Assembly: GCA_009377605.1 (NCBI GenBank)
Contig: WHTT01000020.1
Coordinates: 27,394 to 85,462, forward strand
Source of the DNA: Luteitalea sp.
GTDB taxonomy: Bacteria; Acidobacteriota; Vicinamibacteria; Vicinamibacterales; Vicinamibacteraceae
Length of the DNA stretch: 58,069 nucleotides
Direction of reading: 5' to 3'
The notes under the pieces are model-generated. The model was given only the letters and a program-made list of their open reading frames with translations, did no database searches and was not told the origin of the DNA. A program made the translations under genes and the position numbers. Positions 1-58,069 of this stretch are shown here, piece after piece (within the stretch, counting starts at the first letter, position 1; every line of letters starts with the position of its first letter).

Positions 1-2
1 AC

Positions 3-329
3 GAACAGGCGGAGCAGTACTCACACCTGGCCACTACCATCGTGCTGACACCCACGGGGCGTGTGTCGCGGTACTTCTACGGGATCCAGCCGGCGCCTCG
101 TGACGTGCGCCTCGGCTTGGTGGAGGCTTCGCAGCACCTGATCGGCACGTTGGCCGATCAGGTGCTGCTCTACTGCTTCCACTACGACCCGACGACGGGA
201 CGCTACGGCTGGGTGGCCATCAACTTGCTTCGGGCCGGCGGCGTGCTGCTTCTGGTCACCGGTGTGCTCTTCTGGGGTGTGATGTGGCGCCGCGAGCGAC
301 GCGGCGTGTATGCGCGGATTGAGAGATGA
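3..329 (+). CDS. SCO1/SenC-type copper chaperone, 3' part
   Basis: The reading frame is open from the window edge, so the 5' end is missing. The visible part has the end of a SCO thioredoxin-like fold (HLATTIVLTPTGRVSRYFYG, then FHYDPTTGRYG) followed by a C-terminal membrane helix (about 20 hydrophobic residues ending GVMWRRERR). SCO proteins deliver copper to the CuA site of cytochrome c oxidase, on the periplasmic side of the inner membrane. The CxxxC and His copper ligands would be upstream and cannot be checked. The TGA stop overlaps the ATG of the subunit II gene (ATGA), so the two are probably translationally coupled in one oxidase operon. The C-terminal anchor is typical of SCO proteins encoded with caa3 oxidases. 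Confidence 0.85.
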   Translation, partial: EQAEQYSHLATTIVLTPTGRVSRYFYGIQPAPRDVRLGLVEASQHLIGTLADQVLLYCFHYDPTTGRYGWVAINLLRAGGVLLLVTGVLFWGVMWRRERRGVYARIER

Positions 330-1321
330 CGTTTCCGTTCATGCCGGAACAAGCGTCCACGATGGCGGCGAGCGTGGACAACCTGTTCTTCTTCCTGCTC
401 GCTGTCTCGGCGTTCTTCGCGGTCTTGATCGCCGTGCTGGTGGTCGTGTTCGCCGTGAAGTACCGGCGCGTCCACGAGGCGTCGGTCGGAGCGCCGATTC
501 ACGGCGGCCTCGTGCTCGAGCTGACCTGGACGATCATCCCGCTGGGCATTGCCATGGTGATGTTCGTCTGGGGGGCGAGCGTGTACTTCGACTTGGCGCG
601 GGTCCCCCAGAACGCCGTCGAGATCTACATCACCGGCAAGCGGTGGATGTGGAAAGCGCAGCACCTGACCGGCCAGAAGGAGATCAACGCCCTGCACGTG
701 CCCGTGGGGCAACCCGTGAAGCTGATCATCCAGTCCGAGGATGTCATCCACAGCTTCTTCATCCCCGCATTCCGCGCCAAAATGGATGCGGTGCCCGGCC
801 GGATCACGACGATGTGGTTCGAGGCAACCAAGCCGGGCCGCTACCACTTGTTCTGCGCGGAGTACTGCGGCACCAACCACTCCGGGATGACGGGATATGT
901 CGAAGTGATGGAGCCGAGCGCCTTCCAGACGTGGCTGGGTGGCGGCGCGCAAGAGGGCTCTCTGGCCGAGGCGGGGGAGCAGTTGTTCAACAAGCTGGGA
1001 TGCGCCACGTGCCACAGCGGTGACTCGCAAGCGCGCGGCCCCAATCTGGAGGGGGTCTTCGGCACGACGGTGACCCTGGCCAACGGGCAGCAAGTACTGT
1101 TCGACGAGGAGTACGCGCGTGAGTCGATCCTCAACCCCCAAGCGAAGATGGTCGAGGGCTACCTACCGCTCATGCCGACCTTCCAGGGGCTGGTCAACGA
1201 GGAGGGTCTCGCGCAGTTGATCGAGTACGTGAAGTCGCTGTCGCAGGGCGGCGCGACACCCACACCCACACCTGCCGCGGTTCCGGGGAGCACCCCGAAG
1301 CCGCAGCCGTCGGACCCGTGA
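326..1321 (+). CDS. coxB: cytochrome c oxidase subunit II with fused cytochrome c (caa3 type)
   Basis: Subunit II takes electrons from the periplasmic donor through CuA. Two N-terminal helices are visible (about residues 14-41 and 61-85), then the cupredoxin domain with the CuA loop C177-AEY-C181, H185 and M188 ([12 protein letters not shown]). A class I cytochrome c domain follows: haem site C226-AT-C229-H230 and a likely axial Met at M283 (LPLMPTF). The C-terminus is a short Thr/Pro-rich tail. The fused cytochrome makes this a caa3-type oxidase, which can be reduced by a diffusible carrier without a separate cytochrome c. The start overlaps the SCO stop, and the subunit I gene follows 16 bp downstream. 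Confidence 0.96.
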
Positions 1322-1337
1322 AGACGAGGACACGGTC

Positions 1338-3047
1338 ATGCACGATGTACGCAGCACTGATCCTGAAGGCGAGGCGTTCCAGACCGAGGTCCAGCCGCGG
1401 GTTCACTATCTGAACGCGACGCACGGCATTGCGGCGTGGCTCCTCACGAAGGACCACAAGCGTATCGGCCTGCTCTATCTGTTTGCGATCTCGGTCTTCT
1501 TCCTGATCGGCGGGGTGTTCGCGATGTTGGTGCGGCTCGAGCTGCTGACGCCAGAGGGGGATCTGCTCAGCTCGGAGGCCTACAACACGGCGTTCTCGAT
1601 GCACGGCATCATCATGGTGTTCTTCTTCCTGGTGCCGTCGATTCCCGCCGTGTTCGGCAACTTCTTCCTGCCGATCATGATCGGCGCGAAGGATGTCGCC
1701 TTCCCGAAGCTCAACCTGATGAGCTGGTACATCGCGATGATTGCCGGCTTCATGATCCTCACGACGCTGCTGATGGGCGGCGTCGACACCGGTTGGACCT
1801 TTTACCCGCCGTACAGCACCACCGGCTCGACCTCCAATGTCGTTCTGGCCGCATTGGCGATCTTCGTGATGGGCTTCTCGTCGATCTTGACGGGGCTCAA
1901 CTTCATCGTGACCGTGCACACGATGCGTGCCCCTGGAATGACCTGGGGCCGGCTGCCGCTCTTCGTGTGGGCGCAGTACGCGACGAGCCTCATCATGGTG
2001 CTCGGGACGCCGGTGCTCGCGATCACGCTGGGCCTGGTCTTCGCGGAGCGGGTCTTCCATTTCGGCATCTTCGATCCGAAGCTCGGTGGCGACCCGATCC
2101 TGTTCCAACACTTGTTCTGGTTCTACTCGCACCCGGCGGTGTACATCATGATCTTGCCGGGCATGGGCGTCATCAGCGAGCTGGTGGCCGCGTTCTCGCG
2201 CAAGCAGGTCTTCGGCTACAACTTCATCGCCGCCTCGAGCCTCGCCATTGCCATCGTCGGATTCCTCGTGTGGGGCCACCATCTCTTCACGAGCGGTCAA
2301 TCCGCCTATGCAGCGCTGGTCTTCTCGGTGCTGAGCTTCATTGTTGCGATTCCGTCGGCCATCAAGGTGTTCAACTGGACGGCCACGCTCTACCGTGGCT
2401 CCATCTCGCTTCAGTCGCCGATGCTCTACGCGCTCGGCTTCATCGGCCTGTTCACGATCGGAGGATTGACCGGCCTGTTCCTCGCGGCGCTGGGCCTCGA
2501 CCTCCACATGCAGGACACGTACTTCGTGATTGCGCACTTCCACTACATCATGGTGGGCGGGACGCTATTGGCGTACTTGGGCGCCTTGCACTACTGGTGG
2601 CCGAAGATCACGGGACGTCTCTACACGGAGGGGTGGGCCAAGGTGGCGGCCGTCACGGTGTTCGTCGGCTTCAACCTGACCTTCTTCCCGCAGTTCCTCG
2701 TGGGCTATCTCGGTATGCCGCGGCGGTACCATGCCTACGTGCCGGAGTTCCAAGTGCTCAACGTGCTCTCGACAGCCGGCGCGTCGATCCTCGCCATCGG
2801 CTTCATCCTGCCAGCCTGCTACCTCCTCCACTCTTTGTTCAAGGGAGAGATTGCGGGACGCAACCCGTGGGGTGCATACGGTCTCGAGTGGGACACGACG
2901 ACGCCGCCGCCGCCATCCAATTTCGAGGTGACGCCGATCGTGACACGCCCTGCGTACGCCTACACCCACGCCGACGTCGTGGAGCCCTACGGCGGCACCA
3001 CGGAGGGATCGGGCGAGTCGGGCGGGCAGGAGGTGCGGAGTGTCTGA
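1338..3047 (+). CDS. coxA: cytochrome c oxidase subunit I (A2-family haem-copper oxidase)
   Basis: This is the catalytic O2-reducing, proton-pumping subunit, 569 residues with about 12 membrane helices. The CuB/Tyr crosslink motif reads Y263-S-H265-P-A-V-Y269. The glutamate of the usual GHPEVY motif (A1 family) is absent and the YSHPxV signature of the A2 family is present, as in Rhodothermus and Thermus caa3 enzymes. Other ligands are seen: H314-H315 (CuB) and H400-x-H402 (haem a3 and haem a, in [10 protein letters not shown]). The 3' end overlaps the GTG start of subunit III by 8 bp, and the SD sequence AGGAGG for subunit III lies inside this gene. Confidence 0.97.
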
Positions 3048-3753
3048 CGCAGTGCACGTCGAGCATGCCGGGGTCGTGGGTCACGGGCATCATCCCGCGC
3101 TGCAGCATCACTTCGACGATCTCGCGCAGCAGCAGCGCGCAGCAATGCTCGGAATGTGGGTCTTCCTGCTCACCGAAGTGCTCTTCTTCGGCGGCTTGTT
3201 CATGGCCTACATCCTCTACCGCGGGTGGTATACGGAGGCTTTTCACGAGGCGAGCCGCCATCTGTCGGTGGGCTGGGGCTTCTTCAATACCCTCGTGCTC
3301 ATCGCGAGCAGTCTGACGATGGCGCTTGCCGTGCGCGCGGGACAGACGACGAACCGGCGGGGACAGCTCCTGTTCCTGACCCTGACGATCGTTCTGGGCA
3401 CCGCCTTCCTCGGTGTCAAGGTCATCGAGTACGCTGACAAGTTCACTCATCACCTCGTACCAGGTGCCCATTTCGCATTCACCCCGTCGGCGCTCGCACC
3501 CGGAGCCGAGCTCTTTTTCTCGCTGTACTTTGCGATGACGGGGCTGCACGCCCTACATATGATCATCGGCGCCGGGATCATGCTCGTCATGCTCTACATG
3601 GCATGGCGCGGGCGCTTCAGCACCGAGTGGTACACGCCGCTCGAGATATCCGGCCTGTACTGGCACTTCGTGGACATCGTCTGGATCTTTCTCTTCCCGT
3701 TGCTCTATCTGATTGGCGGCTTGTCCGTCTTCGGGGGTGGGGCTGGACACTGA
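3040..3753 (+). CDS. coxC: cytochrome c oxidase subunit III
   Basis: This is a 237-residue hydrophobic protein with the usual subunit III architecture: a soluble N-terminal stretch rich in His, then about six to seven helices with [18 protein letters not shown] early and [19 protein letters not shown] at the end, both typical of the family. The GTG start at 3040 lies 7 bases after an AGGAGG inside coxA. It stabilises the core oxidase and feeds the D proton channel. The gene lies between subunits I and IV in the same operon. Confidence 0.95.
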
Positions 3754-3774
3754 CGAAGGCAGGTGAGTGCATAT

Positions 3775-4074
3775 ATGTCGTCTGACCACATCGTGCCCGT
3801 GCGCGTTTATCTCACGATCTTCACCGCCCTCGTGGTGGGCACCGTCGCGACCGTCGCGGTCGCTGGCGTTGACCTCGGTTGGCTCAATACCCCAGTCGCG
3901 TTGGCCATTGCCATCACCAAGGCCAGCCTCGTCGTGCTCTTCTTCATGCACGTGAGGTACTCGCCGCGCCTGATACAGCTCACCGCTGTGGCCGGCTTCA
4001 TCTGGTTCCTGATCATGGTCACCTTCACGCTGAGCGACTACCTCACCCGCGACATCCTCGCCCTCGGAAAATAG
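3775..4074 (+). CDS. cytochrome c oxidase subunit IV (prokaryotic COX4-like)
   Basis: This is a small membrane protein of about 99 residues with three predicted helices (VYLTIFTALVVGTVATVAVA; VALAIAITKASLVVLFFMHV; LTAVAGFIWFLIMVTFTL). The ATKASLVVLFFMHV-type stretch is characteristic of bacterial subunit IV of caa3 and related oxidases, an accessory subunit of the core complex. I prefer the ATG at 3775, which has AGGTGA 8 bases upstream. An in-frame GTG at 3763 would add four residues. It is the last gene of the oxidase operon; a strong palindrome follows at 4094. Confidence 0.88.
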   Translation: MSSDHIVPVRVYLTIFTALVVGTVATVAVAGVDLGWLNTPVALAIAITKASLVVLFFMHVRYSPRLIQLTAVAGFIWFLIMVTFTLSDYLTRDILALGK

Positions 4075-4088
4075 GAATCAAGGATTCG

Positions 4089-4140
4089 AAAAAGGAACCG
4101 GGTACCTTTTCGGTCGCGAAAAGGTACCCGGTTCCCTTTT
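4089..4140. repeat. family A palindrome (copy A1), possible bidirectional terminator
   Basis: Perfect 19-bp arms GGAACCGGGTACCTTTTCG (4094-4112) and its complement (4117-4135) enclose a 4-nt loop. The left flank is A-rich and the right flank ends in TTTT, so the transcript of either strand would form a stem followed by U residues. It lies between the convergent oxidase operon (+) and haem-binding gene (-), where a two-way terminator makes sense. The same core recurs at 33718-33759 and 55947-56000, so it is also a dispersed repeat. Confidence 0.85.
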
Positions 4141-4192
4141 AGTCGCGGCAGTCGAGCCACCGACGACAGCAAGACGCTGTGAGGAGCCGGCG

Positions 4193-4648
4193 CTACTGTT
4201 CAGCGAAGAGCTCGTCGATGGCCTCGTTCGTCCAGGCGCAGAGTCGCTGCACGTCCTGTTCACGAAGACGGGCTTCGGGATGGAGCCAGACGTACCGAGG
4301 CAGCGGCATCGTCTCTCGTTTGACTTCCGTACATATCTCATCGAGCAGATCGGCGCTCTCCTCGGTCGAGAAACGCCAATCCGACAGGTTCCAGTGACGT
4401 CGGCCTTGGTCGACATCCCACGCAACGCCCCACATCAACGGGGCCACGTGGCTATACCAGGGCCAGCGCGTCTCGCTCGAATGGCAGTCGCGACACGCGC
4501 GCTCGAGGATGTTGTCCACGTCGGCCGGCACGCCGACCCGCGACTGCAACGTGCGCTTCGAGTCGACAGGAGGATTGGTGCGCGCCGGCCGGTAGAGCTG
4601 TATCGCGAGGAACAGGACGAAGAGGACGAGGACAACGCGTTTGACCAT
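4193..4648 (-). CDS. haem-binding domain protein (single CxxCH, periplasmic, membrane-anchored)
   Basis: This is a 151-residue protein with an N-terminal hydrophobic segment (MVKRVVLVLFVLFLAIQLYR) and one c-type haem site C52-RD-C55-H56, followed by ETRWPWYSHVAPLMW, typical of the haem-binding domain family (PF14376 type). It should be a periplasmic electron carrier or haem-holding protein tethered to the inner membrane. The frame is open further upstream, but that extension is translated from a family B palindrome, so I start at the ATG at 4648, just outside the repeat. No good SD is visible there. It is the last gene of the set cytochrome c lipoprotein, DUF5777 barrel, haem-binding protein, with the B repeat inserted before it. 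Confidence 0.8.
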   Translation of the reverse strand: MVKRVVLVLFVLFLAIQLYRPARTNPPVDSKRTLQSRVGVPADVDNILERACRDCHSSETRWPWYSHVAPLMWGVAWDVDQGRRHWNLSDWRFSTEESADLLDEICTEVKRETMPLPRYVWLHPEARLREQDVQRLCAWTNEAIDELFAEQ

Positions 4649-4655
4649 ACGCAGA

Positions 4656-4713
4656 GAAACGGGGACAGCCCCGGTATTCCAACATGCGACAAACGGGGGC
4701 TGTCCCCGTTTCA
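4656..4713. repeat. family B palindrome (copy B1) ending on the stop codon of the DUF5777 gene
   Basis: The left arm GAAACGGGGACAGCCCC (4656-4672) is complementary to 4696-4712, with a 23-nt centre. The right end reads GTTTCA, where TCA (4711-4713) is the reverse complement of the TGA stop of the gene starting at 5613. The left end lies 7 bp from the start codon of the haem-binding gene, displacing any normal SD. Confidence 0.9.
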
Positions 4714-5613
4714 AAAGAACTTGCGCGTGATGTTGAAGCCGAGATACCAGGTGTCGCTCGAGACGCCCCCGCGCGCAAGCTGGCCCATCGTCGTGGCCAG
4801 CGTGTTCGAGAAGTTCAGCTGGAACACGTGGCCGCCGACACGCTTCTCGATCGCAAAGCTCCCCGCATGGGCACCAGGGTCGTAGCCCGCGACCCGCGGC
4901 GTGATCTCTCCTGTCACGTAGACAGACGGCCTGATGCGCAGTCGCCCGCCGATCCCGATCATGAACGTGTCGTTGTCATCCACGAGCTCCGAGGGTTGGG
5001 GATTCGTGTTGTTGACCCAGATCGGCTCGACGTAGAGTACGCCGTACCTACTGAACTTGCGCGACACGATGACACCCAGGGCTGGCGAGTAGCTGTCACG
5101 AAAGTTGTTCGTTCCATCCACGCTCGCATGCAAGGCAAGGCCGAATGGCCGCCCACCGCGTTCGGGCAAGAGGTCATACGTGCCAAAGAACTCGATGGTC
5201 TTCTCGTTATTGGTGCGGTGCAGGCCTACCTGGAGGCCGCGCCAGAGGCCAAAGCGATATTCCAAGCCAATCTGCGCGGCGGCGTCCAGACCAAACAGAT
5301 CAGAGACGAGATCGCCAAAGTCCCCCTCACCGAGCGGTCGCGAGAACCGGTGCGTGACGCGAAAGGCGCTGCCAAAGCGCGGTAGCCGCAGCGAGGTCGG
5401 GAGGTTGACCACCGTGTAGTCCGGCTGCACTGGGTCGGGCCGCCGATCGAGTGAGTCGCTATCGGCCTCTTCCTGGTCGGCGTCCGCCGTGGAGCCGTCT
5501 GAATGTGGCACCTCTTGCGCCAGGGCCGTACTTGCTGGGGCGAGAGCCGCCAACGCGAGCGCCAGCGCCAGCGTCAGCGTCAGTGCGAGCGCGGGTGATG
5601 TGTTCTTAATCAT
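4711..5613 (-). CDS. DUF5777-family outer-membrane beta-barrel protein
   Basis: This is a 300-residue protein with an Ala/Leu/Thr signal peptide (cleavage likely after ALAQ, about residue 33), an acidic linker, then alternating beta strands ending in an aromatic residue (FNITRKFF), the usual outer-membrane barrel signature. The sequence resembles the DUF5777 family, often encoded with multihaem or single-haem cytochromes; its function is not established. The start overlaps the stop of the cytochrome c lipoprotein gene (5606-5613), so the two are coupled. The stop codon coincides with the end of repeat B1. The signal peptide is encoded by a hexanucleotide-like tandem repeat (about 5554-5595). 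Confidence 0.8.
   Translation of the reverse strand: MIKNTSPALALTLTLALALALAALAPASTALAQEVPHSDGSTADADQEEADSDSLDRRPDPVQPDYTVVNLPTSLRLPRFGSAFRVTHRFSRPLGEGDFGDLVSDLFGLDAAAQIGLEYRFGLWRGLQVGLHRTNNEKTIEFFGTYDLLPERGGRPFGLALHASVDGTNNFRDSYSPALGVIVSRKFSRYGVLYVEPIWVNNTNPQPSELVDDNDTFMIGIGGRLRIRPSVYVTGEITPRVAGYDPGAHAGSFAIEKRVGGHVFQLNFSNTLATTMGQLARGGVSSDTWYLGFNITRKFF
5554..5595. repeat. hexanucleotide tandem repeat in a signal-peptide coding region
   Basis: GCGAGC/GCCAGC/GTCAGC units are repeated about seven times and encode the Leu-Ala/Leu-Thr run of the DUF5777 protein signal peptide. Such a tract can gain or lose six bases without shifting the frame. Confidence 0.6.
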
Positions 5614-6067
5614 TGCGAGCTCCGAGTTGAATCCAACGCTCGATAACGAGGACCTGGCCCTCCGTCAGATAAGGTGGTCCGTTGCGTGGCATACGAAGGC
5701 CGATGATGCCGGCAGTACCCTGCAGCTTTTGCATCAGATAGCTGCCCGCCGGATCGCCGGGAACCACATGGACAGCGCCTTCCCTCTGCCGGCTTGGCGC
5801 GTTCACGAGCGCCGCATAGGGATCGCGTGAAAGGTCGAGGCCTCCAGCAGGAGGCCGCCCGGCGCTGGTGTGACATGCCACACATGCCGTGCGTCCGGCG
5901 GCGTCGGTGCTTTCGAGGATGTTCTCGCGAATGTTGGAGAACGTTGGCTCGAGCGACGGTGTGGGGCCGGTGATCTCCGACAGCTTTTCGTCACACGCGA
6001 GACCAGTGATCGCGATGGCGACGAGCAGCACCCGCATCGAGACGGCACGTAGCGGCACGAACCTCAT
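5606..6067 (-). CDS. cytochrome c lipoprotein
   Basis: This is a 153-residue protein. The lipobox ITGLAC puts the lipidated cysteine at C25, so the protein is membrane-anchored in the periplasm or outer membrane. One haem site C62-VA-C65-H66 is followed by a domain with LRMPRNGPPYL, giving a likely axial Met, as in planctomycete-type cytochrome c domains. The start at 6067 is supported by AGGAGG 8 bases upstream. It is the first gene behind the sigma-54 promoter at 6098-6113 and overlaps the DUF5777 gene by 8 bp. Likely role: electron transfer near the outer membrane, with the partner unknown. Confidence 0.85.
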   Translation of the reverse strand: MRFVPLRAVSMRVLLVAIAITGLACDEKLSEITGPTPSLEPTFSNIRENILESTDAAGRTACVACHTSAGRPPAGGLDLSRDPYAALVNAPSRQREGAVHVVPGDPAGSYLMQKLQGTAGIIGLRMPRNGPPYLTEGQVLVIERWIQLGARND

Positions 6068-6097
6068 GCTGAGAACCTCCTAGTCCGCGGAGAACCC

Positions 6098-6113
6098 AGC
6101 AAGGCCGGTGCCG
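6098..6113 (-). promoter_or_regulatory. sigma-54 (-24/-12) promoter
   Basis: Read on the minus strand the site is CGGCACCGGCCTTGCT. GGCAC and TTGCT match the consensus elements, and the 10 nt between GG and GC is the exact sigma-54 spacing. Transcription would start near 6087, just upstream of the AGGAGG that serves the cytochrome c gene. A GAFTGA-containing NtrC-type activator is encoded immediately upstream (6233-7597). Confidence 0.75.
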
Positions 6114-6174
6114 GCCGCACGCCTGGTAAACAGGTCGAATTCGGCAACTCGTGCCGGTAAAGTCTTTCCCTTGG

Positions 6175-6224
6175 CGTAAGGGCTTACGTTGCACGTAACC
6201 ACGAAGGGTCGGACGGTCGTGGTT
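6175..6224. promoter_or_regulatory. candidate upstream activator sites for the NtrC-type regulator
   Basis: Three dyads lie side by side: CGTAAGGGCTTACG (6175-6188, perfect 6-bp arms), GTTGCACGTAAC (6188-6199, one mismatch) and AACCACGA/TCGTGGTT (6197-6204 and 6217-6224). They sit about 90-135 bp upstream of the predicted sigma-54 start, the usual distance for enhancer sites. The last one could instead be a terminator or pause hairpin after the regulator gene, whose stop is at 6233-6235. Confidence 0.45.
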
Positions 6225-6232
6225 CAACGTCG

Positions 6233-7597
6233 CTAATCGACGCGATGCTTGGAAAGGTAGTAGCTGAGCGCCCGCTGACTGATGCCCATGAGCTCAGCGG
6301 CGTCCTTCTTGACGCCGCGCGATGCCTCGAGCGCGCGCGTGAGCGTCTCACGCTCGACCCAGTCGAGATTTTGGTGGAGGTCGCTCGATGGTAGGACGGT
6401 CGACGGCGAGCCGAGCGACGCCGGCCAAGAGATGGCGTCTGCCGTGATCGTGGGTGTCGCAGACAGCACAACGGCGCGCTCGATGGCGTTCTCGAGCTCG
6501 CGGATATTGCCTGGCCAGTCGTAGGCCGAGAGCCGATCGAGCGCCGCTTGATCGAGTCGCTCGATGCGCCGTCCCGCGCGCTTTGCATGCTTGCGCACGA
6601 AGTGTTCCGCCAGCACCGGGATGTCTTCTCGACGCTCACGGAGCGGTGGAATACGAATCGGGATGACCGTCAGCCGATAATACAAATCCTCGAGAAAACG
6701 GCCCTCGCGGCCAAGCGCCGCGAGGTCTCGATTCGTCGCGGCAATCACGCGGACGTCGACCCGCTGGCTACGCTCGCTGCCGAGCGGCTCGAACTCGCGC
6801 TCTTGCAAGACCCGCAGGAGCTTGGCCTGCACCGTGAGGCTGATCATCCCAATCTCGTCGAGAAACAGCGTGCCGCCATCTGCCAGGGCGAAGCGTCCCT
6901 TCTTGTTCGAGATCGCCCCCGTGAACGCTCCACGCACGTGGCCGAAGAGCTCGGATTCGAGCAGTGTTTCCGGGAGTGCCGCGCAGTTGACCTTGATGAG
7001 CGGCATGTGACGCTCGGCGCTGTGCGCGTGGATGGCGCGTGCCACCAGCTCCTTTCCCGTGCCCGTCTCCCCCATGATGAAGACCGTGCTCTTCGATCCG
7101 GCGACGAGCTCCGCCTGGCGTATCACCTCCTGCATCGCGCGGCTCCGTCCGACGATGCCGTAGTGATTGAACTCTTCGTCGCGCTCCGACAACAGATATC
7201 GGTGCTCTGTGCGAAGGCGTTGATGCTCCAAGGCGCGACCGACGACAACGATGAGCTCGTCGACCTCGAACGGCTTCTGCAAGTAGTCGAACGCGCCGAG
7301 CTTCATGGCGGCTATGGCGCCTTCCACGGTTGCGTGTGCCGTGATCATGACGACCTGGGGCCGATCGCTGTCTGCAACGGTCGCCGAGAGCTCGCGAATC
7401 AACTCCAGCCCCGTCATCCCTGGCATCAAGTTGTCGACGACCAGGACATCGAAGAGCCGCTGACCGAGCAGTTGTCGCGCCTCCGCAGCGCTGCCCGCGC
7501 AGAGCACCTCGTGGCCATCGTCACCAAGGGCCGACGCGAGCAACGTTCGAATCTTCACCTCGTCATCGACGATGAGAACGGAGCCACGAACCGTCAT
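6233..7597 (-). CDS. NtrC-family sigma-54 response regulator
   Basis: This is a 454-residue protein with three domains. The receiver domain (1-120) has D11-D12, phosphoacceptor D55 (VVDNLMPG) and K in YLQKPF. The AAA+ domain (about 149-380) has Walker A GETGTGKE, the GAFTGA loop that contacts sigma-54, and Walker B GGTLFLDEIG. The C-terminus has a Fis-type helix-turn-helix (DAAELMGISQRALSYYLSKH). It activates sigma-54 promoters when phosphorylated by the kinase encoded 16 bp upstream. The best candidate target is the promoter at 6098-6113 just downstream. The stimulus is unknown. Confidence 0.95.
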   Translation of the reverse strand: MTVRGSVLIVDDEVKIRTLLASALGDDGHEVLCAGSAAEARQLLGQRLFDVLVVDNLMPGMTGLELIRELSATVADSDRPQVVMITAHATVEGAIAAMKLGAFDYLQKPFEVDELIVVVGRALEHQRLRTEHRYLLSERDEEFNHYGIVGRSRAMQEVIRQAELVAGSKSTVFIMGETGTGKELVARAIHAHSAERHMPLIKVNCAALPETLLESELFGHVRGAFTGAISNKKGRFALADGGTLFLDEIGMISLTVQAKLLRVLQEREFEPLGSERSQRVDVRVIAATNRDLAALGREGRFLEDLYYRLTVIPIRIPPLRERREDIPVLAEHFVRKHAKRAGRRIERLDQAALDRLSAYDWPGNIRELENAIERAVVLSATPTITADAISWPASLGSPSTVLPSSDLHQNLDWVERETLTRALEASRGVKKDAAELMGISQRALSYYLSKHRVD

Positions 7598-7613
7598 GGA
7601 TTAGGGGCCCCTC

Positions 7614-9599
7614 CTAGGCCCGCGAGTCGACGGGCAGCGCGATCGTCACAGTGGTACCCTCGCCCTGCCGGCTGGCCAGCTCGATCGTGCCGCCGAGACC
7701 TTCGACGATGTGACGTGCAATTGCAAGGCCAAGTCCGGAGCCCGTCCGGCGGGTTGTGAAGTACGGCTCGAAGACGCGCGGGAGGTCTTCCTCGGCGATG
7801 CCAGTCCCGCGATCGGCAACGACGACACGCACCCTGCTCGGCCGGTCCTGCCGCACCTCCAACGTGATCGCCATCGCGTTCAGCTCGGCGCCCTTGTCTT
7901 CCGGTGGTGTGGGCTTCGTTGTAACGGGGTGAGTGACCCGTGCCTCGTCGGCGCGCCGCGTGAGGACGGCCTCGCGCGCGTTCGCCAGGATGTTCACGAG
8001 CGCCGCGCGCAACCGTTCGGCGTCGGTGACGATCTCCAGCGGCTCGGGTGGCGCCGCGACGACAACCTTGACGTCGTGGCCCCGTGTGCTGGCCTCGGCC
8101 GCGCCTCGGCAGACTGTGCTGAGGTCGACGGTCTCGTAGCTGAATCGCAGGGGCCGCGCGTAATCGAGCACCTCGCCAACGAGCCGATCCAGGCGATTGA
8201 CCTCCTCCTCGATGTCTGCAAGTCGGGGCAACCACTCCGGGATCTCGGATGGGCTGAGCTCCTCCTGCGGTGGCAGCACGACAGCGGACTCGTCTCGCCG
8301 AAGCGCGGAGCGCGAAGGCGGAAGCGGCGAAGCCGCGGCGCCGGACTTGTCTCGCCGAAGCGCCGTAGGCGCGAAGGCGGAGCGCTTGAGCGTGTGCAGT
8401 GACGCCTTGATGATCATCAGAGGATTGCGGATCTCATGGGCCAGGACTGTCGAGAACCGGCCGAGCGTCGAGAGCCGCTCCCTGAGCGCCGCCTCTCGCT
8501 GGAACCGCGCGAGTGACGAGGCGAGCGACTCGAACGTCCGGGCGAGCAAGCGGGCATCCTCGTCTTCCCACCAACCGCTGGACGGTGGCGAGCTGGCCCG
8601 GGTCAAATCACCGGTCACCGCAACGTCGCGCATGGTTGCCGTGATGGCCGCGAGTGGTCGAGTGATCGTCCGTGCCACCAGGTAGCTGAGCAGCGTTGCG
8701 CCGACCACGGCGAGGAGCGCTGTGACCACGAGCGCGGTGTGCACCGTGCGCAGCGGGCGCAAGCGCTCGGTGCGCGACTGGAGCACCATGGCAAGCGGCA
8801 CCGGATCAGCACCGCCGTCGCCAGCAGTCGCCGACGCGCGATTCAGCGGCAGCTCCCGCGTAACGGCAACGTAGTCCTCCCCCTCGAGCGTCACCCGAGC
8901 CACCGAGCTCTTCTCGGAACGGCCGCGGGATCGCCGGAGCGCCTCCAGCAGCGCGGGCGGCGTGACATCCAGCGTGGCCGCATAGACGCGGGTGGGCGAC
9001 GCCATGACGATGTCCGCTTGCGTCAGCTGCTTGAACCGCTTGGCCAGCGCTTCATCGAGGCTGAAGCCGACGCTGAGCGTTCCGAGAATCTCCGGTACGG
9101 GCTCTATCCAAATCGGCGTCGAGACGACCACCTGAAGAACGCCATTTCCTCGAGGCCAGAACGAGCTGCTCGTGCGGCCGGCGAGCGCCGCCCTGATTGC
9201 CGGCAGCTCGCGGATCGCCTCGGCACCTGCCCCGGGATCTCCGATCGTGGCCAAGGGCATTCCGGCGCGATTCGTCACGAGGAACAGATCGGCGCCGAGT
9301 TGCTGAGGATACGCCTCGACGATGGGTAGCACCGTGGGCGGATCGTTCGTGTCGACAGCAGCCTTGAGCTTCGGCAGGTCGGCGATGAGGCGGGCGTCCC
9401 GATCGAGAGCATCGAAGTGCTCGCGGTGATACCCGTCGACGAGGGTCGCGGCCTCCTCCAAGCCTCGCTCCAGCTCGGCCTCGGCCTGTGCGGTCACGAC
9501 CGCATTGACCACGAGCATCGCCGCACCGATCGCCATCAGAGCCAGGAGGGCGCTCGCCAGAAAGATACGGTTGCTGAGCGAGGAGAGGAACCGAGTCAT
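7614..9599 (-). CDS. sensor histidine kinase with an in-frame repeat insertion in the DHp domain
   Basis: This is a 661-residue protein. TM1 is about 10-33, with a large periplasmic sensor region (34-288, Cache-like by layout). TM2 is about 289-308 and is followed by HAMP. The H-box is LAHEIRNPL with H388, the N-box is about 535-545, the G1 box is DRGTG (596-600) and the G2 box is GSGLGLAI (620 on). Residues about 406-460, between the two DHp helices, are an extra Pro/Ser/Arg-rich segment. Residues about 404-436 of it are translated from two direct copies of the family C palindrome. The start overlaps the stop of the cupredoxin gene (ATGA), and the cognate regulator follows. A long loop at the DHp tip may be tolerated, but its effect on signalling is unknown. 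Confidence 0.93.
   Translation of the reverse strand: MTRFLSSLSNRIFLASALLALMAIGAAMLVVNAVVTAQAEAELERGLEEAATLVDGYHREHFDALDRDARLIADLPKLKAAVDTNDPPTVLPIVEAYPQQLGADLFLVTNRAGMPLATIGDPGAGAEAIRELPAIRAALAGRTSSSFWPRGNGVLQVVVSTPIWIEPVPEILGTLSVGFSLDEALAKRFKQLTQADIVMASPTRVYAATLDVTPPALLEALRRSRGRSEKSSVARVTLEGEDYVAVTRELPLNRASATAGDGGADPVPLAMVLQSRTERLRPLRTVHTALVVTALLAVVGATLLSYLVARTITRPLAAITATMRDVAVTGDLTRASSPPSSGWWEDEDARLLARTFESLASSLARFQREAALRERLSTLGRFSTVLAHEIRNPLMIIKASLHTLKRSAFAPTALRRDKSGAAASPLPPSRSALRRDESAVVLPPQEELSPSEIPEWLPRLADIEEEVNRLDRLVGEVLDYARPLRFSYETVDLSTVCRGAAEASTRGHDVKVVVAAPPEPLEIVTDAERLRAALVNILANAREAVLTRRADEARVTHPVTTKPTPPEDKGAELNAMAITLEVRQDRPSRVRVVVADRGTGIAEEDLPRVFEPYFTTRRTGSGLGLAIARHIVEGLGGTIELASRQGEGTTVTIALPVDSRA
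8286..8389. repeat. family C GC-rich palindromes, two direct copies inside a coding region
   Basis: Two copies share TCTCGCCGAAGCGC, then a short centre, then GCGCGAAGGCGGA (cores 8293-8325 and 8350-8383). They lie 57 bp (19 codons) apart, so the frame is kept. They encode the similar peptides SALRRDESA and TALRRDKSG in the kinase. A related block in the opposite orientation is at 9599-9715. Confidence 0.8.
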
Positions 9600-10381
9600 C
9601 CGCCTTCGCGCTCCGCGCTTCCGCCTGCGCGCTCCGCGCTTCGGCGGACAGGTCGGCGGCCAAGTCCGCCTTCGCTTCTTTTCGGCGAGGCAAGCCGCTT
9701 CGGCGAGGCAAGCTCGTGGTCGGTCTCCTTCTCGACGAGCGCGAAGTCAACAGTGACATCGCCGCTCTTATGCACCGTGACCGTTCGCATCGTCGGAGGG
9801 AGCGTCTCGTGCCAGACGGCGAGCGTGTACGTGCCGGGCGGGACGTTCTCGAGGCGGTAGTTGCCATCCTCGTCTGTCACCGCGAAGTATCGATGCGCAA
9901 AGACGAGGATGAATGCGCTCATGTGAGAGTGGATGTCACAAAACACCCTGACAATTCCGGGACGCTCGAAGCGGACCGCGCGCGATCGACCCCGCGCATA
10001 ACGTCCCAGGTCGAAGCTCCTGATGCGCGAGAGCGAGAAGACGTTGTGAAAGAACGGGTCGTTGTTGGGAAAGTCGACGAGCGACCCGGTGCGGATGGCG
10101 AGCACGTGTGGAACGAAGCGCTCGCCCCGCTGATCCATCCGATAGCGGCGTTGCTCGTTGTCCTCGAACGCGCCACGCGGCGCCCGCTCCAAGTAGACGA
10201 CGCTGACTGGTCCTGACTCCGCCTCCGGTGCATGAGCTGGCGGCTGCATCAAGCTAGGTCGGTGCTCGACTGGATCGCGCGGCGGCATGGTGACCCGCCC
10301 GCGGATGACACCATTGGCCAGGGCGATGCCCGGCAGGGCGCCCAGGAGCATCACGGCGAGCAAAGAGCGGCTCAGAACCAA
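9596..10381 (-). CDS. periplasmic cupredoxin / carboxypeptidase-regulatory domain protein
   Basis: The TTG at 10381 lies 8 bases after GGAG and gives 261 residues with a signal peptide ending ALANG. An ATG at 10351 is a shorter alternative. The plastocyanin-like domain has type I copper ligands H112 and C148-xx-H151-xx-M154 (FCDIHSHM). A carboxypeptidase-regulatory-like beta sandwich follows (about 165-215, DEDGNYRLENVPPGTY). The last 39 residues or so are Arg/Ser/Gly-rich and come from the family C repeat block. The gene overlaps the barrel gene by 10 bp and the kinase gene by 4 bp, so it is tightly coupled. Likely role: periplasmic electron carrier or copper-binding protein. Confidence 0.82.
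   Translation of the reverse strand: MVLSRSLLAVMLLGALPGIALANGVIRGRVTMPPRDPVEHRPSLMQPPAHAPEAESGPVSVVYLERAPRGAFEDNEQRRYRMDQRGERFVPHVLAIRTGSLVDFPNNDPFFHNVFSLSRIRSFDLGRYARGRSRAVRFERPGIVRVFCDIHSHMSAFILVFAHRYFAVTDEDGNYRLENVPPGTYTLAVWHETLPPTMRTVTVHKSGDVTVDFALVEKETDHELASPKRLASPKRSEGGLGRRPVRRSAERAGGSAEREGG
9599..9715. repeat. family C repeat block at the 3' end of the cupredoxin gene
   Basis: It contains CGCCTTCGCGCTCCGCGCTT-type units (inverse orientation to 8286-8389) and a direct repeat of TTCGGCGAGGCAAGC. It is translated as a low-complexity tail with the doubled peptide LASPKR, and its edge forms the stop/start overlap with the kinase gene. Confidence 0.75.
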
Positions 10382-11646
10382 TAGGAGAGCTCCATCGCCA
10401 CGAATCGACCGCGATCGAACCGCGGCGTGTCGCGCCAGTTGTGCTGATACGCAAGCTTGATGGTCGCATTGCGGCGCAGGCGAAAACCGCCACCTACCTC
10501 GAGCCGCGTCACATCCGCCTCCCAGGGGCGATACGCGCCGGCGCCGTCCGCTACGTTCGAGAACGTGAGACCGTCGAGACGGGCCGCCGCGTAGACACGC
10601 GGCGTGATCTTCACCCGTCCCTCGCCCATGACGGACAGGGCCCGCAATGGACGGTCGATTCGAGGCGCCGCGACGGCGGGCACCTCCCAGGAGCTGACTA
10701 TGGTCTCGGTCCGAAACAGGAAGCGCGACCAGGACCACTCGGCATCGAGCCCGAGAGCGCGCTGCGCGAACGTCTCTTGTCTGAGCTCCGCCGGCAAGCG
10801 CTCGACCGCGGCCTCGTCGACGAACGTTCCGCGGGCGGCGGAGAGACCCAGGACGAGCGCAGGCGTCGGCGTGATGGCAACGCGACCGGCAAGCTGATTG
10901 CCGTCGTTGTTGTCGCGCACGAGCGGATGCGACAACGTGCCACGCGTGAGCGCCGCGCGCATATCGAGCCAGCGAGACCGCCACCGCACCTGGACACCGG
11001 TATCCAGCCGTGTGCTCGCCACGACCGGGACACCGGCGGCTGGACGCAGATCGCCAACCGGGTAGCTCACGCGCCATCCACGGCCCTGGTTGGGAAACAG
11101 GTCCGTCGTCGAGCCGGGAAGCGAATCGTCACGTAACGCGAGAAGATACTGATAGGCGAGCGGTCGTCCTATCAGCGGGTTCGACGCGGCGTAGTCTCCG
11201 GCGGCGAAGGCGCCAAAGACGCGAGGAATTCTGCCGGCTTCGATATCGAGCGCGCGGCTCTTCCATGGGCGAACCCGCACGAAGAGCGCGTAGGGCAGCA
11301 GCACGTGCCGGTCGCCGCCGCCTTGGAGCCTGCCAATCGCGGTACGGTCCTCGACGTTTGCCAGCACCGAGATCCGGTCGTTTATCCGGCCTTCTGCAAG
11401 GAGGCCGATGGTCAAGAGACGGAGCAGGTTGTGATTGTAGTCCGACGCGTTGAAATAGCCCTCATCGAGCGGCGCGATGGTAACCCGAAGCTCGCCGCTC
11501 ACGAGAACGCGGCCATCGAAGAGCGTGACCGGCTCGGAGGGAAGCTGCGCGAAAGAGGCAGTAGCGCTGAGGAGCAGGAGACAGACAGCGAGGGTGGCCT
11601 CCATCGAGAGCCGGTGCCGGTGCGCGATCGCCTCCCCGCGTTGCAC
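10372..11646 (-). CDS. outer-membrane beta-barrel (porin-like) protein
   Basis: This is a 424-residue protein starting with GTG at 11646. The N-region is HRHR-rich, followed by a hydrophobic signal segment ending ASFAQ. The rest shows alternating strands, frequent Arg/Trp/Tyr, a turn with ASNPLIGRPLAYQYLL, and a C-terminal aromatic residue (MELSYWF), all typical of outer-membrane barrels. I do not recognise a specific family. No strong SD is visible at the GTG. It is the first gene of a coupled set (barrel, cupredoxin, kinase, regulator), so it probably supplies an outer-membrane pore or scaffold for that redox or sensing system. Confidence 0.7.
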   Translation of the reverse strand: MQRGEAIAHRHRLSMEATLAVCLLLLSATASFAQLPSEPVTLFDGRVLVSGELRVTIAPLDEGYFNASDYNHNLLRLLTIGLLAEGRINDRISVLANVEDRTAIGRLQGGGDRHVLLPYALFVRVRPWKSRALDIEAGRIPRVFGAFAAGDYAASNPLIGRPLAYQYLLALRDDSLPGSTTDLFPNQGRGWRVSYPVGDLRPAAGVPVVASTRLDTGVQVRWRSRWLDMRAALTRGTLSHPLVRDNNDGNQLAGRVAITPTPALVLGLSAARGTFVDEAAVERLPAELRQETFAQRALGLDAEWSWSRFLFRTETIVSSWEVPAVAAPRIDRPLRALSVMGEGRVKITPRVYAAARLDGLTFSNVADGAGAYRPWEADVTRLEVGGGFRLRRNATIKLAYQHNWRDTPRFDRGRFVAMELSYWF

Positions 11647-11682
11647 GGTGCCATGTTATCAGTGGTGTCACCTGATCACGTT

Positions 11683-13536
11683 TCACAGCGGTCGCGAGAG
11701 CCGAATCCCGGCCTGTCGCAGCTCACACGCGGTCGAAACGATATGGGGCCATGCACACAGGAGCTCACCAAATCGTCTTATCAGGTCGCGGGTGATGGTC
11801 AACACCTCCCCCCGGTTTCGATGGCCCGCTGTTAGCTCGAACGGCACGATCGCGTCGGGGTGCTGAAGCGCCTCGCGAGCCCCCTGCGCGCAGGCTGTGA
11901 TATCTGCAGCGCAGTGCGCCGGCTGCGCTCCGTAAAGGCGCTGTACCCAGTCGAGCGTGGCGAAGAACAGACTCGCCTGGGCGGCCAGCTGCACTCGCAA
12001 GAGCTTCTCCAGCTCGCTCAACGGCAGTGCTCCAACCTCCCGGAGGTGCGAGCCGAGTTGGTGCAGCCTCTTCGAGCAGGGGTGTCGGCCGGGCGATCGG
12101 CGGTGTGACAGGATCGAGAACATCAGAACATCGCTCAGCTGCCGGCGCGCAAACGGCGACTCGACACGAAGGCCGGCCGCGCGTGGAGGCGCGTCGTGCA
12201 GGAGGGCTAACGGGAGATGCGCAAAGACCGCTTCGTCTCGGCATGCGCTCAGCACAGCGCCGAAGACGCTATCTTCGTTGCGCCGTACTGGCATGAAGGC
12301 TGGTAACAGCAGGCGGTTGTCGAAGCCAAATGCCGTGCCCATGCAGTGAGCAGAGGCGCCCGCGGAGAGCGTCGGTGCCACGCGCAGCACTTCCCTGCTT
12401 TCGAGAGCCGTGCGGTAGGCGACGATGTCACCGAGCACGCGTGAGCGGGAAGGCTCGTGCAATCCCCACAAGAGCCCGGAATGCGTTGCCATTCCGGAAT
12501 CGCCGATCACGCCGGTGAAGCTCAGCATGACATGGCCGGATCCTGCTTCGAGCACGCGCACGTCGTCGGCCGATAATTGGCCCCAGTGCAACTGATTCGA
12601 TCCCAGCCGGTCTCGAACCAGCGACGACAATGAAAGCCCCAACGCCATCTCATGAGCGGCTGCGATGTCGACCTCGGCCGGAGGCGTGAAGGCGAGGGCG
12701 CTGCTCCTGTCCCCGAAAGACCAGAGATCTGTTGGATCCCTCCTACCGTACAGGGACAAACCGTTCCGCGAGCTCGGATGGGGCGTTGGCCGGCAGATCG
12801 TGTCATCGTCTGCGCTGAGCACGAGATCGCCAAGCGTATCGAGCAGAAGCGCGTTTCGATTCGCACCGATGGCGCAACCGCACCCTTGGGGATCCCCAAG
12901 CGCGAAATCCAGGAGCTCGCCCGGGATATCCGCTCGTGCAGCCAAGGCCGCACCATACGCGGCCCGTTCGACCGGCCCTAGGTATCGAACCTGTACGTTC
13001 ATCGCGCGGCCAGCGCTACGGAGGACCTCTTGATTGCGCAGGTAGGCCCCACGGTTGAGCGAGCCGTCCACCACAACGGCCTCGACTGCTCGAGCGTGCG
13101 CTCTCGCATTCTCGATGTAGCTCGTCACAGAGCGACGCAAGGCGTCCGGCCGCTCGCATGTGATCCACCCAAAGGTGCGAATCGAGCCGGTCGTGGAGGT
13201 GGACTGTGGCGCCGTGGCCAGACGACAGCGCTCTACAAATGCAGCCTCCGGCTCGAGCAAGCCGACGCGACAGAGCTCTCGACAGAAGCCTGTTGGGTCG
13301 ATCGCCTCGAGCGCCGTTCCGCGGAACACACGCTGAAACGCTGCTGCGTGGGTCTCCAGCGGCGCAAAGGACTGGCGGGACTGAAGCGCTGCTGCTATCT
13401 CGGGCCGAACGACCACTGCGACGTGGTCCTGCTCGCGGACGGCGAGCTCCAGACCATCGCCGGCGGGAAAGCGCTGGATGTTGACCGCCCGGTACTTTCC
13501 ATCGGACGGCAGGCCGTTATCGAGGGCACACGGCAC
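11683..13536 (-). CDS. large protein with PqqD-like N-terminus and GT-A-like DDD motif; possible peptide-modifying enzyme
   Basis: Not a family I can name. The GTG at 13536 has AAGGAG 6 bases upstream; a TTG at 13557 is less likely. Residues about 10-110 look like a PqqD-type winged helix (VRPEIAAAL, SFAPLETHAAAF, LCRVGLLE), the fold used as a RiPP recognition element. The middle holds GANRNALLLDTLGDLVL followed by D243-D244-D245-T, like the metal-binding DxD of GT-A glycosyltransferases. The C-terminal half is about 300 residues without a motif I recognise. It begins 22 bases after the ABC permease stop, in the cluster with a hydrophobic peptide gene. Glycosyltransferase or other maturase activity is inference. 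Confidence 0.55.
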   Translation of the reverse strand: MPCALDNGLPSDGKYRAVNIQRFPAGDGLELAVREQDHVAVVVRPEIAAALQSRQSFAPLETHAAAFQRVFRGTALEAIDPTGFCRELCRVGLLEPEAAFVERCRLATAPQSTSTTGSIRTFGWITCERPDALRRSVTSYIENARAHARAVEAVVVDGSLNRGAYLRNQEVLRSAGRAMNVQVRYLGPVERAAYGAALAARADIPGELLDFALGDPQGCGCAIGANRNALLLDTLGDLVLSADDDTICRPTPHPSSRNGLSLYGRRDPTDLWSFGDRSSALAFTPPAEVDIAAAHEMALGLSLSSLVRDRLGSNQLHWGQLSADDVRVLEAGSGHVMLSFTGVIGDSGMATHSGLLWGLHEPSRSRVLGDIVAYRTALESREVLRVAPTLSAGASAHCMGTAFGFDNRLLLPAFMPVRRNEDSVFGAVLSACRDEAVFAHLPLALLHDAPPRAAGLRVESPFARRQLSDVLMFSILSHRRSPGRHPCSKRLHQLGSHLREVGALPLSELEKLLRVQLAAQASLFFATLDWVQRLYGAQPAHCAADITACAQGAREALQHPDAIVPFELTAGHRNRGEVLTITRDLIRRFGELLCAWPHIVSTACELRQAGIRLSRPL

Positions 13537-13557
13537 GTCAGACTCCTTCACGTGCAA

Positions 13558-14247
13558 CTACTCGAGGAGCTCGCTGGTATCCTGGGTTGGCAGCCAGCGC
13601 GTCAGGTACAGCCACAAGGAGACGTTGACCAACAACTCCGCCGCCAGCCACGCGGGGACCGTCGTCGGCGCCCGCACCGACTCCACGAGGTACTCGGCGC
13701 CGGCTGGCACGCGCCAGCCGAGGGCGATCATGGCGGCACTGGGGACGAGCAGGATGAGAAAGGGCAGCACCCCGCCCAGCCTGGTACCGAAGCGCAAGCG
13801 GGTCAGGATGCTCAGGTTCCCAAACGTCACCAGACCGCCGACGAGGACTGGGCAGAAGGCGAGATTTCGCGGCTCCAGCAAGGAAGGGAGCAAGAGCAGG
13901 ATCGCCGCCGTGCCTGTCACCATCTGTACCGCCGAAGAGAGAAGGAGCTTCGACAGAATGATCGCTCCGTCGGACACGGGCAACGTTCGTAACAGCGCCA
14001 GCGTGCCCTTCATGCGCTCCGTCTCGATGAGCCACACGGAGGATATGAGCCCAGCGTAGAGCACCAGCGGCATGAAGAGCGCGCTCACCAAGGCCCGAAG
14101 CCGCGTATCGGGAAAGAGCCATGGCGCGAGAGACAGCAGCGACGCATAGACGGCGAAGTTGGCCGTGAGCAACAGCACGATCGGGCGGCCATGAAGCCAC
14201 ACGTCTTTAATCACCAGTGCCTTGACCTGGTGCCATTCGTTTGTCAT
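13558..14247 (-). CDS. ABC transporter permease, ABC-2 like
   Basis: This is a 229-residue protein with about six hydrophobic segments (IVLLLTANFAVYASLL; ALFMPLVLYAGLISSVWLIE; AVQMVTGTAAILLLLPSL; and others). The phrase WLIETERMKGTLALLRTLPVS is typical of ABC-2-type permeases. The start at 14247 has GAGGAA just upstream and lies 41 bp inside the ATPase gene. It should form the membrane part of an exporter with the ATPase at 14207-15166. Its place in the cluster suggests export of, or immunity to, the small peptide encoded at 16641-16901. Confidence 0.8.
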   Translation of the reverse strand: MTNEWHQVKALVIKDVWLHGRPIVLLLTANFAVYASLLSLAPWLFPDTRLRALVSALFMPLVLYAGLISSVWLIETERMKGTLALLRTLPVSDGAIILSKLLLSSAVQMVTGTAAILLLLPSLLEPRNLAFCPVLVGGLVTFGNLSILTRLRFGTRLGGVLPFLILLVPSAAMIALGWRVPAGAEYLVESVRAPTTVPAWLAAELLVNVSLWLYLTRWLPTQDTSELLE

Positions 14248-15166
14248 CGGTTCCTCGCGCGAAGGCAAGATACACGTCTTCCAAGGATGCCCGCCTGACG
14301 TTGGTGGAGGGCACTGGCATATCGAGTATCGGCACAGGGCCGCGCGTAAGCAGGTGTGGGCCACGGCGGTCCACCCAGGCGCGGAGCAGCTGGTGCGAAG
14401 GAGGTATCTGCATCTGTCCGTCTGGCGGCAATGTCCACGCGGCGAGTGAGCCGAGCGCGTCGTAGCCGCTCGTGAACACGATGCGCCCTTCGCGGATGAT
14501 GATCAGGTCGGTGGCCAGGGCCTCGACGTCCTGGAGCACGTGTGAAGCAACGAGAATTGCGGCGTCCGCATCGGCAACGATGGCCTGCAGGAACTCTCGA
14601 AGCTCGAATCGACTCTCGATGTCGATGCCGTTCATCGGCTCGTCGAGCAGAAGGAACCGCGGCTGATGGGCGAGCGCCAGGATGAGCGCCAACTTGACCC
14701 GCATGCCTTTGGAGAAGTGGCGCACGCGCTTTCGACGGTCGATTCGAAAGAGGTCGAGCCAATGTTCGGCAAGCGCCGGATCCCATCGCGTGAAGAGCCG
14801 CGCGGCGAGACGGACGTGCTGTGCCGCGGATAATGGCTCGTAGAGCACTGGGAGTTCTCGAACGAAGCCAACCAGCTCCCGATACGAGTAATCGGTCCAT
14901 GCCACGCGACGCGAGCCGACAAGGATCTCACCGGCCGAGACAGCGGACTGTTGCGCCAGGCAAGAGAGCAGCGTGGTCTTCCCCGCGCCGTTGACTCCCA
15001 ACAGCCCGTAGATGTGTCCGAGCCGAACATCCAGGTCGACTGGGCCCAATTGGAACCCTGGAAACCGCTTCACGAGGCTGTGTGCACGAAGCGCGGCGCC
15101 CTCCCCTGGTGCTTCGGTATGTGGCCACGCGTCTGGTGCGAATATCTTGGAGCCCTGGAGCCGCAT
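14207..15166 (-). CDS. ABC transporter ATP-binding protein
   Basis: This is a 319-residue protein. Walker A is GVNGAGKTT, the signature is in the form HFSKGMRVKLAL, Walker B is FLLLDEPMNGID, and the switch His is in VASHVLQDVE. The layout is of the DrrA/BcrA type, with a C-terminal extension of about 70 residues. The ATG at 15166 is preceded by AAGGAGG with a 3-nt gap, a strong site. The 3' end overlaps the permease gene and the 5' end follows the SpoIIM-like gene by 16 bp. It energises export, or removal from the membrane, of the peptide product of the cluster (inference from context). Confidence 0.93.
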   Translation of the reverse strand: MRLQGSKIFAPDAWPHTEAPGEGAALRAHSLVKRFPGFQLGPVDLDVRLGHIYGLLGVNGAGKTTLLSCLAQQSAVSAGEILVGSRRVAWTDYSYRELVGFVRELPVLYEPLSAAQHVRLAARLFTRWDPALAEHWLDLFRIDRRKRVRHFSKGMRVKLALILALAHQPRFLLLDEPMNGIDIESRFELREFLQAIVADADAAILVASHVLQDVEALATDLIIIREGRIVFTSGYDALGSLAAWTLPPDGQMQIPPSHQLLRAWVDRRGPHLLTRGPVPILDMPVPSTNVRRASLEDVYLAFARGTDDKRMAPGQGTGD

Positions 15167-15182
15167 GTGCCTCCTTCGAGCG

Positions 15183-15797
15183 TCACCCGACGCTGCGCAG
15201 ATACATCCCAAAGGCCTCGACCGACGCCCCGGCGAGCACCAAACCGCACGCACGAATCGTGAAGACGAGGACGTGTGGAGGCCCGGTCGCAAGCGGGATC
15301 TCGAACAGGACGCCGAAACAGCGGATCCCCATCTGTATGCCCGCCGCTGCGCCATGCACGAGGCCGGCGTACTCGAGAGGCACGTAGAGGAGCATCAGCG
15401 CGGCGTCTCCCGGCGAGACAGACGCCAGTGCGGAAAGATCCCAGCCCAGACGGAACGCATTGAACGCGAGGATGAGCGCGGTCGGTGCACCAAATAGGAG
15501 AGCGCCAAGGAGCAGCGCCGCCACCACACGGAGGTTCGTCGCGGCGATGAGCGCGGCGTTCCACGGCAGGCGGTCCAGCGGCCGGTTGGCGGGCCATACG
15601 GGCAGGGGACCGCTCGTCTCACCCCGAAGCCAGGCGACCAAGGCCCCGACAATGCTCGTCGCAACGACGAGGTACACGCAGAGACGCAAGCACGTCGTGC
15701 CTCGTGCCGATGGATTGCGGCCGATGCCGGCCCGATCCTGCGCGGGGTCAGGTCTCGGCGACGAACCAGGATGTTTGTTCCACGAGGACGCAGCCAT
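15183..15797 (-). CDS. SpoIIM/DUF95-like membrane protein
   Basis: This is a 204-residue protein with about four helices after a soluble N-terminus. It has the family landmarks: NLRVVAALLLGALLFG, TALILAFNAFRLG, LEYAGLVHGAAAG and a final helix ending ASVEAF. These match the conserved Asn, the N-G-F-x-L-G-like segment and the E-x-x-x-x-x-x-AGAAG-like segment of SpoIIM proteins. In known circular bacteriocin loci (AS-48 type) a DUF95 protein takes part in production or immunity. Here it lies between a Yip1-like protein and an ABC ATPase. The family call is from remembered motifs and should be tested by a profile search. Confidence 0.68.
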   Translation of the reverse strand: MAASSWNKHPGSSPRPDPAQDRAGIGRNPSARGTTCLRLCVYLVVATSIVGALVAWLRGETSGPLPVWPANRPLDRLPWNAALIAATNLRVVAALLLGALLFGAPTALILAFNAFRLGWDLSALASVSPGDAALMLLYVPLEYAGLVHGAAAGIQMGIRCFGVLFEIPLATGPPHVLVFTIRACGLVLAGASVEAFGMYLRSVG

Positions 15798-15806
15798 GAC
15801 CGTTGC

Positions 15807-16478
15807 TCAATCCAGAAGGAGCGGGATCAGCATGCCGCCGAGAAAGAAGATGCCGTAGAGCAACGCGGCGACCAGTGCTGTTGTTGCCGCGCGCAGCCCG
15901 CTGAGGCTGCGATAGCTCAGTGCCAGAAGGGCACAGAGCCACACTTGCGACAGTTGGCTCACCGCGGTGGCCGTGGCAAACATTGGACTGCTCGCGAAGC
16001 GGGCCCGCAGCTGGCCGAGATTCTCGGCGCGGCTGAGGTCCAACCCGTGAAGCGTGCGGCCATCGAAGGCGCTCGCGGCAATGAATAGGAGCACGAGAGC
16101 CGGGATCTGGGACACGAAGGCGCGGCCGGCGAGCTCGAGCTGCTTGCGCGCGTCGCCCCGATCCACGAACAGGACATCGAGGCTCACGAGGAACGCTGTC
16201 GACGCGAGCCATAGCAAAGGGAAGGCCAATGCGCTCGCCACCGCGGTGCTGTACAACGTCGACGTCAGCAGGAACGGCGGCACGCCGGAATCGCGAACGG
16301 CCGCCAGGACGACCGGCTCTAGGTGTTTGGCCATCACGAGCTCGAAGCCGAGATAGATTGCCGCGCACGTGAACGGTGCGATTGCACCAGCACGCCAGTT
16401 GGGATCCGTTGGGCGGCACGTCGCAAAGAACCGCGACGGCTCCCAGAGCAGCAGCGACGATTGGTCGAAGAAGCGCAT
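15807..16478 (-). CDS. Yip1-like multispanning membrane protein
   Basis: This is a 223-residue protein with about five hydrophobic helices. The early motif WEPSRFFATCRP and the pattern of helices separated by short loops resemble bacterial Yip1 proteins. The start is put at the ATG at 16478 (MRFFDQSSLLLW). The frame extends upstream, but that part is translated from a family D palindrome, and no SD is visible at either position. It is the gene directly after the small peptide gene. Its role is unknown; by position it could act in immunity, membrane handling or maturation of the peptide. Confidence 0.7.
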   Translation of the reverse strand: MRFFDQSSLLLWEPSRFFATCRPTDPNWRAGAIAPFTCAAIYLGFELVMAKHLEPVVLAAVRDSGVPPFLLTSTLYSTAVASALAFPLLWLASTAFLVSLDVLFVDRGDARKQLELAGRAFVSQIPALVLLFIAASAFDGRTLHGLDLSRAENLGQLRARFASSPMFATATAVSQLSQVWLCALLALSYRSLSGLRAATTALVAALLYGIFFLGGMLIPLLLD

Positions 16479-16488
16479 GGTAGCAATC

Positions 16489-16549
16489 GGACGCCTCGGC
16501 GAGACGTCCCTACCTTCACCACGGTAGGGCGCGTTCGCCGAAACGCGCC
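16489..16549. repeat. family D double hairpin (copy D1)
   Basis: Two hairpins are joined by CCCTACC...GGTAGGG. The first has arms GGACG/CGTCC (16489-16509) around CTCGGCGAGA-like sequence; the second has arms GGCGCGTT (16528-16535) and AACGCGCC (16542-16549). Related copies are at 26813-26876 and 50641-50731. It sits between the peptide gene and the Yip1-like gene. Confidence 0.7.
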
Positions 16550-16567
16550 GGGCTAAAGCCAAGCCGG

Positions 16568-16608
16568 GCTGGCGGCGGTGTTCGCCACGGGCAAGTACCG
16601 CCGCCAGC
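16568..16608 (-). promoter_or_regulatory. intercistronic stem-loop behind the peptide gene
   Basis: Perfect 12-bp arms GCTGGCGGCGGT (16568-16579) and ACCGCCGCCAGC (16597-16608) have a 17-nt loop, 32 bp downstream of the peptide stop codon. There is no T-run, so it may act as an attenuator or RNA-stabilising hairpin that raises peptide expression above the downstream genes. Confidence 0.55.
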
Positions 16609-16640
16609 CGCGTTCCTGGCGTCCCTTCTTCACGAACCCG

Positions 16641-16901
16641 CTACGCCACGGCCGATGCAAGGCAGATGGCGGCGGCGGGCGGTGCGGCAAACGACGCAAT
16701 GCAGATCGCGCCGGTTGTCGCCTGGAAGGCGGCGGTCCAGGCCCAGCCGTACGGGTCTTCCGACGAAATGTAGCCAAGCAGGGCGCCGTGATCGGCCCCC
16801 ATCACCGGCGCTGGAGCGACGGCCTGGTGAACTGTGGGGGCGTTCACGCTGAGCGGCACTGCAAGAAGTGCACTAAGAGCGATTCGCTGGCGGGTTGTCA
16901 T
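16641..16901 (-). CDS. small hydrophobic two-cysteine peptide, candidate bacteriocin-like precursor
   Basis: This is an 86-residue protein. ATG at 16901 has AAGGAGG with a 4-nt gap, one of the best ribosome sites in the window. Residues 1-21 (MTTRQRIALSALLAVPLSVNA) look like a signal or leader; residues 22-39 are Pro/Ala-rich. The rest is hydrophobic: YISSEDPYGWAWTAAF, then TTGAIC67IASFAAPPAAAIC80LASAVA, with two cysteines 13 apart. There is no homologue I can name. Genes for a Yip1-like protein, a SpoIIM-like protein, an ABC transporter and a possible maturase follow on the same strand, which is why I read it as the product peptide. Alternative: a secreted small protein of unrelated function. 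Confidence 0.65.
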   Translation of the reverse strand: MTTRQRIALSALLAVPLSVNAPTVHQAVAPAPVMGADHGALLGYISSEDPYGWAWTAAFQATTGAICIASFAAPPAAAICLASAVA

Positions 16902-16997
16902 GGCTCCTCCTTGTTTCGTGGATGGTTTGCAACAGTGAGTTACACTGCGCGCCATAACCGCAACAGCGATGCCGTCCCGCGACGGAGCTATCGAGAT

Positions 16998-17017
16998 GTA
17001 CTAAGTACGAACGTACT
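16998..17017. promoter_or_regulatory. candidate operator upstream of the peptide gene
   Basis: Two overlapping dyads are present: GTACTAAGTAC (16998-17008) and AGTACGAACGTACT (17004-17017, perfect 6-bp arms). They lie 97-116 bp upstream of the peptide start, within the 275-bp region 16902-17176 that separates it from the VapC-type gene. I see no convincing -35/-10 pair there. Confidence 0.45.
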
Positions 17018-17176
17018 GAGGAGAGGAAACGGCCAAGAGAGGAGCGAGTACTTGCTTCCCTCCGAATGTCTGGTTGGGGCTGGTTTATCGACGCAGAGTA
17101 TCCTCAGGAGAGAACCAAGTTCCCTGACAGGAGCGCGAGGTGGCTACAGGTGATAGGGTGACAGCGTGACACCCGA

Positions 17177-17581
17177 TCACCAGACGGTCTCCAGCCCCGG
17201 GACGCGATGAAGATTAGGATCTCTGGTCAGGAGTGGATATCCAAGATCCAGGGCGGTCGCGGCAATGAGACGATCGCCACGTTCAGGAACGGCATACAGC
17301 TCTTCAGCACGAAGAACGACGTCGAGGGTAAGCTCGGCTGGAATGAACTGGTGTGTGCTGAAGAGGCGGTCGGCCCACGTGGCGAACCCGTCTGCGATAT
17401 CGATCCGACCGCGGTAGACGGCTTCGGCGATCTCCACCAGCGCGATGGTGGGCACATACACTGCTGCGCGTCCCGTGTCAGCTCGCTCCAGAACCTTGCG
17501 CGCCGCGGCGCCGATCTTACGGAATCGACGGAGGCCGTACCAGATCAGCGTGTGCGCATCGGTGACGGCAACGTGGATCAT
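17177..17581 (-). CDS. PIN-domain ribonuclease toxin, VapC type
   Basis: This is a 134-residue PIN domain with acidic active-site residues D8 (VAVTDAHTLIWY), E50 (ALVEIAEAVY) and two later Asp in ERGDRLIAATALDLGYPLLTRD. VapC toxins cleave specific RNAs, often initiator tRNA or rRNA, with Mg2+. The ATG overlaps the antitoxin stop (ATGA), the normal arrangement for a toxin-antitoxin pair. Confidence 0.9.
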   Translation of the reverse strand: MIHVAVTDAHTLIWYGLRRFRKIGAAARKVLERADTGRAAVYVPTIALVEIAEAVYRGRIDIADGFATWADRLFSTHQFIPAELTLDVVLRAEELYAVPERGDRLIAATALDLGYPLLTRDPNLHRVPGLETVW

Positions 17582-17901
17582 CCGGGCACGTTTCCGAGCT
17601 TCTTGTCGAACGCCCGTGCGGCCTCACGCTTGGCCTCGGCCAACGCCGCCTCGAGCTCTTCGTCGCTCAATGTCGTCTGAAGGCTACCGGCCAGCTTGAA
17701 CGGTTTGGTGACTCGCGCCTGGGCGCGCTCCACGGTCGCTTCCAAATACGCCAGGCGCGCTTCGCGCACGAGCGCCAATCGCTCCTTCTTCCCGCGGTGC
17801 TCCAGATAGACCACCGCATCGGGAGAGCTCGCCACATGGTCCGCAAGCTCGTACAATTTCGCCCGGGCTTTGGCAAGCGGCAGGACGACCTTCTTGGCCA
17901 T
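17578..17901 (-). CDS. antitoxin partner of the VapC-type toxin
   Basis: This is a 107-residue protein. The start at 17901 has AGGGAAG about 6 bases upstream. The N-terminal part (PLAKARAKLYELADHVASSPDAVVYLEHRGKK) matches the Phd/YefM-type DNA-binding and dimerisation fold, and the C-terminal part is charged and helical, fitting a toxin-neutralising tail. It overlaps the toxin gene by 4 bp. A doubled CGTACAT motif 17-36 bp upstream of its start is a likely autoregulatory site. Confidence 0.78.
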   Translation of the reverse strand: MAKKVVLPLAKARAKLYELADHVASSPDAVVYLEHRGKKERLALVREARLAYLEATVERAQARVTKPFKLAGSLQTTLSDEELEAALAEAKREAARAFDKKLGNVPG

Positions 17902-17917
17902 AGCAACTTCCCTTAAC

Positions 17918-17937
17918 CGTACATCTAAGACGTACAT
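17918..17937. promoter_or_regulatory. direct repeat of CGTACAT, candidate antitoxin operator
   Basis: CGTACAT occurs at 17918-17924 and 17931-17937, 13 bp apart, directly upstream of the antitoxin start. The CGTAC core is shared with the dyad upstream of the peptide gene (16998-17017). Confidence 0.45.
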
Positions 17938-17987
17938 ATCAAAGTTGGGTCGCCTCGTCAAACGAGCGCCGACGGCCTGTCAGACTC

Positions 17988-18812
17988 TCACCGCGTCGCC
18001 TTCCGGCCTTGTCGTCTGGTCACTCTGCTGTGATTGGTGAGCTCGGCAAAGAAGATGAACTTGTCGCCGCGGAAGAACGACTCCATGTACTCGAACGCGC
18101 GGCCGCGCTGATCGTAGGTGGTTTGATCGATGCGCAGGACAGGACTGCCCTTCGGCACGGCGAGCAGCTGAGCATCGGAGGCGGCACAGCGCACCGCCTG
18201 CCACTGCTGCCGGGCACGTGCCGGAACGATGTGATAGCGGGCCCCGAGTGTCGCGTAGAGCGACCGATCCGCCATGTCTTCGTCGAGGAAGCCGGCGCAG
18301 AGGCGATCTGGGAGATGCACGGTCTCGATTGCGACCGGCCGGTGATTGGCGAGGCGCAGCCGCTGCAGCAGGATGGTCTTGTCGCCAGCGGCCAGCCGGA
18401 GCGCGAGCGAGACGTGCGGCGGTGGTGTCGTCCGCTCGAAGCGGAGGACACGCGCGCCGGCTTGCAACCCGTGCTCGCGCAGGTCTTCTGTAAAGCTGAC
18501 CAGCGGGAACACTGGCTTCTTGAGGTGTGCTTGCGCGACGTAGGTGCCGCGGCCGTGGCTCCTGACCAGCCGACCCTCGCGCACCAGCTCAGCGAGCGCC
18601 TGGCGAACCGTGATGCGGCTGATGCCGAATTGGTCACAGAGCTGGCGCTCCGACGGCAGCTGTGTATCTGGCGGCCAGCCCCCCTCTTCGATCCGCGCCT
18701 CGATGGCCGTCTTGAGCTGATAATAGAGGGGAATCGGGCTTTCTTTGCGGACCATGGCGCCAGGGTTGACTTTTTGGCGGCGCGGCGTACGCTGTTCTTG
18801 CCCGCTGGTCAT
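17988..18812 (-). CDS. GntR-family regulator, HutC/UTRA subfamily
   Basis: This is a 274-residue protein. The N-terminal winged helix (about 25-95) has the GntR signature PSERQLCDQFGISRITVRQALAEL cut across two helices. The C-terminal UTRA ligand-binding domain (about 110-250) has ETVHLPDRLCAGFLDEDM. An alternative start is the Met at residue 20. It is divergent from the TonB-dependent receptor gene 258 bp away and probably controls it. The ligand is unknown. Confidence 0.9.
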   Translation of the reverse strand: MTSGQEQRTPRRQKVNPGAMVRKESPIPLYYQLKTAIEARIEEGGWPPDTQLPSERQLCDQFGISRITVRQALAELVREGRLVRSHGRGTYVAQAHLKKPVFPLVSFTEDLREHGLQAGARVLRFERTTPPPHVSLALRLAAGDKTILLQRLRLANHRPVAIETVHLPDRLCAGFLDEDMADRSLYATLGARYHIVPARARQQWQAVRCAASDAQLLAVPKGSPVLRIDQTTYDQRGRAFEYMESFFRGDKFIFFAELTNHSRVTRRQGRKATR

Positions 18813-18912
18813 AACCGGTTCGTTCCTGATGCAAGCCCACCGTCACGCAGTCGGGACCGGCGGGCAGGCTCCCCGCGGGTCGCCACAGGTGCTGCCGGTC
18901 CGGGGGAGACGC

Positions 18913-18959
18913 GGGAAGCATATCACTCGCGGAGTCCGTCAAACGCTGATACGCTTCCC
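18913..18959. promoter_or_regulatory. 13-bp inverted repeat in the GntR/receptor intergenic region
   Basis: GGGAAGCATATCA (18913-18925) and TGATACGCTTCCC (18947-18959) are complementary except for one base, with a 21-nt centre. It lies 112 bp upstream of the receptor start and 100 bp upstream of the gntR-type start, a good place for the regulator to bind both promoters. A 6-bp hairpin (CGGTCC/GGACCG, 19030-19045) follows just before the receptor SD. Confidence 0.45.
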
Positions 18960-19070
18960 ATGATCGAGCGGCAGTTCTGGCGGTGCGGCGAGTGCCGCGC
19001 GCTACGTTCGCGATGAAAGTTTTGTCGGCCGGTCCGTTAGGACCGCCTCGTGAGGAGGGGGGAGATCGCC

Positions 19071-22000
19071 ATGTGTACCTTTTGTGCCGCTTTGCGGCCC
19101 AGGGCCTATCTGCTTGCGCTGCTGGCGCTTCTCGTGTGGCCAGCCGTGGCCGGCGCACAGACCGGCGCCGCATCCATCACCGGCATCGTCACGGACGAAA
19201 CCGGTGCGGCGTTGCCGGGCGTGACCGTCACGGCCACCAATCAAGGAACCAACGTCCCGTATGTCGCTGTGACCAACGAGGCGGGCAACTACACGATCAC
19301 GTCGGTGCCACTTGGTGCCTACGTCGTGAACGCGGAGCTCACGGGGTTCAAGCTGTCCGTCACGCCGCCCCTGACGTTGGAAGCGAACCAGATCGCCCGG
19401 ATGGACTTCAACCTGGAAGTTGGTACGCTCCAGGAGACGGTCGAGGTGGTTGGCGCCAACCCCGTGCTCCAGACGGAGTCCACCTCGGTAGGTGAGGTGA
19501 TCTCGGCACGCACGGCCACGGCGTTACCGCTCAATGGCCGGAATACTGGACAACTCTCGCTGCTGCTCACTGGGGTGGTCACGCCGAATCCGCGTGCGTT
19601 CACCGCGGTCCGCAACTTCGGAAGCGGCCGGCCGTTCGTGAACGGCAACCGGGAGCAAACCAACAACTACACGCTCGATGGCGTGGACATGAACGAGTCC
19701 ATCGACAATCTGGTGCCCTATCAGCCGAGCCCGGATGCCCTGGCCGAGATTGGTCTCGAGACCAACAACTACTCCGCTGAGCTGGGCAACGTCGCCGGCG
19801 CCGTGATTGCGAACGTCATCAAGTCCGGCAGCAACGAGGTGCGAGGCAACGTCTTCGAGTTCTACCGGAACAGCGACTTCGACGCGAACTCCTGGGCGAA
19901 CAACCGCTCGGATGCCGACAAGCCGGAGCGGACGCAGCATATCTATGGCTTCACCCTCGGCGGTCCGGTTGTTCGGAACAAGCTGTTCTTCTTCGGCGAC
20001 TATCAGGGAACACGCCTTGACCAGCCAGGCTCGCAGGTGCTCTCGGTCGCGCCCGAGTCCTGGCGGCGGGGCGATCTCTCCGACGTCAGCACGCCAATCA
20101 TCGACCCGCGTACGAACCAGCAATTCCCCGGCAATCAGATTCCCGAGAACCGGATCAGTCCAGTCGCTCGCGCGATTCTCGGTGACACGTCACTCTATCC
20201 GCTGCCGAACCGGGATGTGGAAGGCGTGTCGGGCAACTTCGTGGGCGAGCAGTTCACGACCACGCGCGCTCACCAGTGGGACGTCAAGATCGACGCGAAT
20301 CTCTCGGATGCGGACAAGGTGTGGGGGCGCTTCTCATACGCTGACTACGAGGAGGCTCCCGAGCGCCGCGCAACGCCATTGATCATGAGCAACCTGATCG
20401 ACGCGCCCACACGCAACTTCGGCTTCAATTGGAACCGGACGTTCAGCAGCACGCTCGTCAACGAGCTGCTGGTTGGCTACAACCAGGTAGGGCAGCAACG
20501 CTTCTCGCACGACTGGGGAGGTCTCGGTAATGGGAACGCGGCGTTCGGAATTCCCGGCGGTCAGCCCATTCCCGGTTTGAGCTCCATCAACATGGGGAGC
20601 GGGTTGAGCAATATCGGCGCCGGCGCCGCTGACTGGGATACGCAAAACAAGACCTACCAAATCAACGAGAGGCTCACTTGGTTGAAAGGCCGCCACACGT
20701 TGAAGTTCGGGGGCCAGTGGCTCTACCTGCGCCAGCAGCGCTACTACGCCGGCAACAACGGCGCACAGGGCCTGTTTGTGTACGGCGGTCGGTTCACGGA
20801 GTTCGCGTTTGCCGACTTCCTTCTCGACGAGCTCACCAGGAAGGGGCGCGGGAGCGTCGCGCCGCCATGGACCCACCTGCACCACCGCGCGGCCATCTTC
20901 GCGCAAGACGACTTCAAGATCAGGCCGGACCTCACGCTCAATCTCGGCTTGCGGTGGGCCAACACCTCGCCGCTCGTCGAAAAGGATGATCGCCAGGCCA
21001 ACTTCGACCTCGCAACCGGACAGCACCTCCTTGCCGGGCAGGACGGGAACAGCCGTGCGTTGTACGAGCCGTTCTACGGAGGCTGGGAGCCGAGAGTTGG
21101 CTTTGCCTGGACGCCGACCGACCGATCGGTCGTGCGCGGTGCCTACGGCATCTCGCAGTACATGGAAGGCACTGGTGCTAACCTGCGTCTCCCGCTGAAC
21201 CCACCGTTCTTCTTCGAATCCGATGTCCAGTACGATACGACGACCGGCGGGGGCAGCATTGCCACTGGGTTCGAGGGACTGGAACCACTGGACACGCCGT
21301 CCGGGCAGGTTCGCGCATTCGATCCGGATCTCCGCGCGCAGTTCACGCAGCAGTGGAATATCTTTGCTGAGTACCTGCTCACTCCGAACATGTCGGTCAA
21401 CATCGGCTACGTCGGACACGATGCCGACCATCTCGTGACGCCCGTCGAGGGCAACCAGCCGCTTCCGGGTCAAGGCGACCCCAGCACCTGGGCGCCGCTC
21501 GACGAGCGCCGTCCTCTGTCTGCCGTCGCGCCGGATATCACCAACATCTCCACGACTGGTGCCCGCGGGCGCAGCAAATACAACGCGCTCCAGACCAGCG
21601 TCAGACAACGTCTCAACAATGGTCTCGAGTTCTTGGCCTCCTACACCTGGAGCAAGACGATGACCAATAACCTCGGCTACTACGGATCACCGGGAGTCGC
21701 CAACGAGGGTGCCTACTGGTACAACGCCTATGATCCAGAGGCAAACTACGGCCCGGCGTTCTTCGACGCCACGCACAACTTCGTCTACTCGGCCAACTAC
21801 GAGCTGCCGTTCGGGCGCGGTCGGACGTTGGGAGGTGAATGGTCGAGGCTCACGGATACCATCCTCGGCGGCTGGATTGTGAGCGGCATCGTGCAAGTGC
21901 GAAGCGGATTCCCGATCACCGTCGTCGACAGCGGGGGACAGTCTCTGCAGGCAGTGCGAGGTACAGAACGTCCAAACCGCATCGGCAGCGGCGAGGTGAA

Positions 22001-22310
22001 CAACCCGACCATCGATGAATGGATCGATATCAGCGCGTTCGAGCACGCCCCTGGAGGGACGTTTGGTGACTCCGGCGTCGGGATCCTGCGCGCGCCAGGC
22101 TACTGGAATCTCGACTTCGTCTTGGCGAAGCGATTTCCCGTTACCCAGCAGCGCTACGGCGAATTCAAGGTCGAAGCCTACAACCTGCTGAACCACCCGA
22201 GCTTCGGCCCGCCGAATCGCAATATCAACGACGCGGCCACCTTCGGGACGATCACGAGCACCGTCAGCGACTCCCGCACCGTCGAGCTCGTGTTCAAGTT
22301 CTATTTCTAA
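19071..22310 (+). CDS. TonB-dependent receptor, Oar-like, with carboxypeptidase-regulatory N-terminus
   Basis: This is a 1079-residue protein. The ATG at 19071 follows a long purine SD (GAGGAGGGGGGAG); a GTG at 19050 lies inside that SD and is rejected. A signal peptide ends about AVAGAQ. A carboxypeptidase-regulatory-like domain (about 33-115, GIVTDETGAALPGVTVTATN) precedes the plug (NTGQLSLLLTGV, YTLDGVDMNESI) and a large barrel ending in VFKFYF. This is the usual form of the very abundant acidobacterial outer-membrane receptors, thought to import oligosaccharides or peptides. No clear TonB box was seen. The TAA stop is followed in frame by the TGA that begins repeat B2. Confidence 0.9.
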   Translation: MCTFCAALRPRAYLLALLALLVWPAVAGAQTGAASITGIVTDETGAALPGVTVTATNQGTNVPYVAVTNEAGNYTITSVPLGAYVVNAELTGFKLSVTPPLTLEANQIARMDFNLEVGTLQETVEVVGANPVLQTESTSVGEVISARTATALPLNGRNTGQLSLLLTGVVTPNPRAFTAVRNFGSGRPFVNGNREQTNNYTLDGVDMNESIDNLVPYQPSPDALAEIGLETNNYSAELGNVAGAVIANVIKSGSNEVRGNVFEFYRNSDFDANSWANNRSDADKPERTQHIYGFTLGGPVVRNKLFFFGDYQGTRLDQPGSQVLSVAPESWRRGDLSDVSTPIIDPRTNQQFPGNQIPENRISPVARAILGDTSLYPLPNRDVEGVSGNFVGEQFTTTRAHQWDVKIDANLSDADKVWGRFSYADYEEAPERRATPLIMSNLIDAPTRNFGFNWNRTFSSTLVNELLVGYNQVGQQRFSHDWGGLGNGNAAFGIPGGQPIPGLSSINMGSGLSNIGAGAADWDTQNKTYQINERLTWLKGRHTLKFGGQWLYLRQQRYYAGNNGAQGLFVYGGRFTEFAFADFLLDELTRKGRGSVAPPWTHLHHRAAIFAQDDFKIRPDLTLNLGLRWANTSPLVEKDDRQANFDLATGQHLLAGQDGNSRALYEPFYGGWEPRVGFAWTPTDRSVVRGAYGISQYMEGTGANLRLPLNPPFFFESDVQYDTTTGGGSIATGFEGLEPLDTPSGQVRAFDPDLRAQFTQQWNIFAEYLLTPNMSVNIGYVGHDADHLVTPVEGNQPLPGQGDPSTWAPLDERRPLSAVAPDITNISTTGARGRSKYNALQTSVRQRLNNGLEFLASYTWSKTMTNNLGYYGSPGVANEGAYWYNAYDPEANYGPAFFDATHNFVYSANYELPFGRGRTLGGEWSRLTDTILGGWIVSGIVQVRSGFPITVVDSGGQSLQAVRGTERPNRIGSGEVNNPTIDEWIDISAFEHAPGGTFGDSGVGILRAPGYWNLDFVLAKRFPVTQQRYGEFKVEAYNLLNHPSFGPPNRNINDAATFGTITSTVSDSRTVELVFKFYF

Positions 22311-22412
22311 TGAAACGGGGACAGCCCCCGTTTTTCAAGAACCGTAAATTGGGGACAGCCCCCGTTTTCCATCCTTCGGAAAACGGGGGCTGTCCGGGGC
22401 TGTCCCCGTTTC
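22311..22412. repeat. family B repeat array (copy B2) between two convergent stop codons
   Basis: The array holds two forward units (GGGGACAGCCCCCGTTTT at about 22317 and 22351) and a rearranged inverted unit (CGGGGGCTGTCC and GGGGCTGTCCCCGTTTC, 22384-22412). Its left TGA (22311-22313) directly follows the receptor TAA, and its right end runs into the TAG of the FtsX permease (22412-22414). Convergent location suggests a terminator role as well. Confidence 0.88.
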
Positions 22413-23602
22413 TACAGCTCCCTGAGTGCCACGACTACCGGCAGGCGCGCGGCGCGAATCGCGGGAAGAAGCCCACCCAGTAGGCCCATGACCAGGGCAT
22501 AGAAGAGCCCCTGAAAGAGCAGCTCCGGCGTCACCCGAAAGGCAAATGCGACCTGGCTGAACGACTGAAAGTTGATTGTCGAGGTCTGCACGCCATCGAA
22601 GATGGCCCACGCAGCAAGGCCGCCCAGCACGCCTCCAATGAGCGCCAGCACTGCAGACTCCGCGAGGACCGAGAAGACGACCGGACTGCCCCCGAAGCCA
22701 AGCGCGCGGAGCGTCGCGATCTCGCGCGTGCGCGTCGCCACGGCGGTGTACATCGTGTTCACCGCGCCGAAAATGGCACCGACGCCCATCAGACCAGCAA
22801 TGGCAAAGCCGAGGGTCGTAATGAGCTGCGTGAGGACGGTCGACTGCTCGGCGTAGTAGTCGGTCTCACGTTCCACATCCACATCGAGCCGTGGGTCCGT
22901 CGTGAGGGCGTCCTTGAACGTCTGGAACGCTTCGGGAGACTCCAGCCTGGCAAACACCGTTTGGAAGGTGTTGCCCCGTCGATACGCCGGTTGCAGCACA
23001 CCCGCGTCGCACCAGATCTCCGACTCCGAGATCCCACCAGCCGCCTCGAAGATACCGGTCACCGTCCAGGTATTCTGCCCCCAGCGGACGGTCCGGCCCA
23101 CTTCGAGCCCGCCGAACTGTCGCGCCGCAGCCCTTCCGACAATGATCTCGTTGCGGCCCGTCTCGAACCGTCGTCCTTCCACCATTTGCACTTCATCACG
23201 AACGGCGAACGCTGCCGGCTCCACGCCGCGCAACGGTACGTTCGCATCCGTGCCGGTGGAAGCCTTGGGGTGGTTCACGATTACGAAAAGCTCGGCGGAT
23301 GCGGTGGCGCCGTTCGGGCCGCGCAGCACGCCGGTCGCATCCTTGATGATCTGCACGCTGTCGCGCTCGATGATGCTCGACATCTCCGAGTCGCTCCCCG
23401 CGCGCATCACGATGGCCGTCTGCGGATCCCCCGCCGTCGTCATTGCGGCCTGAAAGCCCCGGCCGATCGAGAGGACTGCAACGAAGACGATGACCACACC
23501 GGCAATGCCAACGACCGCCACCGCGGAGGAGCCAAGGCGCTGGGGAATGCTGCGCACGTTGACAGCGGTCACGGCCGCGAGCTGCGATAGCCAGTTCAGC
23601 AT
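22412..23602 (-). CDS. ABC transporter permease, FtsX/MacB type (second)
   Basis: This is a 396-residue protein. One N-terminal helix (VAVVGIAGVVIVFVAVLSIG) is followed by a periplasmic MacB-core-like domain (about 50-260) and three C-terminal helices with the FtsX landmark TRTREIATLRALGFGGSPV and a final GLLGGLLPAIRAARLPVVVALREL. It starts 4 bp after the first permease gene. It should pair with that protein and the ATPase at 24761 to form a mechanotransmission-type transporter or export complex. Confidence 0.9.
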   Translation of the reverse strand: MLNWLSQLAAVTAVNVRSIPQRLGSSAVAVVGIAGVVIVFVAVLSIGRGFQAAMTTAGDPQTAIVMRAGSDSEMSSIIERDSVQIIKDATGVLRGPNGATASAELFVIVNHPKASTGTDANVPLRGVEPAAFAVRDEVQMVEGRRFETGRNEIIVGRAAARQFGGLEVGRTVRWGQNTWTVTGIFEAAGGISESEIWCDAGVLQPAYRRGNTFQTVFARLESPEAFQTFKDALTTDPRLDVDVERETDYYAEQSTVLTQLITTLGFAIAGLMGVGAIFGAVNTMYTAVATRTREIATLRALGFGGSPVVFSVLAESAVLALIGGVLGGLAAWAIFDGVQTSTINFQSFSQVAFAFRVTPELLFQGLFYALVMGLLGGLLPAIRAARLPVVVALREL

Positions 23603-23606
23603 AATG

Positions 23607-24764
23607 TCACCCTTGCTGTCTCAACGCGTCGACGATCTTGAGCTGTCCGGCACGCCAGGCTGGCAGCGCGCCAGCCACGAGACCCAGCGCGACGATGAGG
23701 ATGATGCCGATGACGATGTCTCGCGTCGGCAGGTAGAACGCAGGCAAAAGACCGCCGGTCGGATCACCCTGGAGAATGATCAGCCAGGCAACACCGAGAC
23801 CGAGCAGGCCAGCGACCACCGCCAGCAGCAAAGACTCCAGCAGCACGAGCCCCAGCACATGTCTGTCAGTGAAGCCGAGCGTCTTCAGCACCGCGAGCTC
23901 ATTGGTGCGCTCCCGGATCGATTGCGCCATGGTGTTCCCGGAGACCAGCAGGATCGTGAAGAGCACTGTCACGAGGATGGCAATCATGATGGCGCCGATG
24001 TCGCCGATCTGGTTTGCGAACGCCTGTACGAACGCCTTCTCGGTTGACGTCTTCGTTTCCGCAGCGGAGTTGGCGAACTGCGCGTCGATCCGATCGGCCA
24101 GATTCGCGGCACCGCTTGGATCGGCCACGCGAATGGTGTACCAGCCGACGATGTCACGAGCCTCTTCATCACGTGTCTCGTTCAGGTAGTCATAGTGAAA
24201 GAACATCTGTGTGATGTCGGTGCCCTGTTTCCCTGAGTCGTAGATGCCGTCGATCGTGAACTCCCAGGCCGAGCCATCCGGTTTTCGCCAAATCGGCGCC
24301 TGCAAGGGAATACGATCCCCGATCTTCCAGCCGAAGCGCTCGACCAGGGCCCGGCCAACGATCGCACCGGTGCGATCCGCGAGCCACGTCTTCTTCTGAT
24401 CCTCTGGAAGCACGTACTCCGGGTACATCTCGAGAAACGACTCGGGCTCGACCGCCATGTTCGCGAAGAAGTTCCGTTCATCCTGATAGATGCCGCCAAA
24501 CCAGGAGGCGTGTGTCACGGCGGTCACGCCTGACGTCGCGGCGATGCGCGCCCCGTACGCGATTGGCAGCGGCTGGATGAACGAGACCTTGTGGATCATG
24601 ACCAGGCGATCTGCGCCGGCCAGCTCGATGCCGAGCGAAAATCCGCCTCGAATGGCCATCAACGCTCCGAAGAGCACGAACGCGACCAGAATGGAGAGCG
24701 CCGTGAAGATTGTGCGGACCTTACGGCGCATGAGATTGCGCCAGACGAGCGGCAGGAACTTCAT
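23607..24764 (-). CDS. ABC transporter permease, FtsX/MacB type (first)
   Basis: This is a 385-residue protein with the same layout as its neighbour: N-terminal helix (FTALSILVAFVLFGALMAIRGG), periplasmic domain, then three helices with RERTNELAVLKTLGFTDRHV and LPAWRAGQLKIVDALRQ. The ATG overlaps the ATPase stop (ATGA). Two different permeases with a separate ATPase resemble LolCDE-type heteromers more than the single-chain MacB. With the adaptor at 25453, the set is probably a tripartite exporter; the outer-membrane partner is not in this operon. Confidence 0.9.
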   Translation of the reverse strand: MKFLPLVWRNLMRRKVRTIFTALSILVAFVLFGALMAIRGGFSLGIELAGADRLVMIHKVSFIQPLPIAYGARIAATSGVTAVTHASWFGGIYQDERNFFANMAVEPESFLEMYPEYVLPEDQKKTWLADRTGAIVGRALVERFGWKIGDRIPLQAPIWRKPDGSAWEFTIDGIYDSGKQGTDITQMFFHYDYLNETRDEEARDIVGWYTIRVADPSGAANLADRIDAQFANSAAETKTSTEKAFVQAFANQIGDIGAIMIAILVTVLFTILLVSGNTMAQSIRERTNELAVLKTLGFTDRHVLGLVLLESLLLAVVAGLLGLGVAWLIILQGDPTGGLLPAFYLPTRDIVIGIILIVALGLVAGALPAWRAGQLKIVDALRQQG

Positions 24765-25456
24765 GCGGCCACCTCCGCGTTCAGCCGGCCCTTTTCGAGA
24801 TGCACGACGCGGCGCGCGCAGGCGGCTGCGTGCGGGTCGTGCGTCACCATCAAAATCGTCTTGCCATGCTCCTGGTTGAGCACGCGCAAGAGCTCCAGAA
24901 TCTCATCCCCAGACTTGCGATCGAGATCACCGGTCGGCTCGTCGCACAGCAGCAGCGTCGGATCATGGACGATGGCTCGCGCGATGCCGACCCGCTGTTC
25001 CTGGCCGCCGGAAAGCTGCCGCGGGTAATGCTTCGCGCGCTCCCCGAGACCGACGACCGACAAGGCCACCTGGGCGCGCCGCCTCCGCTCCGCGCGCGAG
25101 AGGCTGGTGAGCAGCAATGGCAGCTCGACGTTCCGTTCAGCCGTGAGCACCGGCAGGAGATTGTAGAGCTGAAAGACGAAGCCGACGTTCTCCGACCGCC
25201 AGCGCGACAGCCGTCCACCAGACATCTGATCGATCCGCTCACCAGCCACGTCGATGCTGCCCTCGCTCGGCCGATCGAGCCCGCCCAAGAGGTTGAGCAA
25301 CGTGGTCTTGCCAGAGCCGGACGGCCCCATGAGCGCAAGGAAGTCTCCGCTCTCGACGTCGAGGTTGACCCCCTGCAAGACGTCGATCCGCTCGCTCCCA
25401 CGGTGGTAGACCTTGTGTACGTCCTGAACCTTGACGAGAACGCTGTCCGTACTCAT
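24761..25456 (-). CDS. ABC transporter ATP-binding protein, MacB/LolD type
   Basis: This is a 231-residue protein. Walker A is GPSGSGKTT, the signature is QLSGGQEQRVGIARA, Walker B is LLLCDEPTGDLD, and the H-loop is MVTHDPHAA. The length is typical of LolD-type ATPases. It overlaps the adaptor gene by 4 bp upstream and the first permease by 4 bp downstream. GAGGAGG lies 10 bases before the ATG. Confidence 0.95.
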   Translation of the reverse strand: MSTDSVLVKVQDVHKVYHRGSERIDVLQGVNLDVESGDFLALMGPSGSGKTTLLNLLGGLDRPSEGSIDVAGERIDQMSGGRLSRWRSENVGFVFQLYNLLPVLTAERNVELPLLLTSLSRAERRRRAQVALSVVGLGERAKHYPRQLSGGQEQRVGIARAIVHDPTLLLCDEPTGDLDRKSGDEILELLRVLNQEHGKTILMVTHDPHAAACARRVVHLEKGRLNAEVAA

Positions 25457-26700
25457 GACCGAGAAACCTCCTCAACCGTGGTACCGTCCGCGAGATCGGC
25501 CGGCCCTTCAACCACGACTCGCTCGCCGCCAGTCAGACCTGACAGCACTTCGAGCTGATCACCGTCCGCGGCACCGACACGCACGGCGCGACGCTCGGCA
25601 CGGCCATCACGCACGACGAACACGATGTTGCTGCCGTCGACGGACCGGACGGCCCCCTTCGGCACGAGGACGCGTGGCTGGGCCTCGGTCGTCTGCGACC
25701 CAGTGCCATCTTGGGGGGCATCCTGCAGGAAGGCCACCTTCACGCCCATGTCGGGCAGAATCCTCGGATCGAGCTGCTCGAACCGAATCCGTACCAGCAC
25801 CGTGGCCTTCTGGCGGTCGGCGGCCGGAACGGTCGTGATCACGCGTCCCGGGATCTCCCAATCAGGGTACGCATCGAGCACAGCCGACACGCGTTGATTG
25901 GGCGACACGCGCTGGATGTACGCCTCGTTGACATCCACCTCGATCTCGAGCGACGACATGTCCACGATGGTGCAGATACCCGTCCGCGTGAAACTGCCGC
26001 CCTGCGCCCCCGGCGAGATCATCTCGCCCGGTTGTGCATCCTTCGTGATCGCGACTCCGCTGTAGGGTGCCGTGATCACAGTGTCGGCGAGCTCCGTGCG
26101 GCGCACGATCACCTGCCGCTGAGCGACGGCCACCTCTTGCTGGCCCGCCGCGATGCGGGCGCCAAGCGCGTCCACTTCCGCTTGCGCTGTGTCGAGATCC
26201 GCCTGCGGCACGATGCCCTCGTTCGTGAGCCGATCTTGCCGGCCGAGTTGACGCTCCGCCTCTCGAAGACGCACTTCGTTCTCGGCGAGCAGCTTCTCTG
26301 CAGAGGTGAGCTGCGCCTCGGCGAGCGCCAGCGCGGCGCGAAACATGGAGTCATCGAGGCGCGCCAGCACTTGGCCGGCGCGCACTCGCATCCCCTCGTC
26401 GACCAGCACGTCCACCAGCCTACCGGTGATCTTGGCCGAGACCGTGGCGCGGCGCCGCGCCGTCACATAGCCGGAGGCATTCAGGACGGTTTGGCCGCCG
26501 CCGGCGCCGCCGCTGCTCTGCGCGACAGCGTTTGCAGTGCGTACGGTGGCAGCCTGCGTGCGCGTCACCCACCACCAACCACCACCCGCAAGGACGAGCA
26601 CCAGCACGAGAGCCGTCCCCCAGGCGCGCCATGTCGAGCCACCACGCTTGGAGCTCCGGTCCAGGCGCAGCGATGCGAGATCTGTTTTCAGGTCCGTCAT
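25453..26700 (-). CDS. MacA/HlyD-type periplasmic adaptor protein
   Basis: This is a 415-residue protein with an N-terminal membrane anchor (ALVLVLVLAGGGWWWV, about 32-50). A biotinyl-lipoyl half motif, VLVDEGMRVRAGQVLARLD, is followed by a coiled-coil hairpin (about 110-190, EAQLTSAEKLLAENEVRLREAERQL) and beta-barrel domains. It links an inner-membrane ABC transporter to an outer-membrane channel. It is the first gene of the exporter operon. No SD is visible at the ATG at 26700. Repeat E1 lies 22 bp upstream. Confidence 0.92.
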   Translation of the reverse strand: MTDLKTDLASLRLDRSSKRGGSTWRAWGTALVLVLVLAGGGWWWVTRTQAATVRTANAVAQSSGGAGGGQTVLNASGYVTARRRATVSAKITGRLVDVLVDEGMRVRAGQVLARLDDSMFRAALALAEAQLTSAEKLLAENEVRLREAERQLGRQDRLTNEGIVPQADLDTAQAEVDALGARIAAGQQEVAVAQRQVIVRRTELADTVITAPYSGVAITKDAQPGEMISPGAQGGSFTRTGICTIVDMSSLEIEVDVNEAYIQRVSPNQRVSAVLDAYPDWEIPGRVITTVPAADRQKATVLVRIRFEQLDPRILPDMGVKVAFLQDAPQDGTGSQTTEAQPRVLVPKGAVRSVDGSNIVFVVRDGRAERRAVRVGAADGDQLEVLSGLTGGERVVVEGPADLADGTTVEEVSRS

Positions 26701-26721
26701 GGGGATGGATAATCGCGGGCT

Positions 26722-26763
26722 GTTCTAGCGGACCGCGGCCTCTGGCCGCGCTCCCCGACGCTC
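26722..26763. repeat. family E repeat (copy E1)
   Basis: A 42-bp element beginning GTTCTAGCGG and ending CCCCGACGCTC, with an inner CCGCGGCC...GGCCGCG hairpin. It matches 37441-37482 at 35 of 42 positions. Confidence 0.7.
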
Positions 26764-26812
26764 ACTTGGTGCCCCAAGAGTTCCAGATTACCTCAATTCA
26801 CTCGCCACCTCG

Positions 26813-26876
26813 GGTAGGAACGCCCCGCCGAGGCGGCCGCTCATGATCACGGCGCGTGCGGCGAACGCGCCCTACC
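26813..26876. repeat. family D repeat (copy D2)
   Basis: GGTAGG at the left end and CCTACC at the right end frame two GC-rich dyads: CGCCCCGCCGAGGCGGCC, and GGCGCGT/ACGCGCC (26851-26857 and 26865-26871). The halves are arranged outward compared with D1. Confidence 0.65.
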
Positions 26877-27147
26877 TATACGTCGAATGAGAAGGCGCGA
26901 GATCGACGCGGTGATGACATCCGCCCTCATGAATCGCGAGCGGCTCTCGCCGATGTTCAGAGAGAGGTTACGCTGTCAACGGTTCCGCGGTTCCCCGTTT
27001 CGGTGGCTGGTGGCCATAGCCCGGTAAACGACATCTGAACCGGGGTAAGGGCGGGTACCGGGTAGGGGGTCTCGACGCAGATGTTACAGGATAGTCTTAT
27101 ATAAGTGAATACTGATAGTAGTCGTGGCCCCGCTGTCGTGCACGAAC

Positions 27148-30100
27148 CTACGGTGAGGAGGTCACCCGTCGGCCCAGCAGCGTATAGAACGCAGGCAGAA
27201 CGAGCAAGGTGAAGAGCGTCGACGTGACGAGCCCGCCGACCATCACGACCGCGAGGGGTCGCTCGATCTCCGTTCCCTCGAAGCGCAGCACGAGAATCGG
27301 TAGCAGGCCAAGGATGGCGGTGCCCGCGGTCATCAGCTTTGGGCGCACGCGGCCGAGACTGGCTTCGCGGACGGCGTCCACAAAGGGGACGCCGTCCGCC
27401 ATGAGGCCGTGCGTCTGCGTCGCCAGCACGAGGCCGTTCTGAACCGCGATACCAAAGAGGCCGATGAGGCCAACGAGGGAGGAAACGTTCCACGTGCCTC
27501 CGCTCAGATAGAGCGCCACAATGGCGCCAACGAACGCGTTGGGCAGCGTTGCGAGAATCAGCAACGTCTCGCGAAACGAGCCCAACGCCAGGTAGAGCAA
27601 CACGACAACCGCCAGGATGCCGACGGCGGTTGCCACCGCCAGCGAGCGCGCCGCCCGTTGCTGGCTCTCGACCCGTCCTCCAACATCGATGAAGTAGCCT
27701 GCCGGGAGCTCGAGCCTTTCGGCGAGGAGGTCTCCGATCTCAGCCGCGGTCGTTCCGAGATCGCGCCCGGTCACGCTCGCATCAATGGCGATACGTCGCG
27801 CCCCTGCTTCTCGTCGAATCGCCCCAGGCCCGAAGACCTCTTCAATCTTCGCGACCGTGTTGAGAGGAATCGGCACACCCGCGTGGGTGTTCAGGAGCAG
27901 CCGACCGATCCTGTTTGCGTCGTTTCGCCAGACGTCCTGCAGCCGAACCAACAGGTCGAAGCGACGTTGTCCTACCCAGACTTCGGACGCTTCTTCTCCG
28001 ACGAGCCCGACCCGCACGGCGCGAACGATATCTCCAGGCGCCAGTCCCACCCGCGCCGCCGCCTGCCGGTCGACGCGGATGCGAAGTTGCGGCAGCTCGG
28101 TCAGGGACTCCACGCGGAGATCCGCGATCCCACGCACCCCCTCGATCGCGCGATGCGCGTCTGCAGCAAGGCTGCGCAGCCTGGCGAGATCCGGGCCAAA
28201 GATCCGGACCGACAGATCCGCGGGCGTCCCGCCGAGCCCCTCATCGATGCGCATACCGAGCGGCGTCGTGAACAGGACGGAGACACCAGGAAATGCCGAG
28301 ACCGCCTCGCGCATGGCCGTCTCGAGCTCGTCCAGCGTGCGCGAGCGATCCGGCGCGAGCGCGACCAGGACATCCGACAGCGTGTGCGGCATCGGGTCCT
28401 CGGTGCGCTCCGCCCGTCCCGTCCGCCGAACGACATCCTCTACCTCGGGAAACGCGCGGAGCGCATCCTCGACGCGATGATTGAGTCGGTCGACTTGCTC
28501 GAGTGACGCCTCCGGTGGAAGGACGGTTTGGAGGAGGAAGGCGCCTTCGTCGAGCGCGGGCATGAAATCGGTGCCAATGCGCCCGCTCAACACGACGAGC
28601 GGTAACGCGACGACTGTCGATACGATGGCAACGGCGCCGGACCGGCGCAGGCAGAGGTCGAGCAGCGGTCGGTAGGCCCGTTTGATCCGCCGAATGATCC
28701 ATGTCTCCTCGCCAGCGCTCGACCCCGCTTGGGGCGAGCGGCGCAGCAGCCAACCAGCCGCCACGGGCGTGACCGTCAGTGCCAGACCGAGAGAGGCCAC
28801 CAGCGTGGCGATCACCGCCGCTGCCAGCGGGCGATACATTCGGCCCTCGATCCCCGTCATCCCGAACAGCGGCACGAACACCGCCACGACCGTCATCGTC
28901 GCAAACGCAATCGGCCGGCCAACTTCGATAGCCGCGCCGCGCGCACGCTCCCACGACGACGCTTCGCTTGGCTCGCCCAGCCTGTGCAGCACGTTCTCGA
29001 CCACGATGATCGACGCGTCGACGAGCAAGCCGACGGCAATGGCCAACCCGCCAAGGGTCATCGTGTTCAGGCCGATGTCGAAGCGGTCGAGCAGCAGGCC
29101 AGCAAGGGCGATCGAGCACGGAATCGTGAGCGTCACGATGAGCGCCGCGCGCACGTTGCCAAGAAAGGCCAGCAGCACCAGAACGACGAAGATGGCGCCG
29201 AGGAGCACCGCGCGACTCACACCTCCGAGCGCCGAGTCGACCAGTTGTGACTGGTCGTACACGACACGAAGGTGGACGCCTTCCGGCAGGCTGGCGCTGA
29301 TCTCAGTGATGGCGCGACGGATGCCCGTCGCAACCTCCACCGTGTCTGCGCCGAACTGCTTGGCCACGCGGCAGCTCACGACCTCGCCACGGAGCCGGTG
29401 CGCCAAACCGCGCCGCGTTGCCGGCGCTTCGCGCACATCCGCGACGTCCGACAGCAGGACCGGTACGCCGCCACGTACAGCCACGACCGTGCTCTGGAGA
29501 TCGACAGCTCCTTCGGCGCGTCCGACCGCACGGATCGTCCATTCCAGATCTCCCTGGGTCACGAATCCGCCGGAGGCGTTCAGGTTGCTCTCGTCGACCG
29601 CGTGGAGCAGCTCCTCGAGCGTCACCCCGCGCGCGACCATCCGCTCGGGATCGATCTGGACCTGAAACTGCCGAAGATACCCACCAAGCCGCTCCACGGT
29701 CGAGACACCAGGCACGGCGAGCAGGCGGTTCCTCACCTCGAACTCTGCCAGGTCACGCAGCGTCATCAGATCCGCGGCGCCCTCCTCTGCTTCGAGTGTG
29801 AACTCGAAGATCTCGTTCAAACGTCCCGTCAGGCTCGAGAGCAGCGGCGCATCGGTGCCTGGTGGGAGCTCCCCACTGAGCTGTGAGAGCCGCTCCGCGA
29901 CGAACTGACGAGAGAGGTAGTAGTCGGCCTCGGGCTGAAACTCGATGGTGACTCGTGCGACACCGAGCTGCGAGACCGATCGAACACGTCGGACGTTGGG
30001 CAGCCCGGCGAGCGCAACTTCTATCGGAATGGAGACGCCCGTCTCCAACTCCTCCGCCCCCATGGCTGGATTCTGGACGATGACGTTGAAGACGGGGGTC

Positions 30101-30228
30101 GCAAGGTCGGGGAACACGTCGCGGCGGAGCCCTTGGAACGACAGCGCGCCGACGAGCGTGCCGGCTGACGCCAAGAGGAGCACCAGCGCGGGCCGCGCGT
30201 AAGACCAGCGAACGATGGCAGCAATCAT
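27148..30228 (-). CDS. heavy-metal efflux RND permease, CusA-like
   Basis: This is a 1026-residue HME-RND pump with 12 helices and two large periplasmic loops. The TM4 region reads GGLAIAVGLLVDASIIVVEN, which follows the CusA form (AIAVG, single Asp) more than the CzcA form (DFG..D). That favours monovalent copper/silver export, in line with the CsoR and copper ATPase nearby. It is the last gene of the set behind 33693, 10 bp after the adaptor gene. It works as a trimer with the adaptor and outer-membrane channel. Confidence 0.92.
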   Translation of the reverse strand: MIAAIVRWSYARPALVLLLASAGTLVGALSFQGLRRDVFPDLATPVFNVIVQNPAMGAEELETGVSIPIEVALAGLPNVRRVRSVSQLGVARVTIEFQPEADYYLSRQFVAERLSQLSGELPPGTDAPLLSSLTGRLNEIFEFTLEAEEGAADLMTLRDLAEFEVRNRLLAVPGVSTVERLGGYLRQFQVQIDPERMVARGVTLEELLHAVDESNLNASGGFVTQGDLEWTIRAVGRAEGAVDLQSTVVAVRGGVPVLLSDVADVREAPATRRGLAHRLRGEVVSCRVAKQFGADTVEVATGIRRAITEISASLPEGVHLRVVYDQSQLVDSALGGVSRAVLLGAIFVVLVLLAFLGNVRAALIVTLTIPCSIALAGLLLDRFDIGLNTMTLGGLAIAVGLLVDASIIVVENVLHRLGEPSEASSWERARGAAIEVGRPIAFATMTVVAVFVPLFGMTGIEGRMYRPLAAAVIATLVASLGLALTVTPVAAGWLLRRSPQAGSSAGEETWIIRRIKRAYRPLLDLCLRRSGAVAIVSTVVALPLVVLSGRIGTDFMPALDEGAFLLQTVLPPEASLEQVDRLNHRVEDALRAFPEVEDVVRRTGRAERTEDPMPHTLSDVLVALAPDRSRTLDELETAMREAVSAFPGVSVLFTTPLGMRIDEGLGGTPADLSVRIFGPDLARLRSLAADAHRAIEGVRGIADLRVESLTELPQLRIRVDRQAAARVGLAPGDIVRAVRVGLVGEEASEVWVGQRRFDLLVRLQDVWRNDANRIGRLLLNTHAGVPIPLNTVAKIEEVFGPGAIRREAGARRIAIDASVTGRDLGTTAAEIGDLLAERLELPAGYFIDVGGRVESQQRAARSLAVATAVGILAVVVLLYLALGSFRETLLILATLPNAFVGAIVALYLSGGTWNVSSLVGLIGLFGIAVQNGLVLATQTHGLMADGVPFVDAVREASLGRVRPKLMTAGTAILGLLPILVLRFEGTEIERPLAVVMVGGLVTSTLFTLLVLPAFYTLLGRRVTSSP

Positions 30229-30238
30229 GTTGGTCTCT

Positions 30239-31441
30239 TCAGTGGTTGTGCGGATCAGCGGTGCCGCTCATCTTCTCTGCCTCAGCCTTGAGGACGAACG
30301 CGCCCTGCACCACCACGCGCTCATCCGGACGTAAGCCACTGAGGATCTCGACCTCGCCGGAGAGATCTCGTCCCCGTCCAACCTTGCGTATCTCGAACGC
30401 GCCATCGTCACGCGGCACGAAGCACACCCATGCGTCACCGAGTCGTTGTACGGCGGCAGTGGGGACGCTCGAGATCGTCAGCGTGCCAGCATCGAGCTGC
30501 AGCTCCGCCGATCCGGACATGCCTGGCCGCAGAGACTCGCCTGCATTCTCGAGGACGACGCGGATTGGAATCGTCCCAGAGCTCGCGTCGACCTCGCGAC
30601 CGATGAACGTCACGCGGCCTTCGAAGCCGCGGCCGGGCAGCGCGGGGAACCGAACACGTGCGGGCGCACGAACATCGACGCGGAGGGCATCGCGCTCGAA
30701 CACGTGAACCGTCAACCACAGCGTGGCGAGGTCGGCGATTGTGAAGGCAGGCGATGTCACATCCGCGATCTGGCCGAGCAGCACGCTGCGCGAGAGCACG
30801 ACGCCGCTGACTGGCGATCGCAGCGTGAAATGCGAGGTATCGTGACGTTCCTCGTTAGTTGGCACGCCGAGTGCGCTCAGCGTCGCGCGAGAGGCGCGTA
30901 CCTCGGCGTCTGCTGCGGCAGCTTCCGCGTCGGCTTGTTGAACGTCACGGGCCGGCACGATGCGCTGAGCCGCAAGGCCGCGCTTGCGCTCTCGATTCTG
31001 CCGCGCCAGGGTGAGCCGCGCCATCGCCGACAGGTATGCCGCCCGCGCTCGGCCGAGCTCCGAGCTTTGGATGACCGCGAGGCCCGCCCCGGTGCGCACA
31101 CGGTCGCCCGGTGTCGCGAGCAGCTTGACCACCCGGCCCGACAAGGGGGCGTGCAACTCCGCATACGCCTCCTGATTCGCCTGCAGCTCGCCGAGCGCAT
31201 CCACCTGTTGCCGCCCCGACCGCGATTCGACTGCCGTCGTAGTCAGACGTAAGTCGCGCAGCGCATCGGCTCTCAATCGCAGGACAGGCTCCTCGCCCAC
31301 GTCTTCTGTGTGCGCCCTCTCGTCTTCTGGCGCTGATCGCTCGGACTCTGTTCCTTGCTCGTTCATCCTCGAGGGGCTACCACACGCCGAGGCGATCACC
31401 AGGGCAACGAGGATCGTCGAGAGTCTGGCAAAGCGACTCAT
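30239..31441 (-). CDS. heavy-metal efflux membrane fusion lipoprotein, CusB-like
   Basis: This is a 400-residue protein. The start at 31441 overlaps the stop of the channel gene (ATGA). Lipobox VIASAC puts the lipid anchor at about residue 20. Lipoyl half motifs (LHAPLSGRVVKLLATPGDRV and SPVSGVVLSRSV) flank a short helical hairpin, and a beta-barrel and membrane-proximal domain follow. The C-terminus ends in DPHNH, possibly metal-binding. It couples the RND pump to the outer-membrane channel. Confidence 0.9.
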   Translation of the reverse strand: MSRFARLSTILVALVIASACGSPSRMNEQGTESERSAPEDERAHTEDVGEEPVLRLRADALRDLRLTTTAVESRSGRQQVDALGELQANQEAYAELHAPLSGRVVKLLATPGDRVRTGAGLAVIQSSELGRARAAYLSAMARLTLARQNRERKRGLAAQRIVPARDVQQADAEAAAADAEVRASRATLSALGVPTNEERHDTSHFTLRSPVSGVVLSRSVLLGQIADVTSPAFTIADLATLWLTVHVFERDALRVDVRAPARVRFPALPGRGFEGRVTFIGREVDASSGTIPIRVVLENAGESLRPGMSGSAELQLDAGTLTISSVPTAAVQRLGDAWVCFVPRDDGAFEIRKVGRGRDLSGEVEILSGLRPDERVVVQGAFVLKAEAEKMSGTADPHNH

Positions 31442-32793
31442 CGCAACACTCCTGACGCGAAGTCCACGTCCAGCGCGGACCGAGCGACGCCGAAGAGGCG
31501 GTCGACGTGCTCGAGGCGAGTCTCCAGGAGCTCGCGGCGGAGCACCAACCACTCGGGTAGGCTCAGTTCTCCAGCTTCGTAGCTGCGCTGCGCGAGCGTC
31601 TCGTTTTCCTCGAGGCCTGGCAACGCATCACGCTCCAGGCTCTCCAGGCCGCGACGCTCCTCGCGGTAGCGTTCGAGTGCCGCCTGCAATCGGACCTCGG
31701 CCTCGCGGCGCAACGCGTCCCGTTCGAGGGAAAGCCGCGTGAGCCGTGCGGCTGCCGCGGCGCTCAGCTCCTGGCCCTTCTGAAACGTCGGAAGCGTGAT
31801 GGTGAGACCGCCCAGGAGAATGTGACTCGCCTCCTCGTTGGCGTAGCTCGCGGAGAGGCCGACATCTGGCTTGGCTTGGGCGCGTGCGAGTGCTTGGTCG
31901 GCTCTCGCTTCACGGATCTGGGCGTCGAGGGCTCGAAATGCCGGAAGATCATCCACTCTGTCCATTAGCTCGCTCGTCCGTCGTTGCGCGACGGGTGAGG
32001 AGGGGTCCGCGATGCGCCGAGTCAGCTCGTAGGCCTGACCCTCGGGTTGGGCGTCAGTCAGTGAGCCCCTCAAGTGCAGACCGTCGCCGCGGGACAGTCC
32101 GAGCAGGACCCGCAAGTCAGCCAACGGACGTGTCAAGTCGGCTCGGGCGGCAGCCTCCGCGGTCAAGGCTCTGGCCAATTGGGCGCGGGCGACGTTTACA
32201 TCCAGCACCGCGATGTCTCCCGCCTGGTACCGCCGTTCCGCGCTCCGCAGGACCTCATCGGCAACGTGCTTGGCCTCGCCGAGCAGACGAACGCGTTCTC
32301 GAGCGCGGAGGGCATCGTAGAAGGCCAGTGCCGCATCCCGTAAGGCGAAGCGGATTGCTTCCTCCGCGACGGCTGTGCCTTCGTCGATGCCCGCTTGTGC
32401 GCCGGCCACTCGCGCCGCACGCCGGCCGCCGAGCTCAAAGACCTGAGACACGCCGATCTCGACGTCGCTCGAGTGGTCCCCTTCGCTGGTTCGTGGACCC
32501 AATGTGGCCGAGACCTCCGGGTTGCTTCGCAGTCTGGCGCGCGCCCCGACCAGCCGGGCCTCCGCCTCGGCAATGCGTGCGCGCGCGACACGTGCGGTGG
32601 GCGCCTGCTGCCGTGCGCGCTCGAGCACCTCCTGGAACGACAAGCTCCACTGCGCCGGAGGCTTCTCGGCCGAAGTGAGGCGGCGGCTCTCGCCCCGCAC
32701 TGATGTTTCTGGCTGCTGCGCGCTCGCGTCGGTCGCCATCACCGGCAACGCCACCAGCACCACCAGCGCACACGTAATGAATCCTGGTTGCAT
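31438..32793 (-). CDS. TolC-family outer-membrane efflux protein, CusC/CzcC-like
   Basis: This is a 451-residue protein. The ATG at 32793 has GGGAG 5 bases upstream. The signal peptide ends around DASAQQ. Two repeats of long helices with Ala/Arg/Glu heptads (QEVLERARQQAPTARVARAR, AEARLVGARARLRSNPEVSA) are the OEP domains of the TolC fold. It forms the outer-membrane channel of the CusCBA-like pump. The gene lies between the Cys-rich small protein gene and the adaptor gene. Confidence 0.9.
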   Translation of the reverse strand: MQPGFITCALVVLVALPVMATDASAQQPETSVRGESRRLTSAEKPPAQWSLSFQEVLERARQQAPTARVARARIAEAEARLVGARARLRSNPEVSATLGPRTSEGDHSSDVEIGVSQVFELGGRRAARVAGAQAGIDEGTAVAEEAIRFALRDAALAFYDALRARERVRLLGEAKHVADEVLRSAERRYQAGDIAVLDVNVARAQLARALTAEAAARADLTRPLADLRVLLGLSRGDGLHLRGSLTDAQPEGQAYELTRRIADPSSPVAQRRTSELMDRVDDLPAFRALDAQIREARADQALARAQAKPDVGLSASYANEEASHILLGGLTITLPTFQKGQELSAAAAARLTRLSLERDALRREAEVRLQAALERYREERRGLESLERDALPGLEENETLAQRSYEAGELSLPEWLVLRRELLETRLEHVDRLFGVARSALDVDFASGVLR

Positions 32794-32907
32794 GGGCACT
32801 CCCACGGACGAATCGAAATGTGTGGACCCCGACCCGCAGGTGTCGGGTGCACGAATGAAGAAACGCAAGAAGGGGCCGTTCTCGCGGCCAGAGCTTTGTG
32901 GTGAGGT

Positions 32908-33198
32908 CTAGGCTTTGGGGATATGCGGGATTTCCCGAGGATCGACGAGCGGCACGCCCCGACCGAATGGACACAGAGCGACGCGGCTGACCGCGCCGTC
33001 AGCGATCACGGGCGTGAGCTCAGACGCGATGTCCCGCGTCACTGCGCAGCAGAGACAAGCCGCGCAGTCCGGCGCGCAATCGTCTGCGCTAGGGGCGACG
33101 TCCGTGCACACCTCCCGGGCGAACAGTGGCAGGATTGCCGTCTGCGTGAGCGTCGTAACCAACAAGGCGAGTGCAATCGCCCGGAGCATCGTCAGCAC
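32908..33198 (-). CDS. small secreted Cys-rich protein of the copper operon
   Basis: This is a 96-residue protein of no family I can name. It has an N-terminal signal-like helix (LRAIALALLVTTLTQTAILPLFA) and a compact cysteine cluster C-x6-DCAPDCAACLCC, suited to binding soft metals. The GTG at 33198 directly follows the TAA of the reductase gene (TAAGTG); an ATG at 33189 is an alternative. Position between the reductase and the Cus-like channel suggests a copper-binding or copper-sensing accessory protein in the periplasm. Confidence 0.65.
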   Translation of the reverse strand: MLTMLRAIALALLVTTLTQTAILPLFAREVCTDVAPSADDCAPDCAACLCCAVTRDIASELTPVIADGAVSRVALCPFGRGVPLVDPREIPHIPKA

Positions 33199-33693
33199 TT
33201 ATAGCACAAAGGAGCTCGCACGGAGGAGCGCCGCCGCCAGCTGCTCACAGCCCAGGCGATCCTGCTCGTCGAAGCGAGCGAGGCGTGGACTGTCGAGATC
33301 GAGGACACCGACAAGCCGGTCGTTCTCGATGAGTGGCACGACGAGCTCAGCGCGCGACGCGCTGTCACAGGCGATATGTCCTGGAAAACGCTCCACGTCC
33401 TCGACGATGACAGACCGGCGGCGGCTGGCGGCGGTGCCGCAAACACCCTTCCCGAGCGCGATGCGGGTGCACGCAGGCTTGCCCTGGAATGGCCCGAGAA
33501 CGAGCTCCTGATCCTTCAGGAAGTAAAAGCCCACCCAGTTGACGTCTGGCAGGGCATGGAAGAGCAACGACGACATGTTGGCCGCGTTGGCAGCGAGGTC
33601 TGGCTCGCCGGTCAGGAGCGCGGAGAGCTGACGCTCGAGATCTCCGTAGAGTGTGGCTTTGTCGGTGGCGTCGATCACGGTTGGCTCGAACAT
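33199..33693 (-). CDS. msrC: free methionine-(R)-sulfoxide reductase (GAF-type, fRMsr)
   Basis: This is a 164-residue GAF-domain protein. C75, C85 and C109 have the same spacing (10 and 24 residues) as the three redox cysteines of E. coli fRMsr (84, 94, 118), in CTRIALGKGVCGTAA and HIACDSAS. It reduces free Met-R-sulfoxide in the cytoplasm using thioredoxin. It is the first gene of the minus-strand run into the Cys-rich protein and the Cus-like pump, which links Met-sulfoxide repair to copper stress. Confidence 0.92.
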   Translation of the reverse strand: MFEPTVIDATDKATLYGDLERQLSALLTGEPDLAANAANMSSLLFHALPDVNWVGFYFLKDQELVLGPFQGKPACTRIALGKGVCGTAASRRRSVIVEDVERFPGHIACDSASRAELVVPLIENDRLVGVLDLDSPRLARFDEQDRLGCEQLAAALLRASSFVL

Positions 33694-33712
33694 TACTCCA
33701 TTATCCTCGGCG

Positions 33713-33760
33713 AAAAAGGAACCGGGTACCTTTTCGGGCTCGAAAAGGTACCCGGTTCCT
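33713..33760. repeat. family A palindrome (copy A2)
   Basis: Arms GGAACCGGGTACCTTTTCG (33718-33736) and its complement (33741-33759) have a 4-nt loop. It lies between the divergent reductase and csoR genes, 20 bp before the reductase start, so it would be in the 5' leader of that gene and not in a terminator position. Confidence 0.88.
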
Positions 33761-33771
33761 CTTCCGTCTTC

Positions 33772-33816
33772 TTGACATACCCATAGGGGTATATGAGACT
33801 ATACCCCTATGGGTAT
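33772..33816 (+). promoter_or_regulatory. csoR promoter with tandem CsoR-type operators
   Basis: TTGACA (33772-33777) is a full -35 match. A possible -10 GACTAT (33797-33802) gives a long 19-bp spacer. The spacer and -10 are covered by ATACCCATAGGGGTAT (33778-33793) and its exact complement ATACCCCTATGGGTAT (33801-33816), 7 bp apart. Each 16-mer is itself an ATACCC/GGGTAT dyad, the form of G/C-tract CsoR operators. The doubled site could repress both csoR-copA and the divergent copper genes. Confidence 0.75.
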
Positions 33817-33868
33817 CCGGCGGCGGTTCGGCGTGCCGCTGGACCTTGGCAGGGTAGGGACACAACCG

Positions 33869-34219
33869 ATGCGCACAGCGACTCGAGCAACAGCCCGCAG
33901 GTCGGGTGACGTCAGTCGTGACGACCAACGCCACGCGACCGGCGTTGATCCGGACACAAAGACAGCAAACCTCAGACGGCTGCGGCGTATCGAAGGCCAG
34001 GTGCGTGGCTTGCACCGGATGGTCGAGGAAGATCGCTACTGTCCTGACATCCTCGTGCAGCTCTCGGCCGCCCAGGAGGCCCTTCGTCATGCCGGGCGAG
34101 GGCTGATGGCCAACCATCTCCGTCATTGCGTGACCGAGGCACTGAGAGAAGGGTCCGACGCACGCGTCGAAGCGACGTACGACGAGCTGCTCGAGCTCAT
34201 TTACAAGCATTCCCGTTGA
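33869..34219 (+). CDS. csoR: copper-sensing repressor CsoR
   Basis: This is a 116-residue all-helical DUF156 protein. The Cu(I) ligand triad C58-H83-C87 has the same spacing (25 and 4) as C36-H61-C65 of Mycobacterium CsoR. I use the ATG at 33869 because AGGGTAGGGA lies 8 bases upstream; the ATG at 33809 falls inside the operator. In the apo form it should bind the ATACCC...GGGTAT sites upstream and let go when loaded with Cu(I). The copper ATPase gene starts 23 bp downstream, in the same operon. Confidence 0.92.
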
Positions 34220-34242
34220 CGCCGTCGTCCGGAGTTGCCCCA

Positions 34243-36699
34243 ATGGCTCACAAGACTCACCACGCGCCCGCGTCAGCGGGTATCGCTCTCGATCCGGTCT
34301 GCGGCATGCAGGTGGACCCCACACGTACCAAGCTCCATGCCGAGCATCGTGGCACGACGTATTACTTTTGCGGCGCCGGATGCCAAGCGCGATTTGTCAC
34401 CGATCCAGAACGCTTCCTCGAATCGGAGCGCGAGACGGCTCCTTCACCAGCGCAGACACCGGAGCATACGGAGGGCGCGGCCGCTTGGGTCTGCCCCATG
34501 TGCCCCGGTGTGCGTGAGGCACAGCCCGGGCCATGTCCAAGTTGCGGCATGGCGCTGGAAGCGGAGCAGCTGGCTGCACCCGGCGTGCGGACTGTCTACA
34601 CCTGCCCGATGCACCCGGAAGTGCAGAGCGATGAACCTGGTGCGTGTCCCAAGTGCGGTATGGCGCTCGAGCCGCGGGTTGTCGAGCTCGAGGAGGCGCC
34701 GAATCCTGAGCTCGTGGACATGAAGCGGCGCCTGGTCATCGGGGCGCTTCTGGCCCTGCCCATCATTGTCATTGGGATGGGCGACATGATCGCTGGCGGC
34801 GTAGTCACGCGCGCCATCGGTGGCCACCTGGCGAACTGGATTCAGCTCGTGCTGGCAACCCCTATCGTGCTCTGGGCCGGTAAGCCGTTCTTCGAGCGCG
34901 GCTGGCGCTCGATCGTGACGCGTAGTCCCAACATGTTCACGTTGATCGCGCTCGGCACGGGCGCGGCGTATGTCTATAGCGTGGCGGCAACCCTCGTGTC
35001 CGATTGGTTCCCGAGCGGCTTCTCGCATGATGGCGTCGTTGAGCCGTACTTCGACACCGCTGCCGTGATCATCGTGTTGGTCATTCTGGGACAAGTGCTG
35101 GAGCTTCAGGCACGCGGACGCACGGGTGCGGCGCTCCGCGCGCTGCTCGGCCTCGCTCCGAAGACAGCTCGGAGAGTCCGAGACGGCGGAGACGAGGACG
35201 TGTCACTGGCGGATGTGCGCGTCGGCGACGTGCTGCGTGTTCGGCCGGGCGAGAAGGTGCCGGTGGACGGCGAGCTCATCGACGGCCACAGCTACATCGA
35301 CGAAGCGATGGTCACCGGCGAGCCGATGCCGGTGGAGAAGGAGCGTGGCGCGCGCGTGATCGGCGGCACGATCAACGGCACGGGCAGCTTTCTGATGAGG
35401 GCCGAGCGCGTCGGGCAGGCGACGCTGTTGGCGCAGATCGTGCGCCTCGTGAGCGAGGCGCAACGCAGCCGCGCACCGATCCAGCGCCTCGTCGATCGCG
35501 TGGCGGCGGTCTTCGTCCCCTCGGTCGTGGTCGTCGCCGGGTTGAGCTTCGCAGCGTGGGCTCTGTGGGGACCGGATCCAAGGCTGTTGTACGCGCTGAC
35601 GAGCGCCGTCGCGGTGCTCATCATTGCGTGCCCCTGCGCGCTCGGGCTGGCGACACCCATGGCCGTGATGGTTGGCACTGGGCGCGGAGCAACTGCCGGC
35701 GTGCTGATCCGCGACGCGGAAGCGCTGGAGACGCTCGCCCGTGTGGACACGCTGGTCGTCGACAAGACCGGCACGCTCACCGAGGGGAAGCCGGCGTTGG
35801 TCGAGCTGCGCGCGCGCCCACCATTCGAGGATACGGAGCTGTTACGGCTCGCGGCGGAGGTCGAGCAAGGCAGCGAGCATCCGATAGGCCACGCGATCGT
35901 TGCTGCCGCGCGACAGCGCGATTTGGCGCTGGCTGACACTAGCACGTTTGTGTCGACGACGGGCGGCGGTGTGCGGGCCACGGCGGAGGGACGCGATGTG
36001 TCGGTGGGCAACCAGGGATTTCTCGAGCACCAAGGCGTGAGCACATCGGCTGAGACGGCTAACGCCGAGGCAATGCGGTCACACGGTCAGACGGTCGTGT
36101 TCGTCGCGGTGGATGGCCAACTGGCCGGCTTGCTCGGCGTGACGGATCCCGTCAAGGAGACCACACCAGAGGCGCTGGAGGCGCTGCGTCAGGAGGGCAT
36201 CGATATTGTGCTGGTGACCGGCGACAACCGCACAACCGCAGAAGGTGTCGCTCGGGCGTTGCAGATCACGAGCGTGCACGCGGAGGTGCTTCCAGCGGAG
36301 AAACAGGATGTGGTGCGCGCGCTCCAGGCGAAGGGGCGTCGCGTAGCGATGGCGGGCGACGGCATCAATGATGCGCCGGCCCTCGCGGCCGCGAACGTCG
36401 GCGTGGCCATGGGCGCGGGCACGGATGTCGCCATTGAGAGCGCGGGCGTCACGCTCGTCAAGGGAGATCTCCGCGGCATTGCACGGGCACGGCTGCTCAG
36501 TCACGCGACGCTCCGTACCATCAAACAGAACCTCTTCCTCGCGTTTGTCTACAACGCCGTTGGCGTGCCGGTTGCTGCCGGTGTGCTCTATCCGCTCACC
36601 GGTACGCTCATTGGACCCATCTGGGCAGGCGCTGCCATGACGCTGAGCTCGCTCTCGGTGATTGTCAACGCCCTGCGCCTGCGACACGCGCAGCTGTGA
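34243..36699 (+). CDS. copA: copper-translocating P1B-type ATPase with YHS and two HMBD domains
   Basis: This is an 818-residue protein; the ATG at 34243 has GGAG 8 bases upstream. The N-terminus has a YHS domain ([18 protein letters not shown]) and two short heavy-metal-binding domains (WVCPMCPGV...[17 protein letters not shown]...CPKCGMAL) instead of the usual HMA domain. The core has [26 protein letters not shown] and [12 protein letters not shown] in TM7 (FVYNAVGVP) and MxxSS in TM8 (MTLSSLSV) fit Cu(I)-specific P1B-1 ATPases. It exports cytoplasmic copper. The TGA stop is the first three bases of repeat B4. Confidence 0.94.
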
Positions 36700-36768
36700 A
36701 AACGGGGACAGCCCACTGGACAGCCCCCGTTTTCCATCATGCGAAAAACGGGGGCTGTCCCCGTTTCC
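36697..36768. repeat. family B palindrome (copy B4) starting on the copA stop codon
   Basis: The element begins TGAAAACGGGGACAGCCC, where TGA is the copA stop. A short internal duplication (ctGGACAGCCC) follows, then an inverted arm AACGGGGGCTGTCCCCGTTT up to 36768. The right side faces the 3' end of the gluconokinase gene, 43 bp away. Confidence 0.9.
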
Positions 36769-36811
36769 TGTGCAGAGGAGAAGGAGCCCGTCCCCTTTTC
36801 GCTATGTCACG

Positions 36812-37342
36812 CTAGGCCGAGTGAGACGGACGGGGTTCATCGAGCCGCAGCCGGCGGCGTATTTCCTGGACAATGGCGTCCGGCGGCTGAGCGCCGTCGA
36901 TCCGAAGTGATTCGGCCGGCTCCTCGAGCGTTTGCAGTTGGCTGTCGAGCAGCGACGGTGGCATGAAATGGTCTTGCCGTGCTTCGATGCGTTGCTTCAG
37001 CACCTGACGGCTGACCTTCAGGTAGACGAACCTCATGTCGGTGAGTCCTCCGCGGAGGGTCGCGCGGTACGACGTGCGGAGAGAGGAGCAAGCGATGACC
37101 GCATGCCCGCCCCGGGCCAGCGTGTCACGAATCAGGGCGTGAAGGCGATCGAGCCACGGCTTCCGATCCGCGTCCGTCAACGGCAGGCCGTGGCGCATCT
37201 TCTCGACGTTTTCGTCCGGATGGAAGTCATCTCCATCGTAGAATGGCCAGCCGAGCGCGTCGGCCAGTTGCTGACCCACCGTGGTCTTGCCAGACGCGGT
37301 GACGCCCATCAAGATGAGGACCATCGCACGGAAGTTTGACAT
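36812..37342 (-). CDS. gntK: gluconokinase
   Basis: This is a 176-residue P-loop kinase with GVTASGKTTVGQQLADAL, FYDGDDFHPDENVEKMRHGLPLTDADRKPWL (split here for description) and ACSSLRTSYRATLRGG, all typical of GntK. It phosphorylates gluconate at C6 for the pentose phosphate or Entner-Doudoroff routes. The start is at 37342 (MSNFRAMVL), with 37324 as an alternative; neither has a good SD. It is monocistronic by position, convergent with copA and divergent from the sulfurtransferase gene. Confidence 0.92.
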   Translation of the reverse strand: MSNFRAMVLILMGVTASGKTTVGQQLADALGWPFYDGDDFHPDENVEKMRHGLPLTDADRKPWLDRLHALIRDTLARGGHAVIACSSLRTSYRATLRGGLTDMRFVYLKVSRQVLKQRIEARQDHFMPPSLLDSQLQTLEEPAESLRIDGAQPPDAIVQEIRRRLRLDEPRPSHSA

Positions 37343-37440
37343 AGATGTTTCACGGCTTCCATGGCTCCCTGATAAGATGCCGGTTGGCCCTCCCCTGAGT
37401 CGCGACAGGGACGTAGTCCCTTTGTTTGCCGGTGGTGTAC

Positions 37441-37516
37441 GTTCTTGCGGGCCGCGGCCTTCGGCCACGCCCCACGACGCTCTATTGCGAGCCCCGAGAC
37501 AAGTCTCGGGTTCGCA
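37441..37516. repeat. family E repeat (copy E2) followed by a long hairpin
   Basis: E2 (37441-37482) resembles the element at 26722. It is followed by a near-perfect stem TTGCGAGCCCCGAGAC (37485-37500) / GTCTCGGGTTCGCAA (37503-37517) with an AA loop. The structure ends about 24 bp before the sulfurtransferase start and would lie in its 5' leader. Confidence 0.65.
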
Positions 37517-37540
37517 ACGGTTCTTTCGGAGTGACATTCC

Positions 37541-38407
37541 ATGAAGATTGAAGATCGGGGATACAAACAGCCGGATGTCCTCGTGTCGACCGACTGGGTT
37601 GCCGAGCACCTGAACGATCCAAAGCTGCGACTGGTTGAATCGAACGAGGACACGCTCCTCTATGCCTCCGGGCACATCCCTGGGGCAGTGCATGTCGATT
37701 GGACCAAGGATCTCAACGACCAGATCCGGCGCGACTACATCACGGCCGAAGATTTCGAGCAGTTGATGTCACGTATCGGCGTCACGCCGGCCACCGCCGT
37801 CGTCTTCTACGGCGACCGGAACAACTGGTGGGCCTGTTATGCATTCTGGGTATTCCAGCTGTTTGGTTACACGAACGCACGCGTGATGGATGGAGGACGA
37901 CTCAAATGGGAGAAGGAAGGTCGCCCACTCACGCGTGACGTGGCAAGCCATCCGCCCGCCACCTACAAGGTCACTGCGCGAGACGACAGACCGCATCGCG
38001 TGTTTCGTGATGATGTGCGGAAGTTCGTCGAAGGAAGCCGTGGTCAGCTGGTAGACGTGCGGAGCCCGGAGGAGTACCGGGGCGAGCGGCTTCACATGCC
38101 CGAGTACCCAAACGAGGGCGCGCTGCGGGGTGGTCACATTCCAGGCGCGAAGAGCGTCCCCTGGGCGCGTGCGATCAATCCCGAGGACGGCACGTTCAAG
38201 ACGGCCGAGGAGCTCCGGCAGATCTACTTGGAGGACCAAGGGCTCGATCCCAAGGTGGACACGATCGCGTACTGCCGCATTGGCGAGCGCAGCAGCCACA
38301 CTTGGTTCGCGTTGAAGTTCCTGTTGGGCTTCCAGAATATTCGCAACTACGATGGCAGCTGGACCGAGTGGGGCAACTTGGTGGGTGTGCCCATCCAGAA
38401 GCCTTAG
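37541..38407 (+). CDS. thiosulfate/3-mercaptopyruvate sulfurtransferase (two rhodanese domains)
   Basis: This is a 288-residue protein with tandem rhodanese domains. The first (about 10-135) is inactive, the usual case. The second carries the active-site loop [15 protein letters not shown], whose Cys accepts the sulfane sulfur; CRxGxR loops are typical of thiosulfate-type enzymes. GGAG lies 9 bases before the ATG. A SufE-type gene follows 104 bp downstream, so the pair may pass persulfide sulfur to Fe-S assembly or other uses. Confidence 0.92.
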
Positions 38408-38511
38408 TGGTCCACTTAGTGGCCCGGAGCGCCCCCGGGCTAGACGGCGGTGCCGCCTTGTGACGGTGCTGAGGGATTGCGCGTCATAAGAGCGTGGAGG
38501 ATCGTGAAACG

Positions 38512-38952
38512 ATGACAACGCAGCCTGGCAAGCTGGGCGATATGCTCGAGACGCTCGCCATGTTTCCGGATGCAACCGAGCGCGCCCAGATCCTTCTCAG
38601 CTTCGCCGACAAGTTCACCGAAGTTCCGCCGGAGGTCGCCACCAGACCGTTCGCCCAGGCCAATCAGGTTCCGCAATGCGAGTCAGAAGCGTATGTCTGG
38701 GCCCACCTCCAGCCAGAGGGCACGTTGAAGTTCTACTTTGCCGTAGAGAGCCCCAGCGGCGTCTCCGCCAAAGCCCTCGCGACCATCCTCGATCAGGCGC
38801 TCTCTGGTCTCCCGCCGGAAGACGTGGCGCGGGTCGACGCGGAGATTGTCGAGGCGATCTTTCGCGAGAACATCTCGATGGGCAAAGGGCTCGGCCTGCG
38901 CTCGATGGTGCTCGCCGTCCAAGCCCTCGCCCGCCAAGCACTGAAGGGGTGA
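38512..38952 (+). CDS. SufE-family sulfur acceptor protein
   Basis: This is a 146-residue protein with the SufE fold and the acceptor cysteine C56 in VPQCESEAYVWA. It has the typical C-terminal SMGKGLGLRSMVLAVQALA. SufE takes persulfide from a cysteine desulfurase and passes it to the SUF scaffold. The ATG at 38512 has GGAGG 11 bases upstream; a GTG at 38494 overlaps that SD. The TGA stop is the first three bases of repeat B3. Confidence 0.92.
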   Translation: MTTQPGKLGDMLETLAMFPDATERAQILLSFADKFTEVPPEVATRPFAQANQVPQCESEAYVWAHLQPEGTLKFYFAVESPSGVSAKALATILDQALSGLPPEDVARVDAEIVEAIFRENISMGKGLGLRSMVLAVQALARQALKG

Positions 38953-39009
38953 AACGGGGACAGCCCCCGTTTTCCGAGGAGTGGAAAACGGGGGCTGTCC
39001 CCGTTTTCA
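38950..39009. repeat. family B palindrome (copy B3) spanning exactly two convergent stop codons
   Basis: A 60-bp element begins TGAAACGGGGACAGCCCCCG and ends with GGGCTGTCCCCGTTTTCA. Its first TGA is the sufE stop and its last TCA is the complement of the dinB-type stop. There is no other intergenic DNA. Confidence 0.93.
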
Positions 39010-39510
39010 CGCGCCGCCGCGGGCGAGCTTCATGACGGCATAGAGGTGGTGTGCCGCATGGACGAGGAAGAACTCGATCCACACCGGGATGGACATCCGC
39101 CCGAACACTGGATGAGTGCCCACCCGGGCGGAGTGCTCCGGCTGCAGGCTGGCGAGGAATGACAGGAGCTCACGCCGACCGTGCCGCAGACGGGCGACCA
39201 CCTCATCGAGGGGAAGCGCTTGCCAAGCTGGCCACTCGGGGTCCTGCTCGGCGCGATATGAACCGAGCGGCGGCTCGTCCTCGCGCACGATCCTGGCCAT
39301 GCGTTCGAGGAACACTTGCTGGTGACGACCCAAGTGTGCCAAGTGCTCGTGCGCAGACCATTTGCCCGATGAGGGCCGGCGTCCGAGCGCTTCCGGGGTG
39401 GCGTCACCGAGGATGAGCGCAAGATTATCGAGCTGGGTCGCGAGCCTCGATAACGTCGACGAGCTGAGGACCGCATCCGTCGATCCGGAGGCGCTCCGCT
39501 GCGCGTTCAT
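39007..39510 (-). CDS. DinB/YfiT-like metal-binding protein
   Basis: This is a 167-residue four-helix-bundle protein of the DinB superfamily, with the metal-site histidines in SAHEHLAHLGRH and near the C-terminus in FFLVHAAHHLYAVM. Such proteins often act as bacillithiol or mycothiol-dependent S-transferases, or have no known role; this one cannot be assigned further. The ATG overlaps the stop of the upstream prolyl oligopeptidase gene (39507-39510). The TGA stop is shared with repeat B3. Confidence 0.82.
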   Translation of the reverse strand: MNAQRSASGSTDAVLSSSTLSRLATQLDNLALILGDATPEALGRRPSSGKWSAHEHLAHLGRHQQVFLERMARIVREDEPPLGSYRAEQDPEWPAWQALPLDEVVARLRHGRRELLSFLASLQPEHSARVGTHPVFGRMSIPVWIEFFLVHAAHHLYAVMKLARGGA

Positions 39511-41651
39511 GGAGAGCTGCTCTGTCCTCCGTTTTCCAGCGCTTGTACGAGAAACGCGAGGCGGTCAGTAGCTTCGTCGATGAGCTTGCTGGTTGGCTTG
39601 CCGGCGCCGTGCCCAGCTTTCGTTTCAATCCGGATCAGGACGGGCGCCTTTCCGGCCTGTGCCGCCTGCAGTGTTGCTGCGAACTTGAAGCTGTGCGCCG
39701 GCACGACGCGGTCATCGTGATCAGCCGTCGTGATGAGCGTGGCGGGGTACGCGGTACCCGGCTCGATGTTGTGGAGCGGCGAGTACTTGATCAACGTATC
39801 GAAGCCCTCATTTGTCGCCGAGCTGCCGTAGTCAGACCGCCACGCCCATCCAACCGTGAACTTGTCGAAGCGCAGCATGTCCATCACACCAACCGCGGGC
39901 AAGGTTGCGGCAAACAGATCCGGTCGCTGCGTCATGCACGCTCCCACGAGAAGACCGCCGTTGCTGCCGCCGGAGATAGCCAGCTTGGAAGATGACGTGT
40001 ACCTCTCGCGAATGAGATATTCAGCCGCGGCGACGAAGTCGTCGAACACATTCTGCTTGTGCTCCAGCCGTCCGGCGTCGTGCCATTCCTTACCGTATTC
40101 ACCACCACCACGCAGATTGGGAACCGCGTAAATCCCTCCGCGATCCAGCCAAGCCATGCTCGAGACCGAAAACGATGGCGTCAGCGATATATCGAAGCCG
40201 CCGTACCCGTACAGCAGCGTTGGCGTTTGTCCATCGCGCTTCGTGCCCTTCCGTGACGTGATGAACATCGGAATCTTCGTTCCATCCTTCGATGGGTAGA
40301 AGACCTGCGTCGTCTCGTAGTCCGCTGGGTCGAAGGCGACCTTTGGCTCCTTGAACGGCTCGCTTCGCTTCACGGCGAAGTCGTAACGGAAGGTCGTGGT
40401 CGGACGCGTGAACGACTCGAACGCGAAGAAGCCGTCGCTGTGCTTACGCTTGCCGGTGAACCTGTTGATCGTCCCGATAGCGGGCAATGGAATCTCGCCC
40501 TCCACTCCACCGTCGAGACCATAGATCCGCAACACGTTGTGGGCGTCGGTCATCCAGATGCCGACGAACCGGTCGCTCACCATCGTCACGCCGTCCAAGA
40601 CGTCGCGATTGGATGCCTCCGGGATGAGGGTCGTCCACGATGACGGATCCGGAGCACGTTTCTCGATCGCGACGAGACGACGACGTGGTGCCCCGTTGTC
40701 AGTGAGCACGTAGAAGCGATCGCTGTCATTACCCACCACTGTGTATGACGCATCGAACCGATTCAGCAAGGGCTCGATCTTCGAGTCTGGCTGGCGCAAG
40801 TCTCGGATGAAGACCCGGTTCCGAGGCTCCGTACCCTCGGTCTGAGAGACGACGAGCCAGCGGCCATCCTCCGTCACGTCCGCGGAGAACATCCAATCGG
40901 GCTTGTCTGGACGCTCGTAGATCAGCTGATCCTGATCCTGCGTCGTCCCGATCTTGTGGAAGTACAGCTTCTGGTTCTTGTTGACGCCGGTGAGCGCCTC
41001 ATCGCTCTTCGGCTCGGCATATCCGCCGTAGAAGAACCCGGAGCCGTCCTCGAGCCAGGCCGCGCCCACGAACTTCGACCATTTGATGACGTCGGGCAGA
41101 TCCTGTCCCGTCGCGACGTCCCGTACGCGCCATTCTCTCCAATCGGACCCGCTCGACTGGAGGGCATACGCCACGAACCGCCCGTCGTCGGTGAACGAAA
41201 GAGCGCCGAGCGCCACCGTGCCATCGGGCGACAGCGCGTTCGGGTCGATCAGCACTTCGGGCTCGGCGGAGAGGCTCTTCGTCCTGAAGATCAGGGCTTG
41301 GTTCTGCAGCCCTGTATTGTGCGAGAAGATGTACCAGGGGCCATGCTTTGCCGGAGCGCCATAGCGCTCGTAGTTCCAGAGCTCGGTCAAGCGCTGACGA
41401 AGGCCCTCGCGCTCGGGAATGCCCTCGAGGTACGTGAACGTGAGCTTGTTCTGTGCTTCGACCCACGCCTCGGTTTCGGCGCTGTTGTCATCTTCGAGCC
41501 ACCGATACGGATCGCGAACCTTCGTACCGAAGTAATCGTCGGTGACATCCAGCCCCTTCGTGTCCGGGTAGGGAAGGCGCTTCGGTTCTTGAGCGGATAG
41601 GTTTGAGAGGAACATCGTGAGCAAGGCACCGGCTAGAGCAACGTTTCGCAT
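39507..41651 (-). CDS. prolyl oligopeptidase (S9A family), secreted
   Basis: This is a 714-residue protein with signal peptide (MRNVALAGALLTMFLSNLSA), an N-terminal strand leading into a seven-bladed beta-propeller (about 75-430), then the alpha/beta hydrolase domain. Catalytic Ser is in GGSNGG (about 560), Asp in DHDDRVVP (about 645) and His in AGHGAGKP (about 680). It cleaves short peptides after proline, probably in the periplasm. The dinB-type gene overlaps it downstream. Confidence 0.95.
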   Translation of the reverse strand: MRNVALAGALLTMFLSNLSAQEPKRLPYPDTKGLDVTDDYFGTKVRDPYRWLEDDNSAETEAWVEAQNKLTFTYLEGIPEREGLRQRLTELWNYERYGAPAKHGPWYIFSHNTGLQNQALIFRTKSLSAEPEVLIDPNALSPDGTVALGALSFTDDGRFVAYALQSSGSDWREWRVRDVATGQDLPDVIKWSKFVGAAWLEDGSGFFYGGYAEPKSDEALTGVNKNQKLYFHKIGTTQDQDQLIYERPDKPDWMFSADVTEDGRWLVVSQTEGTEPRNRVFIRDLRQPDSKIEPLLNRFDASYTVVGNDSDRFYVLTDNGAPRRRLVAIEKRAPDPSSWTTLIPEASNRDVLDGVTMVSDRFVGIWMTDAHNVLRIYGLDGGVEGEIPLPAIGTINRFTGKRKHSDGFFAFESFTRPTTTFRYDFAVKRSEPFKEPKVAFDPADYETTQVFYPSKDGTKIPMFITSRKGTKRDGQTPTLLYGYGGFDISLTPSFSVSSMAWLDRGGIYAVPNLRGGGEYGKEWHDAGRLEHKQNVFDDFVAAAEYLIRERYTSSSKLAISGGSNGGLLVGACMTQRPDLFAATLPAVGVMDMLRFDKFTVGWAWRSDYGSSATNEGFDTLIKYSPLHNIEPGTAYPATLITTADHDDRVVPAHSFKFAATLQAAQAGKAPVLIRIETKAGHGAGKPTSKLIDEATDRLAFLVQALENGGQSSSP

Positions 41652-41688
41652 GAGGCCTCCGCATGCTGAGGCTTACGTCCACCTAACA

Positions 41689-42807
41689 TCAGACACGAAG
41701 TGGCAGCTCGAGGACCGTGCCGCCCAGCGCCGCTGACCGATCCGCCGCCAGGCAGATCTGCATGGTTTTTTCGGCGTCGAGAACGTTCAGCTCTGGATCC
41801 CGACCCTCCCGGATGCAGGCAACGAGGTCGTCGATTTCTGCCTGAAATGGATGATGTGCGACGTCGACAGAATCTGGCATGTTGTCGCAGGCGATTTGAA
41901 TCGCCTCTGCCGCGCTGCCGTAACGACTCGGGTGTAGTGTCACCTCGGGGACAGGGTTGGCGTCGCGCAGCTCCTCGAGATCGACCGGTTCGTCCTTCCA
42001 CGCGATGAGCGTATCGCGGACGGAGAGCCGATCACCCATCAACTCCACGCCGAACGTATACGGCAGCATGAAATCCGTGGAGCTGGTCACGTGTCCCAGC
42101 GCTCCCTCTTGGAGCCGCAGGTTCGCGAGAATCGACGTGGGCCACTCGTAGCCCGCGGTAAAATGCGTGTGAAACGCGCTGACGTCCAGGGGCTCGAGGC
42201 CGCTCAGCCAGCGGAACGTATCGACCGCATGACAGCCAGCCGCCAGTAGGTGGCTGCCGCCGCCTTCGTTTGTGCGACACCAGTCCCAACCCGCGTACCA
42301 GTCCAGCACTCGGGAGAGGTATTGCACACGTACAAAGCGAACGCGCCCCAGACGCCCTGACGACCGTAGCCAACGAACGAACCGAAGGTATGGATTGTAG
42401 CGCAGCTCGAACGAGACAATCGAGCGAGTCCCGGCTTTGCGGACCGCGGCGCTGAGCTGCGTGAGCTCGTCGAGGCGTAGGGCCGTTGGCTTTTCGAGAA
42501 GGATGTGCTTGCCGGCCTCGACAGCTGCAATCGCTTGCGCGGCGTGGAGATTGTTGGGCGTCACAATCGAGATGATCTCGATATCGTCAGCCTCCAGGAG
42601 ATCTTCGTAGCGGGTCGTGATGCGCGCACCCTGTGCGCTCACGCCGTATTTGGTGAGGTTTGCTTCGACGCCTTGCACCTCCCGACCACACAGGGCCACG
42701 ACACGCGTGTGCGGGTTCTTCTGGAACGCCTGAATATGCTGCGCCGCGCACCATCCGATCCCCACCAAACCGACACCGAGAGACTGGTTCTTGTTCATCG
42801 ACGACAT
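41689..42807 (-). CDS. Gfo/Idh/MocA-family oxidoreductase
   Basis: This is a 372-residue NAD(P)-dependent dehydrogenase. The Rossmann motif is GVGLVGIGWCA, the family EKP motif is LLEKPTALRLDE, and the C-terminal alpha/beta domain has GCHAVDTFRWLSG. The substrate is probably a sugar or inositol derivative but cannot be told from the sequence. It lies 37 bp upstream of the peptidase gene, same strand. Repeat B5 lies between its start and the TamB-like gene. Confidence 0.9.
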   Translation of the reverse strand: MSSMNKNQSLGVGLVGIGWCAAQHIQAFQKNPHTRVVALCGREVQGVEANLTKYGVSAQGARITTRYEDLLEADDIEIISIVTPNNLHAAQAIAAVEAGKHILLEKPTALRLDELTQLSAAVRKAGTRSIVSFELRYNPYLRFVRWLRSSGRLGRVRFVRVQYLSRVLDWYAGWDWCRTNEGGGSHLLAAGCHAVDTFRWLSGLEPLDVSAFHTHFTAGYEWPTSILANLRLQEGALGHVTSSTDFMLPYTFGVELMGDRLSVRDTLIAWKDEPVDLEELRDANPVPEVTLHPSRYGSAAEAIQIACDNMPDSVDVAHHPFQAEIDDLVACIREGRDPELNVLDAEKTMQICLAADRSAALGGTVLELPLRV

Positions 42808-42827
42808 AGAGACATTCTAGTCGGGGC

Positions 42828-42886
42828 GAAAGAACGGGGACAGCCCCCGTTTTCCGCGATGTGAAAAACGAGTGCTGTCCCCGTTT
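42828..42886. repeat. family B palindrome (copy B5, degenerate)
   Basis: Left AACGGGGACAGCCCCCGTTTT and right GTGCTGTCCCCGTTT arms frame the usual centre, with several changes. It lies in the 110-bp divergent region between the oxidoreductase start and the start at 42918. It is the only B copy not next to a stop codon. Confidence 0.8.
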
Positions 42887-42917
42887 AGCGCGCTGCTAAC
42901 ATGGCACCAGCACAGCT

Positions 42918-45900
42918 ATGCCTGTATCTGTCCGACTCCTGCGCATCGGACTCGTTATCGCCGCGGGGCTCCTACTGGTGCTGACCCTGTTCGTGGCGCT
43001 CCTGCACACGCCCCTCGTGCGCGGGCGCGTGGCTGCGTGGGCGACGGCCATGCTCCAGCGAGATTATGGGATTGACGCGCGGATCGGTCGGCTCGATTAC
43101 AACCTGTTGTCGCTCAGCATCGAGCTGGCCGACGTCCGCTTGGCTGCGGCTGGTCGGGAAGCCCCGGCGTTCTTCACCGCGCGGCACGCCCGAGTCGATC
43201 TCCCCTGGGCCTTCGTTGGTGGCGCGGCACGCCTGCAGTCGCTTTCGGTGGACCATGCGGCCATCGTTATCGAGCGCGCGCAAGATGGGCGCTGGAACCT
43301 TCCCGAGCTCGCCGCACGTGAGCCGGCCCCCTCGTCGTCTGCGATCGATCTGGGCCGATTGGACCTGCGCGATATCTCTTTTCGCTTTACAGATCCCTCG
43401 TTGGGCACGGCGCTCGAGCTGAGCCGCCTGTCGCTGGTCTCGCGCGCGACGCCGGGCCCGGCTGCATGGCGTCCGGCCGACCTGGCCGCCAACCTTCGCG
43501 CCGAGACCGGCGGCCAACCACTCGAGGCCCGTGTGGAGGGCGCGTTGCGCCTGACCAGCGAAGGACTCAACCTCGAACCACTAGTGCTCACGACAGCACA
43601 CAGCCGGATCGAGGGGGCCGGCGTGATGCGGCTGTTTGCTTCGGAGCCGGCCTGCGACCTGCGATACCGGGTGGAGGCAGACTTGACCGAGCTGACACCT
43701 CTGCTTCCCGGCCAAGGAATCCGAGAGCCTGACCCCGAGACCGCGCCCACCTTGCCCATGCGGGGCATCGTGCAAGCGAGCGGCACGGTGAAGGGTGAGC
43801 TGGCTGCGCCTCGCATCGAGGTTGATCTCTCGAGCGACTCGCTTGCCTACGCCGATCTCCGGCAAATCCGGCTGCAAAGCCGCGCTTCAATCGATCCCAC
43901 CCGCGTCATCGTCAGGCACCTGCGCGCGGCCGTCGGCGCAGGGGAAGTCGCTGTGCGCGGCACGGTGGGTCTGGACCAGGGCGTGAGGTCGGAGATCGAC
44001 TCGACCTGGCGGGGCCTCGATGTCGCCACCTTTCTCTCGTCCGTTGCTGGTCCGTTGCCCGTCGATCTCGCCACACGGGCGGCAGGCACGGTGCGAGTGG
44101 AGGGTCCGGGGCTCGACTGGCCGAACTGGGAAGTCTCGGTGCATGCGGCACTCACGCCGACAGCGTCGTCGAAACGGGCAGCGCGTCCCCGACCAGTGCC
44201 CGTTGCGGGCACGCTTGCGCTAACGGTCGCGAAGCGGCAGTGGTCGCTGACGCCCGACCTGGCGGCGGAGGGACTGACCCTCCGCGGCCGCGTGGGGGGC
44301 GAGCTCTCGGACATGAGGTCACCTGCCGAGGCAGACTTCACCGCTGAACCAGTCGACGGCTCACTCTCGGGCGGCCTCGCGCTGCACGCTGCGGACGTCG
44401 TGCCGCTATTGGATGTGGCGGGCGTCGTACTCCCGACGGGAGAGCGCATCCACGGAAGCCTGGATGCCCGCGTCGATCTCACCGGTTCCTTCCGACAACC
44501 TCGCGTGAACTGGAGCCTCACCTCTCGTGATCTCACGTCGTCCAGCCACGGCGCGGGCCAGCTCGACGCCCGCGGCACGGCGACGACGACCCGCGCGACC
44601 GTGGCAAGCTTGCGGCTCATGCTCGAAGAGAGTCAGATCGATGGGCGGGCGACCGTTTCGTTTCGAACCGGCCGTGTCGAGGGCTTCGTGCAAGCCGACG
44701 TTCCAGAGGTCGCAGCGCTGCTTCGCGCAATGCCTGCCGAACGGCGTCCTACCGGCACAGTGAAGATGAGCGGCCGGCTCGCTGGAACGACGACTCGTCT
44801 CATGCTCGATGCGGCGGTCACATCGAGTAACCTCCGCGCGGCCGGTCAACGGCTGGACTCTCTGAACGCGCAGGTTCAACTCACGCCGGACTCTCTTCGC
44901 ATCGAGCGACTGACAGCGACACAAGATCCGAGCGGCCTGCTGGAAGCCACTGGCAGTTACACATTGTCATCCGGCCGTTACGAGTTGGATGCGCGAGGCC
45001 AGGATCTGCGTATCGATCCGCCGCCGGACGGGTCGGACACTGCAGCGTCGATTCCCGTAGGGGGCCGGGTGAGCTTCGAAGCCCGCGGCGAAGGCGCGCT
45101 GGCACACCCATCTGGCGCAGCACGCCTCACGCTTTCGGACTTCACATGGCGAGGTGCGGCGCTCGGCCCTATCGAGGCGACGGTCGACGCAGATGGGCAG
45201 CGCGCCGTGATTGACGCCCGGGCCTCGTCATTTGCGACCGAGCTCCACGCCATTCAAGCCTTGGACGAGGCGAGGTCGTTCGAGCTGACGGCGCGCGTCG
45301 AAGGCCTCGACGTCGAGCGCCTCTCCCCGTTCCTGCCCAACGTCGATCTCCCGATCGCCGGACGCCTGTCCCTGGGTGCTCGAGCGAACGGACGACTCGA
45401 CAACCTCGCAGAGACGGAGGGCAGCGCGACGCTAACGGAGACGAACGTCATGATCGGCGACTCTCGGCTCGCGCTCGCAGCTCCGGCGGCGCTGCGCTAC
45501 TCGCCGCGCGGCCTTGCCGTGGAGGGGCTCGATCTAGCCAGCGGGGCCAGCCATCTGACCGTTGACGGGTCATTCGGCTTGGGGGTGCAGAAAGAGGAGA
45601 CCGGCGCCTTCCCTGCGACCGAGAAGCTTCACGCCAGGCTCGATGCGCGGGCCGCAGACCTCCTGCCGATCGTGAAGCTGTTCTCGACGGTGCCTTTCGG
45701 CCTCACAGGATCGCTCCAACTCGATGCCAACGCTACTGGCACCCTTCGCGCGCCGCGGCTCGCCGGAACGCTCTCACTCATCGACACGAGCGTGACCTAT
45801 CGAGATCTGCCCCCGGTCACCAACCTTGGCCTCGAGGCGCACCTGGGTGAGGGCTTACTCACGATAGACCAGCTCACTGGGACATGGCAGCGCGCCACGA

Positions 45901-48900
45901 TCGCGGGGACTGGTTCGCTGCCTCTGCGACTACTCGCGCGCTGGTTGCCAGAACCGCTCGTCGCTGCACGGCCGGCAACACCAGATGAAGCGCGCCTGCA
46001 GGTCACGGCGTCTCCCTTGACGCCAGCGCTGCTCGAGCCGTTCATCGACGACCTGACAACGGCGCAAGTCGACGGGGAGCTGGCACTATCGCTCGACGCA
46101 CGAGCGACCGCCCTGGACCTCGCGGCGGTCAACGGAACGCTGACTCTCGACCGGGGCAACCTCGTCTTCGCGGGTTTGCCCGTTGAACAGGTCGCGCCGA
46201 CGCGCATCAGCATCGACAATGGCCGCGCGCTGATCGAGATGTTCTCTTGGCGTGGGCCTGGCACTGAGCTCCGCGTGACCGGGAGCGCGAGTGGGTTGGA
46301 TCATCAGCCGGTCGTGGAGCTCAACGCGCTCGGGAACTTGGACTTGCGTTTGCTCGGCGCGTTCGCGCGCGATATCGGCACGGCTGGATCCGCCACAATC
46401 GATGTACGCGCCACAGGACCGGTAACGACGCCCGAGCTCGACGGCCGTATCGACGTGACGGAGGGTGAGCTCGTGCTCCGCGAGCCACGCCTGCTCGTGT
46501 CCGACGTGGCAGGCGCGATCCAGCTCGATGAGCAGCGCATCAGCGCGATTGGCATCACGGGGATGGCCAACGGCGGTCCGATTCGTCTCGATGCCACACT
46601 CGACGTCGGCCAATTGCCAGCCGTCACGGGCATAGCGACGATCACCGGACGCAACGTCGCCTTCGAATACCCCGAGGGCCTGCGCGCCGAGCTCAACGCG
46701 GACATGCGCGTCGAGATTCGCCCGCGCGAGACGCTCATCGGGGGTGACGTCACGCTTCTCCACGGCTCGTACCGCGAGCCGATCATCCTCACCGGCACCC
46801 TTGGGCGCGAGCTCTTCGGTGGCGGCGGGCAGCTAGGAGGCATGCCCAGCGGCGGAGGTTCATCGGCTGCCGCAACACCAGTTCGACTCGACATCGCCGT
46901 CATCAGCCAAGAGGATCTCCTGGTTGACAACAACTACGGCCGTTTCGGCGCCGCGTTGGACCTGCAGCTCTTGGGCACGCTCGACCAGCCGGGTGTGGCC
47001 GGGCGCATCGAGCTGCGCGAAGGCGGCGAGCTCTATCTCGGCGGCCTTGTCTACCGCATCGAGCGCGGGTCGGCCGACTTCACCGATCCTGCCCGACTCG
47101 ATCCCACGCTCGACCTTGTCGCACAGACGCACGTGGGTGCGACAGGCGTGACCATCCAGGCAAGCGGCACACCCGAAACCCTCGATGTCACCGTCGAGTC
47201 AGACGATGCGCAGCAGTCCGAGGCGGAGCTCTACGCGATGCTGGCCGGTGGCGGCGCTGGGGAATCCACGACTGAGGCCGTGCGCACGCAGCTTCTCAGC
47301 GCCATCTCAGGAGACCTGTTTGCGCTGGCCGGTCGCACCATCGGGCTCGACGCACTGCGGCTCGAGCGTGGCATCGCTGCCGAAGACATCGGGTCCGAGC
47401 AGGTCCAGCTCGCGACCGAGGCGAACCCGGCCGCCCGCCTGACTGCAGCGAAGCGATTCCCCCGCGGCGTCGAGCTCATTCTTTCGCAAAGCTTACGCGA
47501 GGCAGGTGCGCTTACCTGGATAGCGTCGTATCGCCCGCTCAGAAGCGTCGAGCTCAGGGCCGTCTCTCGAGACGATGAGTCGAGAGCCTACGAGTTTCGC
47601 CACGACGTGACCCTCGGCCGTCGGACGCGGCGTGTCGACTCGGGCGCACAGCGCGGCCCAGGCCAGCGTGTCACGGCCGTCATCATTCGTGGCGTGAGCG
47701 AGGCGGACGAGCGCCAGCTCGCGCGGCGGCTCAAGCTCGAGGCTGGCGATCGCTTCGACTTCTACCGCTGGCAGAAGGATCGCGATCGCCTGGCCGAGTA
47801 CCTGCGGGAGCAGGGCTATTTCGAGCATCGGATTCGCACATCGCGACAATCGCAGGAGGCGCCTGTTGAACGGCCCGCTCAGCCGGCCGCCGGGCCGGAG
47901 GCGGCTGACGAGGCGCCTGGCGTCACGCTCTATTACACGATCGAGACCGGTCCGCAATGCGAGGTCGTCGTTCGCGGCAGCGACCTGCCGGGCAATGTGC
48001 GCAGACGTATGCGGGACGCCTGGTCGGCTGCCGTCTTCGATACTTTCCTGTCGGACGATCTCACCGCCATTGCACGCCGACACCTCATCGAGACGAATCA
48101 TCCACAGGCGCGTGTGCAAGTCCGCATCGATGCGCGACAAGAGGTGAAGCAGGCAATTGTCACCGTCGAGCCAGGGCCAGTATCTCCCTGGCGGCTCGAG
48201 TACACGGGCAACGACCAGGCTTCGACAGCAGCTATAGACGCCTTCATAAGGGAGCGAGACCTGGCGCTCACTGCATGGCTCGACCCGCCGGCATTCGAGC
48301 GGAGTCTCGCGGAATGGTATCGAGCGCAGGGATACCTTGCGGCGCTCGCTCGGGTCGGAATCGATGCACGGTCGAGCAACCGCGGCGGGCAAGCGTCACG
48401 AGGCAGAGAGGTGATCCTTCCCGTCGAAATCCGCGAAGGACCGTTATACTCGGTCGCCTCCGTGGACGTCAGTGGGGTGGAGGCGGAGACTGCAGCCCAG
48501 GTGCGCCAGTGGTTCGGCATCGCGCCCGGCAGCGCGTATTTGCCGCTGGATGCCGAGCTCGGCCGCAGGAACGTGGAAGCAGCCTATCGTAACGACGGCT
48601 TTGCGAATGCCACGGTCAGCCTCGGCGTCGACGTAGAACCTCGCCGAAGCGGAGCGGAGGCGGGTCGCGTGTTGTTGAACCTCGACGTCGCCGAGGGGCC
48701 GCGTCAGGTGCTCGAAGATGTCGCAATCCGGGGCGCACCTGGCACGGACGAACCGGTCATCCTGCGGGCCCTCAGCCTCGAGCGCGGCGCGCCGATCGGC
48801 GTGCGGACGATGCTCGAGGCCAGGCAACGCTTGTACGAAACTGGCGTGTTTCAGCGCGTCGACATCAGCCTCCAGCCAATCGAACGACGGACGCAATCTT

Positions 48901-49967
48901 CATCCAAGGAAGTTGTTACCGAACAGCCAGTGCGCGCCATCGTCGAGCTCCAGGAGCGGCCGCGATATCGACTGCGCTACGGCGTCGGTGTCAACGACGA
49001 GCCCTCGTCTAGCGGCTCTGGCCGCGAGGTGACGCCTGGTCTCGCGGCGGATCTCGAGAACCGCAACCTCTTTGGAACAACCGCGACCGGCGGCATCGCC
49101 GGTCGCTACCAACGACGGAGGCAAGCGGGCCGCCTGTTTCTCACACTGCCGCGCCTGTTCGACGCGCCGCTCTCGACCACGCTCTTCGTCGAGCGCTCGC
49201 GTGAGGGTTTCGATGTCGTTTCGGAAGCGGCCACATTCGAGGCCACAACCGATGAAACGGAGTACTCAATCTTTCAGCGGCTGCGGCTCCGTCGCAGGGA
49301 GGGGCTGGCCGTCGAGTACGGCTACACGTATGCGCGAAGTCGAACACGTGTGGACTCTCCCGACTTTCCGGACGAGCCTGTTACCGTGCCTCGGCTCGGC
49401 GCGTCGGTCATTGTCGACAGGCGTGACGATGCCTCTGATGCGACGCGGGGCTGGTTGCACTCATCGACCTTCGAGTACTCGGACACGTGGCTGGCATCCG
49501 ATCTTCGTTTTGTCCGCTACGTGGCGCAGCAGTACTACTTCCGTCGGCTGACCGAGACGGTCGTCTCTGCCTCTGCTCTGCGTGTTGGCGCCACGCGCGC
49601 GATCGGTGACCAGGTGCTCATCCCAAGCGAGATGTTCCAGATCGGCGGTGGGCAAACCCTACGCGGCTACCCGGACGGTTCGATTGTTGGTGAGGACTTT
49701 CTTGCAGAGAATGCGTTGCTGCTGATCAACCAGGAGCTGCGGTTCCCGATCTACCGCTGGGTGCGAGGTGTGGGCTTCGTGGACGCGGGGAACGTGTTCG
49801 ACGCGTTCTCCGATCTCTCGCTCGACCTCGAGGTCGGGGTCGGCGCCGGCTTGCGCATCGACACGCCATTCGCCCTGTTTCGTGTCGATGTCGGTGTGCC
49901 GCTCACGCGCGACGTCGACGGCCGCCGCCGGCCCCGATTGTATTTCTCGCTTGGACAGGCGTTTTGA
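42918..49967 (+). CDS. TamB-BamA/TamA fusion: TamB-like domain, POTRA repeats and Omp85 barrel in one chain
   Basis: This is a 2349-residue protein in one open frame. It has an N-terminal anchor (IGLVIAAGLLLVLTLFVALL, about 11-32) and a very long beta-rich AsmA/TamB region. A TamB C-terminal domain ends around residue 1570 (REGGELYLGGLVYRIERG, DESRAYEFRHDVTLG). From about 1584, POTRA-like repeats follow (VIIRGVSEADERQLARRL; VDVSGVEAETAAQVRQWF; VAIRGAPGTDEPVI), about five in all. From about 2020 there is an Omp85 barrel with the L6 motif GGGQTLRGYPDGSI and a terminal SLGQAF. TamA and TamB normally are two proteins bridging outer and inner membranes; here both are covalently joined. Confidence 0.88.
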   Translation: MPVSVRLLRIGLVIAAGLLLVLTLFVALLHTPLVRGRVAAWATAMLQRDYGIDARIGRLDYNLLSLSIELADVRLAAAGREAPAFFTARHARVDLPWAFVGGAARLQSLSVDHAAIVIERAQDGRWNLPELAAREPAPSSSAIDLGRLDLRDISFRFTDPSLGTALELSRLSLVSRATPGPAAWRPADLAANLRAETGGQPLEARVEGALRLTSEGLNLEPLVLTTAHSRIEGAGVMRLFASEPACDLRYRVEADLTELTPLLPGQGIREPDPETAPTLPMRGIVQASGTVKGELAAPRIEVDLSSDSLAYADLRQIRLQSRASIDPTRVIVRHLRAAVGAGEVAVRGTVGLDQGVRSEIDSTWRGLDVATFLSSVAGPLPVDLATRAAGTVRVEGPGLDWPNWEVSVHAALTPTASSKRAARPRPVPVAGTLALTVAKRQWSLTPDLAAEGLTLRGRVGGELSDMRSPAEADFTAEPVDGSLSGGLALHAADVVPLLDVAGVVLPTGERIHGSLDARVDLTGSFRQPRVNWSLTSRDLTSSSHGAGQLDARGTATTTRATVASLRLMLEESQIDGRATVSFRTGRVEGFVQADVPEVAALLRAMPAERRPTGTVKMSGRLAGTTTRLMLDAAVTSSNLRAAGQRLDSLNAQVQLTPDSLRIERLTATQDPSGLLEATGSYTLSSGRYELDARGQDLRIDPPPDGSDTAASIPVGGRVSFEARGEGALAHPSGAARLTLSDFTWRGAALGPIEATVDADGQRAVIDARASSFATELHAIQALDEARSFELTARVEGLDVERLSPFLPNVDLPIAGRLSLGARANGRLDNLAETEGSATLTETNVMIGDSRLALAAPAALRYSPRGLAVEGLDLASGASHLTVDGSFGLGVQKEETGAFPATEKLHARLDARAADLLPIVKLFSTVPFGLTGSLQLDANATGTLRAPRLAGTLSLIDTSVTYRDLPPVTNLGLEAHLGEGLLTIDQLTGTWQRATIAGTGSLPLRLLARWLPEPLVAARPATPDEARLQVTASPLTPALLEPFIDDLTTAQVDGELALSLDARATALDLAAVNGTLTLDRGNLVFAGLPVEQVAPTRISIDNGRALIEMFSWRGPGTELRVTGSASGLDHQPVVELNALGNLDLRLLGAFARDIGTAGSATIDVRATGPVTTPELDGRIDVTEGELVLREPRLLVSDVAGAIQLDEQRISAIGITGMANGGPIRLDATLDVGQLPAVTGIATITGRNVAFEYPEGLRAELNADMRVEIRPRETLIGGDVTLLHGSYREPIILTGTLGRELFGGGGQLGGMPSGGGSSAAATPVRLDIAVISQEDLLVDNNYGRFGAALDLQLLGTLDQPGVAGRIELREGGELYLGGLVYRIERGSADFTDPARLDPTLDLVAQTHVGATGVTIQASGTPETLDVTVESDDAQQSEAELYAMLAGGGAGESTTEAVRTQLLSAISGDLFALAGRTIGLDALRLERGIAAEDIGSEQVQLATEANPAARLTAAKRFPRGVELILSQSLREAGALTWIASYRPLRSVELRAVSRDDESRAYEFRHDVTLGRRTRRVDSGAQRGPGQRVTAVIIRGVSEADERQLARRLKLEAGDRFDFYRWQKDRDRLAEYLREQGYFEHRIRTSRQSQEAPVERPAQPAAGPEAADEAPGVTLYYTIETGPQCEVVVRGSDLPGNVRRRMRDAWSAAVFDTFLSDDLTAIARRHLIETNHPQARVQVRIDARQEVKQAIVTVEPGPVSPWRLEYTGNDQASTAAIDAFIRERDLALTAWLDPPAFERSLAEWYRAQGYLAALARVGIDARSSNRGGQASRGREVILPVEIREGPLYSVASVDVSGVEAETAAQVRQWFGIAPGSAYLPLDAELGRRNVEAAYRNDGFANATVSLGVDVEPRRSGAEAGRVLLNLDVAEGPRQVLEDVAIRGAPGTDEPVILRALSLERGAPIGVRTMLEARQRLYETGVFQRVDISLQPIERRTQSSSKEVVTEQPVRAIVELQERPRYRLRYGVGVNDEPSSSGSGREVTPGLAADLENRNLFGTTATGGIAGRYQRRRQAGRLFLTLPRLFDAPLSTTLFVERSREGFDVVSEAATFEATTDETEYSIFQRLRLRRREGLAVEYGYTYARSRTRVDSPDFPDEPVTVPRLGASVIVDRRDDASDATRGWLHSSTFEYSDTWLASDLRFVRYVAQQYYFRRLTETVVSASALRVGATRAIGDQVLIPSEMFQIGGGQTLRGYPDGSIVGEDFLAENALLLINQELRFPIYRWVRGVGFVDAGNVFDAFSDLSLDLEVGVGAGLRIDTPFALFRVDVGVPLTRDVDGRRRPRLYFSLGQAF

Positions 49968-49995
49968 TCAGCGCGCTTGACCCAGCCATCGCGCG

Positions 49996-50595
49996 TTATC
50001 GCCTGCCGCGGACGGTGCGCATGACCGACTCCACGACGGGACGTTCTGGTGCGGCCGGCGCCAGCTTCAAGAACCGCTCGAAGTGCGTGGCCATGAGGTC
50101 GACCCGCTTGGCCTTGTTGTACGCCATGCCCGCGTAATAGTGCGCATACGCCATGTCCGGCCTGAGCTTCGCCGCCTTCGCGAATGCGCTGCCCGCCTCC
50201 TTGTATTCGCCGCGCGAATTCAGGACAAGGCCGAGTTGGTATTGCGCCTCGGCGAGCTTCTCGTTGAGCGCTACCGCCTTCTTGGCGGCACTCAGCGCTT
50301 CGCCCTTGTTGCCCCCCAATTGTGCGAGCGCCGATCGCCCGACGAACGTCCAGGCGCTGTCCTCGTCTCCGGAGGCGAGCTTCTTGTACGCCGCGCGTGC
50401 TTGACTGTCTTGTTTGAGCTTCGCCTGAGTCTGCCCGGCAAGATACGCCTCTCTGGCCGAGCGTGCCTTGTTCGCCGGCAGCGCGGCGATGGTCTCCGCG
50501 TACTTTCCGGCTTCGAAGAGCTTCTGCGGGCTCTTCTGCGCCTGCACGAAGGCAGGGACCAGCAACATCACTCCGAGAATCGCTAGGTTCCGCAT
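49996..50595 (-). CDS. secreted TPR-repeat protein
   Basis: This is a 199-residue protein with signal peptide (LAILGVMLLVPAFVQAQ) and about four TPR-like helix pairs (LFEAGKYAETIAAL; AEAQYQLGLVLNSRGEYKEA; AYAHYYAGMAYNKAKRVDLM). AAGGAG lies 5 bases before the ATG. It is probably a periplasmic scaffold. It converges on the TamB-BamA fusion gene with only 28 bp between, but no functional link is shown. Confidence 0.85.
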   Translation of the reverse strand: MRNLAILGVMLLVPAFVQAQKSPQKLFEAGKYAETIAALPANKARSAREAYLAGQTQAKLKQDSQARAAYKKLASGDEDSAWTFVGRSALAQLGGNKGEALSAAKKAVALNEKLAEAQYQLGLVLNSRGEYKEAGSAFAKAAKLRPDMAYAHYYAGMAYNKAKRVDLMATHFERFLKLAPAAPERPVVESVMRTVRGRR

Positions 50596-50640
50596 GCAGA
50601 CTCCTTGAGGTCGCCACTGTTGGTGGCTGATTTTCAGGGC

Positions 50641-50731
50641 GGCGCGTTTGGCGAACGCGCCCTACCCTCGCCGGGCACGCCGTGTTCGGCGGAGGCGCCC
50701 CATTGGCGGTTGGGGCGCCTCGCCGAGGCGT
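50641..50731. repeat. family D repeat (copy D3)
   Basis: Hairpin GGCGCGTT/AACGCGCC (50641-50648 and 50654-50661) is followed by CCTACC. A second stem GGCGGAGGCGCCCC (50688-50701) / GGGGCGCCTCGCC (50712-50724) lies downstream. It is in the 271-bp divergent region between the TPR gene and the lipoprotein gene at 50867. Confidence 0.7.
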
Positions 50732-50866
50732 CCGCGCTCTACAATTCCTGCAAATCGGGATGGCGCTACGGTGTCCCTCCCGGGAGACGTCGACCAGCCG
50801 CCGCCGAAGTACTCCAGCAAGGCCGATGCCAGCGCACCGCCCTCTTGATTCGACCATAATAGCGCC

Positions 50867-52570
50867 ATGCCCCAGCTTCGTGCGCGCCTGGCTCTTCGCG
50901 TCTGGATCTCAATCGTGCTCCTAGTGGTCTGTTTCACCGCGCTCGGTAGCGCCTGCCGACGCTACGACGTGCTGATCCGCAATGGCGTCGTCTACGACGG
51001 AACGGGCGCTCCGCCCCGACGTGGCGACGTTGCAATCACGGGCGATCGAATTGCGGCCGTGGGCGATCTCGAGAGCGCGAGCGCGGGCGAGGTGGTCGAT
51101 GCGGGCGGCCTGGCGGTTGCTCCTGGCTTCATCAACATGCTCTCGTGGGCGACCGAGTCGCTCCTCGTCGACGGGCGCTCGCTCAGCGACATCGAGCAGG
51201 GCGTGACGACCGAGATCTTCGGCGAGGGATCGTCGATGGGCCCGCTCTCGCCGGAGATGAAAGCGCGAACCGAGCGGACACAGGGCGATCTCAAGTACGA
51301 CGTCACCTGGACGACGCTCGGCGAATATCTCGAGACATTGGAACGCGAGGGCGTATCGGCGAACGTGGCGTCGTTCATTGGTGCTGCGACGATTCGCGAG
51401 CACGTGATCGGTCTGGACGACAGGCCTGCCACCGCGCAGGAGATGGAGCGCATGCGCACCCTCGTGCGGCAGGAGATGCAGGAGGGCGCGCTCGGCATTG
51501 GCTCGTCACTCATCTACGCACCCGGTGCGTACGCCTCCACCGAGGAGCTCATCGAGCTGTGCAAAGTGGCCGCGCAGTACGACGGCAAGTACATCTCGCA
51601 CCTGCGCAACGAGAGCACACGCTTGCTCGAGGCCATCGACGAGCTGCTGCGAATCGCGCGCGAGGCGGAGATTCCTGCGGAGATCTATCACCTCAAGGCG
51701 GCCGGCGAGGCGAGCTGGCCGACGCTCGATGCGGCTATTGCCAAGATCGAAGGGGCGCGTGCGGAGGGATTGAAGATCACGGCAGACATGTACACCTATA
51801 CAGCCGGCGCAACCGGACTGACGGCGGCGGTGCCACCGTCGAGGCTCGAGGGAGGCCTGGAGGCGTTCGTCGAACGCCTGCGTGATCCCGCGTGGCGGCG
51901 TCAGGTGGCGGCCGACATGCGCCGGCCCGCGATCGACTGGGAGAGCTTGTATCAGGCGGCTGGATCGCCCGATCGGGTGCTCTTGGTGGAGTTTCGCTCA
52001 GAGGAGCTGAAACCGCTCACGGGCAAGACGCTCGGCGACGTCGCGCGGCAGCGTGGGACGAGCGATATCGACACGATCCTCGATCTCATTGCGGAGGATG
52101 GCACGCGCGTGGGAGCCGTGTACTTCTTGATGTCCGAGGACAACGTGCGCAAGCAGATTCGGTTGCCCTGGGTGACGTTTGGCTCGGATGCGGGATCGCT
52201 CGCGCCGGAAGGCGTGTTTCTGCGCTCCTCCGTGCATCCGCGTGCCTACGGAAACGTGGCACGCCTGCTTGGCCGCTATGTACGGGACGAGCAGCTCATC
52301 CCCCTCGAGGCGGCCATCCATCGTCTGTCGGGCCTGCCGGCGAGCAACCTCGGACTCGAAGCACGCGGCACGCTCGGGTCCGGGATGTTCGCCGACGTCG
52401 TCGTGTTCGATCCGGAGACCATTACGGATCTTGCAACGTACGAGAAACCGCACCAGCTTGCGTCCGGGGTGGAGCATGTGTGGGTGAACGGTGTCCGAGT
52501 GTTGAAGGATGGGGAGCACACCGGCGCCCGCCCTGGGCGCGCGTTGAAGGGGCCGGGGGCGAAGAAGTGA
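50867..52570 (+). CDS. D-aminoacylase-like amidohydrolase lipoprotein with altered metal site
   Basis: This is a 567-residue protein with signal and lipobox LGSAC (C30), so it is a periplasmic or outer-membrane lipoprotein. The amidohydrolase fold starts YDVLIRNGVVYDGTG. The usual PGFIDxHxH reads P86-G-F-I-N-M-L92-S-W94, so both metal-binding His are missing, and the NCG cysteine region reads FGEGSSMGP. Later ligands seem kept: His in ISHLRNES and IYHLKAAG, Asp in TFGSDAGS. It could be a mononuclear enzyme on N-acyl-D-amino acids or D-peptides, or a changed activity. No clear SD. Confidence 0.82.
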   Translation: MPQLRARLALRVWISIVLLVVCFTALGSACRRYDVLIRNGVVYDGTGAPPRRGDVAITGDRIAAVGDLESASAGEVVDAGGLAVAPGFINMLSWATESLLVDGRSLSDIEQGVTTEIFGEGSSMGPLSPEMKARTERTQGDLKYDVTWTTLGEYLETLEREGVSANVASFIGAATIREHVIGLDDRPATAQEMERMRTLVRQEMQEGALGIGSSLIYAPGAYASTEELIELCKVAAQYDGKYISHLRNESTRLLEAIDELLRIAREAEIPAEIYHLKAAGEASWPTLDAAIAKIEGARAEGLKITADMYTYTAGATGLTAAVPPSRLEGGLEAFVERLRDPAWRRQVAADMRRPAIDWESLYQAAGSPDRVLLVEFRSEELKPLTGKTLGDVARQRGTSDIDTILDLIAEDGTRVGAVYFLMSEDNVRKQIRLPWVTFGSDAGSLAPEGVFLRSSVHPRAYGNVARLLGRYVRDEQLIPLEAAIHRLSGLPASNLGLEARGTLGSGMFADVVVFDPETITDLATYEKPHQLASGVEHVWVNGVRVLKDGEHTGARPGRALKGPGAKK

Positions 52571-52644
52571 GTCGGTGAGGGCTGCGATCAACCCCGAGTC
52601 AGAAGCTGGGAGGCGCGGCGAGAAATGCGGACCCGAAGGAGCGC

Positions 52645-54282
52645 GTGCGAGCGGCCTTAGCCACGATCGCCCTCGTTGTGGTCGTCGTCCTGGTCGGTGC
52701 ACCGTTGGTGGGCTGGCCTCCGGTCGTGCGGCTGCCGGTCGTCGTGGCACCGGCACTCGTGCTGGCTCTGTTGGTCGTGCGTCCGTGGCGCTGGCGAGAA
52801 ACCGAGCTTCGCGCCTTGGACCGCTGGGAACCGCGTGGTCGCGTCGTCTTGTTCGCCGCGCTGATCGCGGGGCTTGTCCTGTTCTGGCTCGTCCTGACCC
52901 GCTTTCAATCCGGTGCTATCAACGCTGTCGATTTCACAGTGTACTTCGACCGGCCCTGCTTTCAGACGCTGCAGGGGCGACCGCTGTATGTGGAGACTGC
53001 GGATGCGCCCGGATTCTCTCATCGCAGTGAGCTGGCCGTTCACGCATACTGGGGGATGCTCCCCGTTTGCTCTGTGTATGCGCTGTATCCCAGCCCGCTC
53101 TGGCTTCTTGCGCTGTCAGTGATAGCGGTCGTCGCGGGAGGTGTGCATGTCCGGCGGATCATGCAGCGCATTGGAGCCGGCGGAGCGCTCGCAAGCGCGA
53201 CAGCCCTCGCCTTCATTCTCAATGACAATACCGCGCGAGCTCTCAACTACGGGTTTCATCCCGAAGTGCTCTTCGCGTGGTTCGTGCCGTGGATGATCGA
53301 CGCGGCACTTCGGCGCCAGCGAAGGTCCTTCTCAGTAGCGATGCTCGCATGCGCGCTCGTCAAGGAGGATGCTGTCATGCCGATTTTCGCGGCGTCCGTA
53401 GCCCTGGGGCTGCATGCGTTCCGTCGAATGACATGGTCGGACCGCTTGCTGTTCCTCTTCTTGCCGACCGCTGTCGCCGCTGCCAACTTGGGTATCTACT
53501 ACGGCTACGTCGTACCGAAGCTCACGGACGCCGGAACGCCGACATACGCGCACTTCTGGGCGAACTACGGCGCAACTCCGATGCTGGCGCTGGTTGGCAT
53601 GCTGACGCAGCCTTGGCGTGTTCTGGTCAGCACCATGACGTCGGGCTTCTGGACGACCGTGATCGTGCCCCATCTATTCTTGCCGGTGCTTGGTTGGCGA
53701 TGGGTCGTCGGCATCGTGCCAATCGTCGCGCTCTATGGCGCATCAGCGAACGAACAGTTGCGAGCATTCGGGATCTACTACGCCATCGTTCTCGGGCCGT
53801 TCCTGGCCATTGCGGCCTCTGCCGGCGCGCTGACACTGTTTCGCCGACTTGTCGCGAATGCTGGTCATGCCCGTCTCGCGGCAGCGGCCGCGATCTTCCT
53901 CGGAGCGCTCCTTGTCGGCAGTGGAGACCGTGGCTACAGCCTGCGTCCCTGGAAGAGCGAGGTAGCGGCAGTTCCCGAAGCGCTGGATCGCCTCGCCAAT
54001 GAGCCTGTTGTGCTCGTGCAGAGCGGCCTCTACCCGCATGCCGGCTACGATGAGCGTGTCCAACTCCTGACACCGGAGACGCTCGAGGACGCCAGGGACA
54101 CCCGCGCCGTAGTGCTCCTGGCCCCCGATGTCAGCGCGTATCCGTTCGATCCGTCGGATCTGGCCGACCTGACGTTGCTGCGACCGCTCCGCGCGATGCC
54201 TCCCGGTATCCTCGCAGTACGATTGCCGGAAGCTCACACGCGCTCATGGGAGCCTCAACCGCCCCAGAGGCCGCGTCAATGA
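52645..54282 (+). CDS. DUF2079-type polytopic membrane protein
   Basis: This is a 545-residue protein with about 10-12 helices and a C-terminal soluble part of about 90 residues. Phrases such as ALNYGFHPEVLFAWFVPW, ACALVKEDAVMPIFAASVALG and YYGYVVPKL are typical of DUF2079 proteins, which resemble GT-C glycosyltransferases in layout; function unknown. The GTG at 52645 has AAGGAG 4 bases upstream. Confidence 0.85.
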   Translation: MRAALATIALVVVVVLVGAPLVGWPPVVRLPVVVAPALVLALLVVRPWRWRETELRALDRWEPRGRVVLFAALIAGLVLFWLVLTRFQSGAINAVDFTVYFDRPCFQTLQGRPLYVETADAPGFSHRSELAVHAYWGMLPVCSVYALYPSPLWLLALSVIAVVAGGVHVRRIMQRIGAGGALASATALAFILNDNTARALNYGFHPEVLFAWFVPWMIDAALRRQRRSFSVAMLACALVKEDAVMPIFAASVALGLHAFRRMTWSDRLLFLFLPTAVAAANLGIYYGYVVPKLTDAGTPTYAHFWANYGATPMLALVGMLTQPWRVLVSTMTSGFWTTVIVPHLFLPVLGWRWVVGIVPIVALYGASANEQLRAFGIYYAIVLGPFLAIAASAGALTLFRRLVANAGHARLAAAAAIFLGALLVGSGDRGYSLRPWKSEVAAVPEALDRLANEPVVLVQSGLYPHAGYDERVQLLTPETLEDARDTRAVVLLAPDVSAYPFDPSDLADLTLLRPLRAMPPGILAVRLPEAHTRSWEPQPPQRPRQ

Positions 54283-54365
54283 ACATGCTGTTGACTTGAG
54301 TGTTCCGTACGCAGCGCGCGCCCTTCAGACCACGCGGGCCACGGAGCCGAACAAGGAGGACGGAG

Positions 54366-55646
54366 ATGACACGTAAAGAGGGCCCGGGATGGCGCAGACG
54401 GCTCGAAGCCAGGGTGTGGCGCTGGTCCGTTATCGCGGTGCTTGGGGTGGGTCCGTTCGTGGCCATACATGCGGCAACGGTCCGAGCGGGCGGCCAGGCA
54501 GCGCCACGCCTGCAAGAAGCCGCGCGCGCCGAGAGCGAAACGCGGCCACAAGAGGGGACTTACTTCCCACCACGAGGTTCTTGGCGCCGGTCGTCTCCCG
54601 AAGCTGTGGGAATGGACAAGGCCGCGCTCGACCGAGCCGTTGCGTACGCCGTGGCGCACGAGAACCCCGGTCCCAAGGACCTGGCGCTCGACAGGGCTGT
54701 CCTCTTCGGTGAGGAGCCGTTCGATGAAGCCGTTGGTCCGCTGGGTGAGCGCGCGGCACTCAACGGCCTCGTCGTGCGGCACGGCGCGATTGTCGCCGAA
54801 TGGGGAGACACAGCGCGTGCTGACTTGACGTTCAGCGTAACCAAGAGCTTTCTATCGACCGTCGTAGGGCTAGCGTGGCAGCAGGGTCTCATCCATGACG
54901 TAAAGGATCGTGTCGTCGACTACATGCCGACGACCGAGCTCTTCGACTCGCCCCACAACGCGAAGATCACGTGGGAGCATCTGCTGCGACAGACGAGCGA
55001 CTGGCGTGGCACGCTGTGGGACAAGCCGGATTGGGCGGACCGTCCCGAGGGTGAGAAGCCCTCAGACTATCCAAACCGGCCCCTTCACGAGCCGGGGACG
55101 CATTACAAGTACAACGACGTACGAGTCAATCTGCTCGCGTTGGCTGCCCTGCACGTCTGGCGCAAGCCGCTGCCGCAGGTGTTGCGCGCGGAGCTGATGG
55201 ACCCGATCGGTGCGTCGAGCACATGGCGCTGGCACGGCTATCGCAACTCCTGGATCGAGCTCGACGGCCAGCGAATGCAGTCGGTGAGCGGCGGCGGCCA
55301 CTGGGGCGGTGGCATGTTCATCAGCGCACGCGACATGCTGCGCTTCGGCTACCTGTTCCTGCACAACGGCCGGTGGGGCGGTCGACCGGTCGTTTCCGAC
55401 GAGTGGATTCGGATGGCCCGAACGCCCGGTTCAGCGAACCCGACCTACGGGTTCATGAACTGGTTTCTCAATACCGATCGCGAGCCGCTCCCCAGCGCGC
55501 CGGCGACCGCGGTGACGTTTCGAGGCGCCGGCAACAACATCATCTACATTGACTGGGAGCACGATCTCGTCGTGGTCGTCCGGTGGATCCAGGGTGACGC
55601 ACTCGACAGCTTTCTCGGCCAAGTGCTTGCCGCCATCCTATCGTGA
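54366..55646 (+). CDS. serine hydrolase of the class C beta-lactamase / penicillin-binding family
   Basis: This is a 426-residue protein with an N-terminal anchor or signal (WSVIAVLGVGPFVAIHAATV). The active-site SxxK is S157-VT-K160 (TFSVTKSFL), with a YN pair at 249-250 (YKYNDVRVNLLAL). The third motif is not the usual KTG; GGGHWGGGMF lies near it. Probable esterase or peptidase acting outside the cytoplasm; a beta-lactamase role is unproven. The ATG at 54366 follows AAGGAGGACGGAG. Confidence 0.87.
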   Translation: MTRKEGPGWRRRLEARVWRWSVIAVLGVGPFVAIHAATVRAGGQAAPRLQEAARAESETRPQEGTYFPPRGSWRRSSPEAVGMDKAALDRAVAYAVAHENPGPKDLALDRAVLFGEEPFDEAVGPLGERAALNGLVVRHGAIVAEWGDTARADLTFSVTKSFLSTVVGLAWQQGLIHDVKDRVVDYMPTTELFDSPHNAKITWEHLLRQTSDWRGTLWDKPDWADRPEGEKPSDYPNRPLHEPGTHYKYNDVRVNLLALAALHVWRKPLPQVLRAELMDPIGASSTWRWHGYRNSWIELDGQRMQSVSGGGHWGGGMFISARDMLRFGYLFLHNGRWGGRPVVSDEWIRMARTPGSANPTYGFMNWFLNTDREPLPSAPATAVTFRGAGNNIIYIDWEHDLVVVVRWIQGDALDSFLGQVLAAILS

Positions 55647-56012
55647 GGAGGAAAGGTTCATGGTTCGAGGGGCAAAGCGGAAAATACCTCGGCCGGAGGC
55701 ACGGCAACCAGGTCGTGTCAGAACTGGGAGCCGAGCCTCCCCTCTCTGCTCCTCGCCGTTCACGCCCTGGTCACCGAGCCACCGGCCGAGACGAGGCGGT
55801 GTCCCGATGGACTTCTTCCGTCTCAGTCTCAACAACGGTCGTCTGGTGCGGACCGAACAGAACGGGCTGCAGGAGCTCACTCGTCTTCCTCGAGGAAGAC
55901 ATTTCGTCGCGAATCACACAGAAGTCGCCGCCACCCGCGACTTCGCGGAAATGGAACCAGGTACCTTTTCGCTCCGGAAAAGGTACCCGGTTCCATTTCC
56001 CCCATTACGCGG
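55647..56012. other. intergenic region with repeat A3
   Basis: These 366 bp lie between the serine hydrolase and the FAD-linked oxidase. The only clear structure is palindrome A3 at 55947-56000. A short open frame from 55807 (MDFFRLSLNNGRLVRTEQNG...) runs into the repeat and is not supported as a gene. I see no promoter I can place. Confidence 0.6.
55947..56000. repeat. family A palindrome (copy A3)
   Basis: 24-bp arms with one mismatch (55947-55970 and 55977-56000) contain GGAACCAGGTACCTTTTC and its near-complement with a 6-nt loop. It ends 12 bp before the ATG at 56013, so it occupies the place of the SD of that gene. Confidence 0.85.
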
Positions 56013-57617
56013 ATGCCTTCTCACCGCATAAGGACCAGTCGACCGCGCGGGGCAGCTGCCCTTCCCGGTGTTGCGACCTCCGAAGATGATCTCCGCGCCT
56101 ACCTGGAAGACGCTGCGCACCACTCCGGTGGGCGCGCGGTCGGCGTTGCCAGTCCCCGGAGCGAGGCGGAGCTCGCGGGGCTGCTCACCGCCCACCAGCG
56201 CGTGCTCGTGGTGGGTGCACAGTCGTCAGTGACCGGTGGCGCCACGCCACTGGATGATCTGGTCATCAGCACCGCGCGACTCAATCAGATCACGAAAATC
56301 GAGCGAGACCGCGTGCGGGTGCAGGTGGGCGTGTCGCTCGCCAGCTTGCAGGAGGCGCTCGATGCACACGGCCTCTGGTACCCACCCGTGCCTACCTTCA
56401 GCGGAGCCACCGTCGGTGGCGTCGTAGCCACTAACGCCGCTGGCGCAGCGACCTTCAAGTACGGCAGCACACGCAATTGGGTCCGCGCGCTCAGGGTCGT
56501 CCTGGCGAGCGGCGACATCCTCGAGATCGAGCGTGGAGAGGTGACGGTCGACGACCACGGCGTGTTCGAGATTGAGACAGGAGGTGGTGCGCTGCGGGTG
56601 AAGGTGCCGACCTACGGCATGCCGGACGTTCCAAAGTGCTCCGCGGGCTACTACGCCCGTCCCGGTATGGACGGCGTGGATCTATTCGTCGGCTCCGAAG
56701 GTACGCTCGGCGTCATCGTCGACGTCACGCTGAGCGTCTTGCCGCGGCAGGTCGGGCTCTGCTTGGCGCTCGTCCCCTTGCCAGACGAGGCTCGCGGCTT
56801 GAAGCTCGTCGACGCGCTGCGGCGTGCCTCCTATGAGACGTGGGCCGCGCGCGACCCGCGTGGCATCGACGTGGCCGCCATCGAGCACGTCGATCGCCCG
56901 TCGCTCGACATTCTGCGCAGAGACGGCGCCGATCGACGGAACAACGTCTCCTGGCCGCCAGAGACCGACATGCTCCTGCTCATTCAGCTCGAGCTCCCGA
57001 CCGCCCTTGGTGCCGAGCAGGCCTACAACGAGATCGCGGATGCGCTCGCCCCGGACGCGGCCGACACACCGCTCGTCCGCGTTTGCCGGCTGCTCGAGCA
57101 GCACGATGCCCTCGACGGGGCGTCGATCGCATTACCGGGCGCTCGCCAGCGGGCCGACGAGCTCTTGGCCGTGCGCGAGGCCGTGCCGACGGGCGTCAAC
57201 CAACGCGTGGCGCGCGCGAAGCACAACGTGGACAGGCGAATCGAGAAGACCGCCGCAGACATGATTGTCCCCTTCGATCGCTTCGGCGAAATGATGCAGA
57301 TCTACCGCGAAGGCTTCGCGCGCCGTGGTCTCGACTACGCGATCTGGGGCCATATCTCCGATGGCAACGTGCATCCAAACGTCATCCCGCGCTCGTACGA
57401 CGATGTGCGGCAGGGGCGAGCGGCTATCCTCGAGTTCGGCCGGGCGATTGCACGCCTCGGGGGGTGCCCGCTTGCCGAGCACGGCGTCGGCCGAAATCCC
57501 ATCAAGCAGACGCTGCTTCGGCAGCTGTACGGTGACCGCGGGATCGAAGAGATGCGCCGCGTGAAGCGCACGCTCGATCCGGAGGGCAAGCTCGCCCGCG
57601 GTGTGCTGTTCGACTAG
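56013..57617 (+). CDS. FAD-linked oxidase, glycolate oxidase GlcD / D-lactate dehydrogenase type
   Basis: This is a 534-residue flavoprotein. The PCMH FAD-binding domain (about 45-225) has LVVGAQSSVTGGATPLDD, and GGVVATNAAGAATFKYGSTR fits the FAD pyrophosphate loop. The C-terminal FAD-oxidase domain has WGHISDGNVHPNVIP, with the metal/substrate His, and ends LAEHGVGRNPIKQTLL. It should oxidise a 2-hydroxy acid; the acceptor is not clear and no Fe-S domain is attached. No SD is visible at the ATG because repeat A3 ends 12 bp upstream. Confidence 0.92.
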   Translation: MPSHRIRTSRPRGAAALPGVATSEDDLRAYLEDAAHHSGGRAVGVASPRSEAELAGLLTAHQRVLVVGAQSSVTGGATPLDDLVISTARLNQITKIERDRVRVQVGVSLASLQEALDAHGLWYPPVPTFSGATVGGVVATNAAGAATFKYGSTRNWVRALRVVLASGDILEIERGEVTVDDHGVFEIETGGGALRVKVPTYGMPDVPKCSAGYYARPGMDGVDLFVGSEGTLGVIVDVTLSVLPRQVGLCLALVPLPDEARGLKLVDALRRASYETWAARDPRGIDVAAIEHVDRPSLDILRRDGADRRNNVSWPPETDMLLLIQLELPTALGAEQAYNEIADALAPDAADTPLVRVCRLLEQHDALDGASIALPGARQRADELLAVREAVPTGVNQRVARAKHNVDRRIEKTAADMIVPFDRFGEMMQIYREGFARRGLDYAIWGHISDGNVHPNVIPRSYDDVRQGRAAILEFGRAIARLGGCPLAEHGVGRNPIKQTLLRQLYGDRGIEEMRRVKRTLDPEGKLARGVLFD

Positions 57618-57622
57618 AGTAG

Positions 57623-58069
57623 AGCATTGGGGGAGTCGGTGACGGACGGGCCTCGTCACCCCTCGAGGAGGGCTTCATCCGTATTGTCGATCACGTCTCC
57701 ACGGCCGCCCCGCAAAGGATCACGCTCGCCCACTGGCCCACCTATCTCGGCCTGACCGCCGTCGTTGTGTTCTTCTGCGTTCCGCTGTTCCTTGGGTTGG
57801 CCCGATTGGATCTACACGGTGACGAGGCGATCTATTCCTATGCCGTCGATCGGATGCTCGAGACGGGTGACTGGCTCACGCCGCGCCTGAGCCCAACAGA
57901 TCGGCCACATCTCTCGAAGCCACCCTTGAAGTACTGGATGGTGGCCGGCCTCATCGGCACGGGACTACTCCCACACAACGAGGTTGGCTTGCGGTTCATG
58001 GACGCCCTCTTCGGCTCGATCGCGTTCATCTATCTGTACTGGCTTGGCCGATGGTTAGGGGGATCACTT
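57623..58069 (+). CDS. glycosyltransferase family 39 / ArnT-like membrane protein, 5' part
   Basis: Cut by the window end. The frame is open from the stop at 57620 and carries a first helix (LTAVVVFFCVPLFLGLARL), then LHGDEAIYSYAVDRMLETGDW and SKPPLKYWMVAGLIG, the signature of GT-C enzymes of the PMT/ArnT group, which transfer sugars from polyprenyl phosphates. No ATG, GTG or TTG lies in frame before the first helix; the first is GTG at 57767, which would cut into it. A GTG at 57639 is in another frame, so a frameshift or a non-standard start is possible. Confidence 0.7.

Follow-up and report, generated by a model that had tools for sequence, protein, structure and literature searches.

The locus and its peptide gene

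The window, the whole stretch of 58,069 nucleotides of Luteitalea sp. DNA analysed here, carries six genes on the minus strand (Table 1): a gene for an 86-residue peptide and, separated from it by 162 bp, a tight run of five genes behind it. The initial annotation had the locus extend from 11683 to 17020, but the coding part ends at 16901. The same six genes occur in the same order in a second Luteitalea genome (sp. Dino_bin50, hereafter the sister genome). The first description, of a peptide gene followed on its own strand by genes for a Yip1-like protein, a SpoIIM/DUF95-like protein, an ABC ATPase, an ABC-2 permease and a 617-residue protein, is borne out.

Table 1. Genes and other features of the peptide locus
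Feature	Position	Strand	Remarks
617-aa protein, predicted RRE/GT-A fusion	11683-13536	-	start GTG 13536, SD AAGGAG
ABC-2 type permease	13558-14247	-	5.5e-6, at cut-off; start ATG 14247 overlaps end of ATPase gene
ABC transporter ATPase	14207-15166	-	Pfam 6.9e-22
SpoIIM/DUF95-like membrane protein (PF01944-like)	15183-15797	-	Pfam 1.4e-5, just under cut-off
Yip1-like polytopic membrane protein (PF04893-like)	15807-16478	-	Pfam Yip1 6.9e-5, under Pfam cut-off
162-bp gap, peptide to Yip1-like gene	16479-16640	-	GC-rich inverted repeats
Precursor peptide gene, 86 aa	16641-16901	-	leader (MTTRQRIALSALLAVPLSVNAP) hydrophobic; tail hydrophobic and rich in Ala/Gly, with Cys -20 and Cys -7
Peptide ribosome-binding site GAAACAAGGAGGAGCC	16902-16917	-	kept in sister genome

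The peptide gene begins with ATG, directly preceded by ACAAGGAGGAGCC, and its ribosome site is AAGGAGG. The Shine-Dalgarno sequence of the orthologue in the sister genome is identical (ACAAGGAGGACCC), and both of the peptide's cysteines (residues 67 and 80) are kept there. The strong SD, leader-like N-terminus, hydrophobic part and two cysteines first noted have held up. The last 45 residues have a net charge of -2, with no lysine or arginine. Between the window genome and the sister genome, dN is 0.27 against a dS of 1.26, from which it follows that the gene is under purifying selection. This, and the fact that no other ORF in the window passes strict precursor-like criteria, argue that the gene is not there by chance. 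The inverted repeats in the gap behind it are possibly a partial terminator, an RNA-stability element or a REP-like element; no Rfam match was found in the region.

Membrane and transport proteins

The assignment of two of the membrane proteins to SpoIIM (PF01944) and Yip1 (PF04893) had been put forward for profile searches. The window's own proteins fall short of the curated cut-offs (25.5 against 26.9 bits for SpoIIM, 23.2 against 28.6 bits for Yip1), but most of the relatives' homologues tested exceed them, four of four for SpoIIM and three of five for Yip1. For the Yip1-like protein, ATG 16478 is a likelier start than TTG 16562. The NCBIfam models nearest to the ABC ATPase are peptide-export and lantibiotic-protection ATPases, all under cut-off. 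Pfam finds no C39 domain in either the ATPase or the permease. Nor was any protease, cyclase or gene devoted to immunity identified in the cluster, a point against the model proposed below.

The 617-residue protein

Then there is the protein at the far end of the run, which matches no Pfam or NCBIfam model (Pfam PqqD included), has no sequence relative in the PDB and gave no match in a plasmid collection. Structure prediction divides it into an RRE-like domain of PqqD type (residues 1-112) and a GT-A fold (115-608), in agreement with the initial guess of a PqqD-like N-terminus and a GT-A enzyme with a DDD motif. The top structural matches to the predicted N-terminal domain are nearly all RRE domains of RiPP enzymes (ThcOx, CteB, TigE, TbiB1, PqqD, MibB, NisB, McbB, MccB and PbtF), each of them modest (Z 4-8), and hhalign aligns the domain to PqqD over 61 of 67 columns (E 1.3e-4). 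The predicted GT-A domain matches UAM (Z 22), MtdL (Z 21) and GalNAc-T2 (Z 14). Its motifs are D157, an intact DDD at 243-245, RNED at 419-422 and H447, and the metal and catalytic motifs are kept in homologues. The nearest solved folds, the GT75 UAM/RGP proteins and MtdL sugar mutases, align over about 315 residues at 12-13% identity and lack the extra N-terminal domain, a likeness of fold only.

The enzyme is absent from every other peptide cluster found and is therefore read as a tailoring enzyme specific to this genus. Elsewhere its homologues adjoin quite different secreted proteins, and for both these reasons it is from position that I infer its substrate. In a Planctomycetota MAG (L042), a pair of homologues adjoins an ABC exporter with a C39 peptidase and an HlyD protein. 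The Mod homologues in G238, G349 and G421, short or partial, were left out.

A peptide family across the order

The SpoIIM-ATPase-permease-Yip1 module is present in other genera of the order. In all 11 of the relatives' loci checked, each with an intact upstream region, a peptide gene lies upstream of the module: the peptides, of 72-95 residues and with a leader common to all, are encoded directly upstream of SpoIIM. One further locus has a peptide-SpoIIM pair. Peptide and Yip1-like gene occur together in 12 of the order's 162 genomes, with 4 having Yip1 only, 2 the peptide only and 144 neither (Fisher p = 3.5e-13). The peptide thus does stand beside SpoIIM, ABC and Yip1 genes in other Acidobacteriota, the neighbourhood that the initial annotation had proposed as a check, and the lack of conservation in relatives that would have refuted that annotation is not seen.

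The homology of the peptides themselves is harder to see. Searches with one or two sequences returned the sister genome and noise only. A profile built from the other peptides alone gave a weak match to the peptide of the sister genome (E 0.006, first of 5716 ORFs) and missed the window's own. Since this result was marginal, the peptides of this genus were compared with the others profile to profile, giving P 88.9%, E 2.4e-6 and a score of 35.5 over 79 of 86 columns. Shuffled controls scored 10.4 when all columns were shuffled, 25.6 (maximum 32.2) for the tail and 21.5 (maximum 26.9) for the leader. Homology therefore rests on the profile-profile comparison together with gene order. Weak matches from the peptide searches have neighbours without module genes, save for one unrelated ABC ATPase match, and a match in G243 from a wider profile search was noise, with no cluster around it.

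The main-copy peptides of the relatives have a cysteine at -7 from the C-terminus, as the window peptide does, in a register of -18/-7 against -20/-7 in the window. Three loci hold four paralogues each, whose leaders are 43-56% identical and whose tails are 20-24% identical. Sequence comparison thus supports a peptide family common to the order, with a conserved cysteine register and paralogues of divergent tails. In one family a 406-residue protein stands behind Yip1; neither Pfam nor the PDB gave a relative for it, and it was not found in the window genus (a search without a positive control).

Known systems and alternative readings

The gene content recalls AS-48 and cerecyclin (cycA/C/D plus YIP1), in which a hydrophobic precursor lies beside SpoIIM/DUF95, an ABC ATPase, an ABC-type membrane partner and often Yip1. 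Could this be a true circular bacteriocin, its tail freed of the leader and then closed head to tail in a membrane complex containing SpoIIM, with the 617-residue protein an accessory? The precursor, DUF95/SpoIIM protein and ATP-binding protein that define such clusters in the published inclusion rule (PMC8534725) are all here, Yip1 is a common companion (PMC8534725, PMC8659200), and clusters outside Bacillota are known though rare (one in Novosphingobium, five in propionibacteria; PMC5695211). The peptide itself fits badly. Known circular bacteriocins are without cysteine pairs and nearly all have a polybasic region (PMC7132975), whereas these peptides have a conserved pair and main-peptide tails of charge -1 to -3 in most clusters, the window's included (0 in G051, +1 in G495). 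The window peptide matches neither known precursors in sequence nor any known-family model, and the C-terminus is Ala/Leu instead of aromatic. The link to circular bacteriocins drawn at the outset thus survives for the genes and not for the peptide. A true circular bacteriocin is unlikely. In leaderless bacteriocin clusters with Yip1 (PMC11580447), too, a small hydrophobic peptide has Yip1 and ABC genes for neighbours, but here there is a clear leader and SpoIIM.

It is equally improbable that the conserved module exports a signalling or developmental peptide that is sensed by kin and does not kill. Such a role would suit the several paralogues per genome, the two genomes whose clusters lie within a type IV pilus operon, and the position in one family, fixed and vertically inherited, with ilvD/msrB on one side and dihydroorotase genes on the other (names assigned by eye), which is unusual for bacteriocins. 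Yet a sensor gene is not consistently linked, and in published work the ATPase, SpoIIM and Yip1 together are tied to the maturation of bacteriocins and to immunity against them. A structural envelope subunit, pilus- or complex-associated for example, assembled by SpoIIM/Yip1/ABC with no natural product involved, is very unlikely: leaders that look Sec-like in most relatives (assessed only by eye and with a hydropathy script) and, in G051, type IV pilus and VKOR/DsbA genes nearby are in its favour, but pilus linkage is confined to two loci, tails that diverge so strongly behind similar leaders are unlike a structural subunit, and this genus has a putative RRE-like maturation enzyme. The window peptide and its relatives have no meaningful Pfam or NCBIfam match, to structural or other families, the unrelated assignment that would have counted against the initial annotation.

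A proposed glycosylated bacteriocin-like peptide

I propose that the locus is probably an operon for the biosynthesis, export and self-protection of a ribosomal, hydrophobic, secreted bacteriocin-like peptide, glycosylated in this genus. The primary product would be an inactive precursor in which a hydrophobic leader precedes an Ala/Gly-rich tail containing two cysteines. By analogy with circular bacteriocin clusters, the SpoIIM-like, Yip1-like and ABC/ABC-2 proteins would constitute the membrane part, serving maturation, export and/or immunity. In this genus only, the RRE-like domain of the 617-residue enzyme would bind the leader, and the GT-A domain would then, ahead of export, add a sugar to a tail Ser, Thr or Cys. 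An antimicrobial activity is more likely than signalling. Against the model, a Sec-like leader, as in most relatives, would make an export ABC unnecessary.

The model has parallels among modified peptides. A winged-helix domain of RRE type in the maturation protein, as the predicted structure and the alignment to PqqD indicate, and a precursor gene conserved on the same strand of a putative operon are what mark RRE-dependent RiPPs. Glycocins of the sublancin/SunS type have their peptide glycosylated by a GT-A enzyme from the same cluster, as is suggested here by the predicted fold and motifs. Glycocins have a C39 exporter and four or five cysteines. Here there are two cysteines, a hydrophobic tail and another enzyme architecture, with neither a C39-peptidase exporter nor, to the eye, a clear double-glycine site in the leader. 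The fusions of RRE and glycosyltransferase from RRE-Finder, reported as bioinformatic candidates (PMC7470986; structure-based update PMC12710340), also combine an RRE-like domain and a glycosyltransferase with a candidate precursor nearby; the present one differs in a glycosyltransferase part with no Pfam match and in the SpoIIM/ABC/Yip1 set and order-wide peptide family alongside.

More tentatively, these may be a new class of ribosomal peptides in Acidobacteriota, hydrophobic and with two cysteines, that use a SpoIIM/ABC/Yip1 set of circular-bacteriocin type for export and tolerance and, in this genus, RRE/GT-A glycosylation by an enzyme family that, in Planctomycetota, Spirochaetota and others, has unrelated secreted proteins as its clients. 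Searches of open-licence papers turned up no account of such clusters from Acidobacteriota. Nearly all known bacteriocins of the circular and related hydrophobic kinds are from Gram-positive bacteria. A SpoIIM/ABC/Yip1 set with a different peptide, in abundant but little-studied soil acidobacteria, would offer an independent system for testing the role of SpoIIM/DUF95, and the RRE/GT-A fusion could be tested as a peptide glycosyltransferase guided by the leader.

The peptide cluster in the window and its nearest relatives

Six genes transcribed in the same direction occupy 11683-16901 of the minus strand. The five from the Yip1-like gene to the gene for the 617-aa protein are tightly spaced, with short gaps or overlaps, while the peptide gene is set off from this run by 162 bp containing GC-rich inverted repeats. 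The sister genome (G001, Luteitalea sp. isolate Dino_bin50) shares this gene content and order, spread over two contig ends, and keeps the AAGGAGG ribosome site of the peptide gene. Identities between the two are 64% for the peptide, 57% for Yip1, 58% for SpoIIM, and 73% for both the ATPase and the 617-aa protein, and the divergence of the peptide (dN 0.27, dS 1.26) is in line with that of its neighbors. The five genomes of the neighboring genus have neither the peptide nor the Yip1-like gene nor the 617-aa protein, and two of them keep the flanking outer-membrane/sensor-kinase operon without the cluster.

Between the peptide gene and a GntR gene lies a PIN-domain toxin-like gene with its probable antitoxin, a pair that has no match in the corresponding, shorter gap of the sister genome. 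A tRNA-Arg (tcg) call by ARAGORN, overlapping the outer-membrane-like gene at its end, is probably spurious.

Features of the window and of loci (L) fetched for homologs and relatives
Feature	Location	Strand
Peptide gene, 86 aa	16641-16901	-
Yip1-like membrane protein	15807-16478	-
SpoIIM/DUF95-like membrane protein	15183-15797	-
ABC ATPase	14207-15166	-
ABC-2 permease	13558-14247	-
617-aa protein	11683-13536	-
Flanking operon: outer-membrane-like protein, small cupredoxin/plastocyanin-like protein (by eye), sensor kinase, NtrC-type regulator	6233-11607	
PIN-domain toxin-like gene and probable antitoxin	17177-17961	
tRNA-Arg (tcg) call	10358-10445	
Four-paralog arrays, similar leaders, divergent tails	L106:3757-5069, L111:3652-4907, L113:4784-6006	
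Peptide set in pilus operon	L110:6248-7780 (G051), L115:7744-9255 (G495)	
406-aa protein	L104:5197-6417, L107:7839-9062; equivalents in L106, L108, L111, L112, L113	
Exporter locus with tandem RRE/GT-A-type proteins	L042:1057-8068	
Candidate substrates beside 617-aa homologs	L033:10172-11238, L041:7254-7742, L043:7384-7905, L047:5743-6243, L045:9901-10194	

A peptide family across the order

A Yip1 profile finds matches in 16 of the 162 Vicinamibacterales genomes, and SpoIIM, ATPase, permease and Yip1 occur together in most of the fetched loci. In every locus with intact upstream sequence (11 of 11), SpoIIM is preceded by an ORF of 72-95 aa that has a good ribosome site and encodes a basic-hydrophobic leader followed by a hydrophobic tail. 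The initial annotation, which proposed a candidate bacteriocin-like hydrophobic-peptide cluster for these six genes, had its facts and its direction right.

The relatives' leaders follow the consensus M-x-x-R-x-L-A-x-A-T-L-x-A-L-P, and the clearest form of the tail is W-x-Y-x-x-G-M-x-G-E-E-A-L-A-F-G...C-S-F-F-G-P-x-G-G-x-A-C-G-x-T-G-A-L. Counted back from the C-terminus, the main copy at each locus, that of the window among them, has its last cysteine at -7. Its first cysteine stands at -18, except in the window genus (-20) and in genomes G051 and G495, where it is farther off. Three loci each hold four paralogous peptides, 43-56% identical in the leader and 20-24% in the tail. Two genomes with such arrays have an extra peptide pair at a second site (L152, L153), without the transport and membrane genes.

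Of the 162 genomes, 14 match a profile of 12 peptides, and 12 of these 14 also have the Yip1 gene (p = 3.5e-13). Four genomes have Yip1 only: in two of them divergent peptides can be recognized by eye, and in the other two the contig breaks off within the module. Across 867 kb of scanned strand, 18 ORFs satisfy strict precursor criteria, 17 of them inside peptide clusters, a measure of specificity rather than an independent test, since the criteria were derived from the peptides themselves. In the window, only the peptide passes.

Is the window peptide one of this family? Profile-profile comparison of window-genus with other peptides gives P 88.9%, E 2.4e-6 and a score of 35.5, against shuffled controls of 10.4 (all), 25.6 (tail; maximum 32.2) and 21.5 (leader; maximum 26.9). 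A plain HMM built without the window genus matches only marginally. Taken with gene order and cysteine register, the comparison makes homology likely.

Two further settings were seen. In G051 and G495 the peptide-SpoIIM-Yip1 set lies inside a type IV pilus operon with pilin and PilB-like genes, to which G051 adds a VKOR/DsbA gene and one for a prepilin peptidase. A 406-aa protein with many invariant cysteines is conserved directly after Yip1 in one family of the order. Neither Pfam nor PDB has a relative of it, it was looked for and not found in the window genus, and it is possibly an alternative maturation enzyme.

The 617-aa enzyme

The 617-aa protein matches no Pfam or NCBIfam model. Its homologs, found in Planctomycetota, Spirochaetota, Deltaproteobacteria and other Acidobacteriota, match glycosyltransferase family 2 weakly (1.2e-5). 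D157, GANRN, DDD (243-245), RNED and H447 are near-invariant in the family alignment, a pattern expected of a GT-A enzyme. In the AlphaFold model (pLDDT 87), residues 115-608 adopt a predicted GT-A fold (UAM, Z 22; MtdL, Z 21; others, 13-15), which bears out the early guess of a GT-A enzyme with a DDD motif. The PqqD-like N-terminus proposed with it is likewise borne out by prediction: residues 1-112, modeled alone, find their structural matches (Z 4-8) almost exclusively among the RRE domains of RiPP enzymes, and their profile match to PqqD has E 1.3e-4.

What might such an enzyme act upon? One Planctomycetota MAG (L042) combines a C39-peptidase ABC exporter, an HlyD protein and two tandem RRE/GT-A-type proteins. 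Elsewhere, secreted or lipoprotein-type proteins, Cys-rich or Cys-ended, adjoin the homologs as candidate substrates, and in L035 the neighboring protein, 101 aa long, is Cys-rich at one end. From these neighbors, the general targets of the family appear to be secreted peptides or proteins, and I infer that it glycosylates them.

Comparison with known systems

Circular bacteriocin clusters are recognized by a precursor with DUF95/SpoIIM and an ATP-binding protein (PMC8534725). Yip1 is their common companion (PMC8659200), as it is of leaderless bacteriocin clusters (PMC11580447), and nearly all circular bacteriocin clusters come from Bacillota (PMC5695211). Set against the features of circular bacteriocins (PMC7132975), the window peptide differs in having a conserved cysteine pair and in lacking a polybasic region. 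With two features broken, the cluster is filed as one that would work like a circular bacteriocin system without being a member. The fusion idea itself is not new, RRE surveys having already recorded RRE-glycosyltransferase fusions (PMC7470986; PMC12710340), but none of the literature searched pairs it with such a peptide and membrane set.

The activity, maturation and modification of the peptide are putative. The new elements are a family of peptides that keeps steady company with SpoIIM in this acidobacterial order and a predicted RRE/GT-A enzyme that, among the peptide clusters, is specific to the window genus.
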